Positions 1-57,601 of a stretch of 57,601 bases of DNA are shown here, in pieces (the stretch's first letter is position 1; every line of letters starts with the position of its first letter). A program made the position numbers and the translations under genes. The notes below the pieces were generated by a model. The model had not been told where the DNA came from. It made no database searches and was given only the letters and a program-made list of their open reading frames with translations. Source of the stretch: Rariglobus sp. (lineage in GTDB: Bacteria; Verrucomicrobiota; Verrucomicrobiia; Opitutales; Opitutaceae); assembly GCA_029266495.1 (NCBI GenBank), contig JAQSWS010000022.1:1-57601 (forward strand), given 5' to 3'.

Positions 1-166
1 CGCCTTTTTCCATGGTCGGAATGTAGCCGTCGTAGAGGTGCAGGTCGGAGCCGCAAATCGCCGTCGAGGTGATGCGCACGATGCAATCACGCGGGTTCAG
101 GATCCCGGGATCGTCGACCTCCTGGACCTCCATGTGTTTTTTCCCCATCCAGCAGACGGCTTTCAT
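1..166 (-). CDS. Zinc-dependent alcohol dehydrogenase, N-terminal part (truncated by window edge)
   Basis: Only the first 55 codons lie in the window; the rest runs off the left edge. The visible residues contain [16 protein letters not shown], the N-terminal catalytic-zinc region of medium-chain zinc alcohol dehydrogenases, especially the branch annotated as glutathione-independent formaldehyde dehydrogenase or zinc-dependent alcohol dehydrogenase. The Cys of CGSD is the expected zinc ligand. The ATG at 166 overlaps the stop of the upstream SRPBCC gene as ATGA, so the two are probably co-transcribed and translationally coupled. Substrate cannot be judged from this fragment. Confidence 0.85.
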
Positions 167-768
167 TTCTTTTTTCCCCGTTGAGGTTCGCCGACCGGTT
201 GTCCCTCGGTGGTGGGAATTTCGCCGGCTTCCATGAGGGCCTTGAAGCGATGCAGCGTATCGCCGACCTGCTGACCGGCCTCTTCGCCCGACAATTTTGC
301 GAGGAGTGCGCCCGCCTTGCCGCCGGGAGGGGCATATTCGAGCGTGACAGTGACCTCGGTGCCTTCGTCGCCGGGGGCGGGCTCGAAGCGCACGGTGCCG
401 GCATTGGCGATTTCGGACTCGTCGCTGGAGCGCCATGCGATCAGCCGGTCGGGTTCGTCGTTGATGATGAGGGCATCCCACTCGACGCGGCGGTCGCCCG
501 GAGGGGCGCTCACCGACCAGTGGGATTCGATGTTGGAACGGGCGGTGATGGTCACCGGGTGTTTGATCACCCGGGCGAGATTTTCGAGGTTGCGCCAGAA
601 GGCGTAGAGGATGTGGGCGGGGGCCCGGATGGTAACCGAGCGGGAGACTTTCACCCCCTTGTTGCCGTGCACGACGATCTTGGAAGGAGCGAGGCCTTTG
701 CGTGAGGCGACGGTTGGATTGAGGGGCCGGCGGCGGATCTTTTTTTCGAGAGTGGCAGGGGTGGGCAT
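163..768 (-). CDS. SRPBCC (START-like) family protein
   Basis: A 201-residue soluble protein. After a basic N-terminus (about residues 1-45), residues about 46-180 read as a coenzyme Q-binding/polyketide cyclase-like SRPBCC fold: [20 protein letters not shown] at the domain start, then the usual W-D and F-x-P-x-x-x-G-T-x-V strands, and a final helix with [12 protein letters not shown]. The tail is lysine-rich. Such proteins bind hydrophobic ligands, but the ligand here is unknown. I chose the second in-frame Met (768), where the conserved protein begins; a start at 807 is possible. Its stop overlaps the start of the downstream alcohol dehydrogenase, suggesting one operon. Confidence 0.85.
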
Positions 769-872
769 AGTCTGGAGAGTGTAGCGCCTCGCAAAGTCTC
801 CGCCCATCGGGGTGTGGTCTTAGCAGCGGCTAATGGACGGGCCTGCGCAGGGAGAGGGGCGGATGCGCGGGT

Positions 873-889
873 GTGGATTTACCGATGGC
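873..889 (+). promoter_or_regulatory. Candidate regulatory motif (GTGGATTTACCGATGGC)
   Basis: A match to a loose motif (GGRAATYCCCCGATGSC-like) that recurs, in the orientation of the next gene and 48-85 bases before its start, at several places in this window. Here it is 61 bases before the gene at 951. The motif was noticed by eye; its role is unknown. Confidence 0.25.
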
Positions 890-950
890 GCCGGGGGCTT
901 CCGGCCCGATTTAATCCGGCGGGGAGACCTGTATTCTTTCGGAACCTTAT

Positions 951-1469
951 ATGAGTTCCCGTTCAGCAGACGTGCAAATGGAGCAACCGCCGGGATTTCA
1001 AAGGCGCGTCGTTTTCGACAGGCGGCAAGGGATCGGCTTGCTGCTTCTCCTGGTGCTGCCGGTGCTCGCGTTGTTCCAACAGCTCGGCGATCGGGTGCAG
1101 ACACTGGAGGCCAGCGGTGACGGCCTTGTGCTGCGGGCAGAGGCGCCCATGAGTGCGCGATACGGGGATGCGCTTCAACTCAGGCTCACTCTCATCGGGC
1201 CCGCGGGCCCCGAAGCCCGACGGGTGAACGTCGAGATAGCGGAGGATTATCTTGCGAGATTCACCGACGTGAACAGCCGGCCCGAGATGGTGCGTTTCAC
1301 GGACAAAGCGGGAATGCTGGAGCAGGAGTTGCCGCGGGAAGGCGGCAGCGTGCCTGTGGTGATCGAGCTCACCCCGGAGGAGTATGGATGGGCGCGCGGG
1401 TATGTGCGCGCTTCGCTCGCATCTGGCGCGAGCGTCGAGCTGGCGATCAAAACCTTTGTCTATCCCTGA
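951..1469 (+). CDS. Hypothetical single-pass membrane protein upstream of a DUF421 gene
   Basis: 172 residues. A hydrophilic N-terminus is followed by one membrane segment at about residues 27-44 (GIGLLLLLVLPVLALF) and then a soluble domain of about 120 residues rich in beta-type sequence, predicted outside the cytoplasmic membrane. I do not recognise a named family. Only two bases separate its TGA from the ATG of the DUF421 gene, so the pair is very likely one operon and the protein may work with the DUF421 protein. A second Met at codon 10 is an alternative start. Confidence 0.75.
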   Translation: MSSRSADVQMEQPPGFQRRVVFDRRQGIGLLLLLVLPVLALFQQLGDRVQTLEASGDGLVLRAEAPMSARYGDALQLRLTLIGPAGPEARRVNVEIAEDYLARFTDVNSRPEMVRFTDKAGMLEQELPREGGSVPVVIELTPEEYGWARGYVRASLASGASVELAIKTFVYP

Positions 1470-1471
1470 CC

Positions 1472-1918
1472 ATGGAGACTGTCATTCGGGTGGTGGTGAT
1501 TTATGTGGCGATCCTGGCGGGCCTTCGCGTGCTGGGAAAACGGGATGTGGGCGAACTGTCGCCCTTGGAACTGATCACGTTGATCCTGATTCCCGACCTG
1601 GTCTCGCAAGGGGTGGTTCGGTCGGATCATTCACTGACCAACAGCCTGATCGCGATCACCACGCTGTTTTCGCTGGTGCTCATCATTTCTCTTTTTTCCC
1701 ACCGGTTTAAACGGGTGGAAAGTCTGATCGAGGGCGAGCCGACGCTGCTTGTTGCCAAGGGCCGGTTGCTGACGCGCAACCTCAATCGCGAGCGCATCGC
1801 GCCGGAGGAGATCTACAGCGAGATGCACAAGGCCGGGCTGGACAAGCTGTCGTGCGTGCGATGGGCGGTGCTGGAGTCCGACGGACGGATCGCGATTGTG
1901 CCGGAATCCGCGCCTTGA
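1472..1918 (+). CDS. DUF421 (YetF-like) membrane protein
   Basis: 148 residues. The N-terminus has two to three membrane helices (about residues 2-20, 33-45 and 53-72), including the family signature LRVLGKRDVGELSPLEL. A small cytoplasmic alpha/beta domain follows, with EGEPTLLVAKGRLL and a C-terminal strand VRWAVLESDGRIAIVP. This is the usual layout of DUF421/YetF proteins, whose function is unsettled, although some Bacillus members act in spore or stress envelopes. The protein is somewhat shorter than the 170-230 residues common in the family. An in-frame start further upstream (1388) would overlap the previous gene; the ATG at 1472 fits the conserved N-terminus. Confidence 0.9.
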   Translation: METVIRVVVIYVAILAGLRVLGKRDVGELSPLELITLILIPDLVSQGVVRSDHSLTNSLIAITTLFSLVLIISLFSHRFKRVESLIEGEPTLLVAKGRLLTRNLNRERIAPEEIYSEMHKAGLDKLSCVRWAVLESDGRIAIVPESAP

Positions 1919-1937
1919 GCCGGATGGCGGGCGGGAA

Positions 1938-2705
1938 TCAATCGTGGCGACGTTCCCCGGGCTCACGCCCAAGGCCACGGGGCGGGATGGTTTCAAGGAT
2001 GTTCTCGTCGTTGGTGGCGGCGCCGGTGCCGGCCTTGGCGCGCTCCGCGGCCATGCGCTTGTGGCGAGCTCGCAGCCACCAGGCGACCCCGGCAAAGATC
2101 GCCAGCTTGGTCCCGTAGAAAACCCCGAGGAAAATCCAGGCTCGATGCGAGGGATCCTCGCTGACGTTTCCGAGAAACAGCGCCACATACGAGCGCAGCA
2201 AATGGATGGGCAGCGCGATTCCGAAATAGATCCGCAAGGAAATGCCGGACAATGCCAGCACGTAATTGCGCACGAAATACGGGATGGCGGGCGCCAGCAT
2301 CACCATCAGGGCGATCGCGGCGTTTTCCCCGGGTGGAACCTCCGGCACGTGGTGCTGGTGACGCTCGACAAAACGCTGGAGCGGCTTTCGCAGGAAACTG
2401 CGAGCGACCCAGTGCGTGCCGAGCAGGTGCAAGGCGGTGATTCCCGCGACGACACACAGTCCGGGCACGGGGCCGAAGCGGGCTCCGATCACGAGGTAGA
2501 CCATGCTGATGGGAAAACCCACCAGCGGCAGCACGGTGGTGACCGCGAGCACCGCGGCGGTATTGAGTTTATCCAGCGCGCGCGGGATGGCCCGCCAGTC
2601 GAAACCCGCGGCAATCAAGCCGAAGACAATGCCTCCGAGCACCAGCAGGGCGAGGCTGCCTAACAGCCACCTGCGTTTCGAGGAAGGGGAGGAGAAAGCA
2701 CGCAT
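1938..2705 (-). CDS. VTT-domain (TVP38/DedA-like) integral membrane protein
   Basis: 255 residues. There is an N-terminal hydrophobic helix (about residues 15-35), then a VTT/SNARE-associated domain with reentrant glycine-rich segments: a VGFPISMVYLVIGARFG motif, a conserved R-x-x-Y region (YFVRNYVLALSGISLRIYFG), and two later membrane helices. TVP38/DedA proteins are linked to lipid scrambling and membrane homeostasis. The C-terminal 35 residues are charged and variable. The gene is divergent from the cardiolipin-synthase-like gene at 2882 across a shared 176-base promoter region, a context consistent with phospholipid or envelope work. I chose the start MRAFSSPSS; an upstream extension to 2810 reads as non-conserved sequence. 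Confidence 0.85.
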   Translation of the reverse strand: MRAFSSPSSKRRWLLGSLALLVLGGIVFGLIAAGFDWRAIPRALDKLNTAAVLAVTTVLPLVGFPISMVYLVIGARFGPVPGLCVVAGITALHLLGTHWVARSFLRKPLQRFVERHQHHVPEVPPGENAAIALMVMLAPAIPYFVRNYVLALSGISLRIYFGIALPIHLLRSYVALFLGNVSEDPSHRAWIFLGVFYGTKLAIFAGVAWWLRARHKRMAAERAKAGTGAATNDENILETIPPRGLGREPGERRHD

Positions 2706-2881
2706 GGCATCAGGGCGCCCGGTCAAGCCAAGGGGGTGGCGCCACCCTTGAATGACCCGGTAAAAATACTTTGGTAACGCACCAGGCCATGTGCGGAACC
2801 GCCGGCGCAAGCATCGGTCAAGAAACGGGCTTACCCTGTCGCGCCCTGCGCGTGTTCTTGCGCCGCGACGCCGAGCCCACG

Positions 2882-4222
2882 ATGCGACCCCTCGATCTGC
2901 TGAAGCGCTATCAAGCCTGGCTCCATCGCCCGGCGCCGGGTTCGAAAGCCGCGCGCCGCCGGGTGTGGATCCTGTCGATCATCGCGGTGATCGCGGTTCT
3001 GGCGTTCTTTTTCTGGTTCACCTCGGCGCGCGTTTTGACCGATCGCGTCGAGATTGCCGTCGCGGTGGGCGACGACGCTTTTGCCGATTCGCTGGGGCCT
3101 TTGCTCGGGGCGGAGTTTTCCGGAGGCAATCGCGTGCAACTGCTGGTGAACGGCGACGAGTTTTTCCCGGAGATGCTCAAGGCGATCCGCGAGGCGCGGG
3201 AAACCATCACCCTTGAAACCTACATCTGGTCCTCGGGAAAAATCAGCGATCAGTTCATCGAGGCCCTTTCTGAACGGGCGAGGGCGGGGGTGAAAGTGCA
3301 TGTGCTGGGCGATGGCATGGGAACGCGTCCGCTCAAGCGCGAGGATCGCCAGCGGATGATCGATGCCGGCGTCCAGTGGCTGGTCTACGGCCGAGAGCAC
3401 TGGTATGAGATCAAGCCCAACATCAACCACCGCACGCATCGCAAGCTGCTGGTGGTCGACGGTCGCGTTGGGTTTACCGGGGGAATGTGCATCGACGATC
3501 GCTGGGCGGGCAACGCGGAGTCGGTCAAGGTCTGGCGGGAGACCCAGGTGCGGGTCGAGGGCCCGGTCGTGCGGCAGATGCAGGCGACCTTTGTGGCCAA
3601 CTGGCTGGAGACCACGCCCCAACTTTTGTTCGGTCCGGAGTATTTTCCGAAGGAGGACGGACTCCTCCTTGGGGGCGCGTTCGTGCAATGCTACAAAAGC
3701 GGGCCGAACGAGGCTCAGGAGAATGCTCGGCTTTCCTATCTGGTGGCCATTGCCGGCGCCCGAAAGGTCATCCAGATTGCGAACGCCTACTTCGTTCCGG
3801 ACGGCCTGATGGTCGAAATGCTGGTCGCGGCCCGGCAGCGGGGAGTGCGCGTCCAGATCATTGTTCCGGGAATCAACGACTCACGCTTCGGCCGGGCGGC
3901 TTCGCGTTCACGCTGGGGAAAACTGCTGGCCGCCGGCGCGGAGTTTTACGCGTATCAGCCGGCGATGTTTCATTCCAAGGTGATGATGGTGGACGACGTT
4001 TTTACCACGATTGGTTCGACCAACTTCGACAACCGGTCGTTTGGGATCAATGACGAGGTCAACATCAACGTCCTCGACACCAGCCTGGCCCGTCGCAGCC
4101 GTCTCATCTTCGAGCACGACTTGTCCCGTTCGACTCCCATCACGCTGGCGGAGTTCGAGAACCGGCCGTTCTACATCAAGTTGACCGACTGGTTTTGCGG
4201 GCTTTTTCGTTCGCAGATATGA
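2882..4222 (+). CDS. Cardiolipin synthase-like phospholipase D family protein
   Basis: 446 residues. One membrane anchor lies at about residues 29-47 (WILSIIAVIAVLAFFFWF). Two phospholipase D active-site motifs follow: HRKLLVVDGRVGFTGG with His at about 186, and HSKVMMVDDVFTTIGSTNFD with His at about 364. Both keep the H-x-K-x4-D catalytic triad, and each is followed by the G-S/T-N or G-G element expected in cardiolipin synthases. The enzyme probably joins or exchanges phosphatidyl groups in the inner membrane. It has a single N-terminal helix rather than the two of E. coli ClsA, so it may be closer to ClsB/ClsC types. The start ATG precedes RPLDLLKRY; a TTG at 2771 would add 37 unconserved residues. 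Confidence 0.9.
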   Translation: MRPLDLLKRYQAWLHRPAPGSKAARRRVWILSIIAVIAVLAFFFWFTSARVLTDRVEIAVAVGDDAFADSLGPLLGAEFSGGNRVQLLVNGDEFFPEMLKAIREARETITLETYIWSSGKISDQFIEALSERARAGVKVHVLGDGMGTRPLKREDRQRMIDAGVQWLVYGREHWYEIKPNINHRTHRKLLVVDGRVGFTGGMCIDDRWAGNAESVKVWRETQVRVEGPVVRQMQATFVANWLETTPQLLFGPEYFPKEDGLLLGGAFVQCYKSGPNEAQENARLSYLVAIAGARKVIQIANAYFVPDGLMVEMLVAARQRGVRVQIIVPGINDSRFGRAASRSRWGKLLAAGAEFYAYQPAMFHSKVMMVDDVFTTIGSTNFDNRSFGINDEVNINVLDTSLARRSRLIFEHDLSRSTPITLAEFENRPFYIKLTDWFCGLFRSQI

Positions 4223-4253
4223 ACGGCCGTTCCACGTGATGATGATCGCCGCT

Positions 4254-4270
4254 GGGGGAATCCCCGATGC
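4254..4270 (+). promoter_or_regulatory. Palindromic GGGGAATCCCC element followed by GATGC
   Basis: GGGGGAATCCCC is a near-perfect inverted repeat. A second half-similar copy, GGGGATTCC, follows at 4279-4287. It lies upstream of the cheR-like gene and resembles motifs before several other genes here. It could be an operator or promoter element; untested. Confidence 0.3.
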
Positions 4271-4484
4271 ACAGTTACGGGGATTCCACTAAAAGCCCGG
4301 GAGGCCGGTTGATTTTTTTTGCGCGGGCAGGGTTCCTGCGAGTTAGTCGGCCCTTTCAGGTTCCGCTACAGCTTTGGATACTCTCGCTCATATTTCATTC
4401 GCCGGTGTCGATCCGGCGCCACGCACTCGTATCGTTCCCGACGCCGTGGGCCGGCAGGGCGGCCTGGAGTGCGGGCCGGAGTTG

Positions 4485-5276
4485 ATGCGGATTCGTAAAG
4501 GCGATGAGGGACCGCTTGATCCGTTCCTGGCGTGGATGCTGAAGAGGGCAGGCCTGCAGCCGGCGGCCTACCGTTCGGGGGCGATGCAGCGCCGGATTTG
4601 CGCCTGTCTTCGTAAATTGCGGGTATCCTCGCCATGTTCCGCGCGGGAACTGCTGGAGCGGAAGCCGGAACTGCTGCCTTCGGTTCTGAACACGATTTTG
4701 ATCGGCGTGAGCGAGTTCTTCCGTGATCCGCCGGTATTCGATTACTTGGAGAAGACCGTATTGCCGGAGTTGTTACAAACGCGTCCGCGCCTGCGGGTGT
4801 GCAGCGCGGGTGTTTCCGGCGGCCAGGAGATTTACTCCATGGCGATGCTGCTGGCCGAGGCCGGCGCGTTGAACCGGTGCGAATTGCTCGGCGTGGATTG
4901 CCGGGCCGACGCGATCCGGCGCGGGTATGCGGGGCGTTTTTACACCGAAGACATGGACGGCGTGGCTCCGGTCCGCCGTGAACGTTTTTTCCGGCCGGTG
5001 GCGGGCCGGTGGGAGGTGTCGGCGGAACTTAAGAAGCAGATCCAATGGAGCCGGCAGGACTTGCTCGACCTGGATGCGGGTGGCGCTTGCGACCTGATCC
5101 TGTTTCGCAACGTGGCCATTTATTTCAATAACCGGCATGGCGACGAGGCTTGGGCCCGGCTCTGCGACCAGCTGGTGCCGGACGGATTCATTGTCACTGG
5201 CAAGGCCGAGAGGCCGCCCGCATCACTGCCGCTTGTGCGCGTAGGACCTTCCATTTATCGAAAAATCGCACGTTGA
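4485..5276 (+). CDS. CheR-type methyltransferase (divergent)
   Basis: 263 residues. The N-terminal helical CheR_N domain (about 10-75) includes AAYRSGAMQRRICACLRKL and leads to the GVSEFFRDP motif. A SAM-dependent methyltransferase domain follows, with DLILFRNVAIYFNN (motif IV of CheR). The SAM-binding loop reads CSAGVSGGQEIYSMAM, where the family normally has C-S-T-G-E-E-P-Y; Cys, Thr, Glu and Pro are all changed, so activity is uncertain. CheR normally methylates chemoreceptor glutamates, but no receptor gene is in the window. A kinase and a receiver follow at once (8-base gap, then ATGA overlap), implying a three-gene signalling operon. A TTG start at 4374 is possible; I prefer the ATG with a GGAG six bases upstream. 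Confidence 0.8.
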   Translation: MRIRKGDEGPLDPFLAWMLKRAGLQPAAYRSGAMQRRICACLRKLRVSSPCSARELLERKPELLPSVLNTILIGVSEFFRDPPVFDYLEKTVLPELLQTRPRLRVCSAGVSGGQEIYSMAMLLAEAGALNRCELLGVDCRADAIRRGYAGRFYTEDMDGVAPVRRERFFRPVAGRWEVSAELKKQIQWSRQDLLDLDAGGACDLILFRNVAIYFNNRHGDEAWARLCDQLVPDGFIVTGKAERPPASLPLVRVGPSIYRKIAR

Positions 5277-5284
5277 TACCCCAG

Positions 5285-7048
5285 ATGTTCACGGAATTTA
5301 TTACGAAGATACAGCGCAAGCCCCTGTTGCCGCTCACCATTGCGCTCTATGTCGTTTGCGCGGGACTGATGGCCTGGCTGCGCCTGGGCGCCATGGGGGA
5401 GGGTGTGGTCAGCATTTACTACGGCCTGCCGCTGCTGATCTGCCTGCTCTATCCGGAGAAGCGACTGCTTTGGGGCTTGATGGGCACGTATGCCCTGATC
5501 GCGGGTTACAAGGCCTTCGTGACGCCGGCGGCCTGGCAGGTCGGGCATCAGTTTTCGGTGTGGACGCTGCAGATGGTCAACATGCTGGTGGTCGGTGTCG
5601 CCGTGCACCTGATGATCGATCTTCTGGGCAAACTGCGATCGCAGAAAGCGCAGCTTGAGGAGTCCAACCAGGAGCTTATCGCGCGGGAGGAGGAGATCAC
5701 CCGGCAGAACGAGGAGTTGCAAAGCCAGTCCGAGGAGATCCAGCAGCAGGCCGAAGAGGTGCAGCAACAGGCCGAGGAGCTGCAGGCGCAGACGGAGGAA
5801 TTGCAGATCGCCAATGCCGAGTCCCTCAAGCGCCAGGCGATCCTGCAGGCCCTGCTCGAGTCCCTCCAGACCGATGATTCGCGCGATCTGCCCGAGCGAA
5901 TCTGCCATCTGTTGATGTCACTCCTGGGCGACGCCGCCTCGGCCGCGGTCGTGCTGGAGAAAGAGGGGGACGACCTGGTGGTGCTGGCGCACGCGGGCCC
6001 GATCGGTCTGCCCACCCGTCGCTGGGCGTATAGCCGTTCCTTTGCCGCGGTGGTGATGACGCACAACCGCACGGCGTTCGTTCCCGATCTGCGGCTCCGC
6101 CCCGATTTGGAAGGCGCGCAGACGACGGAGCGTTCGTTCCGATCGGTGATCGCCACCCCGCTTCGAATCGGAGGGAAGCCGGCGGGCGTCATCAAGGTGT
6201 ATTCAACTTATGAGCACGACTGGACCAAGGAGCAGTTCCAGATCATCGAATGGACCTCCGCGCAATGTTCGTTGTTGATGGATTCCCGCCGGCTTCAGCT
6301 CGAACTGCAGCGCGCCAACAACGATCTCGACCGCCTGGTGCGGGAGCGCACCGCCGAGTTGCAGGAACTGGTCAACGAGCTGGAGCATTTCTCCTATACG
6401 ATCACCCACGACCTGCGCGCCCCGTTGCGTGCGATGCACGGTTTTGCCGGCCTGCTGGCGGAGGAGTGCATGACGGTGCTTAACGACCAGAGCCGTGAAT
6501 ACCTCCGGAGGATCACCACGGCGGCGGGTCGCATGGATCGACTGATCATTGATGCGCTCAGCTACAGCAAGATTGTGCGCAACGAAATGCCGATGGAGCC
6601 GGTCGACGTGGATCGCCTGCTGCGAGGCATGGTCGATTCCTATCCTATTTTTCAAAAGCCCAGCGCGAACATCGAAATTGTCGGCGAGATTCCGCCGGTC
6701 CTTGGAAACGAGGCTGGGCTCACCCAGTGCTTCTCGAACTTGCTGGGCAATGCAGTGAAGTTTGTGCCTCCCGGACAGGTGCCCGTCGTGCGGATCCGGG
6801 GCGCCCGTGATGGCAAACGCGTGCGGTTGTGGTGCGAAGACAACGGCATCGGTATCCCGGCGGAAATGCACAGCCGGGTTTTCGTGATGTTCCAGCGCCT
6901 GAGCAAGGATTTCGAGGGCACGGGCATCGGCCTTGCCCTGGTCAAGAAGGTGGTCGAGCGAATGGGTGGAGCCGTCGGCGTCGAGTCGGAGCCCGGCAAG
7001 GGCAGCCGCTTCTGGATCGAACTGTTGACCGTCGAGAACCAGCCATGA
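5285..7048 (+). CDS. Membrane histidine kinase with coiled coil and GAF domain
   Basis: 587 residues. There are about four membrane helices in residues 12-115, then a long glutamine/glutamate heptad coiled coil at about 117-185 (EEIQQQAEEVQQQAEELQ). A GAF-like domain occupies about 195-340. The HisKA domain has the phosphoacceptor His at about 375 in FSYTITHDLRAPLRAM. The HATPase domain has N, G1 (DNGIGIP) and G2 (GTGIGLAL) boxes. The protein probably autophosphorylates and passes phosphate to the receiver encoded next, with which it shares an ATGA overlap. The long glutamine-rich coiled coil resembles linkers seen after CheB/CheR-PAS proteins and may place the kinase in a signalling complex with the preceding CheR. 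The input signal is unknown. Confidence 0.92.
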   Translation: MFTEFITKIQRKPLLPLTIALYVVCAGLMAWLRLGAMGEGVVSIYYGLPLLICLLYPEKRLLWGLMGTYALIAGYKAFVTPAAWQVGHQFSVWTLQMVNMLVVGVAVHLMIDLLGKLRSQKAQLEESNQELIAREEEITRQNEELQSQSEEIQQQAEEVQQQAEELQAQTEELQIANAESLKRQAILQALLESLQTDDSRDLPERICHLLMSLLGDAASAAVVLEKEGDDLVVLAHAGPIGLPTRRWAYSRSFAAVVMTHNRTAFVPDLRLRPDLEGAQTTERSFRSVIATPLRIGGKPAGVIKVYSTYEHDWTKEQFQIIEWTSAQCSLLMDSRRLQLELQRANNDLDRLVRERTAELQELVNELEHFSYTITHDLRAPLRAMHGFAGLLAEECMTVLNDQSREYLRRITTAAGRMDRLIIDALSYSKIVRNEMPMEPVDVDRLLRGMVDSYPIFQKPSANIEIVGEIPPVLGNEAGLTQCFSNLLGNAVKFVPPGQVPVVRIRGARDGKRVRLWCEDNGIGIPAEMHSRVFVMFQRLSKDFEGTGIGLALVKKVVERMGGAVGVESEPGKGSRFWIELLTVENQP

Positions 7049-7491
7049 ACTCCCGCCCCAGCGTGCTTTATGTCGAGGACGAAGAAGATGACATCTTTTT
7101 CATGCGCAACGCATTCAAGCGGCTGGGGATTGAGGATCGATTTCACGCGGTCATGGACGGGGATCGGGCGATTTCCTACCTTGCGGGTCACGAAGATTAT
7201 GCCGATCGGGAGCGGCATCCCCTGCCATCGTTCGTGTTGCTTGATTTGAACCTGCCCATTCTTTCGGGCTTCGAGGTTTTGGAATGGCTGCGCGCCCAAC
7301 CGCAGTTCCAGTCACTGCCCGTGATTATTTTTTCATCGTCGGGGCGCACGGAGGACCGGCAGCGTGCCGAAAACCTCGGTGCCACCGAATACGTGCTCAA
7401 GCCCGCGTCGGGCGCGCAATTTCTGGTGATGGCCCGGCAGTTGAAGGAGAGCTGGCTGGGCCGGCAGGGAGAGGCTCCGGACGCTCCGTGA
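7045..7491 (+). CDS. Rcp1-like single-domain response regulator
   Basis: 148 residues forming one receiver domain with no output domain. Acidic residues lie in YVEDEEDD, the phosphoacceptor Asp in LLDLNLPILSGFEVLEWLR, the Ser/Thr switch in IIFSSSGR, and the Lys in VLKPAS. The sequence style (long loop before LLDLNLP) is that of cyanobacterial Rcp1 receivers that partner phytochrome-type kinases. The ATG overlaps the kinase stop as ATGA, so the pair is translationally coupled. With no DNA-binding domain, output is probably by protein-protein contact or a phosphorelay. Confidence 0.93.
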   Translation: MNSRPSVLYVEDEEDDIFFMRNAFKRLGIEDRFHAVMDGDRAISYLAGHEDYADRERHPLPSFVLLDLNLPILSGFEVLEWLRAQPQFQSLPVIIFSSSGRTEDRQRAENLGATEYVLKPASGAQFLVMARQLKESWLGRQGEAPDAP

Positions 7492-7585
7492 GCGCGGGCA
7501 GTGTGCCGGCTGGGTGCAGGGCCTTCGACCAGGCTCGTCGCAGGGGATGGCCCCGCACCCGAGTTCGCACCGCGCCGCGGTGTGG

Positions 7586-7927
7586 TCACCGGAGGATGGA
7601 GCCCGCCATGGCGTGACAGGCCTCGGCGCATTCCCGGCAGGCCTCGGCGCACCGCTGGCAGTGTTCCATCTTGTGTTTGCCGCATTCCTCGCCGCAGGCC
7701 TCGCAGACCTCGGCACAAAGCTGGCAGACCCGCTCGGCGAAGTCGGAACCGCGGGACATTTCGCGCATAGCGAATGAGCAGATGTCGGCGCAGCTTCGAT
7801 CGAGTTCGATGCAGCGCGCCATCATTTTGATGTTATCTTCGTGCAGGCAGGCAGTGGCGCAGTGCTCGCAGGCCTCCATGCATTGGTGGCAGGCTTCGAT
7901 ACACGTTTCGTATTTTTCGTGGGACAT
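7586..7927 (-). CDS. Four-helix bundle copper-binding protein (Csp-like, DUF326)
   Basis: 113 residues with many Cys-x2/3-Cys repeats along predicted helices: CIEACHQCMEACEHCATAC near the N-terminus, CIELDRSCADIC in the middle, and CQLCAEVCEACGEECGKH to CAEACRECAEAC at the end. This is the pattern of cytosolic copper storage proteins (Csp3) and DUF326 ferredoxin-like four-helix bundles, which hold many Cu(I) ions through Cys. There is no signal peptide, so it is probably cytosolic. The ATG at 7927 is preceded by an AGGAG-type ribosome binding site; longer starts read as noise. No copper exporter or regulator gene is adjacent, so a role in copper buffering is inferred from the family alone. 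Confidence 0.9.
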   Translation of the reverse strand: MSHEKYETCIEACHQCMEACEHCATACLHEDNIKMMARCIELDRSCADICSFAMREMSRGSDFAERVCQLCAEVCEACGEECGKHKMEHCQRCAEACRECAEACHAMAGSILR

Positions 7928-8130
7928 AGGGTTCTCCTGTTTGATGATTTTGTTTCTGGCTCCAGCATTGCCTTGGACGGAAATCGCCGGGAATGGCCGT
8001 CGCATTTATAGGCCTTCGTCGCACGATCTGCCATGGGGCAGGGCGCCCGGCGCAACATGGGGAGCGGGCCTCATTGCCGGATGCCCCGGACTCGTTGGGA
8101 CAAAGAGGACAGGAATCCCCGGTGCGAGGT

Positions 8131-9624
8131 TCAGCCTGCCGGAAGCGTGATGGAGAAGGTCGTGCCTTCGCCGGGGACGGAACTGACGTCGATCTGCCCG
8201 CCCATCTTGTCGATGCAGCGCTGCACGATCGCCAGGCCGATGCCGGTGCCCGGCACGGACTGGGACGGGTTGAGGCGCTCGAACGGCATGAAGATTTTTT
8301 TGAAATGGCGCGCATCGATGCCGATGCCGTTGTCTTCAATGGCGATCACGACCCGGCTGCCATCCCGGTGGGCCGAGCAACGGACCACGGTGGCGACGCC
8401 GGGGCGGGTGAATTTAAGGGCGTTGTCGATGAGGTTGCCGAGCGCCTGGGCCAGGCCGGCCTCGTTGGCGAAGACGTTGGGGAGAGGCCGGTCGATTTGG
8501 AAACGCGCGGTGGCGGCCTCGGCGCGTTCCCGGCGTTCGTCGACGAGGCGTTCGACGAGCGCCTCCAGTTCCACGGGCTCCAGCGACAGCTCCGAGCGGC
8601 CAAGCTGGCTGTAGTGCAGCATGTCGATCGTGAGCTGGTCCATGCGCTGGGCGGCGCGTCCGATGCGCTTCAGGTAATCCTTGTGAAGCGGCGTCAGGTT
8701 CACGCCGGCCTCCTCCAGGAGAACGTCCACGAAGTTGTGCATGGCCCGGAGCGGAGCCCTCAGGTCATGCGAAATTGAATACGTGAAGGCCTCCAGCTCG
8801 GAGTTGCGTTCGTGCAGCTCGAGGGTGCGTTCCTCCACCCGCGACTCCAGTTCGGCGGCGTGGGCGGCGAGGCGCGCCTCGGCCTGCCGGAGAGACTCCT
8901 GGGTGGCCTTCATGCGCGTGACATCGGTGACGATGCAGACCTTGCTGCCGGGGAGGCTGGAGGACTGGACGGTGTCGATGCGCACGTTGAGGCAGCGTTC
9001 ACCGGCGGGGAGTTCGAGCTGTCCTCCGGCGGCCGTCCTGGTCAGGGCGACCAGGGCGGCCGGATCGTCGATCGTCAGGACCTCGGTCAGCATGCGCCCG
9101 ATCAAGGGTTCGGAATGGTTCATCAACGTGGAGAACGCACGGTTGTGGCGGGCGATGGCGAGTTCCTCGGTGAGGAGGCAGATGCCGTCGGTGATGGCGT
9201 CGAAGGTGAGCTGCCATTCCGCGGCCATGGTCTGGGCGTTGATCTCGGCCTGGCGTGTGCGCAGGAGGGCGCGCACGGTGGCAATGAGTTCATCCGCCTC
9301 CACGGGGATGCACAGGTAGGCGTCGGCGCCCTGCTGGAGGCCGACCACGCGGTCGCCGACTGCGGTGAAGGCGGCAGAGGTTTGCAGCACGGGAATCGCC
9401 GAAGTCCCGGCGTTTTGGCGGAGCTGGCGGCAGACTTCGAAGCCGCTCATGTCGGGCAGGCGGACGTCGAGGATGACGAGGTCGGCCTCCGGCGCGAGGT
9501 TGAGGCCCTCGGCTCCGGAGGAGGCCTGGCGGACATCAAAGCCGGCGCGCTCAAGGTAGCGCACGTGGACGTAGCGATTGTGCTCGTTGTCATCCACGAC
9601 AAGAATGGTGTTTTCGGGGTTCAT
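8131..9624 (-). CDS. Hybrid sensor histidine kinase (receiver, PAS-like, HisKA, HATPase)
   Basis: 497 residues, no membrane segment. A receiver domain at about 1-120 has ILVVDDNEHN and phospho-Asp in VILDVRLPDMSGFE; the expected late Lys region reads CIPVEAD, so the conserved Lys seems lost. A PAS-like domain at about 135-235 follows, then a coiled coil, HisKA with His in FTYSISHDLRAPLRAM (about 288), and HATPase with EDNGIGID and GTGIGLAIV. The order suggests a cytosolic kinase regulated by its own N-terminal receiver, as in phosphorelays. It is the second gene after the 9621-11696 kinase with an ATGA overlap, so the upstream hybrid kinase could be its phosphodonor. Confidence 0.92.
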   Translation of the reverse strand: MNPENTILVVDDNEHNRYVHVRYLERAGFDVRQASSGAEGLNLAPEADLVILDVRLPDMSGFEVCRQLRQNAGTSAIPVLQTSAAFTAVGDRVVGLQQGADAYLCIPVEADELIATVRALLRTRQAEINAQTMAAEWQLTFDAITDGICLLTEELAIARHNRAFSTLMNHSEPLIGRMLTEVLTIDDPAALVALTRTAAGGQLELPAGERCLNVRIDTVQSSSLPGSKVCIVTDVTRMKATQESLRQAEARLAAHAAELESRVEERTLELHERNSELEAFTYSISHDLRAPLRAMHNFVDVLLEEAGVNLTPLHKDYLKRIGRAAQRMDQLTIDMLHYSQLGRSELSLEPVELEALVERLVDERRERAEAATARFQIDRPLPNVFANEAGLAQALGNLIDNALKFTRPGVATVVRCSAHRDGSRVVIAIEDNGIGIDARHFKKIFMPFERLNPSQSVPGTGIGLAIVQRCIDKMGGQIDVSSVPGEGTTFSITLPAG

Positions 9625-11696
9625 TCGAATGCGTGTCGCCGTCTGGCCCGGGCGATTTCATGGATGAGGGCGGTGCGGTAGACGGAATCGTTGGGCGGAC
9701 CCTTGCGGATGAGGGTGGTGGCATGCTGCCGGAGGTAATCGCGCTCCTCGTCGCTGAATACCTGGGAGGAGTGGATGATCAGCGAGCCGTTTTGGGCCGC
9801 CTTTTGAAGCCGGGCAATCAGACGGATGCCGGAGTCGTCGGGAAGCACGACGTCGGTGAACACGAGCGCGGGCCGCCGTTCCTGGAGCATCACCACGGCG
9901 TCACCGGCGGTTTCGACTTCAAGCACGTTCAACTGGAATTCCTCCAGAACGGTTCGGAGGAGTTGCCGGGCATCGGAGCTGGCGTCCACCACGATGGCGG
10001 TGAGTCGCGAGCGGACGTGCAGCTTTCCCAGGCAGGCGACCAGCTGGTCGGTGCGGGGAGTGGCGGGGAGAAAGGCATCCACCAGGTGGGCGTCGGTGTC
10101 TGCCGGCCGGTCATCGCCAGTGACGATGAATGCCGGGAGCGAGGCCCGGGGAGGCGGCCAGGATGCGGCGAGCAAGCGGATGCTTGAGGCCGAGTTGGTG
10201 ACGATTGCCGAGACGGAAACGCGTTTCAGAACGTCGATCGCCTCCTGGGTGGTGCGGGTGAGCACCGCCTTGAACGGAGTATGATCGAGGATGTGTTCGT
10301 AACTGAAAAGGGCGTCCGGGCGGTCGTCCACGAAAAGAACGATCTGGGGAATGTCCTTTTTTTCGGGTGCTCTGCGAAGCGGGGCGGTCGAGGCGGATTC
10401 CGGGCTGATTGCAAGCGGGAGATCTACCCAGAAGGTCGAGCCCCGGCCAACGGTGCTTTCCAGCCGGATGCCGCCGCCGAGCATTTCGGCGAGGCGGCGG
10501 GAGAGGGCGAGGCCGAGGCCGGTTCCCTTGATCTTTTGCTGGAAGGGATTCTGCACCTGGTAAAACTCCTCGAAGACTTTGTCCTGATGTTCCGCGGGAA
10601 TGCCGATGCCGGTGTCACGGACGCAGAAGATCACGCGCGGGCCTTCCACGGAGGCACTGACGCGAACCTCGCCCTCCTGGGTGTATTTGAGGGCGTTCGA
10701 GACGAGGTTGCGGAGGATCTGGGAGAGCTTGCGTTCGTCGGAGACGATCTCGAGTGGCTCCGGGGCGTCGAAGACCAGGGTCACGGCGGTGTTGTTCTCG
10801 ACCAGAGGGCGAAGCATGCCACGGAGCGTGGCAAACAGCTCGTTCACGGAGACGACGGCGGGGGTGACCTGGATTTTGCCTGCATCGGCCTTGGCCAGGT
10901 CCAGAAGATCGTTCACGAGTTCGGAAAGATCACGGGCGGCCCGGTTGATGAAGCGGGCCTGTTTTTCCTGCTCGGCCGTGAGTTCGCCATCGATGCGCTC
11001 GAGCAGCATCCGGGAAAGGCTGATGATCGAGTGGAGCGGCGTGCGGAATTCGTGGGTGATGTTGGACAGGAAACGGGACTTGAGCTCGACGGCCTTGTGG
11101 ATCTCCTGCGCGCGATAATCGAGTTCGGCATAAAGGGACGACACTCCGCGGTAGGTTTCCTCCAGTTCGCGGTTGAGCTGGGCGCGTTCGGATTCGCTCT
11201 TGTCGAGCGCGAGGAGCAGGTCGATGAGCTCACGGTCCTGTTTTTCGATGTCGGAGGCGGAGTCCGGCGGAAAAAGTTTGAGCAATGCGCCGGACACGCG
11301 GGCGGCGACGACCGGAAGCGGATCCATGAAGCAGCGGGGGATGTTTTTCCCCAGGCGGACCACGGTGCCTTGGGCGGAGGTGTTCACTTCGACGCGCGAC
11401 ATGAAACGCCGCAGGGAAAGTAAACCGGTCTCGTCGTGGGCGGCCGCGCCGGGCCGGCTGTCACGGATCGTGATATCGAGAACATCGTCGCCTTCCTCGC
11501 GACCCAGGCAGAACTCCACGCGTCCGCCGCCGGCCCGGCGTGAGACAGTGCGGGCGACTTCGGAGACGACCGTGGCGATGCGCAGGCAATCGTGTTGTTC
11601 GAAACCGAGAAGATCGGCGATCTCTCTCGCGCGCCGGCGGGCCAGCGCGACGTGCGACTCGCCGCCCAATTCGACGGTCAGCAGGTCCGTGGTCAT
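9621..11696 (-). CDS. Hybrid histidine kinase with degenerate RsbT-like N-terminal domain
   Basis: 691 residues, cytosolic. Residues about 1-125 resemble RsbT/RsbW-type ATPase domains (ARRRAREIADLLGF, then TVVSEVARTVSRRAGGG), but the N-box Asn of SELARN is Thr and the later glycine boxes are eroded. A coiled coil leads to HisKA with His in FLSNITHEFRTPLHS (about 215) and a complete HATPase (RDTGIGIP, GTGLGLALS). Two receiver-like domains follow: the first (IVLFVDDRPDALF) lacks a clear phospho-Asp, while the second keeps Asp in LVFTDVVLPDDSG and Lys in TLIRKGPP. The gene overlaps the next kinase by four bases. The degenerate front domain suggests partner binding rather than kinase activity. 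Confidence 0.9.
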   Translation of the reverse strand: MTTDLLTVELGGESHVALARRRAREIADLLGFEQHDCLRIATVVSEVARTVSRRAGGGRVEFCLGREEGDDVLDITIRDSRPGAAAHDETGLLSLRRFMSRVEVNTSAQGTVVRLGKNIPRCFMDPLPVVAARVSGALLKLFPPDSASDIEKQDRELIDLLLALDKSESERAQLNRELEETYRGVSSLYAELDYRAQEIHKAVELKSRFLSNITHEFRTPLHSIISLSRMLLERIDGELTAEQEKQARFINRAARDLSELVNDLLDLAKADAGKIQVTPAVVSVNELFATLRGMLRPLVENNTAVTLVFDAPEPLEIVSDERKLSQILRNLVSNALKYTQEGEVRVSASVEGPRVIFCVRDTGIGIPAEHQDKVFEEFYQVQNPFQQKIKGTGLGLALSRRLAEMLGGGIRLESTVGRGSTFWVDLPLAISPESASTAPLRRAPEKKDIPQIVLFVDDRPDALFSYEHILDHTPFKAVLTRTTQEAIDVLKRVSVSAIVTNSASSIRLLAASWPPPRASLPAFIVTGDDRPADTDAHLVDAFLPATPRTDQLVACLGKLHVRSRLTAIVVDASSDARQLLRTVLEEFQLNVLEVETAGDAVVMLQERRPALVFTDVVLPDDSGIRLIARLQKAAQNGSLIIHSSQVFSDEERDYLRQHATTLIRKGPPNDSVYRTALIHEIARARRRHAFE

Positions 11697-11916
11697 GGTT
11701 CGGCGGGCTGCGAGGTCATCGGCGTCCGCTCCAGGTTACGGCGGGCAGCCGGGAGTCCTTGGCTGGCTGACAGGGGCGGGTGTGGATTTTGTCATGAGCC
11801 TGCGCAATGGCTCTCTCGACTCGAAGCGGGAGAGTTTTGGAGGGATTGACCACGAGAGGGGAGGGACTGGAGGAGGAGCGCCCGGGAATGCCTCCTTCCG
11901 TCGAGAGCTCGGGAAC

Positions 11917-12387
11917 TCAGCCAAAGTCGAGCGTGGGTAGTGGAGGGAAAAATGTCTTCCCCTCGAAGAGTGCGACCAAGTCCTCAAGCGCGGGGTATTT
12001 CTCGCAGTAGAAATCGGCGCCGAGTGCCTGTGCGGTTTCCATGTCGAGAGGGCGGTTGGAGGAGCTCATGATCACAATGGGCAGATCGTTGAGCGCCGGT
12101 TGTGAGCGGATCCACTTCAAGACCTCGAAACCGTCTTTTCGCGGGAGTTTGAGATCGAGGAAGACAACAAGGGGAAGCAGTTCGGAGGGGTTTCGCAGCC
12201 GGGCCTGAAAATAAGCGATGGCCTGTTCTCCATCGGTCGCGATGTTGATGGGACTGGTGACATTGGCGCGCTTGAGCAGCAGCTGAATCAGCAGGATGGC
12301 ATCATCGTCGTCATCGACCAGCAACACGGGGTTCGGGCTGGAAATATCGAAGGAAAAAGGAACGTGAGGGCTCGAAAGCGCTTTCAT
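11917..12387 (-). CDS. Rcp1-like single-domain response regulator
   Basis: 156 residues in one receiver domain: VLLVDDDDDAILLIQLLL for the acidic pocket, phospho-Asp in VFLDLKLPRKDGFEVLKWI, switch residue in IVIMSSSNR, and Lys in the CEKYP segment. A short proline-rich tail follows. There is no output domain. It lies 220 bases upstream of the two hybrid kinases in the same orientation, so it may be their target or start the same transcript. The first 15 residues are not part of the domain; the ATG at 12387 is the first available Met. Confidence 0.9.
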   Translation of the reverse strand: MKALSSPHVPFSFDISSPNPVLLVDDDDDAILLIQLLLKRANVTSPINIATDGEQAIAYFQARLRNPSELLPLVVFLDLKLPRKDGFEVLKWIRSQPALNDLPIVIMSSSNRPLDMETAQALGADFYCEKYPALEDLVALFEGKTFFPPLPTLDFG

Positions 12388-12581
12388 GTAAATTGCATCG
12401 AAGATGGATGGGGCTGTATCGCTCCGGGCGCTTTCGCGGGAGGAGGCTCAATAACACGGACGTTGCATTCGCCTCTGTCGAGAGCGGCGGAACGAAGGAA
12501 GGTGCGAACCGCACATTTCCCGACAGGACGCTAGGAGAATCCCCGGTAATTAGGGAGTAACGAGATCGGGCCCGAATCGAA

Positions 12582-13220
12582 TCAGGCGCTTAGGGCGAGC
12601 GTCTTCGATTTTTCTTCCTCGGTGGAAGGGTGCGGATCGGCGGTGGGCTGCTCGCAAAGTTTGCAAACGCGTTCGTGAGCCCAGGCAAGCCGGTTGGAAA
12701 CCTCGTAAGGATGGAGGCGCAGCAGTTGCGCAATATTGACGAAAGACATGCCGAGCACCTGCCGCAGGGCGAGCAGTTCGCAGTCCCGGGGATCAAGCTT
12801 GCCGGGATGCCGGACGATCACCCGCACCAGGGTGTGCAGGTCGAGACCGGGCAGGCTGCATGCGGGTGTGCCGTTGCGGCGGCGGGCGATGGGGCCGGCC
12901 GACTTGTGGTGATACGTGCGCACGAACCGGAAGCAGGCATAGTAAATCCACTCGACCACGACGGACGATCCCTTGCTGCGCTCCAGCCGCCGGCGGGCGC
13001 GGGAAAACACCTGCTGGGTGATTTTCTCCGCGGCGACCTCGTCCCGCAGGAGCGCGTGGGTGAGATGAAAGATGGCCTGGTGGTGATTACGGATCAGCGT
13101 GATGAGGGCGATGGGATCGCGAGGCTGGTAGTGATCGCGCGACCAGCTGTCGGTGCCCGAGATGGCCGCCGGGGACGACGGCGCGAAGGCGAAGGCGACG
13201 GGTGAGATGGAGGCATACAT
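12582..13220 (-). CDS. ECF-like RNA polymerase sigma factor
   Basis: 212 residues. After a 30-residue extension, about residues 35-110 match sigma-70 region 2 (IRNHHQAIFHLTHALLRDE and ITQQVFSRARRRLE). About residues 125-190 match region 4 (LDPRDCELLALRQVLGMSFV, then the helix-turn-helix LLRLHPYEVSNRLAWAHERV). Region 3 is absent, as in ECF sigma factors. Sequence identity to well-known groups seems low: the region 4 helix uses HPYEVSNRL in place of the usual T-V-x-S-R-L. A small acidic protein gene lies directly upstream (12-base gap) and may regulate it. Target promoters are unknown, but stress genes nearby share an upstream motif. Confidence 0.8.
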   Translation of the reverse strand: MYASISPVAFAFAPSSPAAISGTDSWSRDHYQPRDPIALITLIRNHHQAIFHLTHALLRDEVAAEKITQQVFSRARRRLERSKGSSVVVEWIYYACFRFVRTYHHKSAGPIARRRNGTPACSLPGLDLHTLVRVIVRHPGKLDPRDCELLALRQVLGMSFVNIAQLLRLHPYEVSNRLAWAHERVCKLCEQPTADPHPSTEEEKSKTLALSA

Positions 13221-13232
13221 GAGGATGTGAAG

Positions 13233-13613
13233 TCAGGAGTTTTTCCGGCGGCGGGCGGCGAGCATCTGGTCGTGTTGCGCTTCCTCGATGCCTTCGATCG
13301 CGAGGCGTTCGGTCATGTCATCATCATCGGCTTCGTTGTAGGTCGGAGTTTGATGGCCGGGAACGGAGATGGGATCGCTGGGATCGCGATTGAGGGAAAG
13401 CGCGATGGACGGGCTGTCGTCCGAGGTGGTATCGGGCAGGTCGCGCCCTTGGAGTTCTTGGCGGGCCATGCGGCGGTCGCCGGTCGTGATGAAGTCGCGT
13501 CCGTCGATGAGTGCGATTTCATGGGCGCGGCGTTCGATCATGGAGCGGGTGATTTCTCCTGCATCGGCGCCGTGTAAAAGGATTTTTCCGGAATTGGATT
13601 CGTGTGAATTCAT
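13233..13613 (-). CDS. Small acidic protein encoded directly before the sigma factor
   Basis: 126 residues, hydrophilic, no membrane segment or signal peptide. The N-terminal third contains ITRSMIERRAHEIALIDGRD and RRMARQELQGR, a pattern I associate with short uncharacterised Opitutaceae proteins; the match to a named Pfam family is not certain. The C-terminus is acidic (EADDDDMTERLAIEG). The gene ends 12 bases before the sigma factor start, so they are likely co-transcribed, and a regulatory role towards the sigma factor is plausible but only inferred. The start ATG at 13613 fits; a longer frame reads upstream noise. Confidence 0.7.
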   Translation of the reverse strand: MNSHESNSGKILLHGADAGEITRSMIERRAHEIALIDGRDFITTGDRRMARQELQGRDLPDTTSDDSPSIALSLNRDPSDPISVPGHQTPTYNEADDDDMTERLAIEGIEEAQHDQMLAARRRKNS

Positions 13614-13786
13614 GAGACGAAGCTTTGGGGGATGTGGGGGGAAATTAGAATTCGGAGTATAGCCAGAGTGCCATGTGACAGGCATCAGGCTTTGGCCCCA
13701 AGTCAGGGTCGGGCACTCGTAAAAACCGGCGCGCCCGGGGAGCAAAAACGGACCTCGCTTCGTTGTCCGCGGCGGCGTTTTTAAGA

Positions 13787-13818
13787 CAAAAAAACCGCCG
13801 GCGTGGGAACGCCGGCGG
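13787..13818 (-). terminator. Rho-independent terminator after the BON lipoprotein gene
   Basis: A perfect 9-base-pair stem (CCGCCGGCG at 13795-13803 with CGCCGGCGG at 13810-13818) and 6-base loop. Read on the minus strand it is followed by seven T residues. It lies 37 bases after the BON gene stop. Confidence 0.88.
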
Positions 13819-13854
13819 CGGAGGAGCAGGGGAACTGAACGCCCCTGTGTCAGG

Positions 13855-14181
13855 TTACTTGACGACAATGTTGTTTTTGACCTCCCGCACGCCCTCGATG
13901 CTGGCGGCAATGCGTTCGGCGCGCTCCTTTTCGGCGGAGGTCGATACGAAGCCGCTCAACGAAACGGTGCCGCGGAAGGTATCGACGTTGATTTCGCGGG
14001 CCTTGACGACGTCGTCCGAGGTGAGGGCGGATTTCACTTTGGCGGTGATGGCGGAATTATCGATGTATTCGCCGGTGCTTTCCTTGGTGGCGGTTCCTGC
14101 ACAACCGGTGCTGAGCAGGACGGCCCCGGTTCCGATAAACATGGCAAGGCAGGTGCTGATGATGCGAAGGGAGGTTTTCAT
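13855..14181 (-). CDS. BON-domain lipoprotein
   Basis: 108 residues. The signal peptide ends in a lipobox (LLSTGC, Cys at about 27), so the protein is probably a periplasmic or outer-membrane lipoprotein. One BON domain fills residues about 40-108: ITAKVKSALTSDDVVKAREI, VSLSGFVSTSAEKERAERI, and the final V-x-x-V-K-N-N-I. BON domains bind membranes or phospholipids, and this OsmY-like type is typically induced by osmotic or envelope stress. The gene is single, followed by a strong terminator, and divergent from the NarL-type kinase gene at 14389 over 207 bases. Confidence 0.92.
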   Translation of the reverse strand: MKTSLRIISTCLAMFIGTGAVLLSTGCAGTATKESTGEYIDNSAITAKVKSALTSDDVVKAREINVDTFRGTVSLSGFVSTSAEKERAERIAASIEGVREVKNNIVVK

Positions 14182-14261
14182 GATGTTATTTATTGTAAGG
14201 TTACGCGCATCATCTTACCGAAGGGACGCTGCGTATTCTACCGAGGGGAAGGCAGTTCCAC

Positions 14262-14279
14262 GCATCGGGATTTATCCCC
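14262..14279 (-). promoter_or_regulatory. Candidate motif upstream of the BON lipoprotein gene
   Basis: On the minus strand this reads GGGGATAAATCCCGATGC, similar to the motif seen upstream of other stress and signalling genes. It is about 80 bases before the BON gene start. The half-sites GGGAT/ATCCC form an inverted repeat. Confidence 0.28.
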
Positions 14280-14305
14280 GCATAGCTCATGAAAAATTCC
14301 AGGAT

Positions 14306-14324
14306 GGGGAAACCCCCCGATGCC
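14306..14324 (+). promoter_or_regulatory. Candidate motif upstream of the NarL-type kinase gene
   Basis: GGGGAAACCCCCCGATGCC, in the orientation of the kinase gene and about 65 bases before its GTG start. Similar to elements at 4254, 16976 and 28587. Confidence 0.28.
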
Positions 14325-14388
14325 GGACGCCTCTTAATTACGATATAGTGCACGGGAACTGTTTCTATCCACAGACTACCCTAGCCCT

Positions 14389-16098
14389 GTGATATCCGCC
14401 ACATTAGCATCCCACATCCTTTCAGCGTCCGAGACATTGAGGACCATCAATGTGCTGGTGGTCGAGGACCAGGAGGACGACTACGTCTACCTGGAGCGTA
14501 TTCTCAGGAAGGCGTCGTTTGCCCGTTATGAACTGGTCTGGTGCCCGACTTACGAGGCTGGGCTGGAGGCTCTTGCCGCCAAGCGCCACGATGTCGCCCT
14601 GTTTGATTACAACCTCGGCTCGGGCACCGGCCTCGATCTCTTGAGAGAGGCGATCAACATGGGGTGTGAGCAGCCGGTCATTCTGCTCACGGGCCACGAC
14701 AGTCCCGAAGTGGACCGCGAGGCGCTGGGTGCGGGTGCGGCCGACTATCTTTGCAAGAACGGGCTCAACATCACCCAGTTGGAGCGCGCCATCCGGTATT
14801 CGCTACGGCATGCCCTGATGCTTGCCTCGGTAAAAAAGAGCCAGCACCAGCTGGAGTTGTTCATGCGCAATGTGCCTTGCGCGGTCTGCATTCGGGATGA
14901 AGACGGGCGCTACGTGTTCCAAAACGAGCGGTTCAAGACCCACTTTGAGAACGCACCGGTCAGTTCCATCTGGGAGCCGACGGCTTCCGACGAGCCGCGG
15001 TCGTTTACCGATGGCGAGCACTATTGGCTCGTGAGTTCATTTCCAATGGACCAAGGGCATGGCGGCCACCTTCAGGGGCTCGCGGCGATCGAGATCACCG
15101 AGCGCATCAAGGCGGAGGAGATGCTGCTTCAGACCACGGGCCTGTTGAACGGCATTCTGAAGAGCCTGCCGGTGATCGCGTGGAGTGTGGACGGGGAAGG
15201 CACCATTCTTGAGGCCCGGGGCAGCGGATTGGACGGAGTGGGGCTCAACGGCGACCAACTCGTCGGACGTTCGCTCGCCGATTTTTCCGCCAATGCCGCG
15301 ACGGAGCTGGCGAAAACATTTCAGACGGGGCACGCCAACTTCATCCTGCCGATCACCCACGAGGGTCGTGAACACGCGTTCGATACGTTTTTTCATCAGA
15401 CGCACACGCAAGGCCGCAGCGCCGTTGGCTTCTCCATCGATATCACGGAGCGCCGCTGGCTTGAGCGAAAGGTCCTGCTCATCAGTGATACGGAGCAGCT
15501 GCGCATCGGCGCCGATTTGCACGATGGACTGGGCCAGCACCTGACGGGCATCGCCTGCATGGCGGCCGCGTTGCGCGACCGGTTGAAAGCGGCGGACCGG
15601 CCGGAGACGAAGCAGGCCGACGAGATTGCGCGCCTGGTCAATGAAGCCACTTCGCAAACCCGCGCGCTCGCCCGAGGCCTGTGTCCGGTGCAGCTCGACC
15701 AATCGGGTCTGCAGGCCGCGCTCGAGCATCTGGCCTATCAAATGGAACTCGTGCACGGCATCGAATGCCATTTTCGCGCCGACGACGAACCATTCGATTG
15801 CGAGCACGACAGCGCGCTTCACCTCTACCGCATCACGCAGGAGGCGCTGCACAACGCCACGCGCCACGGCAAGGCGCGGCGCATTGAGGTGGTGCTCGAC
15901 TCCGGGCCGAACGGCCGCCGCCTTGCCATCGAGGACAATGGCCAGGGCTTCGATCCCGGGCTTCCGCAGGGCCCCGGTGTCGGTCTGCGCCTGATGCAAT
16001 ACCGGGCCGCCATGATCGGCGGAAATCTTTCAATCGAGTCGCAACCGCAAGGCGGAACGCGGGTCGAGTGCGTCTTTCCCTTCACCATCGACAAATGA
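14389..16098 (+). CDS. NarL-type sensor histidine kinase with receiver and two PAS domains
   Basis: 569 residues, cytosolic. An N-terminal receiver (about 18-140) has LVVEDQEDD and phospho-Asp in ALFDYNLGSGTG. Two PAS domains follow (about 150-240 and 250-370, the second ending VGFSIDITERR). HisKA_3 carries the phosphoacceptor His in GADLHDGLGQHLTGI, and the HATPase has ITQEALHNATRHG, EDNGQGFDP and GPGVGLRLM. This is the NarX/DegS-type kinase family. Its gene overlaps the LuxR-type regulator gene by ATGA, so the two form a pair. The start is GTG; no ATG is suitably placed before the receiver domain. The input signal is unknown. Confidence 0.92.
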   Translation: MISATLASHILSASETLRTINVLVVEDQEDDYVYLERILRKASFARYELVWCPTYEAGLEALAAKRHDVALFDYNLGSGTGLDLLREAINMGCEQPVILLTGHDSPEVDREALGAGAADYLCKNGLNITQLERAIRYSLRHALMLASVKKSQHQLELFMRNVPCAVCIRDEDGRYVFQNERFKTHFENAPVSSIWEPTASDEPRSFTDGEHYWLVSSFPMDQGHGGHLQGLAAIEITERIKAEEMLLQTTGLLNGILKSLPVIAWSVDGEGTILEARGSGLDGVGLNGDQLVGRSLADFSANAATELAKTFQTGHANFILPITHEGREHAFDTFFHQTHTQGRSAVGFSIDITERRWLERKVLLISDTEQLRIGADLHDGLGQHLTGIACMAAALRDRLKAADRPETKQADEIARLVNEATSQTRALARGLCPVQLDQSGLQAALEHLAYQMELVHGIECHFRADDEPFDCEHDSALHLYRITQEALHNATRHGKARRIEVVLDSGPNGRRLAIEDNGQGFDPGLPQGPGVGLRLMQYRAAMIGGNLSIESQPQGGTRVECVFPFTIDK

Positions 16099-16805
16099 AA
16101 TCAACGTTGACCGCCCCGGCACAGCCCGTTTCCACAGCCAGCCCCGACGCGGCCAAGCGACGTATTTTCCTTGTCGATGATCATCCGATCACCCGGCAGG
16201 GAGTGGTTGTTCTCATCAACCAGGAACCCGACCTCGAAGTGTGCGGAGAGGCCGACAGCGCTCCCAAGGCCTTTGATCTTTTGCAGAAAAGCAAAGCCGA
16301 TCTGGCGGTGGTGGACATCTCGCTCAAAACCACCAGCGGCATCGAGCTGACGAAAAATCTCAAGGTGCTTCTCCCCGACCTGCCCGTCCTCATCATGTCG
16401 ATGCACGATGAGAGTCTTTATGCCGAGCGGGCATTGCGCGCCGGAGCCAAGGGCTACGTGATGAAGCAGGAGGCCAGCGACAACATTCTGATCGCCATCC
16501 GTCGCATCCTCGACGGGGAACTCTACCTGAGCGAAAAGATGAAGGAGAAAATGCTCCATCGACTGGTGCATAACCGCAAGGACGAGGTGGTGTTTTCGAT
16601 CGACACGTTGAGCGATCGTGAAATGGAGGTCTTTCAGCTGATCGGCAATGGATTCAGCACGCGTCAGATCGCCACCAAGCTCAACCTGAGCGTAAAGACC
16701 ATCGATTCCTACCGCGAGCACCTGAAGCTCAAGCTTCACATCGAAAAAGGGGCGGATCTCGTGCGACACGCGATCCAGTGGGTGAAGAGCGAGAATATCG
16801 TTTGA
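16095..16805 (+). CDS. NarL/FixJ-family response regulator
   Basis: 236 residues. The receiver domain at about 20-140 has IFLVDDHPITRQG, phospho-Asp in LAVVDISLKTTSGIE, and Lys in YVMKQEAS. A LuxR-type helix-turn-helix lies at about 170-235: LSDREMEVFQLIGNGFSTRQ then LNLSVKTIDSYREHLKLKL. It is a transcription factor partnered with the HisKA_3 kinase just upstream, with which it shares an ATGA overlap. Its targets are unknown; as in related pairs it may act on genes nearby or on its own promoter. Confidence 0.95.
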   Translation: MKSTLTAPAQPVSTASPDAAKRRIFLVDDHPITRQGVVVLINQEPDLEVCGEADSAPKAFDLLQKSKADLAVVDISLKTTSGIELTKNLKVLLPDLPVLIMSMHDESLYAERALRAGAKGYVMKQEASDNILIAIRRILDGELYLSEKMKEKMLHRLVHNRKDEVVFSIDTLSDREMEVFQLIGNGFSTRQIATKLNLSVKTIDSYREHLKLKLHIEKGADLVRHAIQWVKSENIV

Positions 16806-16870
16806 TCCGGGTTTCTTCGCGCCCGCGTCCTCCCCGGCCGGACACTGGTTTCCGACACCCGCGTCGGGAT

Positions 16871-16892
16871 GTAGCCGGCTCAAGGAGCCGGA
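16871..16892. repeat. REP-like hairpin (GTAG-type)
   Basis: GTAG followed by a perfect 7-base-pair stem, CCGGCTC (16875-16881) with GAGCCGG (16885-16891), and a 3-base loop. It starts with the same GTAG as the elements at 31740 and 43305. It lies 66 bases after the response regulator stop and lacks a T run. Confidence 0.4.
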
Positions 16893-16975
16893 CATCGACG
16901 TCTCCGGTTGCCTGACTCTGTTTTGAGGCGGGTGAAGATATGTGCTGGTGACTGCCTTGTCATCCGCGTGTCGGT

Positions 16976-16992
16976 GGGGAATCCCCCATGGC
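16976..16992 (+). promoter_or_regulatory. Candidate motif upstream of the sigma-54 activator gene
   Basis: GGGGAATCCCCCATGGC, a palindrome flanked by ATGGC, about 71 bases before the start at 17063. Similar to 4254, 14306 and 28587. Confidence 0.3.
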
Positions 16993-17062
16993 TGCAACCG
17001 TGGATTTGCCCGGGTTGAGAACGAACTAAGCCGGATTTTTACGGCTCAGGCATTCGCTTAAA

Positions 17063-18523
17063 ATGCACGCCGCAACCATGAAATCCGTGCAAAAATCAAT
17101 TGCCTCCGATTTGCCGGCGGGAGCATCGGCCCCGGATGCGCTCACGCTTCTGATGATCGGTGACGAGGCGCGCAACCGGCGCCTTCTCGCCTTCGGTTTG
17201 GTCGCGGAAAATGACGCCGTCACCTGCGTCGGATCGCTCGCCGCGCTGGACGCGCTGCCTTCGACGGGCGGGTTTGGCGTGGCGCTTCTCGACTGGGAAA
17301 TGAAAGCGGCCTCGGCCGGGCTTTTGCTGCAGCGGCTCCGTCAGCTTGACCCAGGCATTCCGGTGGTCGCCACGGTTTCCGATGAACTCACGGCGCGCGT
17401 CGTGCGGCAACAGGGCGTTCAGCGTTGCATTACGAAGCCTTTTTCCACGCAGGACTTGAAGGATATGCTGAAGGTCTGCGCCCGCACGCCTCATCCGACG
17501 GCGCCGGACGCGCCCGCAGCCGTCGACGAGTCGGACCGGTCGGAGGATGCGGTGGAGGTCAGTTCACCGGTGGCCTTTGGTTCGAAAAGCCAGCGCATGC
17601 GGCAAATGCTTCAGATCGCCCTGCGGGTGGCTCCGACTTCGGCCAACATCCTCATCCTCGGCGAAAACGGAACCGGCAAGACGGCGCTCGCCCGGGGCAT
17701 CCATGAACGGAGCCTGCGCAAGCGCATGCCGTTCGTGACCGTGAACTGTCCCTGCCTTCAGGCGCAGTTGCTCGAAAGTGAATTATTCGGCCATGTCCGC
17801 GGTTCGTTCACGGGCGCGGTCAGCGACACGTTGGGAAAAGTCGCGGCCGCCGAGGGAGGGACGTTGTTCCTCGACGAAATCGGCGAGCTTCCGCTTGAAA
17901 TCCAGCCGAAGCTTCTGCGCCTCCTGCAGGATCGCCAGTATGAGCGGGTGGGGGAGACGAAGACCCGCCATGCCAACATCCGCGTGCTGGCCGCGACGAA
18001 TCGCGACTTGCGCGAGGAGGTGAAAGCCGGGCGTTTTCGCGAGGATCTGTTTTACCGCTTGAACGTGATCACGGTGGACATGCCGGCGCTGCGCCGCCGA
18101 CCCGAGGACATTCTGCCCCTGGCCGAGGAATTTTTGCGCGAGGTCACCCGGGGCGCGGCGCTGCGGGGAAACCGGACCTTCACACCGGCCGCGCGCCAGG
18201 CGCTGATGGCGCATTCCTGGCCGGGCAATCTGCGCGAGCTGCGCAATGTGGTCGAGCGGGCGGCGATCCTGGGAGAGCGCGACAACATCGATGTCGGGGA
18301 TTTCCCGGTGTTCAACAGCGCCGCAAAGGCGGCGATTCCTCAAGTAGGCGATCTCGTGAGCCTTGCGGAGCTGGAGGAAGCGCATATTCGCGAGGTGGTG
18401 GCCCGCACCCAGACGCTGGGTTATGCCGCCCAAGTGCTCGGCATCAACCAGGCCACCCTTTACCGGAAACGGAAACGCCTGCCCGGAGTGGTCGAACCAT
18501 TTCTGGTGCCACAGGCGGTTTGA
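17063..18523 (+). CDS. NtrC-family sigma-54-dependent response regulator
   Basis: 486 residues. The receiver domain at about 25-140 is somewhat divergent (LLMIGDEARNRRL) but keeps Asp in ALLDWEM and Lys in CITKPFS. The AAA+ sigma-54 interaction domain at about 170-405 has Walker A GENGTGKT, the sigma-54 contact loop as GSFTGA (GAFTGA in most members), Walker B LFLDEIGELP, and an arginine finger region FREDLFYRLN. A Fis-like helix-turn-helix closes the protein (YAAQVLGINQATLYRKRKRL). It should activate RNA polymerase with RpoN at -24/-12 promoters. No kinase gene is adjacent; the kinases a few kilobases upstream are candidates. Confidence 0.95.
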   Translation: MHAATMKSVQKSIASDLPAGASAPDALTLLMIGDEARNRRLLAFGLVAENDAVTCVGSLAALDALPSTGGFGVALLDWEMKAASAGLLLQRLRQLDPGIPVVATVSDELTARVVRQQGVQRCITKPFSTQDLKDMLKVCARTPHPTAPDAPAAVDESDRSEDAVEVSSPVAFGSKSQRMRQMLQIALRVAPTSANILILGENGTGKTALARGIHERSLRKRMPFVTVNCPCLQAQLLESELFGHVRGSFTGAVSDTLGKVAAAEGGTLFLDEIGELPLEIQPKLLRLLQDRQYERVGETKTRHANIRVLAATNRDLREEVKAGRFREDLFYRLNVITVDMPALRRRPEDILPLAEEFLREVTRGAALRGNRTFTPAARQALMAHSWPGNLRELRNVVERAAILGERDNIDVGDFPVFNSAAKAAIPQVGDLVSLAELEEAHIREVVARTQTLGYAAQVLGINQATLYRKRKRLPGVVEPFLVPQAV

Positions 18524-18586
18524 AACGTAGTGATAGGTCGGATACGCTCTGCTCTCTTTTTGGGGGCCGGGCGGTCCGGGATGGCA

Positions 18587-19156
18587 TCAGGGAACCACCT
18601 TGGGGTTGATCTCCGCGGCGCGTTTTTGTTGTTCGCGCACTGCGGGAAGAAGCTTTTTGGCAAAGGCGACAAGCTCCGGATCGGTGGATTTGACGGAGGC
18701 CTTTTCATACAACGTGGCCAGATCGTCGAGGGCGTCCTGCGCCCGTCCGAGGTAATCGGCGTCCACGGCGGCCAGTGCTTTTTCGTTCCAGGTTTTTAAT
18801 TCACCGGATTCCGCCCGCGGTTCCGGCAGGGAGATGTGTTTTTTTTCCGCAAGGGCGCGCAACTCGCGGGTCGCTTCGCCCAGATCGGAGATCAGCTGGC
18901 GCGCGAGGGCGGTGACCTGACGGGTGCTCGCGCGTTCGGCGACCAACTGGGCGATCACCGTTTCATTGTGATTAATTCTGAGGACTTCGATGACGAAGCG
19001 GCGATCGCGCCGGCTGACGGCACCGGCTTCTTTATCGGCGGGCTTTGCCGGAACCCGGTCGGGCATTTCAGCCGCGGGCGCAGCGGGTTGGGCGGATGTG
19101 GAGGGGACCAGCAGCGGAATGAGCAGCAACGAAAGGAAGGGGAGGGAACATTTCAT
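18587..19156 (-). CDS. DUF4142 protein, exported
   Basis: 189 residues. A signal peptide (about 1-24, ending near STSAQP) is followed by an alanine/proline linker and a four-helix DUF4142 domain (about 45-185): RFVIEVLRINHNETVIAQL, STRQVTALARQLISDLGEAT, and a C-terminal AFAKKLLPAVREQQKRA. Family members are ferritin-like helical bundles in the periplasm of unknown function. The usual D-H motif of the second helix (M-V-x-D-H) is replaced here by LISDLGEAT, so this copy is divergent from the second DUF4142 gene at 28679. The start was placed at MKCSLPFL to give a normal signal peptide. Confidence 0.85.
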   Translation of the reverse strand: MKCSLPFLSLLLIPLLVPSTSAQPAAPAAEMPDRVPAKPADKEAGAVSRRDRRFVIEVLRINHNETVIAQLVAERASTRQVTALARQLISDLGEATRELRALAEKKHISLPEPRAESGELKTWNEKALAAVDADYLGRAQDALDDLATLYEKASVKSTDPELVAFAKKLLPAVREQQKRAAEINPKVVP

Positions 19157-19196
19157 GCAGATCAGGGGATTGAACAACTTTGGACTGACTTACGGA

Positions 19197-19246
19197 CGAG
19201 CCCGGCCAGGTCGCACATGCGGTGCGCCCTGGCCGGGCTCGTTTTT
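19197..19246 (+). terminator. Strong hairpin with T run on the plus strand
   Basis: A 14-base-pair perfect stem (CGAGCCCGGCCAGG at 19197-19210 and its complement at 19228-19241), a 17-base loop, then TTTTT. It is terminator-like only on the plus strand, yet both flanking genes run on the minus strand. It may end an antisense or small RNA, or act as a 5' leader structure of the DUF4142 gene, which starts 41 bases away. Confidence 0.55.
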
Positions 19247-19341
19247 CAGGAAGCGCCCTTCAGAGGATCTCGCCGTCGTAGGGGTGATCGACGGCAAGAC
19301 TCGGAGGGGAAGTGAAGGGCGTGATAACGCCGCCGCGATAT

Positions 19342-19737
19342 TCAGCGCTTGGCGCGGGACGCCGGGGCGGGCTTGGCACCGGCGCCGGTCGAGCCGCTTT
19401 TGGCAGCGGGGGATTTCGAGGAGACCACGAGTTTTTCCGTGTCGCCCGGCTTGGCGGCCGTGGCGGGTTTCCGCGTGCTGGTGGATTTGCCGAGCCGGGT
19501 GCGTGGCTTGCCCAGGCTGGTGGCTTCATCGAAGCCCCGGGCCGCCACTGCGGTGTCCCCGTTGCCCTCCACCTGGGAGTCGACGCCGAGGAGCTGGCGT
19601 TCGGCTTCAAGCCAGATTTCGGTGTCACGTCCCTGGGGGCGGCCGTAGCGCTCCCAGAGTTCACGTGCACGTTGCGAAATGTCTTCTTGGGAAGCGGAAG
19701 CGGCCAGCGAGCCGTTTTGAGAAACTGATTTGTTCAT
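19342..19737 (-). CDS. DUF2934 domain protein with basic disordered tail
   Basis: 131 residues. Residues about 17-50 match DUF2934: ISQRARELWERYGRPQGRDT then IWLEAERQLLG. The rest (about 55-131) is a low-complexity Lys/Ala/Ser/Thr/Pro tail with no predicted fold (TRKPATAAKPGDTEK, GAGAKPAPASRAKR). DUF2934 proteins are small, often encoded near stress genes, and of unknown function. The basic tail would allow nucleic acid or membrane binding, but that is only a guess. A candidate regulatory motif lies 60 bases upstream. The gene stands between the DUF748 and DUF4142 genes in the same orientation. Confidence 0.85.
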   Translation of the reverse strand: MNKSVSQNGSLAASASQEDISQRARELWERYGRPQGRDTEIWLEAERQLLGVDSQVEGNGDTAVAARGFDEATSLGKPRTRLGKSTSTRKPATAAKPGDTEKLVVSSKSPAAKSGSTGAGAKPAPASRAKR

Positions 19738-19797
19738 GGAATCGTCTTTAATACCCTAATCTTTCCTCCGGCTTGTTTGTATCAGGCGGTTTCTGCA

Positions 19798-19814
19798 GCC
19801 GGCATAGGGGAATT
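19798..19814 (-). promoter_or_regulatory. Candidate motif upstream of the DUF2934 gene
   Basis: On the minus strand it reads AATTCCCCTATGCCGGC, then TGCAG, matching the right half of the elements at 16976 and 28587 (CCCC-ATGGCTGCA). It is about 60 bases before the gene start. Confidence 0.25.
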
Positions 19815-19859
19815 TTCAGATGAGATCTCCCGGGGGCGGGGCGGAGGTGGACGCTCCCT

Positions 19860-20978
19860 TCATCTGGCGGGGTCGGGGGCAGGCTGCTGCGTGGGAGGAG
19901 GCTCATCATCGCGGCCCTCGAACAGGGCGCGACCGAAGCCATTGCGCATGAGGTTTACGATGGTGGGCCAGACGCCTACCTTGGTTTCTTCAAAATTTCC
20001 GGAGAACGGAACACGCGTGGCCACCTGTTCGCTTCGGTCATTTTTCACAACGGACGAAATCCCGCTTACGATGCTTTCCCACATCCGGCGCAACGGGCTT
20101 TTGTTTTCGTCGGACAGGTTCTTGAATTCCACGTTCTCGACAAAAGGCTTCAGGTAACCCTCGAAAGCACCGTCCGCGGCGTTGACCTCCACGTAGAGCT
20201 GGAAGGTGCCCGCCGACACGTCGACGTTGGCATAGGCCTCGAGAAAATCATTCAGGGCGACCAGGTCCACGTCCTGCAAATCCAGCTTGAGTTTGAAGCG
20301 AGGCTGGTCGGCGAGAGGATCGCCTTGGACAAACAAAGTCAGACGCCCGCCGCCGATCGTCACGCCCTCCGCGCTGAGCACGGCGGGATCGGGGCCGTCC
20401 TCCTCGCTTGCGGTGTTACGGAGGCCGGTGGTCACGACATGCAGGTCGTAGATGGCCACGTCGACGGGGGGCGTGCTGGTCGAATCGACAAAGCTGAGTT
20501 CGCCGCGACTGATCTCCAATTGCGTGATCTCGATGGGAAAAAGGTCCTTGATCACCTCATTCCATCGCCGGCCTTCTTCCTTCGGATCGACGGGAGCGCC
20601 CGATTTGGTGATTCGCATGCGGGGCGCGACGAGAAAGATGTCACTCACAAAGCGCCGGTGAAACAGTTCGCCCCACGCCAGCGAGAAATCAACGACCTCG
20701 GCGGAAAAAAACGGTTCGAGGCGGGCATCTTCGCGCTTGAGGATCGAGACGCCCTTGAGGCGGTAGGCTCCACGGATGAGCTGAAGGTCGATATCCTCGA
20801 CTTTTCCCGAGTAGCCTTCGACCTGTGCGAGCCGGTTATTGACGGCCCGCCGGATCGCGAAGGGCAGGGCGATGCGGAGCGCGAGCAGGATCAGCACGAA
20901 GACCCCGACCCACGCCCAAAACCGGGGACGCAATAAAAACCAGGAGCGGAGGCGATGGACATGGGGCAGGAGTGTCAT
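19860..20978 (-). CDS. DUF748 (AsmA-like) envelope protein
   Basis: 372 residues. One N-terminal membrane helix (about 20-42, FWAWVGVFVLILLALRIALP) is followed by a periplasmic beta-rich region. Features of DUF748 include VNNRLAQVEGYSGKVEDIDL, the strand repeat ending YRLKGVSI, and later LEISRGELSFVDSTSTPPVD. This family belongs to the AsmA/TamB-like group thought to span the envelope and move lipids, but it is much shorter than typical DUF748 proteins (often over 900 residues), so it may be a one-domain version. The C-terminus has a proline-rich tail. No partner gene is adjacent. Confidence 0.8.
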   Translation of the reverse strand: MTLLPHVHRLRSWFLLRPRFWAWVGVFVLILLALRIALPFAIRRAVNNRLAQVEGYSGKVEDIDLQLIRGAYRLKGVSILKREDARLEPFFSAEVVDFSLAWGELFHRRFVSDIFLVAPRMRITKSGAPVDPKEEGRRWNEVIKDLFPIEITQLEISRGELSFVDSTSTPPVDVAIYDLHVVTTGLRNTASEEDGPDPAVLSAEGVTIGGGRLTLFVQGDPLADQPRFKLKLDLQDVDLVALNDFLEAYANVDVSAGTFQLYVEVNAADGAFEGYLKPFVENVEFKNLSDENKSPLRRMWESIVSGISSVVKNDRSEQVATRVPFSGNFEETKVGVWPTIVNLMRNGFGRALFEGRDDEPPPTQQPAPDPAR

Positions 20979-20987
20979 CTCCGTAAA

Positions 20988-21021
20988 GAGAAACGCCCCG
21001 CAGAAAAGTTCTGCGGGGCGT
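20988..21021 (-). terminator. Rho-independent terminator after the outer-membrane barrel gene
   Basis: A 13-base-pair stem: ACGCCCCGCAGAA at 20993-21005 pairs with 21009-21021, with a 3-base loop. On the minus strand it is followed by TTCTCTTT. It lies 22 bases after the stop of the barrel gene. Confidence 0.85.
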
Positions 21022-21043
21022 GTTGAATTTACTGATTGGGTTT

Positions 21044-21577
21044 TTAGAAGTTAAAACCGACGCCGAGACTCCAGAGAATGGCGCCGTCATCGAAATTATC
21101 GGTGGCACCGTCAGAGTCATTGAACGTCCATGCGTAGTTGATGAGCGCAAAGACGAAGGTCTTTTCCTTCACATACAGCTTGAGACCACCCTCGATGCCC
21201 GCAGCCCAGGTGTCACTGGTGGTGTCACCATACAGGCCGCCGAAATTGAGGCCGATGAAGGGACGGAGGTTGTCCGTTCCGAAGTGCTGGTCGATGGCGA
21301 CGAACGTGGAGCCATCCCAATCGGAGTCGCTGCTCGAGCCGTTGGAGTAGTTGACGGACTGGCGCAAGGAGACCTCGAACGAGTCAGTGAGGAAGTAGCC
21401 GAGCGAGGCGCCTATTCCGCCGCCTGAGTTGTCGAAGTCCTTATTTGTTGAACCGTTGCCGCCAAGCGTGAGTTCCCAGTCACCGACTTCAGGCCCGAAG
21501 CCGTATTGGGCGTGGGCCGTGAAGGCCGAGGCGAGGAACAACGAGGAGACTGCAAGGATCAGTTTGGTTTTATTCAT
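21044..21577 (-). CDS. Outer-membrane beta-barrel protein
   Basis: 177 residues. A clear signal peptide (about 1-23, LILAVSSLFLASAFTAHAQ, cleaved after AHA) precedes alternating aromatic/glycine strands: GDWELTLGGNGS, GIGASLGYFLTDSFEVSLRQ, ALINYAWTFND. The protein ends in the strand SLGVGFNF, with the C-terminal Phe typical of BAM-inserted barrels. Its size suggests an eight-stranded OmpA/OmpX-type barrel. Function is unknown; small barrels of this type are often abundant structural proteins. The gene is monocistronic with a strong terminator. Confidence 0.88.
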   Translation of the reverse strand: MNKTKLILAVSSLFLASAFTAHAQYGFGPEVGDWELTLGGNGSTNKDFDNSGGGIGASLGYFLTDSFEVSLRQSVNYSNGSSSDSDWDGSTFVAIDQHFGTDNLRPFIGLNFGGLYGDTTSDTWAAGIEGGLKLYVKEKTFVFALINYAWTFNDSDGATDNFDDGAILWSLGVGFNF

Positions 21578-22001
21578 TTGGATTTTGGTTTGGTTGGCCC
21601 CGGTCAGGGGGACTCCATCACGCTTTGCGGCGGGGTGTCCGCCTCGCAATGCGCAAGCGGCTCTCGGCTGCCTTAAAACCTTATCGGGAAGCGCCCCGTG
21701 CCGGACATCGGGAAGAGATCAACGCCATCGGGACGGAGCCCGGTGAAGGGCTGGCTTCCGGACGTCCCGCTTCGACCCGCAGGCACGTGAGACACCGGTG
21801 TTGGTGGTGGAATTTCCCGAGGGCGATGCGGCAGGCGAGGACCCCGGTCGGAGTCTTCAGGAATGCCCGGAGGAGCGCCCCTTTTGAAAGCGATGCCGGA
21901 ACGACGTCGGGCCATCGCCGGTCTTGCCGCCCAACAGTGGATATACCCCTCCGTTTCGTTTTCCGGCCGGCACAATCAAACAAATCAAACCAGGAAATCC
22001 C
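21578..22001. other. 424-base intergenic region between divergent genes
   Basis: This stretch separates the barrel gene (minus) and the YflT-like gene (plus) and should hold both promoters. Frames crossing it have no recognisable protein. A motif GTGGATATACCCCTCCG at 21937-21953, about 50 bases before the plus-strand gene, resembles the element at 873. Otherwise I see nothing definite. Confidence 0.5.
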
Positions 22002-22559
22002 ATGTCCAAGAAATCCGTATTTTGCATCGCCACATCCCGCATCCAGGCCGAGCGCATCGTGGCCAGCCTGCGTTCAGCCAATTTTTCCAGCAGCGATATC
22101 TCGGTGTTGTTTCCCGACAAGGAAACGACTCGCGACTTCGCCCATGAGCGAAACACCAAGGCACCCGAAGGCGCGGTCGCGGGGGCGACCACCGGCGGCA
22201 TTGCCGGAGGTGCGCTCGGATGGCTCGTCGGTATCGGCGCCCTTTCCATTCCGGGAGTCGGACCTTTCATCGCGGCCGGTCCGATCATCGCCGCGCTGAG
22301 TGGCATCGGGGTGGGCGCGACCGTTGGCGGCATCACCGGTGGACTCATCGGCTTGGGAATCCCCGAGTTTGAAGCCAAGCGCTACGAAGGAAAAATCAAA
22401 GCGGGCAACATCCTCATCTCCGTGCACACGGAGGACGCCGACGAAGGAGCGGCCGCCAAGCGAATATTCAAGGAGGCGGGGGCCGAGGATATCAGCAGCA
22501 CGGGGGAGGCTTCGGTCCCGAAGGCCGCCAAGGACAATTACGCCATGCATCATCACTGA
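22002..22559 (+). CDS. YflT/general stress 17M-like protein with glycine-rich hydrophobic core
   Basis: 185 residues. The N-terminal alpha/beta part (SVFCIATSRIQAERIVASLR and SSDISVLFPDKETT) resembles the YflT/GSP17M stress-protein fold. The centre (about 50-125) is a glycine-zipper hydrophobic segment, GAVAGATTGGIAGGALGWL and GIGVGATVGGITGGLIG, able to insert in a membrane. The C-terminal domain (about 130-175) is a ferredoxin-like alpha/beta unit: ILISVHTEDADEGAAAKRIF. The protein ends MHHH. The start follows an AGGAAA ribosome binding site. Related proteins rise under general stress. The layout also recalls ActD-type DUF3341 proteins, but there are no partner genes. Confidence 0.8.
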   Translation: MSKKSVFCIATSRIQAERIVASLRSANFSSSDISVLFPDKETTRDFAHERNTKAPEGAVAGATTGGIAGGALGWLVGIGALSIPGVGPFIAAGPIIAALSGIGVGATVGGITGGLIGLGIPEFEAKRYEGKIKAGNILISVHTEDADEGAAAKRIFKEAGAEDISSTGEASVPKAAKDNYAMHHH

Positions 22560-22591
22560 TCATGGCGTGTGTGTAGACGTAGTTGTGTAGC

Positions 22592-22624
22592 AAAAAGGCC
22601 CGGCGTTGGATGCCGGGTCTTTTT
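22592..22624. terminator. Bidirectional Rho-independent terminator
   Basis: The arms AAAAAGGCCCGGC (22592-22604) and GCCGGGTCTTTTT (22612-22624) pair over 13 positions with one G-T wobble. Runs of A on one side and T on the other make it work in both directions, between the convergent YflT-like and YihY genes. Confidence 0.9.
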
Positions 22625-22662
22625 GCGCACGGGGCGCATCGCCGAACGCACGCGCAAGGCCG

Positions 22663-23577
22663 CTAAAGCGAAAGATCACGCCGCACCGGACGGTCGACCT
22701 TGGAGAAATCACGGCCGCCATCGCTCAGGTCGGTGACACGGGTGAATTCCGCTCCAAAAAAAATGATCTGCGCCGCGTAATAGCACCACAACAGCAGGAT
22801 GATCAGGGACCCGGCGGCGCCATAGGCGGAGGCCACGCTGGCGTTGGCGAGGTAAACGCCGAGGGCGGCTTTTCCCACGGTGAAGAACACCGCGGTGAAC
22901 ACCGCGCCGAGCCACACGTGGCGCCAGCGCACGCGTGTGTCAGGCAACAGCCGGAAGATCATGGCCAGCAGCAGCGTGATCACGCTCGTGGACAACACGA
23001 GATCGACCGCCTGAAGCACGAGCGGATGCAGGCTCAACCGGCCAAGCGTGTGTTCGCTTACCCAGCCGAGAAAGGCGCTCGCAATCAGCGAGACCAGCAG
23101 GAGAAAGCCGGTGACGAGGACCATCGTGATGGAAAAAAGCCGTTTAAGAAGCGTGCGCAGCCAATGCATTTTTTGGGGTGGCGGCACGTGCCAGATTACA
23201 TTGAGCGCGTCTTGTAAATGGTGGAAGACGCCGAAGGCGCCGAAGAGCAGGGTGAAACTGCTGATGAAGGTGGCGAGTTGCCCCCCGGGCTTTTTCTCCG
23301 GGCTCTGCACGGCCTCGATTGCGGCGCCGGCCTGCTTGCCTGCGAGGTGTTCGATCTCCCCCAGCACATGGTTGCGCGCCGTATCCTTGCTGTCGAAAAA
23401 GAATCCCGCGAGGGCGATCGTGAGCACCAACATCGGCGCGACTGCGATCGTGGTGTAGAAGGCGAGGGCGGCGCCGAGCCGGCTGACGCTGTCGGAGTAA
23501 AACTCGCGGACGGTCCGCCAGAGCAAACGCGGAAACAATGAGGTGAAACCGGGGGGACTGTCCGCCGTGCGCGACAT
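22663..23577 (-). CDS. YihY/BrkB (UPF0761) family inner-membrane protein
   Basis: 304 residues with about six membrane helices. Family signatures are present: an N-terminal SRLGAALAFYTTIAVAPMLV, HHLQDALNVIWHV in the second loop, and a late helical section SAYGAAGSLIILLLWCYYAA then QIIFFGAEFTRV. Members were once called ribonuclease BN, but that is not supported; they are uncharacterised membrane proteins. The gene follows the ABC1 kinase gene with TGATG (stop TGA, start ATG sharing bases), indicating translational coupling. An ATG three codons earlier is an equally possible start. A terminator follows the stop. Confidence 0.9.
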   Translation of the reverse strand: MSRTADSPPGFTSLFPRLLWRTVREFYSDSVSRLGAALAFYTTIAVAPMLVLTIALAGFFFDSKDTARNHVLGEIEHLAGKQAGAAIEAVQSPEKKPGGQLATFISSFTLLFGAFGVFHHLQDALNVIWHVPPPQKMHWLRTLLKRLFSITMVLVTGFLLLVSLIASAFLGWVSEHTLGRLSLHPLVLQAVDLVLSTSVITLLLAMIFRLLPDTRVRWRHVWLGAVFTAVFFTVGKAALGVYLANASVASAYGAAGSLIILLLWCYYAAQIIFFGAEFTRVTDLSDGGRDFSKVDRPVRRDLSL

Positions 23578-25244
23578 CACGAGCATTTCTTTTTACTGCG
23601 CCGGTCCTGGATGAAGATATTGATGACCAGCCAGAATCCACCGGCGGCGGCGGCGAGGAAGCAGAGGATCGCGATACCTGGATATCCGAAGAGGCTGAAG
23701 GGCGTCTCGATTCGCATCATCAGGGCCGCGCCGACGATGAGGGCGGCGAGCACCAGGCCGGTGGTGATGCGGTTGGCGATCTTCTGCATGCCATCGAGGA
23801 TGATCCTGGCGTCGACCGACTTCACCTTTACCTCGACTTCGGCATTGGTGACGGCGTCGAGAACGCGATTCAGGCGGCCGGGCAGTTGCGTGGTGAAGTC
23901 CTTCAGTTCAAGCAGTGAACTGAAGATGCTGCCCTGCGAGATGTCTTTCTTCATGCGACGCGCCATCAGGTCGGTGACGTTACGCCGGATGGAGGCGTTG
24001 GGATCGAAGGCCGGATCGAGGATGCGGCCGATTTCGTCGAGTTGAAGCAACGTCTTGCCCAGCAAGGTGAGCTCGCTGGGAACGAAGAGTCCGTTGTCGC
24101 GCGCGATGGTGCTGACGTCGAGGAGCGCCTGGCCGGCCTTGATGCTTTCGAGTCCCTGGTCGCGACGCATCAGGATGAGCTGGCTGATTTTCCGTCGCAG
24201 CTCCGCGGGGTCGAACGCAGAGAGTTTTTCGCTGATGCGAATGACGATCTCGGCGGCCTCCTCGCCCTTGCCCTCGCTGACGGCGAGCAGGAGCTTGAGC
24301 AGGTTTTCCTGCATGCCCGGGGCGGTGTGGCCGACCATGCCGAGATCAAGCAGCGCGATGCGGTTGTCGCTCGTAAGAAAGACATTTCCCGGGTGGGGGT
24401 CGGCGTGAAAAATGCCGTCGACGAGGACCTGTTTCAGGTAGGCTTTGAAGAGCTCCTCAACGAGCACCGCTCCATCGATGTCGAGACGGGCCAGCGGACT
24501 GATTGCGGTGATCTTGCGGCCCTGCACACAATCCATCGTGAGCACGCTGCGCGTGCTGTAATCCAGCACGGGCTGCGGCACGGTGATGAGGCTGAATTCC
24601 TGCAGGTTTTTCCCGACGGTGACCAGGTTTTGCGCCTCGTTTTCGTAGTTGAGCTCCTGCTGGATCGTGAGGCGAAACTCCTCGAGGACGGTCTGGAAAC
24701 GATAACGGCTGCCGGCGGAGGTATGCTCGTCGAGGAAGCCGGCGATTTCCGCGAGCACCTCGAAATCCTCGGCGATCTGGGCGCGGATGCCGGGGCGCTG
24801 GACTTTCACGACCACCTCGCGCCCGTCGCGTAACGCGGCCGCGTGCACCTGCCCGAGGGAGGCGGCGGCGAGGGGAGCGGGATCGAAGCGGGAAAAGGCC
24901 TTCGAGATGCGCACGCCGAGTTCGTTCATCACGATCTTCTCCACCTCTTCATACGGGAAGGGCGTGACCTTGTCCTGAAGCCGGGTCAGCGCCTCCTGGT
25001 AAGCATGGGGAAGCAAGTCGGGCCGGCCCGCGAGCACCTGGCCGATCTTGATGTAGGTCGGTCCCATCGCTTCGAGATCGTCGGCGAGTTGATCGGGGGT
25101 CGCATTGCCGATTTTTTTGCCCTCTTTTTCGGGGTCATAAGGCTCATCCATCCCCATGTTTTTCACCAAGTCGGACCGGCCGTATTTCCAAAGAAGGAAG
25201 GCGATCTCTTTGTAGCGTTTCAGGTGGTTGACGGAGAGCTTCAT
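23577..25244 (-). CDS. ABC1/UbiB/AarF-family atypical protein kinase
   Basis: 555 residues. The UbiB-type kinase-like domain has the family K-x-G-Q motif (YIKIGQVLAGRPDLLP), the alanine-rich nucleotide loop PLAAASLGQVHAA, the Lys of VVVKVQRP, an E-x2-ELNYENEAQN motif, the catalytic loop FHADPHPGNVF and the metal motif LLDLGMVG. Two membrane helices close the protein (about 490-540). Such proteins have ATPase activity and help ubiquinone biosynthesis or lipid-soluble cofactor handling at membranes. No ubi or men genes are nearby, so the substrate is open. It is coupled to the YihY gene downstream. The start ATG is at MKLSVNHLKRY. Confidence 0.93.
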   Translation of the reverse strand: MKLSVNHLKRYKEIAFLLWKYGRSDLVKNMGMDEPYDPEKEGKKIGNATPDQLADDLEAMGPTYIKIGQVLAGRPDLLPHAYQEALTRLQDKVTPFPYEEVEKIVMNELGVRISKAFSRFDPAPLAAASLGQVHAAALRDGREVVVKVQRPGIRAQIAEDFEVLAEIAGFLDEHTSAGSRYRFQTVLEEFRLTIQQELNYENEAQNLVTVGKNLQEFSLITVPQPVLDYSTRSVLTMDCVQGRKITAISPLARLDIDGAVLVEELFKAYLKQVLVDGIFHADPHPGNVFLTSDNRIALLDLGMVGHTAPGMQENLLKLLLAVSEGKGEEAAEIVIRISEKLSAFDPAELRRKISQLILMRRDQGLESIKAGQALLDVSTIARDNGLFVPSELTLLGKTLLQLDEIGRILDPAFDPNASIRRNVTDLMARRMKKDISQGSIFSSLLELKDFTTQLPGRLNRVLDAVTNAEVEVKVKSVDARIILDGMQKIANRITTGLVLAALIVGAALMMRIETPFSLFGYPGIAILCFLAAAAGGFWLVINIFIQDRRSKKKCS

Positions 25245-25419
25245 GTTGTTTGCCGGTGGACCCTTGCCCAATGAAAATGACTGACCGCTTTTACCTCGGG
25301 CGGTTCACGGGAATTCCCCGGGAGCGGAGCCGGAACCAAGTGCCGGAACCAATGCAGGTCCGCGTTGACTGTGGGAAACGGGTCGGACCCAATGCACGGC
25401 CCGACCCCGGTTCTCCATC

Positions 25420-25740
25420 ATGTTCACCGCCGCCAAAGATGCGCTCTCCAGTCAGGCCGCCCGCCAGTATGTCAACGGGCTGATCAAACGCTACGGCGAG
25501 GTCGTTGATCTGAAGATCAATTCAAAGGCGAAGTCCGTCGACATCGTGTGTGCCCTGAAGGGTGAGCACGAGCCGGTGTCCGTGCGCGTGGAGAGTTACC
25601 GGATTGAAAGCGAAGGGCCGCGGCGCTTCGTGCATATCGGGACGTGCACAGCTTCGCGCCCGTGGTTGCAAGCGCTGCTCGAGGATCATGCGCGCGGGCG
25701 CCGCCTTGAGTTGCCTTCATGGGCGGCGGCGGCGTTGTAG
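25420..25740 (+). CDS. Hypothetical protein, small and soluble
   Basis: 106 residues with no signal peptide or membrane segment. The sequence starts MFTAAKDALSSQAARQYVNG and continues with beta-type strands (VVDLKINSKAKSVDIVCALK, VSVRVESYRI). It is probably a single alpha/beta domain; I do not recognise the family. Codon use matches its neighbours, and it has an in-frame ATG and a stop well before the next gene, so it appears to be real. The upstream 175 bases hold a GGGAATTCCCC palindrome at 25309-25319 and two copies of GCCGGAACCAA-like sequence. Confidence 0.7.
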   Translation: MFTAAKDALSSQAARQYVNGLIKRYGEVVDLKINSKAKSVDIVCALKGEHEPVSVRVESYRIESEGPRRFVHIGTCTASRPWLQALLEDHARGRRLELPSWAAAAL

Positions 25741-25808
25741 CGCGTCTGGCGTCTGTATCGCGATGGCGGCCGGGACGCTTGGTCGCGTGAAACACGCCAT
25801 CGCTGGCG

Positions 25809-26669
25809 TCAACCCCAAGGGCCTTTGCTGCCTTGCGGCGTGCCTTTGTGGGTCTCCGGTTCCTCCGCGAGCGCGGTGTGCTTGAATTGGGGATTCTCGA
25901 CCGCGAGGTCGTCGCGCGGCTCATAACCGACGAGGGCGCGGGCGTCCGAAAGATCAAGACGCTTGAAGCGATTGTTGCTCAGGCCATGGAAAATCGCGAA
26001 CTGGAGCGTCTCGTCGTCCACGCAACGAACGATCAATTGATGGAGGTCCCGTCGGGAGACGAACGCGTCGAGCAACCCGGCGTTGTGCGATTCGGCGGCC
26101 TTGGACAACGGTTGGAACGCGCCGATGCGCAACGCGATCACGGACATGCCTTCCTGTTCCGCGAAATAGCGGCCCAGCGCTTCGCCGAAGCACTTGGAGA
26201 CGCCGTAGAGATCGCCCGGGTTCACCGGCTCGCTGGTTTTGACCTGCACATCGGGCGGATAACCCGAGACCGCATGAATCGAGGAGGCATAGACCACGCG
26301 TTTCACGCCGGCCATTCTGGCGGCGGACATGACATTGTAGGTTCCGACGATGTTGGACTGAAGGAGGCTGTTCCACCCGGCGTTGGGACTGGGGTCTGCG
26401 GCGAGATGGATGACCGTGTCCATGCCCTGGCAGACCTCGATCAGACGCGAACGATCGCTGAGGTTGGCCTCAACGACTTCACCCCATTTGGACAGTAGTT
26501 TTCCATCTGTGTGTCCCGGGCGCACCATGAGACGCCGCACGTGATGGGCCGGTGCATGCTCGGCGTAATAGGATCCGATATGGCCGCTTGCCCCGGTCAC
26601 GAGCACGCGATGCAGGCTCGTGACTTTCAATTTGGTGAGGGTCTCGCTGGGCGTGAAAGAAAGCGGCAT
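25809..26669 (-). CDS. NAD-dependent epimerase/dehydratase (uronate dehydrogenase-like)
   Basis: 286 residues of extended short-chain dehydrogenase type. The nucleotide loop is VLVTGASGHIGSYYAEH, followed by D-x-V-I-H-L-A-A-D in DTVIHLAADPSPN. The active site is SSIHAVSGYPP with YGVSKCFGE, holding the Tyr-x3-Lys pair. The pattern SSIHAVSGYP with YGVSK and ALRIGAF is close to uronate dehydrogenases and related sugar-nucleotide enzymes, so oxidation of a sugar acid or sugar nucleotide is likely. The C-terminus is charged and variable. It appears to be a single-gene unit; no uronate pathway gene is adjacent. Confidence 0.85.
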   Translation of the reverse strand: MPLSFTPSETLTKLKVTSLHRVLVTGASGHIGSYYAEHAPAHHVRRLMVRPGHTDGKLLSKWGEVVEANLSDRSRLIEVCQGMDTVIHLAADPSPNAGWNSLLQSNIVGTYNVMSAARMAGVKRVVYASSIHAVSGYPPDVQVKTSEPVNPGDLYGVSKCFGEALGRYFAEQEGMSVIALRIGAFQPLSKAAESHNAGLLDAFVSRRDLHQLIVRCVDDETLQFAIFHGLSNNRFKRLDLSDARALVGYEPRDDLAVENPQFKHTALAEEPETHKGTPQGSKGPWG

Positions 26670-26772
26670 GCCCGCATGTAATCACATCCGGGGAGCGGGT
26701 GCCATCGGGTTGCCGCCCCGTGCCGGCACGGGAAAAGTTACGAAACAATTCAGCGCGAGCCGCGGCCGCGGC

Positions 26773-27996
26773 TCAGATGCCGGCGGTCGCGCGGCTTGCA
26801 GCCAGCGCGAGCGTGATTTGGAAGCGAGTGCCGCCGCTCTTGGGCGAATCGGCGAGGCTGATTTTTCCGTTCATGCGTTCGACTGCGCGATGGACGATCG
26901 AAAGCCCGATGCCCGTCCCCGGATATTGGTGATTGAAGCGCTCGAATAATCCGAAGATCCGGTCCCGCGCCTCGGGGGGGATGCCGATCCCATTGTCGGT
27001 GACGTAGACCGTAACGGTGCGGGTGGTCTCTCTTTCGGTGGAGATCTCGACACGCGGCCGGACGCCCGGTGCGACAAACTTGATTCCGTTGCCGATGAGA
27101 TTCTGGAAGACGACCTGCAGCATCGTCGGGTCTCCCATCACGACCGGCAGCGGAGCGGTGCTCACGACCTCGGCGTTGCGGCTGCCGATTTCCGGATTCA
27201 TGAGCGCGAGTGTCGTGCGCAAAATCTCGTCGAGGGACACGGGTTGGAGATTCACCTTCTGGCGGCCGATGGTGGCGTATTTCAGCAGGTCGGAAATCAG
27301 GTCATCCATCTTTGCGACCGAGGTCTGGATCTTTTCCAGGTGCTCCGTTGCCGCGGTTGAGAGTTCATTCGTGTGATCCTCGCGCAGGATCTGGCTGAAG
27401 CCGGAGATGCCTCGCAAAGGTGCGCGAAGATCGTGCGCGACGGTGTAGTTAAAGCGCTCCAGCTCCTGGTTGAGCTGTTCGATCTCGAGGCGGCGCTCTT
27501 CGCTCTGGCGCGCGGCGGCGACCAGTCTGAAGACCTTGGGCACGAGTGGAAACAAGGCGATCGCGGTGGCGACGGAGGCGGCGGCGGTCACCACTTTGAC
27601 GTAACCGGAAAGCCAGTAAACGGGCTCCCAGATCACCCACACCTCCATGAAATGGGTAAACCCGCACGAGACGATGAAGACGCCGAAGGCGAGAAACACC
27701 CAATGGAAGGGGATGCCTTTGCTGGCCTTGTAAACGAGGTAGGCGAGGGTCAGCGAAATGGAAACGTAGGCTGCGCCGATCAGCAGGTCGGACACGACGT
27801 GGAGCCACACCAGCTTCGGGTCGCGCAGGTAGCAGAACTCGTGGGGCATTCCGATGCGTGAAAAAACGGAGATGCCAAGTGCCTCAAAAAGGAGCACACC
27901 CAAGATGACCGCACCCAAAATGGCGACGCTCCAGCGAAACAATGGTTGCGTGAACCAGCGTGGAGGGGCGGACAAAGACGGGTTGGGGGAGATCAC
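26773..27996 (-). CDS. Histidine kinase with ethylene-receptor-like membrane domain
   Basis: 407 residues from the GTG at 27996, which overlaps the upstream receiver stop as GTGA; a TTG at 28038 would add 14 residues. There are about four membrane helices in 1-160. Helices two to four match the ETR1 binding domain: D70-x6-Y77-x2-I80-S81 (ETR1 Asp25, Tyr32, Ile35, Pro36) and GVFIVSCGFTHFMEVW with Cys111 and His115, equivalent to ETR1 Cys65 and His69 that hold Cu(I). HisKA (YTVAHDLRAPLRG, His188) and HATPase (TDNGIGIP, GTGIGLSIV) follow, without a GAF domain. It may sense ethylene or another small olefin. The Pro36 position is Ser, and no metal loading can be inferred. Confidence 0.88.
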   Translation of the reverse strand: MISPNPSLSAPPRWFTQPLFRWSVAILGAVILGVLLFEALGISVFSRIGMPHEFCYLRDPKLVWLHVVSDLLIGAAYVSISLTLAYLVYKASKGIPFHWVFLAFGVFIVSCGFTHFMEVWVIWEPVYWLSGYVKVVTAAASVATAIALFPLVPKVFRLVAAARQSEERRLEIEQLNQELERFNYTVAHDLRAPLRGISGFSQILREDHTNELSTAATEHLEKIQTSVAKMDDLISDLLKYATIGRQKVNLQPVSLDEILRTTLALMNPEIGSRNAEVVSTAPLPVVMGDPTMLQVVFQNLIGNGIKFVAPGVRPRVEISTERETTRTVTVYVTDNGIGIPPEARDRIFGLFERFNHQYPGTGIGLSIVHRAVERMNGKISLADSPKSGGTRFQITLALAASRATAGI

Positions 27997-28439
27997 GCGA
28001 GATTGAATGCGGGGGTGGTGTTGAACCCCGCCCACCAATCATGCAGAGCCTTGACCATACATTCAAGCCGGTCCGGAGCGGTGGGTTTCACCACGTAGGA
28101 ATTGGCGCCGAGCGAATAGGCGCGATTGATATCCTGAGGGAGCGCCGAGGACGAAAAAACGACCACCGGCAGTCGATAGCCCTCGGGCGTTGTCTGGCGC
28201 CAGCGCAGGACTGCAAAACCGTCTTTTTGCGGCATCTTCAAATCGAGAAGAATGACTTTGGGTGACGGGTGTTGCACGCGATCACCATAGGCGCCGCGTC
28301 CCTCGACGTAGTCGATCAATTCGTCTCCATTCGCGACGCGGACCATCTGAAAGTCGGAGCCGGTGCGACGGAGCGCGCGCTCAAGGAGCAGTGCGTCAAT
28401 CGCGTCGTCTTCGGCCACCAGCAGGATGGTTTTCGGCAT
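27993..28439 (-). CDS. Rcp1-like response regulator paired with the ethylene-receptor-like kinase
   Basis: 148 residues in a single receiver domain: LLVAEDDAIDALLLERALRR, phospho-Asp in VILLDLKMPQKDGFAVLRW, switch residue in VVFSSSALPQD and Lys in YVVKPTAPDR. There is no output domain. The gene precedes the kinase and overlaps it by four bases (GTGA), so the receiver is translated first. Rcp1-like receivers often partner phytochrome or ETR-like kinases, consistent with this pairing. A start further upstream at 28688 would add 83 unconserved residues; the ATG at 28439 begins right before the first beta strand. Confidence 0.93.
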   Translation of the reverse strand: MPKTILLVAEDDAIDALLLERALRRTGSDFQMVRVANGDELIDYVEGRGAYGDRVQHPSPKVILLDLKMPQKDGFAVLRWRQTTPEGYRLPVVVFSSSALPQDINRAYSLGANSYVVKPTAPDRLECMVKALHDWWAGFNTTPAFNLA

Positions 28440-28586
28440 TTCCGGATCGAATCTTCGAGGTTCCGCCGAGGCAAGAGCTTCGGGATGATTTGATCTAGGA
28501 GAAAGTGCTATCCGGCGCACCGGCTTCCGCCCGGTGGTCTGGCTTGTTCCCTGTGGGCAGGGCGGCCAAATGGCCTGGGGATCCAT

Positions 28587-28605
28587 GGTAATCTCCCCGT
28601 ATGGC
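28587..28605 (+). promoter_or_regulatory. Candidate motif upstream of the second DUF4142 gene
   Basis: GGTAATCTCCCCGTATGGC, followed by TGCATCCGG. It shares CCCC-ATGGCTGCA with 16976 and 19798 and is about 74 bases before the gene at 28679. Confidence 0.3.
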
Positions 28606-28678
28606 TGCATCCGGTGCCGGTATTTTCCGCGGACGCCCGCGGAACTGGCGGCGCTTCTTCGGAAACCAACACCGAGCC

Positions 28679-29257
28679 ATGAATACATTTATTAAACCCA
28701 GTCGTGTTGTCGCGGCCTGTGCCGTGTTGGTGTTATCGTGCCCACTTTTTGCCGAAGGAAACAATCCGCCCCAGCCGCAGCCTCCTGGCTATAACGAGCC
28801 GGGGCCGGGCGTAACCACCAAGGAAAGCATGGTTTCGCGTGGCGACCGGAAGTTTCTGGAGAAGGCCGCCGAGTCCGGCTTGAAGGAAGTGACGGTGTCC
28901 CAGGCGGTGCTGGCCAATCTCTCCACTCCGGAGGCACGCGAGTTCGCCCAGATGATGGTCAAGGATCACACGGCCGCCAACGAGGAGTTGAAGATGCTCG
29001 CGATGCGCAAATCCGTTCCGCTGCCACCCGAAGACAAAAAGATGGATCTGACCAAAAAATGGAGCGAGAAACCGGGCAATCGGAACCTCGACGAAGATTA
29101 CCTCAAGGAAATGGTTTCGGACCACAAGGACGCCGTGGAACTCTTCGAGAAAGGCACGAAAGCCGACGACCCGGACATCGCGGCGTTTGCCCGAAAGACA
29201 CTGCCCACGCTCAAGCACCACCTCGAGCTGGCGCAGGGTAAAAAGCACGCGCATTAA
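28679..29257 (+). CDS. DUF4142 protein, exported
   Basis: 192 residues. A signal peptide (about 1-24, VVAACAVLVLSCPLFAEG) is followed by a proline-rich linker and a four-helix DUF4142 domain (about 50-185). The hallmark M-V-x-D-H is intact (MMVKDHTAANEELKML), as are SRGDRKFLEKAAESGLKE at the start and the second DHKDAVELFEKG helix. Members are periplasmic helical bundles of unknown role, possibly metal or stress related because of the conserved Asp/His. This copy is more canonical than the one at 18587 and is probably its distant paralogue. The start at MNTFIKPS gives a proper signal peptide. Confidence 0.88.
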   Translation: MNTFIKPSRVVAACAVLVLSCPLFAEGNNPPQPQPPGYNEPGPGVTTKESMVSRGDRKFLEKAAESGLKEVTVSQAVLANLSTPEAREFAQMMVKDHTAANEELKMLAMRKSVPLPPEDKKMDLTKKWSEKPGNRNLDEDYLKEMVSDHKDAVELFEKGTKADDPDIAAFARKTLPTLKHHLELAQGKKHAH

Positions 29258-29379
29258 AAACCGCGCGGTGCCCCTGGCTTTGAATGAACGTTCGTAGTGT
29301 TCGCGGCCCTGGGCGTGAGCCCGGGGTCCGATCCACGGTGCGGGGCTCGCCGTCATGAAACACTCCAATCCCGATCATC

Positions 29380-30249
<870 letters not shown>

Positions 30250-30323
30250 GCTTCCGCCAGCAGGACGCTACACGCCGGGCCGTCCCTACCTTCCCAGTTC
30301 GTTGGATACGATCGTTTCCAGGC

Positions 30324-31649
30324 TTACTTTTCCGGCTGCGGCAGGCGGCTGCCGGCGATCCATGCGCCGATTGCCAGTAGTGCGGCGCCCAGGAACACGG
30401 CCTTGGCACCGAGGGTCCAGAAGATGACGCCGGCGGTGATGGGGGTGATCGCGCGGGAGAGCGAACCGAGCGAACGGAAAATGCCGAGCACGCGACCCTG
30501 TTCGTCGGCGCCGGCGTAGAGCGAGATGAGCCCGGTTGTCGACGGGTTGACGAGCCCGGAGCCGAGCGCGAGCAGGCCGACACCGACGTAGAGCCAGATC
30601 GGGGCGGGTGCAAAGCCGATGAGAAGCAGGCCAAGCGCAGACAAGATCAGCCCGCCGCCGAGCACGCGGGTCTCGGAAACGGTTTTGAGGAGCTTTCGAA
30701 CAATGAGGCCTTGGGTGACGATGGAGCACACGCCGAGAAAGCCCATGAGCATCCCGTTTTGCCACGCGGTGTAGCCGAAGCGTTCCGCACTGAGGAAGAC
30801 GAGGGAGGCTTCCATTGCCACGAAGGCGATCGAGTAGACGAAGGCCACGAGGTTGACGCCGCGGATGCGCGAATCGTTCAGCGTGAGGATGGCACGGAGC
30901 GGATTGCGCAGGCGGGTCTCACCGGGGACGCCGCGGGCGGAAGGAGGGCGGGTTTCGCTGAAGCGACGGTGAATCCACACGAGGTTGATCACGCTCATGA
31001 GCAGCGAAAACAGCGCGGGGATTGAAAACGGATTGATGCCCCAGGAGGTGAGGTGGGGGAAGCGATCGAGCAGGTTGATTTGTGCGGTGAAGGCACCGAT
31101 CATCGGGCCGGTGACCAGGCCGAGGCCAAAGGCGGCGCCGACGACACCCATTGCCTTGGATCGTTCGGCGCGGGTGGTCACGTCGGCGACGGCGGCGGTG
31201 GCGACGGAAAGATTGCCTCCAAACGCGCCGGCGATGAGGCGGGCGAGCAGGAAAAGCCAGAAAGAGCCGCTGACCACCCACAGCAGATAGCTGAACGCGG
31301 TGCCCGCCACGGTGAGAATGAGAATGGGACGGCGCCCGCGTTTGTCGGAAAGGGCTCCCCAGAACGGAGCGAAAATAAATTGGAGGATCGAAAAGAGGGA
31401 GCTGATGATCCCGCCGAAGAGCACTTCGGGCAGGTGGGATTCATTGCCGAGGGACCGGGCAAGGGAGTTGATGTGCCCGAGCAGCGCGCCGAGCAGACCG
31501 CCGTGGCCGTCGACCTCCAGGTAGTGTTTCAGGAGGTCGGGCCCGAGTGGAAAGATGATGGAGAAGCCAACCAGGTCGATGTAGAGCGTGAGGAAGATCA
31601 CGCCCAGGGACAGGGAGCGCTTGGGCGATGTGGACGCGGGGATGGACAC
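30324..31649 (-). CDS. MFS transporter, TetA-like multidrug/tetracycline exporter family
   Basis: 441 residues with about 12 membrane helices. The first helix (FLTLYIDLVGFSIIFP) and the loop after it match the TetA/TCR branch. The loop 2-3 motif is FWGALSDKRGRRPILILTVA (G-x3-D-x2-G-R-R), the usual MFS motif A. It probably exports a drug-like compound with proton exchange. An extended loop of about 30 residues after helix one (HYLEVDGHGGLLGALLGHIN) is unusual for TetA. Start choice is uncertain: GTG at 31649 or TTG at 31664; neither has a good ribosome binding site. No regulator gene is adjacent. Confidence 0.88.
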   Translation of the reverse strand: MSIPASTSPKRSLSLGVIFLTLYIDLVGFSIIFPLGPDLLKHYLEVDGHGGLLGALLGHINSLARSLGNESHLPEVLFGGIISSLFSILQFIFAPFWGALSDKRGRRPILILTVAGTAFSYLLWVVSGSFWLFLLARLIAGAFGGNLSVATAAVADVTTRAERSKAMGVVGAAFGLGLVTGPMIGAFTAQINLLDRFPHLTSWGINPFSIPALFSLLMSVINLVWIHRRFSETRPPSARGVPGETRLRNPLRAILTLNDSRIRGVNLVAFVYSIAFVAMEASLVFLSAERFGYTAWQNGMLMGFLGVCSIVTQGLIVRKLLKTVSETRVLGGGLILSALGLLLIGFAPAPIWLYVGVGLLALGSGLVNPSTTGLISLYAGADEQGRVLGIFRSLGSLSRAITPITAGVIFWTLGAKAVFLGAALLAIGAWIAGSRLPQPEK

Positions 31650-31739
31650 GAAGCGGAGAGGCAAACGATTCAGGCGGGCCGAGCCAAGGCGGGAATGGTG
31701 AATCGGTCGAAAGCAGCAGGATGGAGGATCCTTGGCGGA

Positions 31740-31817
31740 GTAGGGCCGCTTGCGGCGTGCTTCGTAGGCCAGCGGGATCCGGGTTCACGGAAGGCACGTC
31801 GCGAGCGACGGCCCTAC
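31740..31817. repeat. REP-like inverted pair (BIME-type)
   Basis: Unit one, GTAGGGCCGCTTGCGGCGTGC less its last base, starts at 31740. A second copy on the other strand ends at 31817, and its complement starts GTAGGGCCGTCGCTCGCGAC and ends GTGC. Each unit contains a small GC-rich hairpin, and the copies face each other across about 33 bases between the MFS gene and the CHASE kinase stop. A related unit is at 43305. Confidence 0.55.
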
Positions 31818-31844
31818 GGCCGGATCAGAACCCCACTGCGGGGA

Positions 31845-34544
31845 TCAGCCCAGCATTTTGGCGATTTGAGTGCGCAGGGCCTGCAGGGAGAAGGGCTTTT
31901 GCAGAAAGCTGACGTGGTCGTCGGTTGCGAGTTCGGGGACGGCGCTTTGGTTGTAGCCGCTGGTGAGGATGACAGGGAGTTGCGGGGCGAGGCTGCGAAG
32001 CGAGCGCAGGGTTTCTTCGCCGCTCATGCGAGGCATGGTGAGGTCGAGCAGCACGAGGGAGATGCCGGCCTGGTGTTTTTTGAACAGCTCGATGCCCTCA
32101 ATTCCATCGGCGGCGATAAACGTCTTGAGTCCAAAGGAACGAAACATCTGCTCGGCCACTGCGCGCACGCCTTCCTCGTCGTCGATGAGCAACACGGTGC
32201 CGGCAAGGGGATGCGGGCGGGTTTCGAGAGGAGGGCGGGACTCGCGCTCGCTCCGCGGGGCCGAGGTGGCGGGCAGGAGCAGGGTGAACGTGGATCCGGC
32301 GCCGGCGGTGCTGGTGACCAGAAGGCTGCCTTGGTGGCCTCGCACAATGCCAAGGACGGCGGCCAGGCCGAGGCCGCGTCCGGCGAACTTGGTTGTGAAA
32401 AAAGGATCGAAGATTTTGGCGAGCGTTTCCGCGCTCATGCCATCCCCGGTGTCACGAACGCGGAGGCAGGCAAAGTCGCCCTGGCCGGGGGGCGGAGGGA
32501 GCACGGCATGGGCGAGTTGCGGGTCGTTGCGACGAAGTGCGCAGGTTTCCACCGTGATGACGCCGTCGTGGTCGCCGATCGCATCGGAGGCGTTGACGAC
32601 GAGGTTCATGATGATCTGTCGAATCTGGGTGGCGTCGACCTCGACCTCGGGCACGCCGGAGCGAAACTCGCAATGGAGGCTGGCTCGTTTGCTGATGGAA
32701 TGTTCGAGAAGCGGCATGGTGTCGCGCACGAGTTTTTCCAGGCTGGTGCGTTGAACGAGGAACCGCCCCTTTCCGGCGTAGGCGAGCATTTGCTGGCAGA
32801 GTTCGCCCGCGCGTTGGGCGCCGGTTTCGATTTGTTCGAGGTGGGGCTGCAGCGGGGACTGTCGGGGAAGGTCGAGGCGGACGATGCTCGCGTGGCCGAC
32901 AATGGTGGTGAGCAGGTTGTTGAAATCGTGGGCGATGCCTCCGGCGAGGACCCCGAGGCTTTCGAGTTTTTGCGATTCGAGGAGCTTGCGGTCGAACGCG
33001 GCTTTGTCCGCCTCGGCCTGCTTGGGGCCGGTGATGTCGATCGCTAGGCCCTCGATGAAGAGCAGGGTGCCTTCGTTGGAATAGATACCCTGGCCGCGAT
33101 CGAGCACCCATTTGACGCGGCCTTGTTTGTCGCGGAGGCGGTATTCGCTCTCGTAAGGTTCCCGGCTGCCGAGCGCGGCGCCGACGAGGGCCGCATGCCG
33201 GGTGCGGTCGTCGGGCAGGATCAAGTCGTCATAACAGGCTTTGCCCGAGGTCAGTTCGTGCGGGGTGAATCCAATGATCTCAACCGAACCGCGGCTGATG
33301 AACACGGCGGTGGGCGGGGTGTGGTTGACGTAGCGGTAAGCCATGCCCGGCATCTGGCCGAGAAGACTGTCGAGCTGGCGGCGGCTTTCGCGCAGCTCGG
33401 CCTCCACGGACTGCCGTTTGCCGATATCCGCTTCGAGGAGACCCTGGGTATGTCGCAGCTCGGCGGTGCGTTCGTTGACTTGTTGCTCGATCAATTCGGA
33501 CCGGCGGCGCACGGTGAGGAAATAGGCGCCCAGCACCAATGTGAAGACGAGGCCGCCGCCGAAGATCAGGCCGGGAGTGGCGCTGATTTGCGCCCGGGCC
33601 CACCCGCTGGCCGGAGCGTAGTGACATTTCCAAATGCGGCCTCCCATGGTCAGTTCGTTGACCCGTATGTCACCGGGGGGAAGGTCCGCGATGCTTTGCA
33701 ACGGCCGGGGGGCGGTTGCGTGGATCGAGCGCCGGCTGTAAAGGAATGGGTCGGTTGCGGCGGGCGGCGTGGCGTCCAGGATCAGCGTGTCGAGCGCATC
33801 GACGGTATATTTGACCCAGGACTGGTTCAGCATGTCGTCGATTTTGAATACAATCTGGACGTAGCCGGTCAGGTGGTCCGCGCCTTGGACGGTGTGAAAC
33901 ACCGGGCAGGCCATGATCACGCCAAAACGACCGGCTCCGGGCTCTTCCTGCACGAGGTGGATCTTGCGGGTCATCACCAGGCTGCGGGTTTTCAGGCTGC
34001 GTTTGAGATCTCCCTGGGACGGGCCGACATTGAGGTCGAATCCCAAGGCGGGTTCGTTGCCGGCCAGCGGTTCGGTATAGAGGATGGGATGGTAGACCGG
34101 GCGTTCGGCGGCGCGCACGAGTTGTCCGTCGGGGCTCCGTTCGGTGAAGGTGTAGAACGGGGCGATCTCGCGACGGGCCCAGGTTTCAATTTCATCACGA
34201 CGGGAGTGCGGGATGACGGGAACCCACTGGAGGGCCTGGATGCCCGGGTGACGGGTGCGGATGTCCCTGGCGGTGGCGGAAAACTCCGCCGTGGTGACGT
34301 CGTCCGAGCTGGCGAAGAGATTACGGAGGTTGTAAAGGCACTCCTCGTAGCCGCGGATGTTTTCGCTGATGAGGGCGTGCCGGACGGTGGCCCGGCGGAA
34401 AAATTCCTCCCGGATACGACTCTGCTCGGCGGAATGAGCAAAGCGATGCAAGGCCAGCGATGCGGCGAGGCCGGCGACAAGGATGATCACGAAGCCCAGC
34501 TGACGGCGCAGGAGATGCTTCCTGGAGGTGGCGTGGGGTTTCAT
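31845..34544 (-). CDS. CHASE-domain hybrid histidine kinase
   Basis: 899 residues. An N-terminal membrane helix (about 14-34) and another near residues 320-342 bracket a periplasmic CHASE domain, with ALQWVPVIPHSRRDEIETWA and GFDLNVGPSQGDLKRSL. A PAS domain (about 385-505) follows, then HisKA with His in LAGGIAHDFNNLLTTI and HATPase with RDTGDGMS and GRGLGLAAV. The C-terminal receiver has LLIDDEEGVRAV, phospho-Asp in LVLLDLTMPRMSGEE and Lys in FLQKPFSL. CHASE domains bind small ligands such as cytokinin-like molecules or peptides; the ligand here is unknown. No separate regulator gene adjoins it, so output is probably by phosphorelay. Confidence 0.92.
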   Translation of the reverse strand: MKPHATSRKHLLRRQLGFVIILVAGLAASLALHRFAHSAEQSRIREEFFRRATVRHALISENIRGYEECLYNLRNLFASSDDVTTAEFSATARDIRTRHPGIQALQWVPVIPHSRRDEIETWARREIAPFYTFTERSPDGQLVRAAERPVYHPILYTEPLAGNEPALGFDLNVGPSQGDLKRSLKTRSLVMTRKIHLVQEEPGAGRFGVIMACPVFHTVQGADHLTGYVQIVFKIDDMLNQSWVKYTVDALDTLILDATPPAATDPFLYSRRSIHATAPRPLQSIADLPPGDIRVNELTMGGRIWKCHYAPASGWARAQISATPGLIFGGGLVFTLVLGAYFLTVRRRSELIEQQVNERTAELRHTQGLLEADIGKRQSVEAELRESRRQLDSLLGQMPGMAYRYVNHTPPTAVFISRGSVEIIGFTPHELTSGKACYDDLILPDDRTRHAALVGAALGSREPYESEYRLRDKQGRVKWVLDRGQGIYSNEGTLLFIEGLAIDITGPKQAEADKAAFDRKLLESQKLESLGVLAGGIAHDFNNLLTTIVGHASIVRLDLPRQSPLQPHLEQIETGAQRAGELCQQMLAYAGKGRFLVQRTSLEKLVRDTMPLLEHSISKRASLHCEFRSGVPEVEVDATQIRQIIMNLVVNASDAIGDHDGVITVETCALRRNDPQLAHAVLPPPPGQGDFACLRVRDTGDGMSAETLAKIFDPFFTTKFAGRGLGLAAVLGIVRGHQGSLLVTSTAGAGSTFTLLLPATSAPRSERESRPPLETRPHPLAGTVLLIDDEEGVRAVAEQMFRSFGLKTFIAADGIEGIELFKKHQAGISLVLLDLTMPRMSGEETLRSLRSLAPQLPVILTSGYNQSAVPELATDDHVSFLQKPFSLQALRTQIAKMLG

Positions 34545-34612
34545 GAAAACACAACCGGCAATGTAGTAGGATGTTGCGAGTTCAGGTGTTCTTCGCGAGA
34601 TGTTTTTGCATT

Positions 34613-34646
34613 AAAACAACAACCCCGCCCTTGATGGGGCGGGGTT
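34613..34646 (-). terminator. Rho-independent terminator after glyA
   Basis: AACCCCGCCC (34621-34630) pairs with GGGCGGGGTT (34637-34646) over 10 bases with a 6-base loop. On the minus strand the stem is followed by GTTGTTTTAAT, a T-rich run. It lies 54 bases after the glyA stop. Confidence 0.8.
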
Positions 34647-34699
34647 GGGGGGCGGACGATGAGCATAGCGCTCAGGGCCCGGGGCGGCGACGCCGGGGG

Positions 34700-35968
34700 T
34701 TAGAGCTTGTAGGGAAGCGGATACTTGGCGGTCAGCGCGGCGACGCCTTGCTTGGCGGAGGCGATGGCAGCGGCTTCACCGTCGGTGCCGATCGCTTTGA
34801 GAACGGTGTCCACGGCGGCGGCGATTGCGTCCATGTCAGCTTCAACGAAACCACGCGAGGTGATCGACGGCGTGCCGATGCGGATGCCGGACGCCTGGAA
34901 GGGCGAGCGGGTCTCGAAGGGCACGGTGTTTTTGTTGAGCGTGATATGAGCGAGGTCGAGAGTCTCCTGGGCTTTCTTGGCGGTGAGTTCGGGGAGGTTG
35001 TGGCGGAGGTCGACGAGAAAGAGGTGGTTGTCGGTGCCGCCGGAAACGAGCTTGTAGCCGCGTGAGACGAAGGCGGAGGCGAGGGCCCGGGAGTTTTTGA
35101 CGATCTGCTGCGCGTAGATCTTGAAGTCGGGCTTGAGGGCTTCGCCGAAGCACACGGCCTTGGCGGCGATCACATGCATGAGCGGGCCGCCCTGGTTGCC
35201 GGGGAACACGGCGGAGTCGAGGGCCTTGGCGTGGGCGGCCTTGGCGAGAATCAGGCCGCCGCGGGGGCCGCGCAGGGTTTTGTGGGTGGTCGTGGTGACG
35301 AAGTCGGCGTGCGGGAAGGGGGAGGGATGAACGCCTGCGGCGACCAGGCCGGCGATGTGGGCGATGTCGGCGAAGAGGAGGGCGCCGACCGAGCGGGCGA
35401 TCTCACCCATGCGGGCGAAGTCAATGATGCGCGAGTAGGCGGAGGCGCCCACGGTGATCATCTTGGGTTTTTCGCGTTCCGCGATGGCGGCGAGTTCGTC
35501 GTAGTCGATCAGGCCGGTGTCCTCGCGAACGCCGTATTGAACGAAGTTATACAGTTTGCCGGAGAAATTGGCGGGATTGCCGTGGGTGAGGTGGCCGCCA
35601 TGGCTGAGGTTCATGCCGAGGAGCTTGTCGCCCGGCTGGAGGACGGAGGCGTAGACGGCGGCGTTGGCTTGCGAGCCGGAGTGCGGCTGGACGTTGGCGT
35701 AGTCGGCGCCAAAGAGGGCCTTGGCGCGGTCGATGGCGAGTTGCTCGACCTTGTCGACGAATTCGCAGCCACCATACCAGCGTTTGGCGGGATAGCCCTC
35801 GGCGTATTTATTGGTGAGCACGCTGCCTTGGGCTTCCATCACGGCCGGGTAGGTGAAGTTTTCGGAAGCAATGAGCTCGATGTGGCTGCCCTGGCGGCCG
35901 AACTCGGCGGAGATGGCCGAGTAAATTTCAGGATCGAGGGTTTTGAGCGGCGTGGCGTTGAGCGACAT
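34700..35968 (-). CDS. glyA: Serine hydroxymethyltransferase
   Basis: 422 residues, the usual length. It interconverts serine and glycine with tetrahydrofolate, using pyridoxal phosphate, and supplies one-carbon units. The N-terminus has [20 protein letters not shown] and then the active-site region [19 protein letters not shown]. The pyridoxal-phosphate Lys lies in [14 protein letters not shown]. The start at [11 protein letters not shown] fits the family; an upstream extension reads as noise. An inverted repeat at 36060-36080, about 92 bases upstream, is shared with the next upstream gene and may be a regulatory element. A terminator follows, so the gene is probably monocistronic. Cytosolic homodimer or tetramer is expected from the family. 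Confidence 0.97.
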
Positions 35969-36059
35969 GGGTGAAAAGAGTAAGCGGTGATTCCGAACGG
36001 CAAACGGCGCGGGCACAAATCGAAAAGCGGATGAAGCGCGGCATGGCACCCGCGGAAGT

Positions 36060-36080
36060 TTGTCACTTATTAAGTGACAA
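36060..36080. promoter_or_regulatory. Perfect inverted repeat upstream of glyA
   Basis: Arms TTGTCACTTA (36060-36069) and TAAGTGACAA (36071-36080) with one base between. It is followed by nearly the same AGGTCGG sequence as the copy at 36727. Both copies lie 70-110 bases before the start of a minus-strand gene. Confidence 0.5.
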
Positions 36081-36169
36081 GCAGGTCGGCTCGGAGTGGC
36101 CGGGAAGTGGCCGGGCGGAGCGGAGCGGGATAGTCCGGGAGGACGGGCACGGGCGGGTTGCCGGTGCGG

Positions 36170-36655
36170 TTATTTTTTTGCGGCGAGATCCTTGAAGAAT
36201 TCCATCAGGGCGGGAATGGCTTCGACCATTTCGTCGCGGCAGGCTTCGTATTCCGCCAATGAACCGCCGTAGGGGTCGCAGATTTCTTTCTCCGCCGCCC
36301 GGGGGAGAAATTCACGGAAGAGATAGATATGGCGCGGAACCGGATCGAAGTTGAATTGGATCATCGCGCGGTGGCTCTCGGTCATGCACAGGATGGCGAT
36401 CGCGTCGTCGATCATCTGCCGGGTGAGCGGACGACTGGTGTGGTCCTTGATGTCGATGCCGACCTTTTTAAGGGCGGTGACGGAGTTGTCAGAGACACGA
36501 TCACCGGGGCGTGCAGCGACGCCGGCGGAGGTGATTTTCCACGACTTCAATGGCTCGGGTTGAGCGCGGAGTGCGTGGCGTAACAAGGCCTCGGCCATCG
36601 GGCTGCGACAAATGTTAGCGGTGCAAACGGTGACGATGGTTCCGGGCTTGGCCAT
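36170..36655 (-). CDS. Low-molecular-weight protein-tyrosine-phosphatase
   Basis: 161 residues. The P-loop is CTANICRSPMAEALLRH (C-x5-R-S), and the general acid Asp lies in CDPYGGSLAEYEACRDEM. The Asp-Pro-Tyr triad and the length match arsenate-reductase-like/Wzb-type phosphatases. It dephosphorylates Tyr (or arginine) residues, often in exopolysaccharide control. No bacterial tyrosine kinase or capsule gene is in the window, so the target is open. The start at MAKPGTIVTV puts the P-loop near residue 10; a start at 36736 would lie inside the inverted repeat. The C-terminus (MEFFKDLAAKK) is normal. Confidence 0.9.
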   Translation of the reverse strand: MAKPGTIVTVCTANICRSPMAEALLRHALRAQPEPLKSWKITSAGVAARPGDRVSDNSVTALKKVGIDIKDHTSRPLTRQMIDDAIAILCMTESHRAMIQFNFDPVPRHIYLFREFLPRAAEKEICDPYGGSLAEYEACRDEMVEAIPALMEFFKDLAAKK

Positions 36656-36726
36656 GCGAACGATTGGGTTGAAGGGATAGCGTTTGGCTGGAAATGCAAT
36701 CCCCTGCGGGGACGCGACGGGCAAAC

Positions 36727-36753
36727 TATTTGTCACCTATTAAGTGACAAATA
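36727..36753. promoter_or_regulatory. Second inverted repeat, upstream of the phosphatase gene
   Basis: TATTTGTCAC (36727-36736) pairs with GTGACAAATA (36744-36753). The inner part repeats the element at 36060 with one change (CCTA for CTTA), followed by GGTCGG. It is 72-98 bases before the phosphatase start. Confidence 0.5.
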
Positions 36754-36779
36754 GGTCGGGCTGCATGGCGGTGAGGGGC

Positions 36780-37454
36780 TCAATTTTTTTTCAAGACGAC
36801 CAGACCGCGGTAGATGTGGACGGCGCGTTGGAGGACGGCGTCAACCACGACGGGCTCGGCCGGCCGGGAGGGAGTGGTGATGGAGGTGGTCACTTCCAAG
36901 GAATCGGTGGGTTCGGGCCCGGCGGTGTGTTCGCGCATCAGGGTCGTTTCGTCGTAACGGGGTTTGTCGGCGTTCTCGACGATGAGTTTTTCGGGTGCCG
37001 CACCGGCGGCGAGGACCTCGGAGGCGCGGCGATCGGCCTCGGCGGACGTGGTCACGGTGATGTCGGTTTTAAAATCGGGTGCGGCGCGTCCGATGGTCAG
37101 GCAGCGGGGCAGGGTGGCAAGTTGACGGCGCACGCCCGGCGGTGTCTCCGGTGAGACCAGCACGAGAACGATGCGACGAACGTTGGAGTCGCCGGGCTGA
37201 AGGGCGGCGAGCAAGGGTGCGGCGGAGGCCTCGTTGGTGATGGTGACCGAGCGCAGGTCGAGAATGGCGGAGCCGGTTTGGGGCGTGATGTCCGCGCCCG
37301 GGCGCAAGTAGGCGAGTCCGGGCGCCAGGTCGGCGGCGGGGAGCAGGCTCGCGGTGAGTGCGAGGGTGAGCGCTATGATGAGGCCGGGGAGGCGCGAGCA
37401 GGGGTGACGATCCCTGAGCTCACGCTCAGGGCCACGGGTGAAAGCAAAGATCAT
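36780..37454 (-). CDS. Hypothetical exported protein downstream of purD
   Basis: 224 residues. A basic stretch (about 4-20) is followed by a signal peptide-like helix LIIALTLALTASLLPAADLA. The mature part is alpha/beta-like with two regions: IVLVLVSPETPPGVRRQLAT and APEKLIVENADKPRYDETTL. I recognise no family. Its ATG overlaps the purD stop as ATGA, so it is translated after purD. The codons for residues about 8-15 contain a hairpin (37412-37431) that looks like a REP element, so the long N-region before the signal helix may be a recent addition. Function unknown, likely envelope. Confidence 0.7.
   Translation of the reverse strand: MIFAFTRGPERELRDRHPCSRLPGLIIALTLALTASLLPAADLAPGLAYLRPGADITPQTGSAILDLRSVTITNEASAAPLLAALQPGDSNVRRIVLVLVSPETPPGVRRQLATLPRCLTIGRAAPDFKTDITVTTSAEADRRASEVLAAGAAPEKLIVENADKPRYDETTLMREHTAGPEPTDSLEVTTSITTPSRPAEPVVVDAVLQRAVHIYRGLVVLKKN
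37412..37431. repeat. Hairpin inside the 5' coding region of the exported protein
   Basis: CCCTGAG (37412-37418) pairs with CTCAGGG (37425-37431) around a 6-base loop, and continues with GCC on one side. It lies within the first codons of the gene starting at 37454 and resembles a small REP-type repeat. Confidence 0.4.
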
Positions 37455-38758
37455 CGGCGGTTGAGTTGCTTGGCGCCGATGTCGCGGCGATAGACCTTGC
37501 TGGTGCATTCGATCCGGTCGCAGGCGGCGTAGGCGGAGTCGGCGGCGGCACGCAAGGTGGGCCCGATCGCAGTCACGCCAAGAACCCGACCTCCCGCAGT
37601 GACGACTTCGCCGGAGGCGTTGCGAGCGGTGCCGGCGTGGATGATCTGGACATTGCCAGGCAGGGTGGCGGGAAAACGAATGACGTCACCCTTGGGATAG
37701 GCATCGGGGTAACCCTTGGCGGCGATGACCACGCAGATTGCGTGTTCGGGTTTGATCGCGAAACGCACTCCGGCGAGCGTGCCCTGGGAGGCGGCGAAGA
37801 GGAGGGCGAGCACATCGGTGTCGAGGCGGGGAACGACCACCTGGGTCTCGGGGTCGCCGAAGCGGGTGTTGTATTCGAGGACGCTCGGGCCGTCGGGAGT
37901 GAGCATGATGCCGATGAAGAGCGTGCCGCGGAAATCGATGCCCTCGGCTGCAATGGCGTCGACGGAGGGTTTCACGATTTCAAGTTCGATGCGGGAGAGC
38001 AGCTCCGGCGTGACGACATCGGCGGGCGAGTAGGTGCCCATGCCGCCGGTGTTGGGGCCCGTATCGCCATCTCCGATACGTTTGTGATCCTGCGAGGTGG
38101 GCAGGATGATGTAGTCGCGTCCGGAGGTGACGACGAGAATGGAGGTCTCTTCGCCGTAGAGGCAGTCTTCGATCAGGATACGGCTGCCGCTGGAGCCGAA
38201 TTTGTTGCCCTCAAGCATGTCACGGACGGCGGCTTCGGCCTCGGGGAGGGTCTGGGCGACGATCACGCCTTTGCCGGCGGCGAGTCCGTCGGCCTTGATG
38301 ACGATGGGAATCGGCCGGGTGCGGAGGTAGGCGAGGGCGGGGGCGACCTCGTGGAAGAAGCCGGCGGGCGCGGTCGGGATGTTGTATTTGAGGAGGATTT
38401 CCTTGGTGAACACCTTGGACGCCTCAAGGCGGGCGCCGTCGGCCTTGGGGCCGTAGGCGGGGACGCCGATCCTGGCGAGTGCGTCGACGAGGCCGAGGGA
38501 GAGGGGGACTTCCGGGCCGACGATGACGAAATCGATTTTCTCCCGTTGCACGAGGGCGACCAGACCGGGGATGTCGTCAACGGCCACCGGAAAGGCCGGA
38601 ACCTCGGCGGCGATGCCGGCGTTACCGGGGGCGGCGATCACACGGGGCTTCGCGGGGGAGGCGAGGACCGCTTTGACGAGGGTGTGCTCGCGGCCGCCGG
38701 CGCCGACGATGAGGACGTTCTTGGGAAGTTGGAAGGGAGCGGGGGACGCGGAAGACAC
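37451..38758 (-). CDS. purD: Phosphoribosylamine-glycine ligase
   Basis: 435 residues. This ATP-grasp enzyme joins phosphoribosylamine and glycine in step two of purine biosynthesis. Signatures are the N-terminal loop VLIVGAGGREHTLVKAV, ATP-grasp elements KADGLAAGKGVIVAQ and EETSILVV, the PurD motif QDHKRIGDGDTGPNTGGMG, and RFGDPETQVV. The start is GTG (38758) just before SSASPAPFQLP; the first 10 residues are unconserved. It overlaps the small exported-protein gene at its 3' end. Glycine made by GlyA nearby is its substrate, though the genes are not in one transcript, being separated by the phosphatase and inverted repeats. Confidence 0.96.
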   Translation of the reverse strand: MSSASPAPFQLPKNVLIVGAGGREHTLVKAVLASPAKPRVIAAPGNAGIAAEVPAFPVAVDDIPGLVALVQREKIDFVIVGPEVPLSLGLVDALARIGVPAYGPKADGARLEASKVFTKEILLKYNIPTAPAGFFHEVAPALAYLRTRPIPIVIKADGLAAGKGVIVAQTLPEAEAAVRDMLEGNKFGSSGSRILIEDCLYGEETSILVVTSGRDYIILPTSQDHKRIGDGDTGPNTGGMGTYSPADVVTPELLSRIELEIVKPSVDAIAAEGIDFRGTLFIGIMLTPDGPSVLEYNTRFGDPETQVVVPRLDTDVLALLFAASQGTLAGVRFAIKPEHAICVVIAAKGYPDAYPKGDVIRFPATLPGNVQIIHAGTARNASGEVVTAGGRVLGVTAIGPTLRAAADSAYAACDRIECTSKVYRRDIGAKQLNRR

Positions 38759-38814
38759 GGCGAAGAAAGAGAACGAGGAAGCGGGCGAGAACGAGAACGA
38801 TTTTTTGAAGCGGA

Positions 38815-40740
38815 TCAGAGCACTTGAAGTGTTTTGCGGTAGAAGGAAATGACCTCCTCGGGGTCGTCCGTGAAGAGAATGTAGTCGAGCATCCAGGCAG
38901 GGGTGCGTTTGCTGCGGACCATTTCACGGAGCTGTTTGCGGAGGTCGGTCCAGTATTTGGAGTTGAAGAAGACGTAAGGCACGCGCGGGCGGATGCCGAG
39001 CTTGAGGTTGCACAGCTCGATGCCGACTTCCTCGAGGGTGCCGACGCCGCCGACGTTGAAGACGCAAAAATCGGCCACTTCGAACCATTTTTGGCGATAG
39101 TGGCGGGCGGTTTCCTGAAACGTGTTGAAAAAATCCACGCCGAGTTCGGGCGGCTGGGCCTCGAGTTCCAGGAAGCAGGCGCCGGTGAGGGCGCCCTTGG
39201 CCCGGGCTTGATCGGTTGCAAGGCGCATGACACCGCCGCCGCCGCCGGTGAGCACGCCGACGTTGGGACCGATGAATCCGGTGAGCTTGTCGATCAGACC
39301 GGAGATACGGTCGGTGTCCGCTTTTTCCAAGCCGACGGCGGAGCCGTAGAACGCGAGGATGGTGCACTCCTGGAAAACCCGGCCAAGTTCCTCGCGGACG
39401 AAAAAGCCATGAGTTTTCTTATAGGTGTGGCGGTAGAGGTCACCCATCGCGGTGTTGAACCAGTAGACATCGATGCCGAGGTCATTATAGCCCTCGAGGC
39501 GTCCGTGGGCGTTGTTGGAGAGGAAAAAGCCGTGGGTGCGGGAGGGCTGGCGGAAGATGATGCGGCGCAGCTTGAGTTCCGGGAGGCGGGTGAACAGTTC
39601 GGTGTGCTCGAGGAGATTCGGGAAGTAATCGACCAGCAGGGTATCGGCGTCGGCCGGAGCGGCGGCGAGGGACTCGACCAGGGTGCGGTAACCGCAGTTT
39701 TCGAGGTTGGTTATTTTCGGCACGGGACGTCCCGAGGTGTGGAGGAAGAGGCTGAAATTCTCCATCAATGCGCTTTGTCCGCGGACGATGATGCGGGTGC
39801 GGGGGCGGGCGCTGGCGTCGGTTTTCGGGGGGTGCGCGTCGAAGCAGGCGAAGAGGTCGGTGGCGGTGGTGAGCAGACGGGTGCGGCGGCGGCGCAGGGA
39901 TTTGAACTCGGGATCGTCGGGGTTGCTGCCGGCGATGGCGGAGGGCGGGGCGCGGAAAATCTCCACCGAAACCATCGGGTTCACCACGGGCTGGGTGCCG
40001 GTGTTGTAGATCTCGAGCATGATGTTCGTGCCGAAGGTCTTCACCGGATCGAGGAGGACGGCGCTGGTATGGATGCCGAAGTTGCCCTCGCCCCGGTTGA
40101 GCAAGACGTAGTGCTCCTTCAAATACATCGAGCAACTGGTGAGCACGCCGGAGAGCGGGGAGATCGTGAGCAGGTCGGTGTCCTGGCGCACCTGGACCTT
40201 GTCGAGGTAGGCGCGTCCGGCCCCGCCGCTGACGAGGCGCTCGAAGTCGGGGCGCTTCAGCCGGGGGCTGAGCGTGTAGCGGACGTGGTGCGGGGTGAGA
40301 AACACACGTCCCAGGCGATCGATGCTGATGGTGTTGGGCAGCTTGAGGCGGTTGGTCTGGATGGCCTCCCAGATCTCGGCGGTGGAGAGCTTGGCTTTTT
40401 CGGGGGCGTAGAAGAGGCGGCCGACGGGTGTGCCGGGGCGAAGCAGTTTTTTCCAATAGCCGGCGTTGGGGAAGCTGTCGTCAAAAACGAAGGCCTCGGC
40501 CGTCATGACGAGGCGGCCGGATTCGAGCGAGGCCGGTTCCTTGGTGATCATTTCGATGCCGATGCGGGCGAGGGTGCTGCGCTCGGTGAAATGAAGCAGG
40601 GGGAGACGTTCTTTGAAGAACTCCAGTTCCGCCGCGTTGCGGGGCCAGAAGGCGAGGGTCAGGCTGACCGTGCGGGCGTCTTTATTTTTGATCGTGAGAA
40701 TCTGGCCGTCCTGGCTCGTCCAAAATTGGTCGGAGTGCAT
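38815..40740 (-). CDS. LOG-family (TIGR00730) domain fused to a large unknown N-terminal region
   Basis: 641 residues. The C-terminal part (about 445-630) is a Rossmann-type LOG domain: CTILAFYGSAVGLEKADT, GVLTGGGGGVMRLATDQA and FNVGGVGTLEEVGIELC. LOG proteins cleave nucleotide monophosphates (cytokinin activation or PpnN-like). Here the catalytic P-G-G-x-G-T-x-x-E reads V-G-G-V-G-T-L-E-E, so Pro is replaced. The roughly 430-residue front is beta-rich, contains repeats of ISIDRLGRVFLTPHHVRYTL style, and matches no domain I know; E. coli PpnN has a different N-domain. Start is ATG at 40740 or 40773. It lies 56 bases upstream of purD in the same orientation, so nucleotide metabolism is a reasonable theme. 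Confidence 0.82.
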   Translation of the reverse strand: MHSDQFWTSQDGQILTIKNKDARTVSLTLAFWPRNAAELEFFKERLPLLHFTERSTLARIGIEMITKEPASLESGRLVMTAEAFVFDDSFPNAGYWKKLLRPGTPVGRLFYAPEKAKLSTAEIWEAIQTNRLKLPNTISIDRLGRVFLTPHHVRYTLSPRLKRPDFERLVSGGAGRAYLDKVQVRQDTDLLTISPLSGVLTSCSMYLKEHYVLLNRGEGNFGIHTSAVLLDPVKTFGTNIMLEIYNTGTQPVVNPMVSVEIFRAPPSAIAGSNPDDPEFKSLRRRRTRLLTTATDLFACFDAHPPKTDASARPRTRIIVRGQSALMENFSLFLHTSGRPVPKITNLENCGYRTLVESLAAAPADADTLLVDYFPNLLEHTELFTRLPELKLRRIIFRQPSRTHGFFLSNNAHGRLEGYNDLGIDVYWFNTAMGDLYRHTYKKTHGFFVREELGRVFQECTILAFYGSAVGLEKADTDRISGLIDKLTGFIGPNVGVLTGGGGGVMRLATDQARAKGALTGACFLELEAQPPELGVDFFNTFQETARHYRQKWFEVADFCVFNVGGVGTLEEVGIELCNLKLGIRPRVPYVFFNSKYWTDLRKQLREMVRSKRTPAWMLDYILFTDDPEEVISFYRKTLQVL

Positions 40741-40889
40741 GAGAGGTGGTTGGGATTCATGAAGGCGGGGCATGCAGTCTTACACAAGTAACGAGTAAGA
40801 GGTTGCCAAAGAACGACGGCGCGGGCAGGAAACTTGTTCTTTTCACGGCACAAAACCCTTTGCGCCGTTTCTAGTTCACACTCCAACCC

Positions 40890-41669
40890 ATGAAACTCAC
40901 CTCTACGTTCAAGGCTGCTCTGCTTGCAATCGGCACGGTCGCCTCATTGTCCGCCCAGGAAACCCCCAAGGCGGTCGAAACCGCTCCTGCCGCCGCCGAA
41001 GCCCCCAAGTTCACCGAGACCCAGTTGCTCGAAACCTTCGGCTGGTTCGTCGGCCGTCGCATGGGTCTGAGCGAGCTCGGCTTCACCGCCGACCAAACCG
41101 CATCGATCATTAAAGGCATTCAATCCTCCGCCCGTGGCGCCGAGGCCCCTTACAAGATCGAGGACATCGGGCCGGAGCTCGACAAGTTCATGCAGGCCAA
41201 GCAGGCCGAATACACCGCCAAGCAGCGCACGAAGAGCGACGCCGCCAGCGCCAAGTTTTTCGCCGACCTGAAGGATAAAAAAGGCGTTGTCGCCCTCCCG
41301 AGCGGCTTGAATTACGAGATACTCAAGGAAGGCTCCGGCGACTATCCGAAGGCCACCGATGTCGTCAAAGTTCACTACACCGGCACGCTGGTCGATGGCA
41401 CGGTGTTCGACAGTTCCGTGCAGCGTGGCGAGCCCGTCGAGTTTCCGCTCAATGGCGTGATCGCCGGCTGGACCGAAGGTGTGCAGAAGATCAACAAGGG
41501 CGGTAAGATCAAACTCTACGTCCCTTATCAGCTCGCCTATGGCGAAGAGGGTCGTCCTCCGACCATTCCTCCCGCCGCGACCCTGGTGTTTGAGGTCGAG
41601 CTGCTCGACTTCAAGGCTGCCGAGCCTGCGCCCGCGCCCGATGCCCCCGCTTCGGTTCAAGGCATGTAA
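40890..41669 (+). CDS. FKBP-type peptidyl-prolyl isomerase, exported (Mip/FkpA-like)
   Basis: 259 residues. A signal peptide (about 1-22, ending SLSAQ) is followed by an alanine/proline linker, a helical dimerisation domain (about 45-130, LLETFGWFVGRRMGLSELGF) and an FKBP domain (about 135-240): VVKVHYTGTLVDGTVFDSSV, EFPLNGVIAGWTEGVQKINK, and AYGEEGRPPTIPPAATLVFE. The usual V-I-x-G-W, Y-G and I-P-x-x-x-x-L-x-F signatures are intact, so the isomerase is probably active and helps fold periplasmic or outer-membrane proteins. C-ending codons dominate, unlike many neighbours, as in highly expressed genes. A strong terminator follows. Confidence 0.95.
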   Translation: MKLTSTFKAALLAIGTVASLSAQETPKAVETAPAAAEAPKFTETQLLETFGWFVGRRMGLSELGFTADQTASIIKGIQSSARGAEAPYKIEDIGPELDKFMQAKQAEYTAKQRTKSDAASAKFFADLKDKKGVVALPSGLNYEILKEGSGDYPKATDVVKVHYTGTLVDGTVFDSSVQRGEPVEFPLNGVIAGWTEGVQKINKGGKIKLYVPYQLAYGEEGRPPTIPPAATLVFEVELLDFKAAEPAPAPDAPASVQGM

Positions 41670-41710
41670 CCTGCCGCGAAACGCGACCGGTTGACGGTTC
41701 AACGGTCTTT

Positions 41711-41744
41711 AAAGCCCTCCACCCGCAAGGTGGAGGGCTTTTTA
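41711..41744 (+). terminator. Rho-independent terminator after the FKBP gene
   Basis: AAAGCCCTCCACC (41711-41723) pairs with 41729-41741 (GGTGGAGGGCTTT) around CGCAA, followed by a T run. Perfect 13-base-pair stem, 41 bases after the stop. Confidence 0.93.
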
Positions 41745-41827
41745 TTGCCCGACGGGCACGCAGGATCGCCCGAACGAATCGGCTCGCTGACGCGCGTCCC
41801 CGCGGTTGGTTTGACCGGACTGTTTAA

Positions 41828-42959
<1,132 letters not shown>

Positions 42960-42967
<8 letters not shown>

Positions 42968-42979
42968 TATATTACAAAC
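42960..42979. promoter_or_regulatory. Perfect 20-base palindrome at the glycosyltransferase stop
   Basis: The halves GTTTGTAATA and TATTACAAAC are exact complements. It contains the stop codon of the glycosyltransferase gene. Symmetry and AT content suggest an operator or a promoter-linked binding site for a dimeric regulator of the following transcript. Confidence 0.45.
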
Positions 42980-43275
42980 GGTTTCCTAGCATTTCGGACG
43001 GGCCGGGTGTAGCTTCTGCGCGTGGCCAAAAGGCCACTTGATAGCTGACAGGTTAGCTCGCTGACAGGTTGATTGATCAGGTTATGGTCAGTGCCGGTGA
43101 CAGGTCAGTCCGATAGCAGGTCAGGTGTCAGTCCAGTGAAAGGTTAGGTAGCAGTCCAAAAGCTAAAAACTCAGTAAGACTCCGCCAAAACCAACGACGA
43201 AGATAAGCGCCTTAGCCGCGCTCGCGGGTGCGACCCGCACATTGATGAGCCTCCCCGGTCCTTCGAGGAGGCTCA
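42980..43275 (+). ncRNA. Candidate structured non-coding RNA with repeats
   Basis: No convincing reading frame crosses this stretch. It has five degenerate direct repeats of TGACAGGTYAG (starts 43046, 43062, 43098, 43114 and 43137; spacing 16, 36, 16, 23). Perfect hairpins are GTGGCC-AAAA-GGCCAC (43022-43037), GCGGGT-GCG-ACCCGC (43224-43238), and TGAGCCTCC pairing with GGAGGCTCA (43246-43275), the last terminator-like with a weak T-rich tail. Together with the palindrome upstream, this suggests a transcribed RNA of about 250-300 bases on the plus strand. It is not a tRNA, and I do not recognise it as a known RNA class. Confidence 0.35.
43246..43275 (+). terminator. Hairpin at the end of the candidate RNA region
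   Basis: TGAGCCTCC (43246-43254) and GGAGGCTCA (43267-43275) form 9 base pairs around a 12-base loop, followed by ACTGTTGTTAC. The T run is weak, so termination is uncertain. Confidence 0.4.
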
Positions 43276-43304
43276 ACTGTTGTTACAAGCAGGGAACTCA
43301 GTTC

Positions 43305-43359
43305 GTAGGCTGTCCGCTTGCGGATGCCCGGAGCGCCTGCAAGCAGGCTGCCTGCAGGC
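43305..43359. repeat. REP-like hairpin cluster
   Basis: GTAGGCTGTCCGCTTGCGGA and the next four bases form a unit like that at 31740 (GTAGG..CCGCTTGCGG). Directly after come GCCTG-CAAG-CAGGC (43335-43348) and GCCTGCAGGC (43350-43359). It lies at the 3' end of the transglutaminase operon, 22 bases past its stop, and may serve as mRNA stabiliser or terminator. Confidence 0.45.
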
Positions 43360-43380
43360 TGAATAGGGCGGTGGCGACGG

Positions 43381-45576
43381 TTACCTCGCTTGCGCGGGGT
43401 AGCGGCGGAGGTCGAGCGTGTGGCGGCCTTCGGGCGGGAAATCGATTTTTGGGACGAGGCGCGGCTGGCCCAGGGTATGAGGCCACACCTCCCAGCGCTC
43501 CGAGAAACGTTCGATGGCGTCGGCAGGCGTCTCCGGACGCGCGGCGTAGGGCACGCTGCGCGGGTTCCACACGTGCCATCGGGCTGCGGCGACCACGGCG
43601 AAGGTGGACTTGTCGACCCACTCGATCAGAAGCGGGGCGTGCACCGGAATGTGCGGGTGCAGCGCGGGATTCAGGAAGAACGCACGGTAACGCACGCCGG
43701 CGGCGGCGGACGGCGTGCCATCAACGGGGCGGAATTCGCAAGGGAGTCCGTTGACCAGAAGGATGCCCTTTTCGAGGAGGGCGGTGTCGTTCACGCTCAC
43801 CTCGATCCGGTCCATGCTGGCGTCGACGCAACGCGAGGTGCCGCCGCCGCCGTTGGGTTGTTCGCCGAGGAGAGGCCAGGCTTCGAGAGCCTGGCGGAAC
43901 ACGACCGCGTGGGTGGCGGGCTTCTTTTTGGACCTGGCAGGGGCGGGCGCGTTGAAGACGAATTCGCCGAGCTTGGGGAAGCGGAATTCCCAGAGGGGGC
44001 GCAGCCATTCGGTTTCAAACGGGATGCCGTGTTCGCGCAGATCGGCGCAGATGGCCGCAAGGTCCTGCCAGACGAAGGCGGGGAGGAAGAATTTATCGTG
44101 GAGTTCGCCGTTCCAGCGGATGAACGGAGGCTTGAACGGATCGGCGGCGAGGCGGGCGAAGATCGCGCGGATGAACAGCGCGACAACCGACATGGCGGGA
44201 CGGTCCGGATGCGTTTCAAAGGCGCGCAACTCGACGAGGCCGGCGCGTCCGTTGCCGGCGAAAGGATTCCAGAGCTTGTCCACGCTGATCTCGGCGCGGT
44301 GGGTGTTGCCCGAGCGGTCCATCAAGAGATCGCGGAAGAGCAGGTCGAAGAGCGCGAAGTTTTGCGGGGAGCCGAATTGCTCGGCGCCCTGGCAGGCGAT
44401 TTCCAATTCGTAGAGTGCCTCGAAGGTCGATTCGTCGATGCGGGGGGCTTGCGAGCTGGGGCCCATGTATTGGCCGGTGAACGCGTAGCTGAGCGCGGGA
44501 TGATGTTGAAAATAGCGGATCGCCGACGGCAGGAGTGCGGGAAATGCGAAGAAGGGCGAGACGAGGCCGAGGGGGCCGCCGAAGACGAGGTGGGCGCCGC
44601 CGCCGGTGCCGGTTTCGCGACCGTTGAGCTGGAGCTTGCGGGCGGTGAGGCCGGTTTTCCCGGCGGCGGCATAAAGATGGGCGAGCTGGCGATCGTAGGC
44701 GGCCCAATCTTCACAGATGGCGAGGTTGACCTCGATCACGCCGGGATCGGAGGCGAAGCCGATGGTGGGCAGGCGGGGATCGAGCGGCGGGGCGTAGCCG
44801 GCGAGGACGGCATCCTTGAGTTTAAGCGAAACGAAAACGCCTTCCAACGCCGTGATGAGTTCGATGTAGGCTTCGAGCAGGAGCGGCGGGATGAAGAGCG
44901 TGACGGCGCCGTCCTTCACTTCGACGGTGAGGGCGCGGCGGAGGTTTTTTTCGCCGAGGCTGCCGAGGGGCAGTCGCAGGCCGATGAGGCTGTCGCCGGG
45001 AAAGAGAGCGGCGGAGTCCTGCCCGAGGGCGGACCTCCAGTCGTCGCTGATCCATGCGGAGCCGTCGTGGTCGAGCGGGAGGACGTAGCCGGCGTTGGCG
45101 TCAGGCGTGGCGGTGTCGTGGGTGGAAAGGATGCCGGCGGTGGAAACGGAGAGTTTTTTGGCGAGCGCGGTGATGACGGCGAGCGCATGCTTCACGGTGT
45201 GGCGGCCGGCTTTGGTGTCGCCGCGCAGGCGGGTGATGTCTTTCCAGAGCGGCTTTCCGTCCGCGCGCCACTGGACGAGCAACGCCCAGCGGGGGAGGGG
45301 TTCGCCCGGGTAGTGCTTGCCCGAGGTTTCAAGGATAAGGGCTCCCGGGTAGGTGGTTTCGATGAGCTGGCGCGCAAAGCGGCGGGCATAATCGAGCTTG
45401 GTGGGGCCAAGTGCGGCGGTGTTCCATTCGGGCCCCTGCGGATCGTGCGGGATGAAGGTGGGCTCGCCACCCATGGTGAACAGGACGCCGCTCTTGGTGA
45501 AGGACGCCTCGACGGCATCACCGCAGGCACGGATGGCGGACCAGGTGGCGGGTGCGTAGGGGCGGGAGGCGCTCAT
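43381..45576 (-). CDS. DUF2126 domain protein of transglutaminase clusters
   Basis: 731 residues. The sequence matches the DUF2126 region usually found at the C-terminus of large transglutaminase-like proteins: FTMGGEPTFIPHDPQGPEWN near the start, WALLVQWRADGKPLW, YVLPLDHDGSAWISDDWR, GRETGTGGGAHLVFGGP in the middle, and RSGNTHRAEISVDKLW. Usually DUF2126 is fused to a transglutaminase core; here the core is a separate gene just upstream with an ATGA overlap, so the pair likely forms a split version. A peptide-bond-forming or proteolytic modification role is assumed for such clusters but not proven. No ATP-grasp or alpha-E gene is adjacent. Confidence 0.88.
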   Translation of the reverse strand: MSASRPYAPATWSAIRACGDAVEASFTKSGVLFTMGGEPTFIPHDPQGPEWNTAALGPTKLDYARRFARQLIETTYPGALILETSGKHYPGEPLPRWALLVQWRADGKPLWKDITRLRGDTKAGRHTVKHALAVITALAKKLSVSTAGILSTHDTATPDANAGYVLPLDHDGSAWISDDWRSALGQDSAALFPGDSLIGLRLPLGSLGEKNLRRALTVEVKDGAVTLFIPPLLLEAYIELITALEGVFVSLKLKDAVLAGYAPPLDPRLPTIGFASDPGVIEVNLAICEDWAAYDRQLAHLYAAAGKTGLTARKLQLNGRETGTGGGAHLVFGGPLGLVSPFFAFPALLPSAIRYFQHHPALSYAFTGQYMGPSSQAPRIDESTFEALYELEIACQGAEQFGSPQNFALFDLLFRDLLMDRSGNTHRAEISVDKLWNPFAGNGRAGLVELRAFETHPDRPAMSVVALFIRAIFARLAADPFKPPFIRWNGELHDKFFLPAFVWQDLAAICADLREHGIPFETEWLRPLWEFRFPKLGEFVFNAPAPARSKKKPATHAVVFRQALEAWPLLGEQPNGGGGTSRCVDASMDRIEVSVNDTALLEKGILLVNGLPCEFRPVDGTPSAAAGVRYRAFFLNPALHPHIPVHAPLLIEWVDKSTFAVVAAARWHVWNPRSVPYAARPETPADAIERFSERWEVWPHTLGQPRLVPKIDFPPEGRHTLDLRRYPAQAR

Positions 45577-46430
45577 GTGCATTGCTCAACGAGGATGGTG
45601 TGGCCGAGTTTGGAGGGCACGGGATCGGGGGCATAGTAGGAGCCCTGGATCGGGTTGACGCTTTCCGCCACGGCGGCGTGGGCGACGGGGATGAATGCGT
45701 CGTCGCAAAAGATGCCGTGGGTGGGGTCGAGGCCCTTCCATCCTGCACCGGGCAGGTAAACCTCGGCCCAGGCGTGCATCGCACCGTAGGCGGCCGAGTC
45801 CGGGGAGGGGTCGTGGAGGTAGCCGCTCACGAAACGCGCGGCGAGGCCGAGGGTGCGGCAAAGCTCGACGAAGAGGACGGCGTAATCACGGCAGGAGCCG
45901 GTGCCGAGGCGAAGCGTCGTAGTTGAAGGTTGGATACCCTTTTCGTAGCGCCGGTTGTAGACGAGGGACTCGTGAACCAGGGTGTTGAGCGCGACCAGGA
46001 ACGGGACGGTGTCCTTCGGGCGGTCGACAAAATGTTCGTCGAGCCAGTTGCGCAAGGTGGCCTGGGTTTCGTCGAAGGGAGGCGCGAGATAGGGGGTCAG
46101 GTTGAACTTGTGCAGCTCCTCGTATTCGAACGGAAAGGTGAATGCGTAGGGTTTGAGGATGAAGTCGAACGGGTTGCCATCGAGGGTCTCGACCTCGAAC
46201 TCGGCGCGGATGCTGAGGGTGGCGGAACGTTCCCAAAAATGGGCCCACGCGAGGAGATTGTCATAATAATCGCGGGTCCAGACGATCTTGGCGTCGGGGG
46301 AAATGTTGAAATGGAAGTGATTGACCCGGAGCAAGGCGCTGTCGCGGGGGCGCATGTAGAGCAGGTGGGGGGAGAAGGAGACCTCGCGGTCGTATTCGTA
46401 GCGCGTGAGGTGGGAGACTTTGAGCTTCAT
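45573..46430 (-). CDS. Transglutaminase-like protease/transferase
   Basis: 285 residues. An N-terminal beta domain (about 1-80, VSHLTRYEYDREVSFSPHLL) precedes the transglutaminase core with the Cys-His-Asp triad: Cys in TGSCRDYAVLFVELC, His in YGAMHAWAEVYLPGAGW and Asp in GLDPTHGIF. The triad and the Y-Y-x-x-E-type end (TILVEQCT) match bacterial transglutaminase-like proteins often found with DUF2126. It may cleave or form amide bonds in the cytosol. Its stop overlaps the DUF2126 gene, giving translational coupling. The ATG at 46430 has no clear competing start. Confidence 0.9.
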   Translation of the reverse strand: MKLKVSHLTRYEYDREVSFSPHLLYMRPRDSALLRVNHFHFNISPDAKIVWTRDYYDNLLAWAHFWERSATLSIRAEFEVETLDGNPFDFILKPYAFTFPFEYEELHKFNLTPYLAPPFDETQATLRNWLDEHFVDRPKDTVPFLVALNTLVHESLVYNRRYEKGIQPSTTTLRLGTGSCRDYAVLFVELCRTLGLAARFVSGYLHDPSPDSAAYGAMHAWAEVYLPGAGWKGLDPTHGIFCDDAFIPVAHAAVAESVNPIQGSYYAPDPVPSKLGHTILVEQCT

Positions 46431-46584
46431 GCAGGTAAAAGGAGCGGGTGCGGTGGTTTAGCAATTAGCGGGCCGCGGGGGGATTTTGCCCGAGGTTTGC
46501 AGAGCTGAGCAGCAAAGCAGGGGGAGTCAGGCTTTTTTCGGGTTTGGCAACGGCGCGCGGGGGCCCTTGCGTGTAGGACGCGCA

Positions 46585-47028
46585 ATGCAATCCAGGGACG
46601 TTAATCTTTATCTGGTGGGCTTCATGGGCACGGGCAAGACCACCATTGGTCGGGCCGTGGCCCATCGGATGGGCTTTGCGCTGCTCGACAGCGACCACGA
46701 GATCGAGCGCAAGCAGGGGAAGACGATCCCGCAGATTTTTGCCAGCGACGAAAAAGGCGTGGTCATCTGCTTGCACGCCTCGCTCGACACGATTCTGCGC
46801 CGGACACAGGGAAATAAAAACCGTCCGCTGCTCGATGTGGAGGATCCGATGGAGCGCATCCGCACGCTCTATGCGGTCCGCGAGCCAATCTATAACAAAG
46901 CGGGCACCGTGATCCTGACGGACGGTCGCCCGATGCTCGATATCGTGCAACATGTGATGCGGGCCTACCGCCGTGAGGCGGCGGAGTTTGCGCGGGCGGC
47001 GGCGGCCAAGGCGAAGCATGGGCGTTGA
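46585..47028 (+). CDS. aroK: Shikimate kinase with a central deletion
   Basis: 147 residues; the family is usually 165-185. The N-terminus is intact (YLVGFMGTGKTTIGRAVAHR, then LLDSDHEIERKQGKTIPQIF), with Walker A and the D-S-D shikimate contact. After IFASDEK the text jumps to GVVICLHASLDTILRRT, so the segment carrying G-E-x2-F-R-x2-E and the G-G-G shikimate loop, about 40 residues, is missing in frame. The lid Arg (NRPLLDVEDP) and REPIY remain. It should phosphorylate shikimate in the aromatic pathway, but as read here half the substrate site is gone. Either a genuine deletion, a remodelled kinase or an assembly error. Overlaps queG by 11 bases. Confidence 0.8.
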   Translation: MQSRDVNLYLVGFMGTGKTTIGRAVAHRMGFALLDSDHEIERKQGKTIPQIFASDEKGVVICLHASLDTILRRTQGNKNRPLLDVEDPMERIRTLYAVREPIYNKAGTVILTDGRPMLDIVQHVMRAYRREAAEFARAAAAKAKHGR

Positions 47029-48163
47029 TCGCGAGACGGTGCGGGCGCGGCTGCGGGCGCTCGGGTTCGACGAGGTGCGGTTTGCCCGCGTGGAGCCGGG
47101 CTTCGGGCCGGGGCTGAGTGCATGGATCGAGGCCGGTTACCACGCCGACATGAACTGGATGGAACGCACGGTGCCGAAGCGCAGCGATCCGGCGCTGGTG
47201 CTGCCGGGGGCGCGGTCGGTGATCATGCTGGGGGTGAATTATCTGCCGCCGGCCGGGGCGGGGAACGCAGGCGGGGGAGCGGCGCGGCCGGCGTGGGCGC
47301 GGTATGCATTGTATTCAGATTACCATGACACCATCAAGGAGGCGCTGGCGGCGGCCGGCCGGGTGCTGGAGGAGCTCGGCGGAGGCGCGGTGACGCCGGC
47401 GGATTATCGTTACTACGTCGACACGGGGCCGGTGATCGAGCGCGGCTGGGCGGCGAAATCCGGCCTGGGATTCATCGGCAAAAACGCGATGCTCATCTCG
47501 CGCACGCACGGCAACTGGTTGTTCCTCGCCGCGGTGTTGACGACGCTGGAGTTCGAACCTGACGAGCCGGTGCGCAAAGAGGCCGCCGGACGCGAGACGG
47601 AGCCCGGATTGTTGTGTGGCAAATGCACGCGCTGCATGGACGCATGTCCGACGCAGGCCTTGCCTCGACCCGGGGTGGTCGACGCGCGGCGGTGCGTTTC
47701 CTACCAGACCATTGAAAACAAAGGCATCATCCCGCGTGAGCTGAGGGCGGGGATCGGCCACCGCATTTATGGTTGCGACACGTGCCTGGAGGTGTGCCCG
47801 TGGAATCGTTTTGCGCAGGCCGGCCGGCAGGTGTTGCTGGCGGCGCGTTACGGGCTGGCGGATCTGCCGCTGCGTGAGGTTCTGGAGCTGACGCCCGAGC
47901 GGTTCGCCGCGGTTTTTAAGGGAACCGCGATCAAGCGCGTTAAAATCACGGGTCTGTTGCGCAACGCCAGTATCGTGGCTGCGAACACCGGGGCGCACGA
48001 GTGCCTAGGCGCCTTGGTGAGGCTGGCGGGTCACGTTTCACCGGTGGTGCGGGCGCACGCCGTCTGGGCCGTTCGCAAGCTGGGCGCGGCCGATCAACTG
48101 GCGGAGGCGCGGGCGGTGGAGACCGATCCGTCCGTTTTGGCCGAATACGAGGCGACTTTGTGA
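47018..48163 (+). CDS. queG: Epoxyqueuosine reductase
   Basis: 381 residues. This is the last enzyme of queuosine tRNA modification, reducing epoxyqueuosine with cobalamin and iron-sulfur clusters. The N-terminal domain has RARLRALGFDEVRFARVEPG and later the cobalamin region SGLGFIGKNAMLISRTHGNW. Two 4Fe-4S motifs follow: CGKCTRCMDACPTQALP and CDTCLEVCPWNRF, where CPWN is diagnostic. A C-terminal HEAT-like part contains RNASIVAANTG. The start ATG lies inside the 3' end of the shikimate kinase gene. In the family it is normally about 370-390 residues, so it is complete. Cytosolic. Confidence 0.95.
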   Translation: MGVDRETVRARLRALGFDEVRFARVEPGFGPGLSAWIEAGYHADMNWMERTVPKRSDPALVLPGARSVIMLGVNYLPPAGAGNAGGGAARPAWARYALYSDYHDTIKEALAAAGRVLEELGGGAVTPADYRYYVDTGPVIERGWAAKSGLGFIGKNAMLISRTHGNWLFLAAVLTTLEFEPDEPVRKEAAGRETEPGLLCGKCTRCMDACPTQALPRPGVVDARRCVSYQTIENKGIIPRELRAGIGHRIYGCDTCLEVCPWNRFAQAGRQVLLAARYGLADLPLREVLELTPERFAAVFKGTAIKRVKITGLLRNASIVAANTGAHECLGALVRLAGHVSPVVRAHAVWAVRKLGAADQLAEARAVETDPSVLAEYEATL

Positions 48164-48256
48164 GTTTCGCCTGGCGCTACTCGGTTAAGTTCTCCCCCTG
48201 TGATCGTCGAATCTTCAGGCTTGGCCCGCCGTCCTTCGGTGGGGCGAGGCGTCGTG

Positions 48257-48658
48257 CTAGGTGAACACCCGGTTCATGACTGTGGCGAATCCCGCAGGCG
48301 GACGCACGGGCCTGCCAGTGCGGTCGATGAACGCGTGCATCGTAAATGCCGTGGCGAGCAGGTCATTGTCGCGATGCAGTTCATACTCCATGCGAATGCG
48401 GAGGCTGGGCTTTTCACGCAGGAAAGTGGTGATCACCACCGTGTCGTCGTATTTTGCGGGTCGCAAGTAGCGCACGCCCACCTCCAGCACGGGCAGGAAA
48501 AAGCCTTCGGCCTCCAGCTCGCGGTAAGGCAGACCATGCTCTTTGAGCAGCGCAGTGCGGCCAATTTCCAGCCAGGGCAGGTAGCTGCCGTGATAAACCA
48601 CCCCCATCATGTCGGTTTCGGCATAGCGGACGGAGACGGAGGCGCGGGACGTGATCAT
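48257..48658 (-). CDS. Acyl-CoA thioesterase (YbgC/4HBT family)
   Basis: 133 residues of hotdog fold. It begins ASVSVRYAETDMMGVVYHGS, where Y-A-E-T-D-x-M-G-V-V-Y-H-x-x-Y is the active-site motif of YbgC/4HBT thioesterases with the catalytic Asp. WLEIGRTALLKEHGL and YLRPAKYDDTVVI follow, all standard. It hydrolyses short or aromatic acyl-CoA. The start at MITSRASVSV fits; a Met nine codons earlier is an alternative. It is on the opposite strand, convergent with queG, and not part of the alternative complex III operon, whose promoter region it shares upstream. Confidence 0.92.
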   Translation of the reverse strand: MITSRASVSVRYAETDMMGVVYHGSYLPWLEIGRTALLKEHGLPYRELEAEGFFLPVLEVGVRYLRPAKYDDTVVITTFLREKPSLRIRMEYELHRDNDLLATAFTMHAFIDRTGRPVRPPAGFATVMNRVFT

Positions 48659-48905
48659 CGGCTTTGTAAAGTGGGGTGACCACAACGCAGAAGGGGTGGG
48701 GGAACAAGGTTCTTTGCATCCGTTCGTGAGCTCTCTTCAAGGCGGCGGCCAACGATTTTGCATGATAAGCAGTAGCGTGGGTTACGGGCGTTTTGACTAA
48801 TTACGGCTGCTGATAGGACATGTTCATAGAATTTTTGTTTTACTTTGGAAGGGGCGGAGCCTTCTTTCGCCGGCTGACTTTGACCACTTCAACCTGACCA
48901 ACCCA
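48659..48905. other. Intergenic region with presumed promoters of the complex III operon
   Basis: 247 bases between divergent genes. TTTTGACTAATTACGG at about 48791-48806 and AGAATTTTTGTTTTACTTTG further on are AT-rich and contain a -35-like TTGACT, but no well-spaced -10 was found. A weak GGAACAAGGTTC inverted repeat lies at about 48701-48712. Confidence 0.35.
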
Positions 48906-49094
48906 GTGAGCCACCAACACTCGCGAAAGACTTTCTTCGCCAAGTTGCTGGGCCTCTTCGCCGTCGCCGGCGTGGCCCCCAAACTCCTTGCCAAACCGTC
49001 CGCGTCGCCTGCCGCCGCGCCGGTTTCCGAGTCTGCTCCGTTCAAGGTGAGCCAGGACTCCCGCACCGTCGCCCGCTCGGGCGATACGGTTTAA
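48906..49094 (+). CDS. Small leader protein before actA (Tat/Sec-like signal)
   Basis: 62 residues starting with GTG. The sequence SHQHSRKTFFAKLLGLFAVA begins with a polar, basic stretch and a hydrophobic helix, followed by AKPSASPAAAPVSES and a polar tail (QDSRTVARSGDTV). It looks like an exported small protein or one anchored by its signal segment. Third-position C use matches the act genes. The stop is 41 bases before actA. I know no family name; it may be an operon-specific accessory or maturation factor. Confidence 0.6.
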   Translation: MSHQHSRKTFFAKLLGLFAVAGVAPKLLAKPSASPAAAPVSESAPFKVSQDSRTVARSGDTV

Positions 49095-49135
49095 CCCGAG
49101 CATAGTCTTACGCTTCGCGAAGATTTTTCCGGCAT

Positions 49136-49792
49136 ATGTCCAAACTTTTCCCCAAATCGGCCAACAAGCTGCCCCTGCAGATCATCATTCTGGTGTTCGT
49201 GCTCGGTGGCATCGCCACGGCCGCCACGACCTACTACGCGACCAACAAATACACGAATGTTGGTTACGCGCCCGTGCAGCCCGTGCCCTTCAGCCACGCG
49301 CTTCACGCCGGCCAGCTTGGCATCGACTGCCGTTATTGCCACGTCGGCGTCGACAAGGGCCCCACCTCCACGGTCCCGACCTCGCAGACCTGCATGAACT
49401 GTCACAATCAGGTCAAGACTGACAGCCCCCTGCTTCAGGTCGTGCGCGACAGCTATGCCTCCGGTGATCCCGTGCCTTGGGTGAAAATCCACCAAGCTCC
49501 CGATTACGTTTACTTTAACCACTCGGTGCACATCGCCCGCGGCGTCTCCTGTGTGGAGTGCCACGGTCGTATCGACGAGATGGATGTCGTCCACCAAGCG
49601 AAGCCCCTCTCGATGGGCTTCTGTTTGGACTGCCACCGCGCCCCTGAAAACTTTGTTCGTGATCCGAAGCTCGTCACCAAGCTCGACTGGAAACACCCCG
49701 AGGGTGTCGAAGGCCAGGTCCGTGACGGCAAGAAGTTCGTTCACGACTGGAATATTAAACCGCCGCAAAGCTGCTCCGGCTGCCATCGCTGA
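49136..49792 (+). CDS. actA: Alternative complex III subunit A, pentaheme cytochrome c
   Basis: 218 residues. One N-terminal membrane helix (about 12-33, LQIIILVFVLGGIATAATTY) anchors a periplasmic domain with five CXXCH haem motifs: CRYCH, CMNCH, CVECH, CLDCH and CSGCH. ActA gathers electrons from ActB and passes them to downstream cytochromes in the quinol:electron acceptor oxidoreductase (alternative complex III) that replaces bc1. Extra His such as FSHALHAGQLG and NHSVH are the distal ligands expected. Five haems is the usual number. First gene of the act cluster, 8 bases before actB. Confidence 0.96.
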   Translation: MSKLFPKSANKLPLQIIILVFVLGGIATAATTYYATNKYTNVGYAPVQPVPFSHALHAGQLGIDCRYCHVGVDKGPTSTVPTSQTCMNCHNQVKTDSPLLQVVRDSYASGDPVPWVKIHQAPDYVYFNHSVHIARGVSCVECHGRIDEMDVVHQAKPLSMGFCLDCHRAPENFVRDPKLVTKLDWKHPEGVEGQVRDGKKFVHDWNIKPPQSCSGCHR

Positions 49793-49800
49793 TACCGCCG

Positions 49801-52800
49801 ATGAAACGCACATTTGACCATCCCGCTCCCTCCGAACGCGAACTGACCGGTCCCCGCTACTGGCGCAGCCTCGACGAACTCGCCGCCACCCCAGGCTTCA
49901 AGGCCGAGGTCGAGCGCGAATTTCCCGCCGATGCCTCGAATCTGAACGGCGTCGATCGCCGCCAGTTCTTCAAGCTCATGGCCGCCTCCTTCGCCCTCGG
50001 TGGCGTGGGCCTCGCCGCCGGCTGCCGCCGCCCGGAGAAACACATTCTTCCCTACGGCAAGTCCGTCGAGGAAGTCATCCCCGGCCTCCCGCTCTATTTC
50101 GCCTCGTCCATGCCATCGCGCAAGGGCGCCATCCCGATCCTCGCCGAGACGCACCAAGGCCGTCCGACCAAGATCGAAGGCAATCCGACCTACGCTCCCT
50201 ATGGCGGTGCCACCACCGCCTTTGTTCAGGCGTCCGTTCTCGATCTTTATGATCCGGATCGCGCCACGGTCTCCACGGTGAAGGGTGCGACCGTTTCCAT
50301 CGCCGCCGTGCAGGACCTGCTGGCCAAGATTGGAACCAATGCCGCTTCCGATGGAGGCGCCGGACTCGCATTCCTTGCCGGCCAGTCCAGTTCGCCGACC
50401 CGCGCCGCGCTCGTCGCCAAGCTTCGCGCCAAATTCCCCAAGGCCACTTGGGCCGAATACGAAGCCGCCCAGGATGAGGCCTCCGCTTCCGCCGCCCAGG
50501 CCGCCTTCGGCCAGAGCGTCAAGCCGGTCTACCAGTTTGCCAAGGCCAAGCGGGTCGTCGCGATCGACGCCGATTTTTTCCAGTCCGAGTCGCACGCGCT
50601 CTACTACTCCCGCGAGTTCTCGAAGGGTCGCAAGGTCCTCAAAAAGGATGACCCGATGAATCGCCTCTATTCGATCGAGAGCGCGTTTTCGCTCGTCGGA
50701 TCGATGGCCGATCACCGCCTGCGGCTTGCGAGCAGCCACATGCTGGCGTTCGCCGCCGCCCTCGCCGGCAAGGTTTCCGGTGACACCACCTTCGCGCCCC
50801 TCTCGCGGGGCCTCGAATTCAAGGATCAGGACAAGTGGCTCGATGCTTGTGCCGCCGATCTCCTCGCCCACAAGGGTGAGAGCGTTATCATCGCCGGCAG
50901 CCACCTGCCCCCGCAGGTCCACGCCATCGCCTACGCGCTGAACGTGATTCTCGGCAACGTTGGCAAGACCGTTGATTTCGTCGAGGTCCCCGCCAGCAAC
51001 GCCGCGACGATCTCGACCCTCGCTTCCGTCATCAAGTCCGGTTCGGTCAAGACGCTCGTCATCCTCGGTGGCAACCCCGCCTACGATGCTCCCGCCGACC
51101 TGGGTTTTGCCGAACTCGTCAAGAACGTGCCCGATGTCGTCCGGCTCGGCTATTACGTGGACGAAACCTCGCAGGTGGCCGGCACGAATCTCAACGCCGC
51201 GCACTACCTCGAATCGTGGGGTGATGCGCGCACGGCCGACGGCACCATCGTGCCGGTCCAGCCGATGATTCAGCCGCTCTTCAACGGTCTCACCGAGATC
51301 GAGATCCTCGCCCGTATTGCCGGCGAGAGCGTCACCGATCCTTACACGCTGGTTTATAACACCATCACGGGCATCGTTGGCGGCGGCAATGCCGATCACG
51401 TGTTCCGCCAGTTCCTTCATGACGGCGTGCTCCATGGCACCGCTTACAAGAAGGCCAACGCCCGCTTCAGCGCCGTCGGGATCCAGCCGTTGTTCGCCCT
51501 CGCCCCGGAATTTACCGCGCTCTCCGAGGAAAAACTCGAAGTCCGTTTCACCTTCGACGCCAAGGTCGATGATGGCCGCTATGCCAACAATGGCTGGCTG
51601 CAGGAGTGTCCCGACCCGATCACGAAGATCGCATGGGACAACGCCATCCTCATCAGCCCCAAGCTGGCGCGACACCTTAAGATCGACCCCGCCGGTTCCG
51701 TCCTGCAGGTCGCCCGCAAGGAAAACGCCAATTTCAAGCAGGGCAAGGAGCAGGCGTTCATCGGCGAAGTGACCCTCAATGGCGTCACGGTTCGCGGTCC
51801 GCTGCACATCCAGCCGGGTCTTTCCAACTACACGATCGTCCTTCCGCTTGGCTACGGCCGCAAGGTCTCCGGTCGCGTGGGCAAGGGCGTCGGTCACAAC
51901 TTCTACCCGCTCCGCACGACCGCCGGCATGGCGTTCGCCACCGGGGCCACGCTCGTCGTCAAGAAGGACGAAGTCTACGCCCTCGCCAACACCCAGGAGC
52001 ACTGGTCGATGGAAGGCCGCGAGATCGTCCGCGAAGAAAACTACAAGGAGGACGGCACCACCGACCTCGGCTTCGTCAACACCTTCGGCACCGAGTCGCA
52101 CTCGCCCTCCAATCGCGGCGAAGAAAACTCCATCGCCGCCCTGGCCGCCCTCTCTCCCGAGGACCGCGCCAAGCGCACCGCCTTGCTCGCGGTCGAAACG
52201 CCGCGCGGTCAGTCGCTCTACGAGCACCCCGATCTCAAGGGCACCCATCAGTGGGGCATGTCGATCGACCTGAACACTTGCATTGGTTGCAACGCCTGCA
52301 TCATCGCGTGCCAGGCCGAGAACAACATTCCCATCGTGGGCAAGGACCAGGTTCTTCGTGGCCGTGAGATGCACTGGATCCGCCTCGATCGATACTATTC
52401 CGACGGAAACATCGAGGGTGCCGCCTTTGGTGGACCCGGCAACAAGGAGATCCCCGAGGATCCGCAGGTTTCGCTTCAGCCCATGGCGTGTGTGCATTGC
52501 GAAGCCGCTCCGTGCGAAATCGTGTGCCCCGTCAACGCCACCGTGCACGACGACGAAGGCCTCAACACGATGGCCTACAATCGCTGCATCGGCACCCGCT
52601 ATTGCGCGAATAACTGCCCCTACAAGGTCCGCCGTTTCAATTTCTTCGATTGGAACAAGCGTGCGCTCGACGAGCTTTACCTCGGACCGCTCGGCCAGTC
52701 CGGCATGCCCGAACTCGTCAAGATGGTCAAAAACCCGGACGTCACCGTGCGCATGCGCGGCGTGATGGAGAAGTGCACCTATTGCGTGCAACGTATCCAG

Positions 52801-53238
52801 CAGGCCAAGATCAAGCAGAAGGTGAAAGCCGGCGCGTCCAACGAGGTCGCCATCCCCGATGGCACCGTCAAGGTCGCCTGCCAGCAGGCCTGCCCGGCGG
52901 ATTGCATCACGTTCGGCAACATCAAGGACCCGTCCAGTGCCGTCTCGAAGGCCAAGGCCCTCGAACAGGACTACGCGGTGCTCGGCTACCTGAACGTGCG
53001 CCCCCGCACCACCTATCTCGGCAAGCTGCGCAACCCGAATCCGGCGATGCCCGACTACGCTGCGCTCCCGCTCAGCCGCCTGGAATACGAAAAGAAGAAC
53101 AACCCGCATCACGGTCAAGACACCGGCCATGGCTCCGGTCACGACGACCATGGTCACGACCACGCTCCCGCCGCCGAGAAGAAGGCCGAACACTCCTCCT
53201 TTCTCAAAGGTAACAACCTCTTCGGAGGACTCAGCTAA
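49801..53238 (+). CDS. actB: Alternative complex III subunit B, iron-sulfur/molybdopterin-like
   Basis: 1145 residues. The N-terminal Tat-type signal is [20 protein letters not shown] (Arg53-54), followed by LAAGC, a possible lipobox Cys75. A molybdopterin-oxidoreductase-like region (about 80-780) lacks molybdenum cofactor in known ACIII complexes. The C-terminal ferredoxin part has [16 protein letters not shown] (about 827), [32 protein letters not shown] and [10 protein letters not shown] with CQQACPADC, enough for three 4Fe-4S and one 3Fe-4S. It relays electrons from the quinol site of ActC to ActA. The tail is His-rich ([19 protein letters not shown]). It ends TAATG, overlapping actC by a base. 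Confidence 0.97.
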
Positions 53239-54704
53239 TGGCCGCTCACGCTCATTCATCCGCCGCCCAGCCGGCCATCCTCAGCGAGGTCAAGCCGACC
53301 CCGTTCCCCCGCGCCACTCTGGTTGAAAACAACCGGAGCTTCGGCTGGGTGACCGACAAGATCTGCGGCATCATCGAGGGCAAGACCCCCACGTGGTGGT
53401 GGGTCTGCTTCATCCTCGCGTGCTTCGTCGCGTCGTTCACCGTCGCCGGCATCACCTACCTCGTCGCCACCGGCGTCGGTGTGTGGGGCCATGCCAACCC
53501 GGTCAACTGGGCGTGGGACATCGTGAACTTCGTGTTCTGGATCGGCATCGGTCACGCGGGCACGCTGATCTCCGCGATCCTGTGCTTGCTGCGACAGAAG
53601 TGGCGCACGTCGATCAACCGCGCCGCCGAGGCCATGACGATCTTCGCCGTGGTGTGCGCCGGTATCTTCCCGGTCTTCCACGTCGGTCGCGTCTGGTTCG
53701 CGTGGTATCTGTTCCCCATCCCGAACAGCAACGAGATCTGGCAGAACTACCGTTCGCCGCTCGAGTGGGACGTGTTCGCCGTCTCCACCTACGGAACGGT
53801 CTCCGTGCTCTTCTGGTATGTCGGTCTCATCCCCGACCTCGCAGTCCTTCGCGACCGGTTCTTCAAGGCCGGCAACAAGGTTCGCTCTTTCCTCTATGGC
53901 ATCTTCGCCATGGGCTGGCGCGGTTCCAACCGCCACTGGAGCAACTACGAGATGGCCTACCTGATCCTCGCCGGCGTTTCCACGCCGCTGGTGCTCTCGG
54001 TGCACACCATCGTGTCGTTCGACTTCGCGGTGTCGCTGCTCCCGGGCTGGCACACGACGATCTTCCCTCCTTACTTCGTGGCGGGCGCGATCTTCTCCGG
54101 CTTCGGCATGGTGCTCACGCTGATGCTCCCCCTGCGCGCCATCTACGGCCTGCAGGACCTCATCACGCAGTATCACATCGACTGCATGTGTAAGATCGTT
54201 TTGGCGACCGGCACCATCGTCGGTTACGCCTACGGCATGGAGTTCTTCATCGCGTGGTATGGCGCGAATCCGAACGAGGGCTTCGCCTTTATCAACCGCG
54301 CCTTCGGCCATTACGCGTGGGCTTACTGGATCATGATCAGCTGCAACGTCATCACGCCGCAGTTCTTCTGGTTCAAAAAAGTCCGCGAGAACACCGCCTT
54401 CGTCTGGATTCTCTCGATCTTCGTCAACGTCGGTATGTGGTTCGAGCGCTTCGTGATTATCGTCACCTCGCTGGCCCGCGACTTCCTGCCGTCCTCGTGG
54501 GGCTACTACAGCCCCTCGATCGTGGAAATCTTCACCTTCTTCGGCACGTTCGGCGTGTTCAGCGTGCTGTTCCTGCTTTTCATCCGCTTCCTGCCCGTGA
54601 TGCCGATGGCCGAAATCAAGGCCGTCATGCCCCAGGCCGATCCGCACGGACACGCTCCGACCGGCCACGGCGACTCCGCGCTCGCGCACTCCACCAAGCA
54701 CTAA
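53238..54704 (+). CDS. actC: Alternative complex III subunit C, NrfD/PsrC-like quinol-binding protein
   Basis: 488 residues with about ten membrane helices. It begins with a soluble 40-residue part and then [20 protein letters not shown]. NrfD-like features are [37 protein letters not shown], and [20 protein letters not shown]. Charged residues in the helices (His, Asp, Arg) form the quinol site and a presumed proton path, as in cryo-EM structures of ACIII from other bacteria. It takes electrons from menaquinol or ubiquinol and hands them to the iron-sulfur clusters of ActB. The C-terminus carries His/Asp ([17 protein letters not shown]). Overlap with actB (TAATG) indicates coupling. Confidence 0.96.
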
Positions 54705-54713
54705 AGACTCACC

Positions 54714-55247
54714 ATGGCTGCAAAACCTTACGGCCTGATCGCCACCTTTGAGACCACTCCCGACGTTTACCACGCTGCGGAGAAGGTGCGCGACGCCGGC
54801 TACAAAAACTGGGACTGCATCACGCCGTTCCCCATCCACGGCCTTGACGGCGCGATGGGTGTGAAACGCTCCAACGTGCCAAAGTTTTCCCTCTGCGGCG
54901 GACTGCTTGGTTTCACCACCGGCATGTCGCTCATCTACTGGACGAGCGCGGTCAACTACCCGCTGGTGGTGGGCGGCAAGCCCTACTTCAGCCCGCTCTA
55001 CGCATTTCCCGTCTCCTACGAACTCACCATTCTTTTCACCGCGTTCGCGACCATCGGCGGCATGTTCTTCCTGAACCGTCTGCCGATGCATTACCACCCG
55101 GTGCTCAAGAGCGACAAGATCGTCTCCGGCATGGACGACAAGTTTCACATCGTGATCGAGTCCAGCGACCCCAAATTCAACCTCGCCCACACCAAGGCCC
55201 TGCTTGAGCAGGCCGGGGGCAAAGACATCCAGGAGCTGGAAGCCTGA
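54714..55247 (+). CDS. actD: Alternative complex III subunit D (DUF3341)
   Basis: 177 residues. The N-terminal cytoplasmic domain reads YGLIATFETTPDVYHAAEKV and PFPIHGLDGAMGVKRS, the DUF3341 signature. Two membrane helices follow (about 60-80 and 100-120), then a small domain with DDKFHIVIESSDPKF. ActD has no cofactors and is a structural membrane subunit in known ACIII. It lies 9 bases after actC and 3 bases before actE, as in the standard cluster. Confidence 0.95.
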   Translation: MAAKPYGLIATFETTPDVYHAAEKVRDAGYKNWDCITPFPIHGLDGAMGVKRSNVPKFSLCGGLLGFTTGMSLIYWTSAVNYPLVVGGKPYFSPLYAFPVSYELTILFTAFATIGGMFFLNRLPMHYHPVLKSDKIVSGMDDKFHIVIESSDPKFNLAHTKALLEQAGGKDIQELEA

Positions 55248-55250
55248 GCC

Positions 55251-55901
55251 ATGCGTTACGTCTATCTCACCCTCTTCCTGATCGTCGTTCTCGGGGTCTC
55301 CATCTTTGGCTTCCGCGGCTCGCTCTCGACCCGCTCTCCGCTCGAAGTGTTCCCCGACATGGACCATCAGGCCAAATACAAGCCTCAGGCCGAGTCGGCC
55401 TTTTTCGCCGACGGCCGCGCCGATCGCCCCCTGCCTGCCGGCGTGGTTGCCTATGGTCGCGACACCGACATGCCGGCCGCTGGTTTCCTCAAAGCCGACG
55501 CCACTCTCTTCGAAGGCAAGGATTCCAAGGGAGCCTGGCTCACCGGCTTCCCCTCCGCGGTGACCGTTGATCCCGCCAAGCTCCTTGAGCGCGGCCAGGA
55601 TCGTTTCACCATCTACTGCGCCCCCTGCCATGGCGCGCTCGGCGATGGCAACGGCATCACCAAACAATACGGCATGGGCGCCACGCCCACTTTCCACGAC
55701 GACGCGAAGCGCAAGCTGGCCAACGGCGAAATCTTCAACGTCATCACCCACGGCAAGGGCAACATGCTTTCCTACGCGGACAAACTTCCCGCCGAAGACC
55801 GCTGGGCCGTCGTCGCCTACGTGCGCGCCCTCCAGCGCGCCGCCCACGCCAACGCCGCGGATGTTCCTCCCGGCCACAAATCGGAGCTTGGTATCAAATG
55901 A
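55251..55901 (+). CDS. actE: Alternative complex III subunit E, monoheme cytochrome c
   Basis: 216 residues. An N-terminal helix (about 4-22, VYLTLFLIVVLGVSIFGF) anchors or exports the protein. A single haem motif CAPCHGALGDGNG lies near 122, with the likely Met ligand in GKGNMLSYADKLP. The preceding part has DMPAAGFLKADATLFEGK. It passes electrons in the periplasm, perhaps to a separate oxidase. Its last bases overlap actF as ATGA. The tail is VPPGHKSELGIK. In many ACIII clusters ActE is a lipoprotein; no lipobox is apparent here. Confidence 0.94.
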   Translation: MRYVYLTLFLIVVLGVSIFGFRGSLSTRSPLEVFPDMDHQAKYKPQAESAFFADGRADRPLPAGVVAYGRDTDMPAAGFLKADATLFEGKDSKGAWLTGFPSAVTVDPAKLLERGQDRFTIYCAPCHGALGDGNGITKQYGMGATPTFHDDAKRKLANGEIFNVITHGKGNMLSYADKLPAEDRWAVVAYVRALQRAAHANAADVPPGHKSELGIK

Positions 55902-57184
55902 GCACCCACGCAGCCACCGCGCCCGCGGCTCTCCCTTCTGAATCCAAATCGTCGTCTTGCGCCTGCGCAGGCAAGGCCCTCGGCGTCGGCGTTGCCGGCA
56001 TCGCCCTGACGATCATCGGTCTCTTCGTGTCCGACGGACACGCCGTCGCCCTCTCATGGCTCACCGGCGTCACCTTCTGGACCGCGATCGCCATCGGCAT
56101 GCTCATGCTGGTGATGATCCACCACATTCTCGATGCCTCCTGGTCCGTCGTGCTCCGCCGCCAGTTCGAACACGGCCTCGCCGCCTTCCCGTGGCTGGCC
56201 CTGCTGTTCTCGCCGCTGGTGATCGTGTCATTGACCGGCACCCACGACTACATCTGGAGCTGGATGAACCCCGAGCATGTCATTCATGGCGGACACACGG
56301 TGGGTCATGACCCGCTTTATGTGAAAAAGGCCGGTTTCCTCAACCTGCCGATGTTCGTCGCGATGACCGCGCTCTGCTTCATCGTCTGGATCTGGCTCTC
56401 CGCCCGTCTCCGCAAGGCTTCCTTCTCACAGGATCTCGATGGAGACCTCAAGTGGACGTTCATGAACCGCAAGACCGCCGCCTTTGGCCTCGCACTCGGT
56501 GCGGTCACCCTGACGCTCGCCTCCATCTACTGGATCAAGAGCCTCGAATATCACTGGTTCTCCACGATGTTCGGCGTGTGGTTCTTCGCCAACTGCGTGC
56601 GCGGCGCGCTTTCCATCGGCGTGCTCATGCTGCTCTGCCTCTATGTTCGGGGCGACCTCAAGGGCATCCTCAACACCAACCACCTCCACTCGGTGGGCAT
56701 GTTGATCTTCGCCTTCACGGTGTTCTGGGCCTACGTCACATTCTCCCAATACTTCCTGATCTGGAACGCCAACGTTCCCGAGGAAACTTTCTGGTATAAC
56801 CTTCGTGAAATCACGAAGGACGGTGCTCCCAGCCAGTGGAAATACGTGGGCATGCTGATCCTCTTCGGCCACTTCCTTTTCCCGTTCCTGTATCTGCTCT
56901 CCTACAAGAACAAGATCATCCACGGACGCATCAAGCCGATCGTGATCTGGATTCTCCTGATCATCGCGGTCGACCTCATCTACAACATCATGCCCGTGCT
57001 GAAGGCCGACCACGGTCACGGCGACCCGCTGCCTTTCCTCTCGATCAACCTCCTTTGGACGGCCACCTCGATCATTGGCGTCGGCGGGGTGTTCTTCTGG
57101 GCCTACCTGAAGAGCTTCCCCAAGGCCAAACTCATCCCGATCCGCGACCCGCGCATCAACGAATGCCTCACGCACCATGAGTGA
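55898..57184 (+). CDS. actF: Alternative complex III subunit F, NrfD-like membrane protein
   Basis: 428 residues with about ten membrane helices. It is related to ActC but has no soluble partner. The start includes a Cys-rich patch SSSCACAGKALGVGVAGIAL. Typical segments are IAIGMLMLVMIHHILDASWS, GVWFFANCVRGALSIGVLML, and FAFTVFWAYVTFSQYFLIWN. ActF may provide proton translocation or a second quinol-like site in the complex. It overlaps the next small gene by 8 bases (stop at 57184, start at 57177), unusual for the cluster. Confidence 0.95.
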   Translation: MSTHAATAPAALPSESKSSSCACAGKALGVGVAGIALTIIGLFVSDGHAVALSWLTGVTFWTAIAIGMLMLVMIHHILDASWSVVLRRQFEHGLAAFPWLALLFSPLVIVSLTGTHDYIWSWMNPEHVIHGGHTVGHDPLYVKKAGFLNLPMFVAMTALCFIVWIWLSARLRKASFSQDLDGDLKWTFMNRKTAAFGLALGAVTLTLASIYWIKSLEYHWFSTMFGVWFFANCVRGALSIGVLMLLCLYVRGDLKGILNTNHLHSVGMLIFAFTVFWAYVTFSQYFLIWNANVPEETFWYNLREITKDGAPSQWKYVGMLILFGHFLFPFLYLLSYKNKIIHGRIKPIVIWILLIIAVDLIYNIMPVLKADHGHGDPLPFLSINLLWTATSIIGVGGVFFWAYLKSFPKAKLIPIRDPRINECLTHHE

Positions 57185-57488
57185 TTCCACGCAGACTCCT
57201 TCTTCTTCCGGTTCCTGGGTGACGATTGCCGCCGCCATCGGTGGCTTCGCGATCTTTGCGCTCATCGTGCTGATCGCCTACCTGCCCAAGAAGCCCGACC
57301 CGCTTCCCGATGGCGCCCGCACGCCCGAACAGCGCAAAGCCGCGCTCGCCGAAATGCGCGCCAAGGAAAAAGCCGCCGCCACCACCTACGGCTGGGTCGA
57401 CCAGGCCGCCGGCGTGGTCCGTATTCCGATCGACGAAGCCGTCAAGCTTACGATCAACGACATCAAGGAGAGCAACGCCAGGAAGTGA
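57177..57488 (+). CDS. Small single-pass membrane protein at the end of the act cluster
   Basis: 103 residues. One membrane helix at about 13-35 (WVTIAAAIGGFAIFALIVLI) and a hydrophilic C-terminal region (RKAALAEMRAKEKAAATTYG, then WVDQAAGVVRIPIDEAVKL) that should face the periplasm. The last part, W-V-D-x4-G-V-V-R-I-P-I-D-x-A, is a motif I have seen in small subunits next to ActF or cytochrome oxidase genes, so it may be an accessory of complex III or of the following oxidase. Its start lies inside actF. Confidence 0.75.
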   Translation: MSDSTQTPSSSGSWVTIAAAIGGFAIFALIVLIAYLPKKPDPLPDGARTPEQRKAALAEMRAKEKAAATTYGWVDQAAGVVRIPIDEAVKLTINDIKESNARK

Positions 57489-57568
57489 AGTCTCCGGCGG
57501 TCCGGCGGCTTGGCGCCGCCACGACTGCCGGCTGAGCCTCCGCTGCTTATCCGGTTCAACACCTAACG

Positions 57569-57601
57569 ATGGCCACTGATTCCAGCCTCCTTTCCGAAGT
57601 G
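57569..57601 (+). CDS. Start of a further gene (truncated by window edge)
   Basis: ATG at 57569 and ten further codons, MATDSSLLSEV, run to the window end in frame. It lies 80 bases after the small membrane protein gene in the same orientation. In related genomes a cytochrome oxidase subunit or similar respiratory gene follows actF, but this fragment is too short to identify. Confidence 0.4.
   Translation, partial: MATDSSLLSEV

Follow-up and report, generated by a model that had tools for sequence, protein, structure and literature searches.

The window, by which we mean the whole 57,601-nucleotide stretch that was analysed lies on contig C109 of a 4.9 Mb genome; the nearest loci found among named genomes, at 82–90% identity over the query, are in Opitutaceae MAGs (Verrucomicrobiota). 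The genes of interest lie on its minus strand, in the order receiver and then sensor histidine kinase (Table 1). The GTG start of the kinase sits over the TGA stop of the receiver in a GTGA overlap, which the first-pass annotation had described and which the sequence confirms.

Table 1. Features of the receiver–kinase pair and of other genes in the window.
Feature	Position	Strand	Basis
Single-domain receiver (Rcp1/CheY type), 148 aa	28439-27993	(-)	Translation; Pfam Response_reg E 1.8e-15
Receiver phospho-acceptor Asp66	28242-28244	(-)	
GTGA overlap, kinase GTG start over receiver TGA stop	27993-27996	(-)	Sequence, both translations
Sensor histidine kinase, 407 aa, GTG start	27996-26773	(-)	Translation, Pfam
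Extra N-terminal hydrophobic stretch, residues 16-50, before the ligand domain	27847-27951	(-)	Hydropathy; model of low confidence with a helix at 18-39
ETR1_N ethylene-binding-type domain, residues 62-157, three hydrophobic stretches	27526-27813	(-)	Pfam PF25487, hydropathy
Asp70, equivalent of ETR1 Asp25, copper site	27787-27789	(-)	Alignment; role as given in PMC12643061
Ser81, replacing ETR1 Pro36	27754-27756	(-)	Alignment
Cys111, equivalent of ETR1 Cys65, Cu(I) ligand	27664-27666	(-)	Alignment; role as given in PMC12643061
His115, equivalent of ETR1 His69, Cu(I) ligand	27652-27654	(-)	Alignment; role as given in PMC12643061
HisKA dimerisation/phospho-acceptor domain, residues 179-244, His188	27265-27462	(-)	Pfam; H188 invariant in 9/9 aligned sequences
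HATPase_c, residues 288-398, N299/N303, D334-N-G336, G360-T-G362	26803-27135	(-)	Pfam, motif reading
Four DUF326 repeats (copper storage protein type), 139-aa frame	7610-7921	(-)	
Hybrid kinase	31845-34544	(-)	

The receiver is a single Pfam domain with no output domain, as is characteristic of the Rcp1 type, and its motifs are intact: EDD at 10, LLDLKMP at 64, which contains the phospho-acceptor, and VKP at 117. The assignment to the Rcp1 type had been made from the letters, and the solved structures bear it out by placing the protein near phytochrome response regulators, with RphyB, RcpB (1k66), RcpA (1k68) and two Rcp1 entries (one being 1i3c) among the nine best matches; PDB 4zyl also appears among its matches. 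No NCBIfam family was over its cut-off among the best 25 of the 68 that matched the receiver, nor among the best 25 of the 82 that matched the kinase.

Three Pfam families are found in the kinase at E up to 0.001, namely ETR1_N, HisKA and HATPase_c. The ETR1_N match scores 125 bits (E 1.4e-36) against a curated cut-off of 27, which places the protein in that family. The profile is specific at E up to 0.001, with no match in any of 14 control genomes and the window gene as the sole match in its own genome. The kinase genuinely belongs to the ethylene-binding-domain family, and its genome is related to Opitutaceae. The thought that an unrelated membrane sensor resembles ETR1 by chance is contradicted by the strength of this match and by the empty controls; nothing was found in its favour, and we give it practically no weight. 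The first-pass annotation had also read the ligand domain as joined directly to the kinase domains, and the Pfam scan agrees: no GAF domain is found in the kinase at E up to 0.001, so it is not of the plant receptor type. The catalytic part is that of an orthodox histidine kinase, with the HisKA histidine and the N, G1, F and G2 boxes (H188, N299, N303, D334, G336, G338, F351, G360, G362 and G364 all intact).

The membrane part has four hydrophobic spans by hydropathy (16–50, 62–90, 91–123 and 129–163), the first of which precedes the three that belong to ETR1_N. Structure models of the full kinase (9 alignment rows, mean pLDDT 62.9, sensor part mostly below 50) and of the sensor alone (8 rows, mean pLDDT 57.6, pTM 0.31) are both of low confidence; they do not show the pocket and are too poor for a judgement on the copper site. 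The whole kinase is matched by 55 sequences of solved structures, none of them in the sensor part, the best stretches starting at residue 161 at the earliest. A profile of 25 ETR1_N domains likewise matched no solved chain at E up to 1, and phage records gave no match to the domain at E up to 1e-3.

The current picture of how ETR1 holds copper and ethylene is built on models and mutants (PMC6586836). Seven residues are given as needed for ethylene binding (PMC11819568, PMC6682694); I35, P36 and I62 are named among the essential residues beside C65 and H69 (PMC6586836), and PMC12643061 locates the copper site at Asp25, Cys65 and His69. In the window kinase, D70, Y77, I80, S81, I108, C111 and H115 were read directly from the translation and align with D25, Y32, I35, P36, I62, C65 and H69 of an ETR1 N-terminus entered by hand. 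Every residue position in the first-pass annotation, including Cys111-x3-His115 and the serine in place of the proline, proved to be as claimed. Six of the seven residues are present, among them all three proposed Cu(I) ligands (Asp70, Cys111 and His115), and the seventh, the equivalent of Pro36, is Ser81. The kinase also keeps the counterparts of Ser98 and Pro110, to which an essential part in ETR1 signal transmission is ascribed, and of Thr94, which is named with them (PMC6586836). The ETR-like part of the original description as an ethylene receptor therefore stands; the step from there to a receptor for ethylene is weaker than claimed, since the seven-residue rule used for predicting binding includes the missing Pro36; by that rule the window protein would be doubtful as an ethylene binder. 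In tomato ETR3, the change of this proline to leucine (Never-ripe) yields a receptor unable to bind ethylene (PMC6727826).

Relatives of the domain were collected with the ETR1_N profile (E up to 0.001) in three samples: relatives (8 of 37 genomes matched), the phylum (24 of 387, 23 over the cut-off) and the family (36 of 252, 33 over the cut-off). The window's own domain served as query (E up to 1e-8) for a class sample, with matches in 43 of 384 genomes; the search sets overlap. Nine contig loci, 10 of 19 matched plasmid records and more places in those records supplied further domains, and cyanobacteria and Deinococcota are represented by the plasmid records only. Removing L017 (cut by a contig end), L036 (degenerate) and L074 (off-consensus, in a 116-aa frame) from the 83 distinct domains read left 80 for comparison, which are a part of the known members. 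Two weak ETR1_N matches, L008 and L037, fell below the limits and lie outside the 83. L018 was dropped as a relative; it matches only query residues 126–154, and its genome has no ETR1_N match.

The maximum-likelihood tree has 81 rows, these 80 domains and the hand-entered ETR1 sequence. Fourteen domains with Ser at position 36, the window's included, and two with Ala fall together on one branch with support 100/98, in a tree whose bootstrap is not fully settled and in which L063 is a long row of less sure placement. The branch stays when column 36 is left out (SH-aLRT 98 by a quick method). Pro36 is found in 62 of the 64 domains outside the branch, the two others being L097 (Ala) and L038 (Ser, also without Asp25), and in none of the 16 within it. 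The Ser36 set alone is not one side of a branch in either tree. In the close branch of the window kinase, position 36 is fixed as Ser. Most members of the wider branch come from Opitutaceae and other Verrucomicrobiota; single plasmid records add Kovacikia minuta, a cyanobacterium (L061/L073), and Deinococcus aquaticus (L063).

The other six binding residues are fixed in all 16 branch members; the equivalents of Ser98 and Pro110 are kept in all 16 as well, and that of Thr94 in 15. Within the branch, 23 of 91 columns are invariant (one of these is a gap in every row), and they include all six binding residues. The probability of this by chance is 1.5e-4 if columns are independent, which is a rough guide, the positions being near-fixed in the other 64 domains too. 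Such conservation favours a functional copper site over decay. It bears on the suggestion that ETR1-type ligand binding has been lost, leaving a kinase with constitutive activity or one that follows the redox or membrane state. That suggestion draws on the replacement of one of seven required residues, at the very position altered in the Never-ripe receptor. However, relaxed selection would hardly preserve six residues throughout a branch that includes domains 66% (L073) and 54% (L089) identical to the window's, and the degenerate L036, which lies outside the branch and is without the six, illustrates what decay can look like. We consider loss of binding quite improbable.

The same fixed residues can be read in another way, namely that the Pro36-less branch keeps the copper site and senses some other ligand held by Cu(I), for example a small alkene or alkyne, CO or copper itself. 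A nearly universal residue is gone while the equivalents of Asp25, Cys65 and His69 are fixed, and it is gone from a well-supported branch whose support survives omission of column 36. Against this, there is no positive sign of any such ligand, and the remaining six residues, including the equivalents of Ile35 and Ile62, are as in ethylene binders. This reading seems unlikely to us. A broader proposal, that loss of the proline gave the branch, in three bacterial phyla, either a changed gas specificity or an ethylene affinity that is markedly different, with the copper site kept, we hold as a tentative possibility.

Some features of the wider family were recorded along the way. A coupling between positions 36 and 57 (helix 2) was considered, with Ala57 in 15 of the 16 branch members and 2 of the 64 others; it was dropped, as Ala57 also occurs together with Pro36 in two proteins and the pattern could stem from a single change on the tree. 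Copper-site residues are changed in several other ETR1_N relatives, with Tyr for His69 in L028 and Asn for Asp25 in L038, L059 and L101; L036 has lost the equivalents of Cys65 and His69 and more. Long ETR1_N proteins with Pro36 also occur in Opitutaceae, where L002 and L009/L096 are both in genome G016, and in the window's own genus (L003, in G006). The 1.2 Mb plasmid pA of Kovacikia minuta has three ETR1_N matches: L061, L070 and L074, of which one is Pro36-less, one is ordinary and one is the off-consensus domain in the 116-aa frame. ETR1_N-type kinases are also carried by plasmids typed as conjugative, L065 on Novosphingobium sp. ES2-1 p2, where the kinase is near a Cas9 gene, and L067 in Pseudanabaena sp. 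PCC 7367. Ethylene-type receptors may move among bacteria on plasmids.

A paired receiver is found in only part of the branch. An Rcp1-type receiver lies just upstream of, and overlaps, seven of the nine Opitutaceae genes of the branch; in the other two, L013 and L109 (gene L007), no receiver was found within the flanks available. In Verrucomicrobiota outside Opitutaceae, a receiver is adjacent in two of six loci, tail-to-tail in each (L015 and L017, the latter being outside the 16), and none was found in the available flanks of L014, L016, L113 (gene L082) and L089, which for L089 amount to 3.3 kb. As for the plasmid members, L063 is without an adjacent receiver and L061 has only a weak receiver match 0.8 kb upstream. 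The outer neighbours are matched in few of the 17 loci, the DUF4142 gene in three and the epimerase gene in two (the window's own included). The SDR gene is matched in none, where the window's own short locus stops before it and several flanks are short. Since these outer neighbours travel less often with the pair, kinase plus receiver is the unit in Opitutaceae.

The closest precedent is AzoEtr1 of Azospirillum brasilense, which binds ethylene and whose gene is overlapped by that of a single-domain receiver (PMC11819568). AzoEtr1/AzoRR-etr1 shares with the window pair an ETR-type domain on a histidine kinase and an overlapping receiver without an output domain; it differs in having a PAS domain, all seven residues and the receiver downstream rather than upstream. 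A plasmid copy from A. brasilense (L060) is 47% identical to the window's domain and has Pro36. The short kinase L065 on the Novosphingobium plasmid also has an annotated overlapping response regulator, but Pro36 is present, the receiver is downstream and the window receiver does not match it at the threshold used. SynEtr1 of Synechocystis and GeiEtr1/2 of Geitlerinema likewise carry a bacterial ethylene-binding domain on a histidine kinase, although SynEtr1 and GeiEtr2 have PAS and GAF parts, and all seven residues are present in both Geitlerinema proteins (PMC6682694).

The likeness to Arabidopsis ETR1 and the plant receptors consists of six of the seven binding residues, the copper ligands and the Ser98 and Pro110 equivalents, with about 42% identity over the domain between the window kinase and the hand-entered ETR1 sequence. 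The extra N-terminal hydrophobic stretch is shared with four-helix plant receptors. Unlike plant receptors, the window kinase has no GAF domain, has Ser for Pro36 and has its receiver as a separate protein.

Bacterial ethylene-binding domains have been described for proteobacteria and cyanobacteria (PMC7700396). A limited literature search found, among the papers listed, no report of ethylene receptors for Verrucomicrobiota or Deinococcota, which is no proof of absence. The first-pass annotation had singled out the arrangement itself as deserving attention in such an organism. The observation was right, but the weight given to it does not hold up in view of the AzoEtr1 overlap, the Novosphingobium plasmid pair and the frequency of ETR1_N in the phylum sample; an ETR-type kinase with a paired receiver is an already known kind.

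The copper storage-type protein that had been reported some 20 kb away is real, with its four DUF326 repeats about 19 kb from the receptor pair, and its gene is the only one of its kind found in the genome. We also considered a link to the receptor, for which nothing speaks but the distance. The genome has a match over the cut-off for a copper P-type ATPase. A search of it at E up to 0.001 gave no free-standing HMA copper chaperone; the one HMA match is partial and lies in a frame of 1082 aa. A large hybrid kinase 3.4 kb from the receptor pair combines CHASE, PAS, HisKA (just under cut-off), HATPase and receiver domains, CHASE being the domain type of plant cytokinin receptors (PMC7700396).

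Taking these together, the explanation that we favour, with moderate confidence, is an ETR1-type two-component gas sensor, predicted to be a sensor kinase for ethylene that depends on copper and has an altered affinity. We favour it because ETR1_N is far over its cut-off, six binding residues are fixed in the branch and the kinase and receiver motifs are intact, and because the receiver overlaps most of the Opitutaceae branch genes, AzoEtr1 provides a precedent and a copper P-type ATPase is present in the genome. It is weakened by the essential role of Pro36 in ETR1 and the binding-dead Pro36Leu of tomato ETR3, and also because the branch is paired with a receiver only in part and no free-standing HMA chaperone was found at E up to 0.001.

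In such a sensor, the extra hydrophobic helix and the three-helix ligand domain would form the membrane part, Cu(I) would be held by Asp70, Cys111 and His115, and ethylene would bind at the copper. The binding signal would pass through helix 3 (Ser141 and Pro153) and the linker to His188 and lower its autophosphorylation. By analogy with AzoEtr1 and SynEtr1 (PMC11819568), ethylene would be an inverse agonist. We infer that phosphate would go from His188 to Asp66 of the receiver, presumably co-expressed, which would act by protein contact because it is without an output domain.

With Ser for Pro36, binding is probably kept, at a shifted affinity or with shifted kinetics. The tomato case is not equivalent: there, leucine was imposed on a proline background, and here serine is fixed in a branch that could adjust over time. 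Either the background of this branch tolerates Ser or Ala, perhaps at a changed affinity, or its sensors respond to another cue or to none at all. Our literature search found no assayed member of the Pro36-less branch.

Ser81 is worth more pursuit than the arrangement of the genes, as it marks a branch that does not conform to the accepted rule for binding. That rule derives from mutants of one plant protein, and a natural branch that lives without Pro36 and retains the remaining six offers a ready-made experiment on it. The window kinase places ethylene-type sensor kinases in Verrucomicrobiota.
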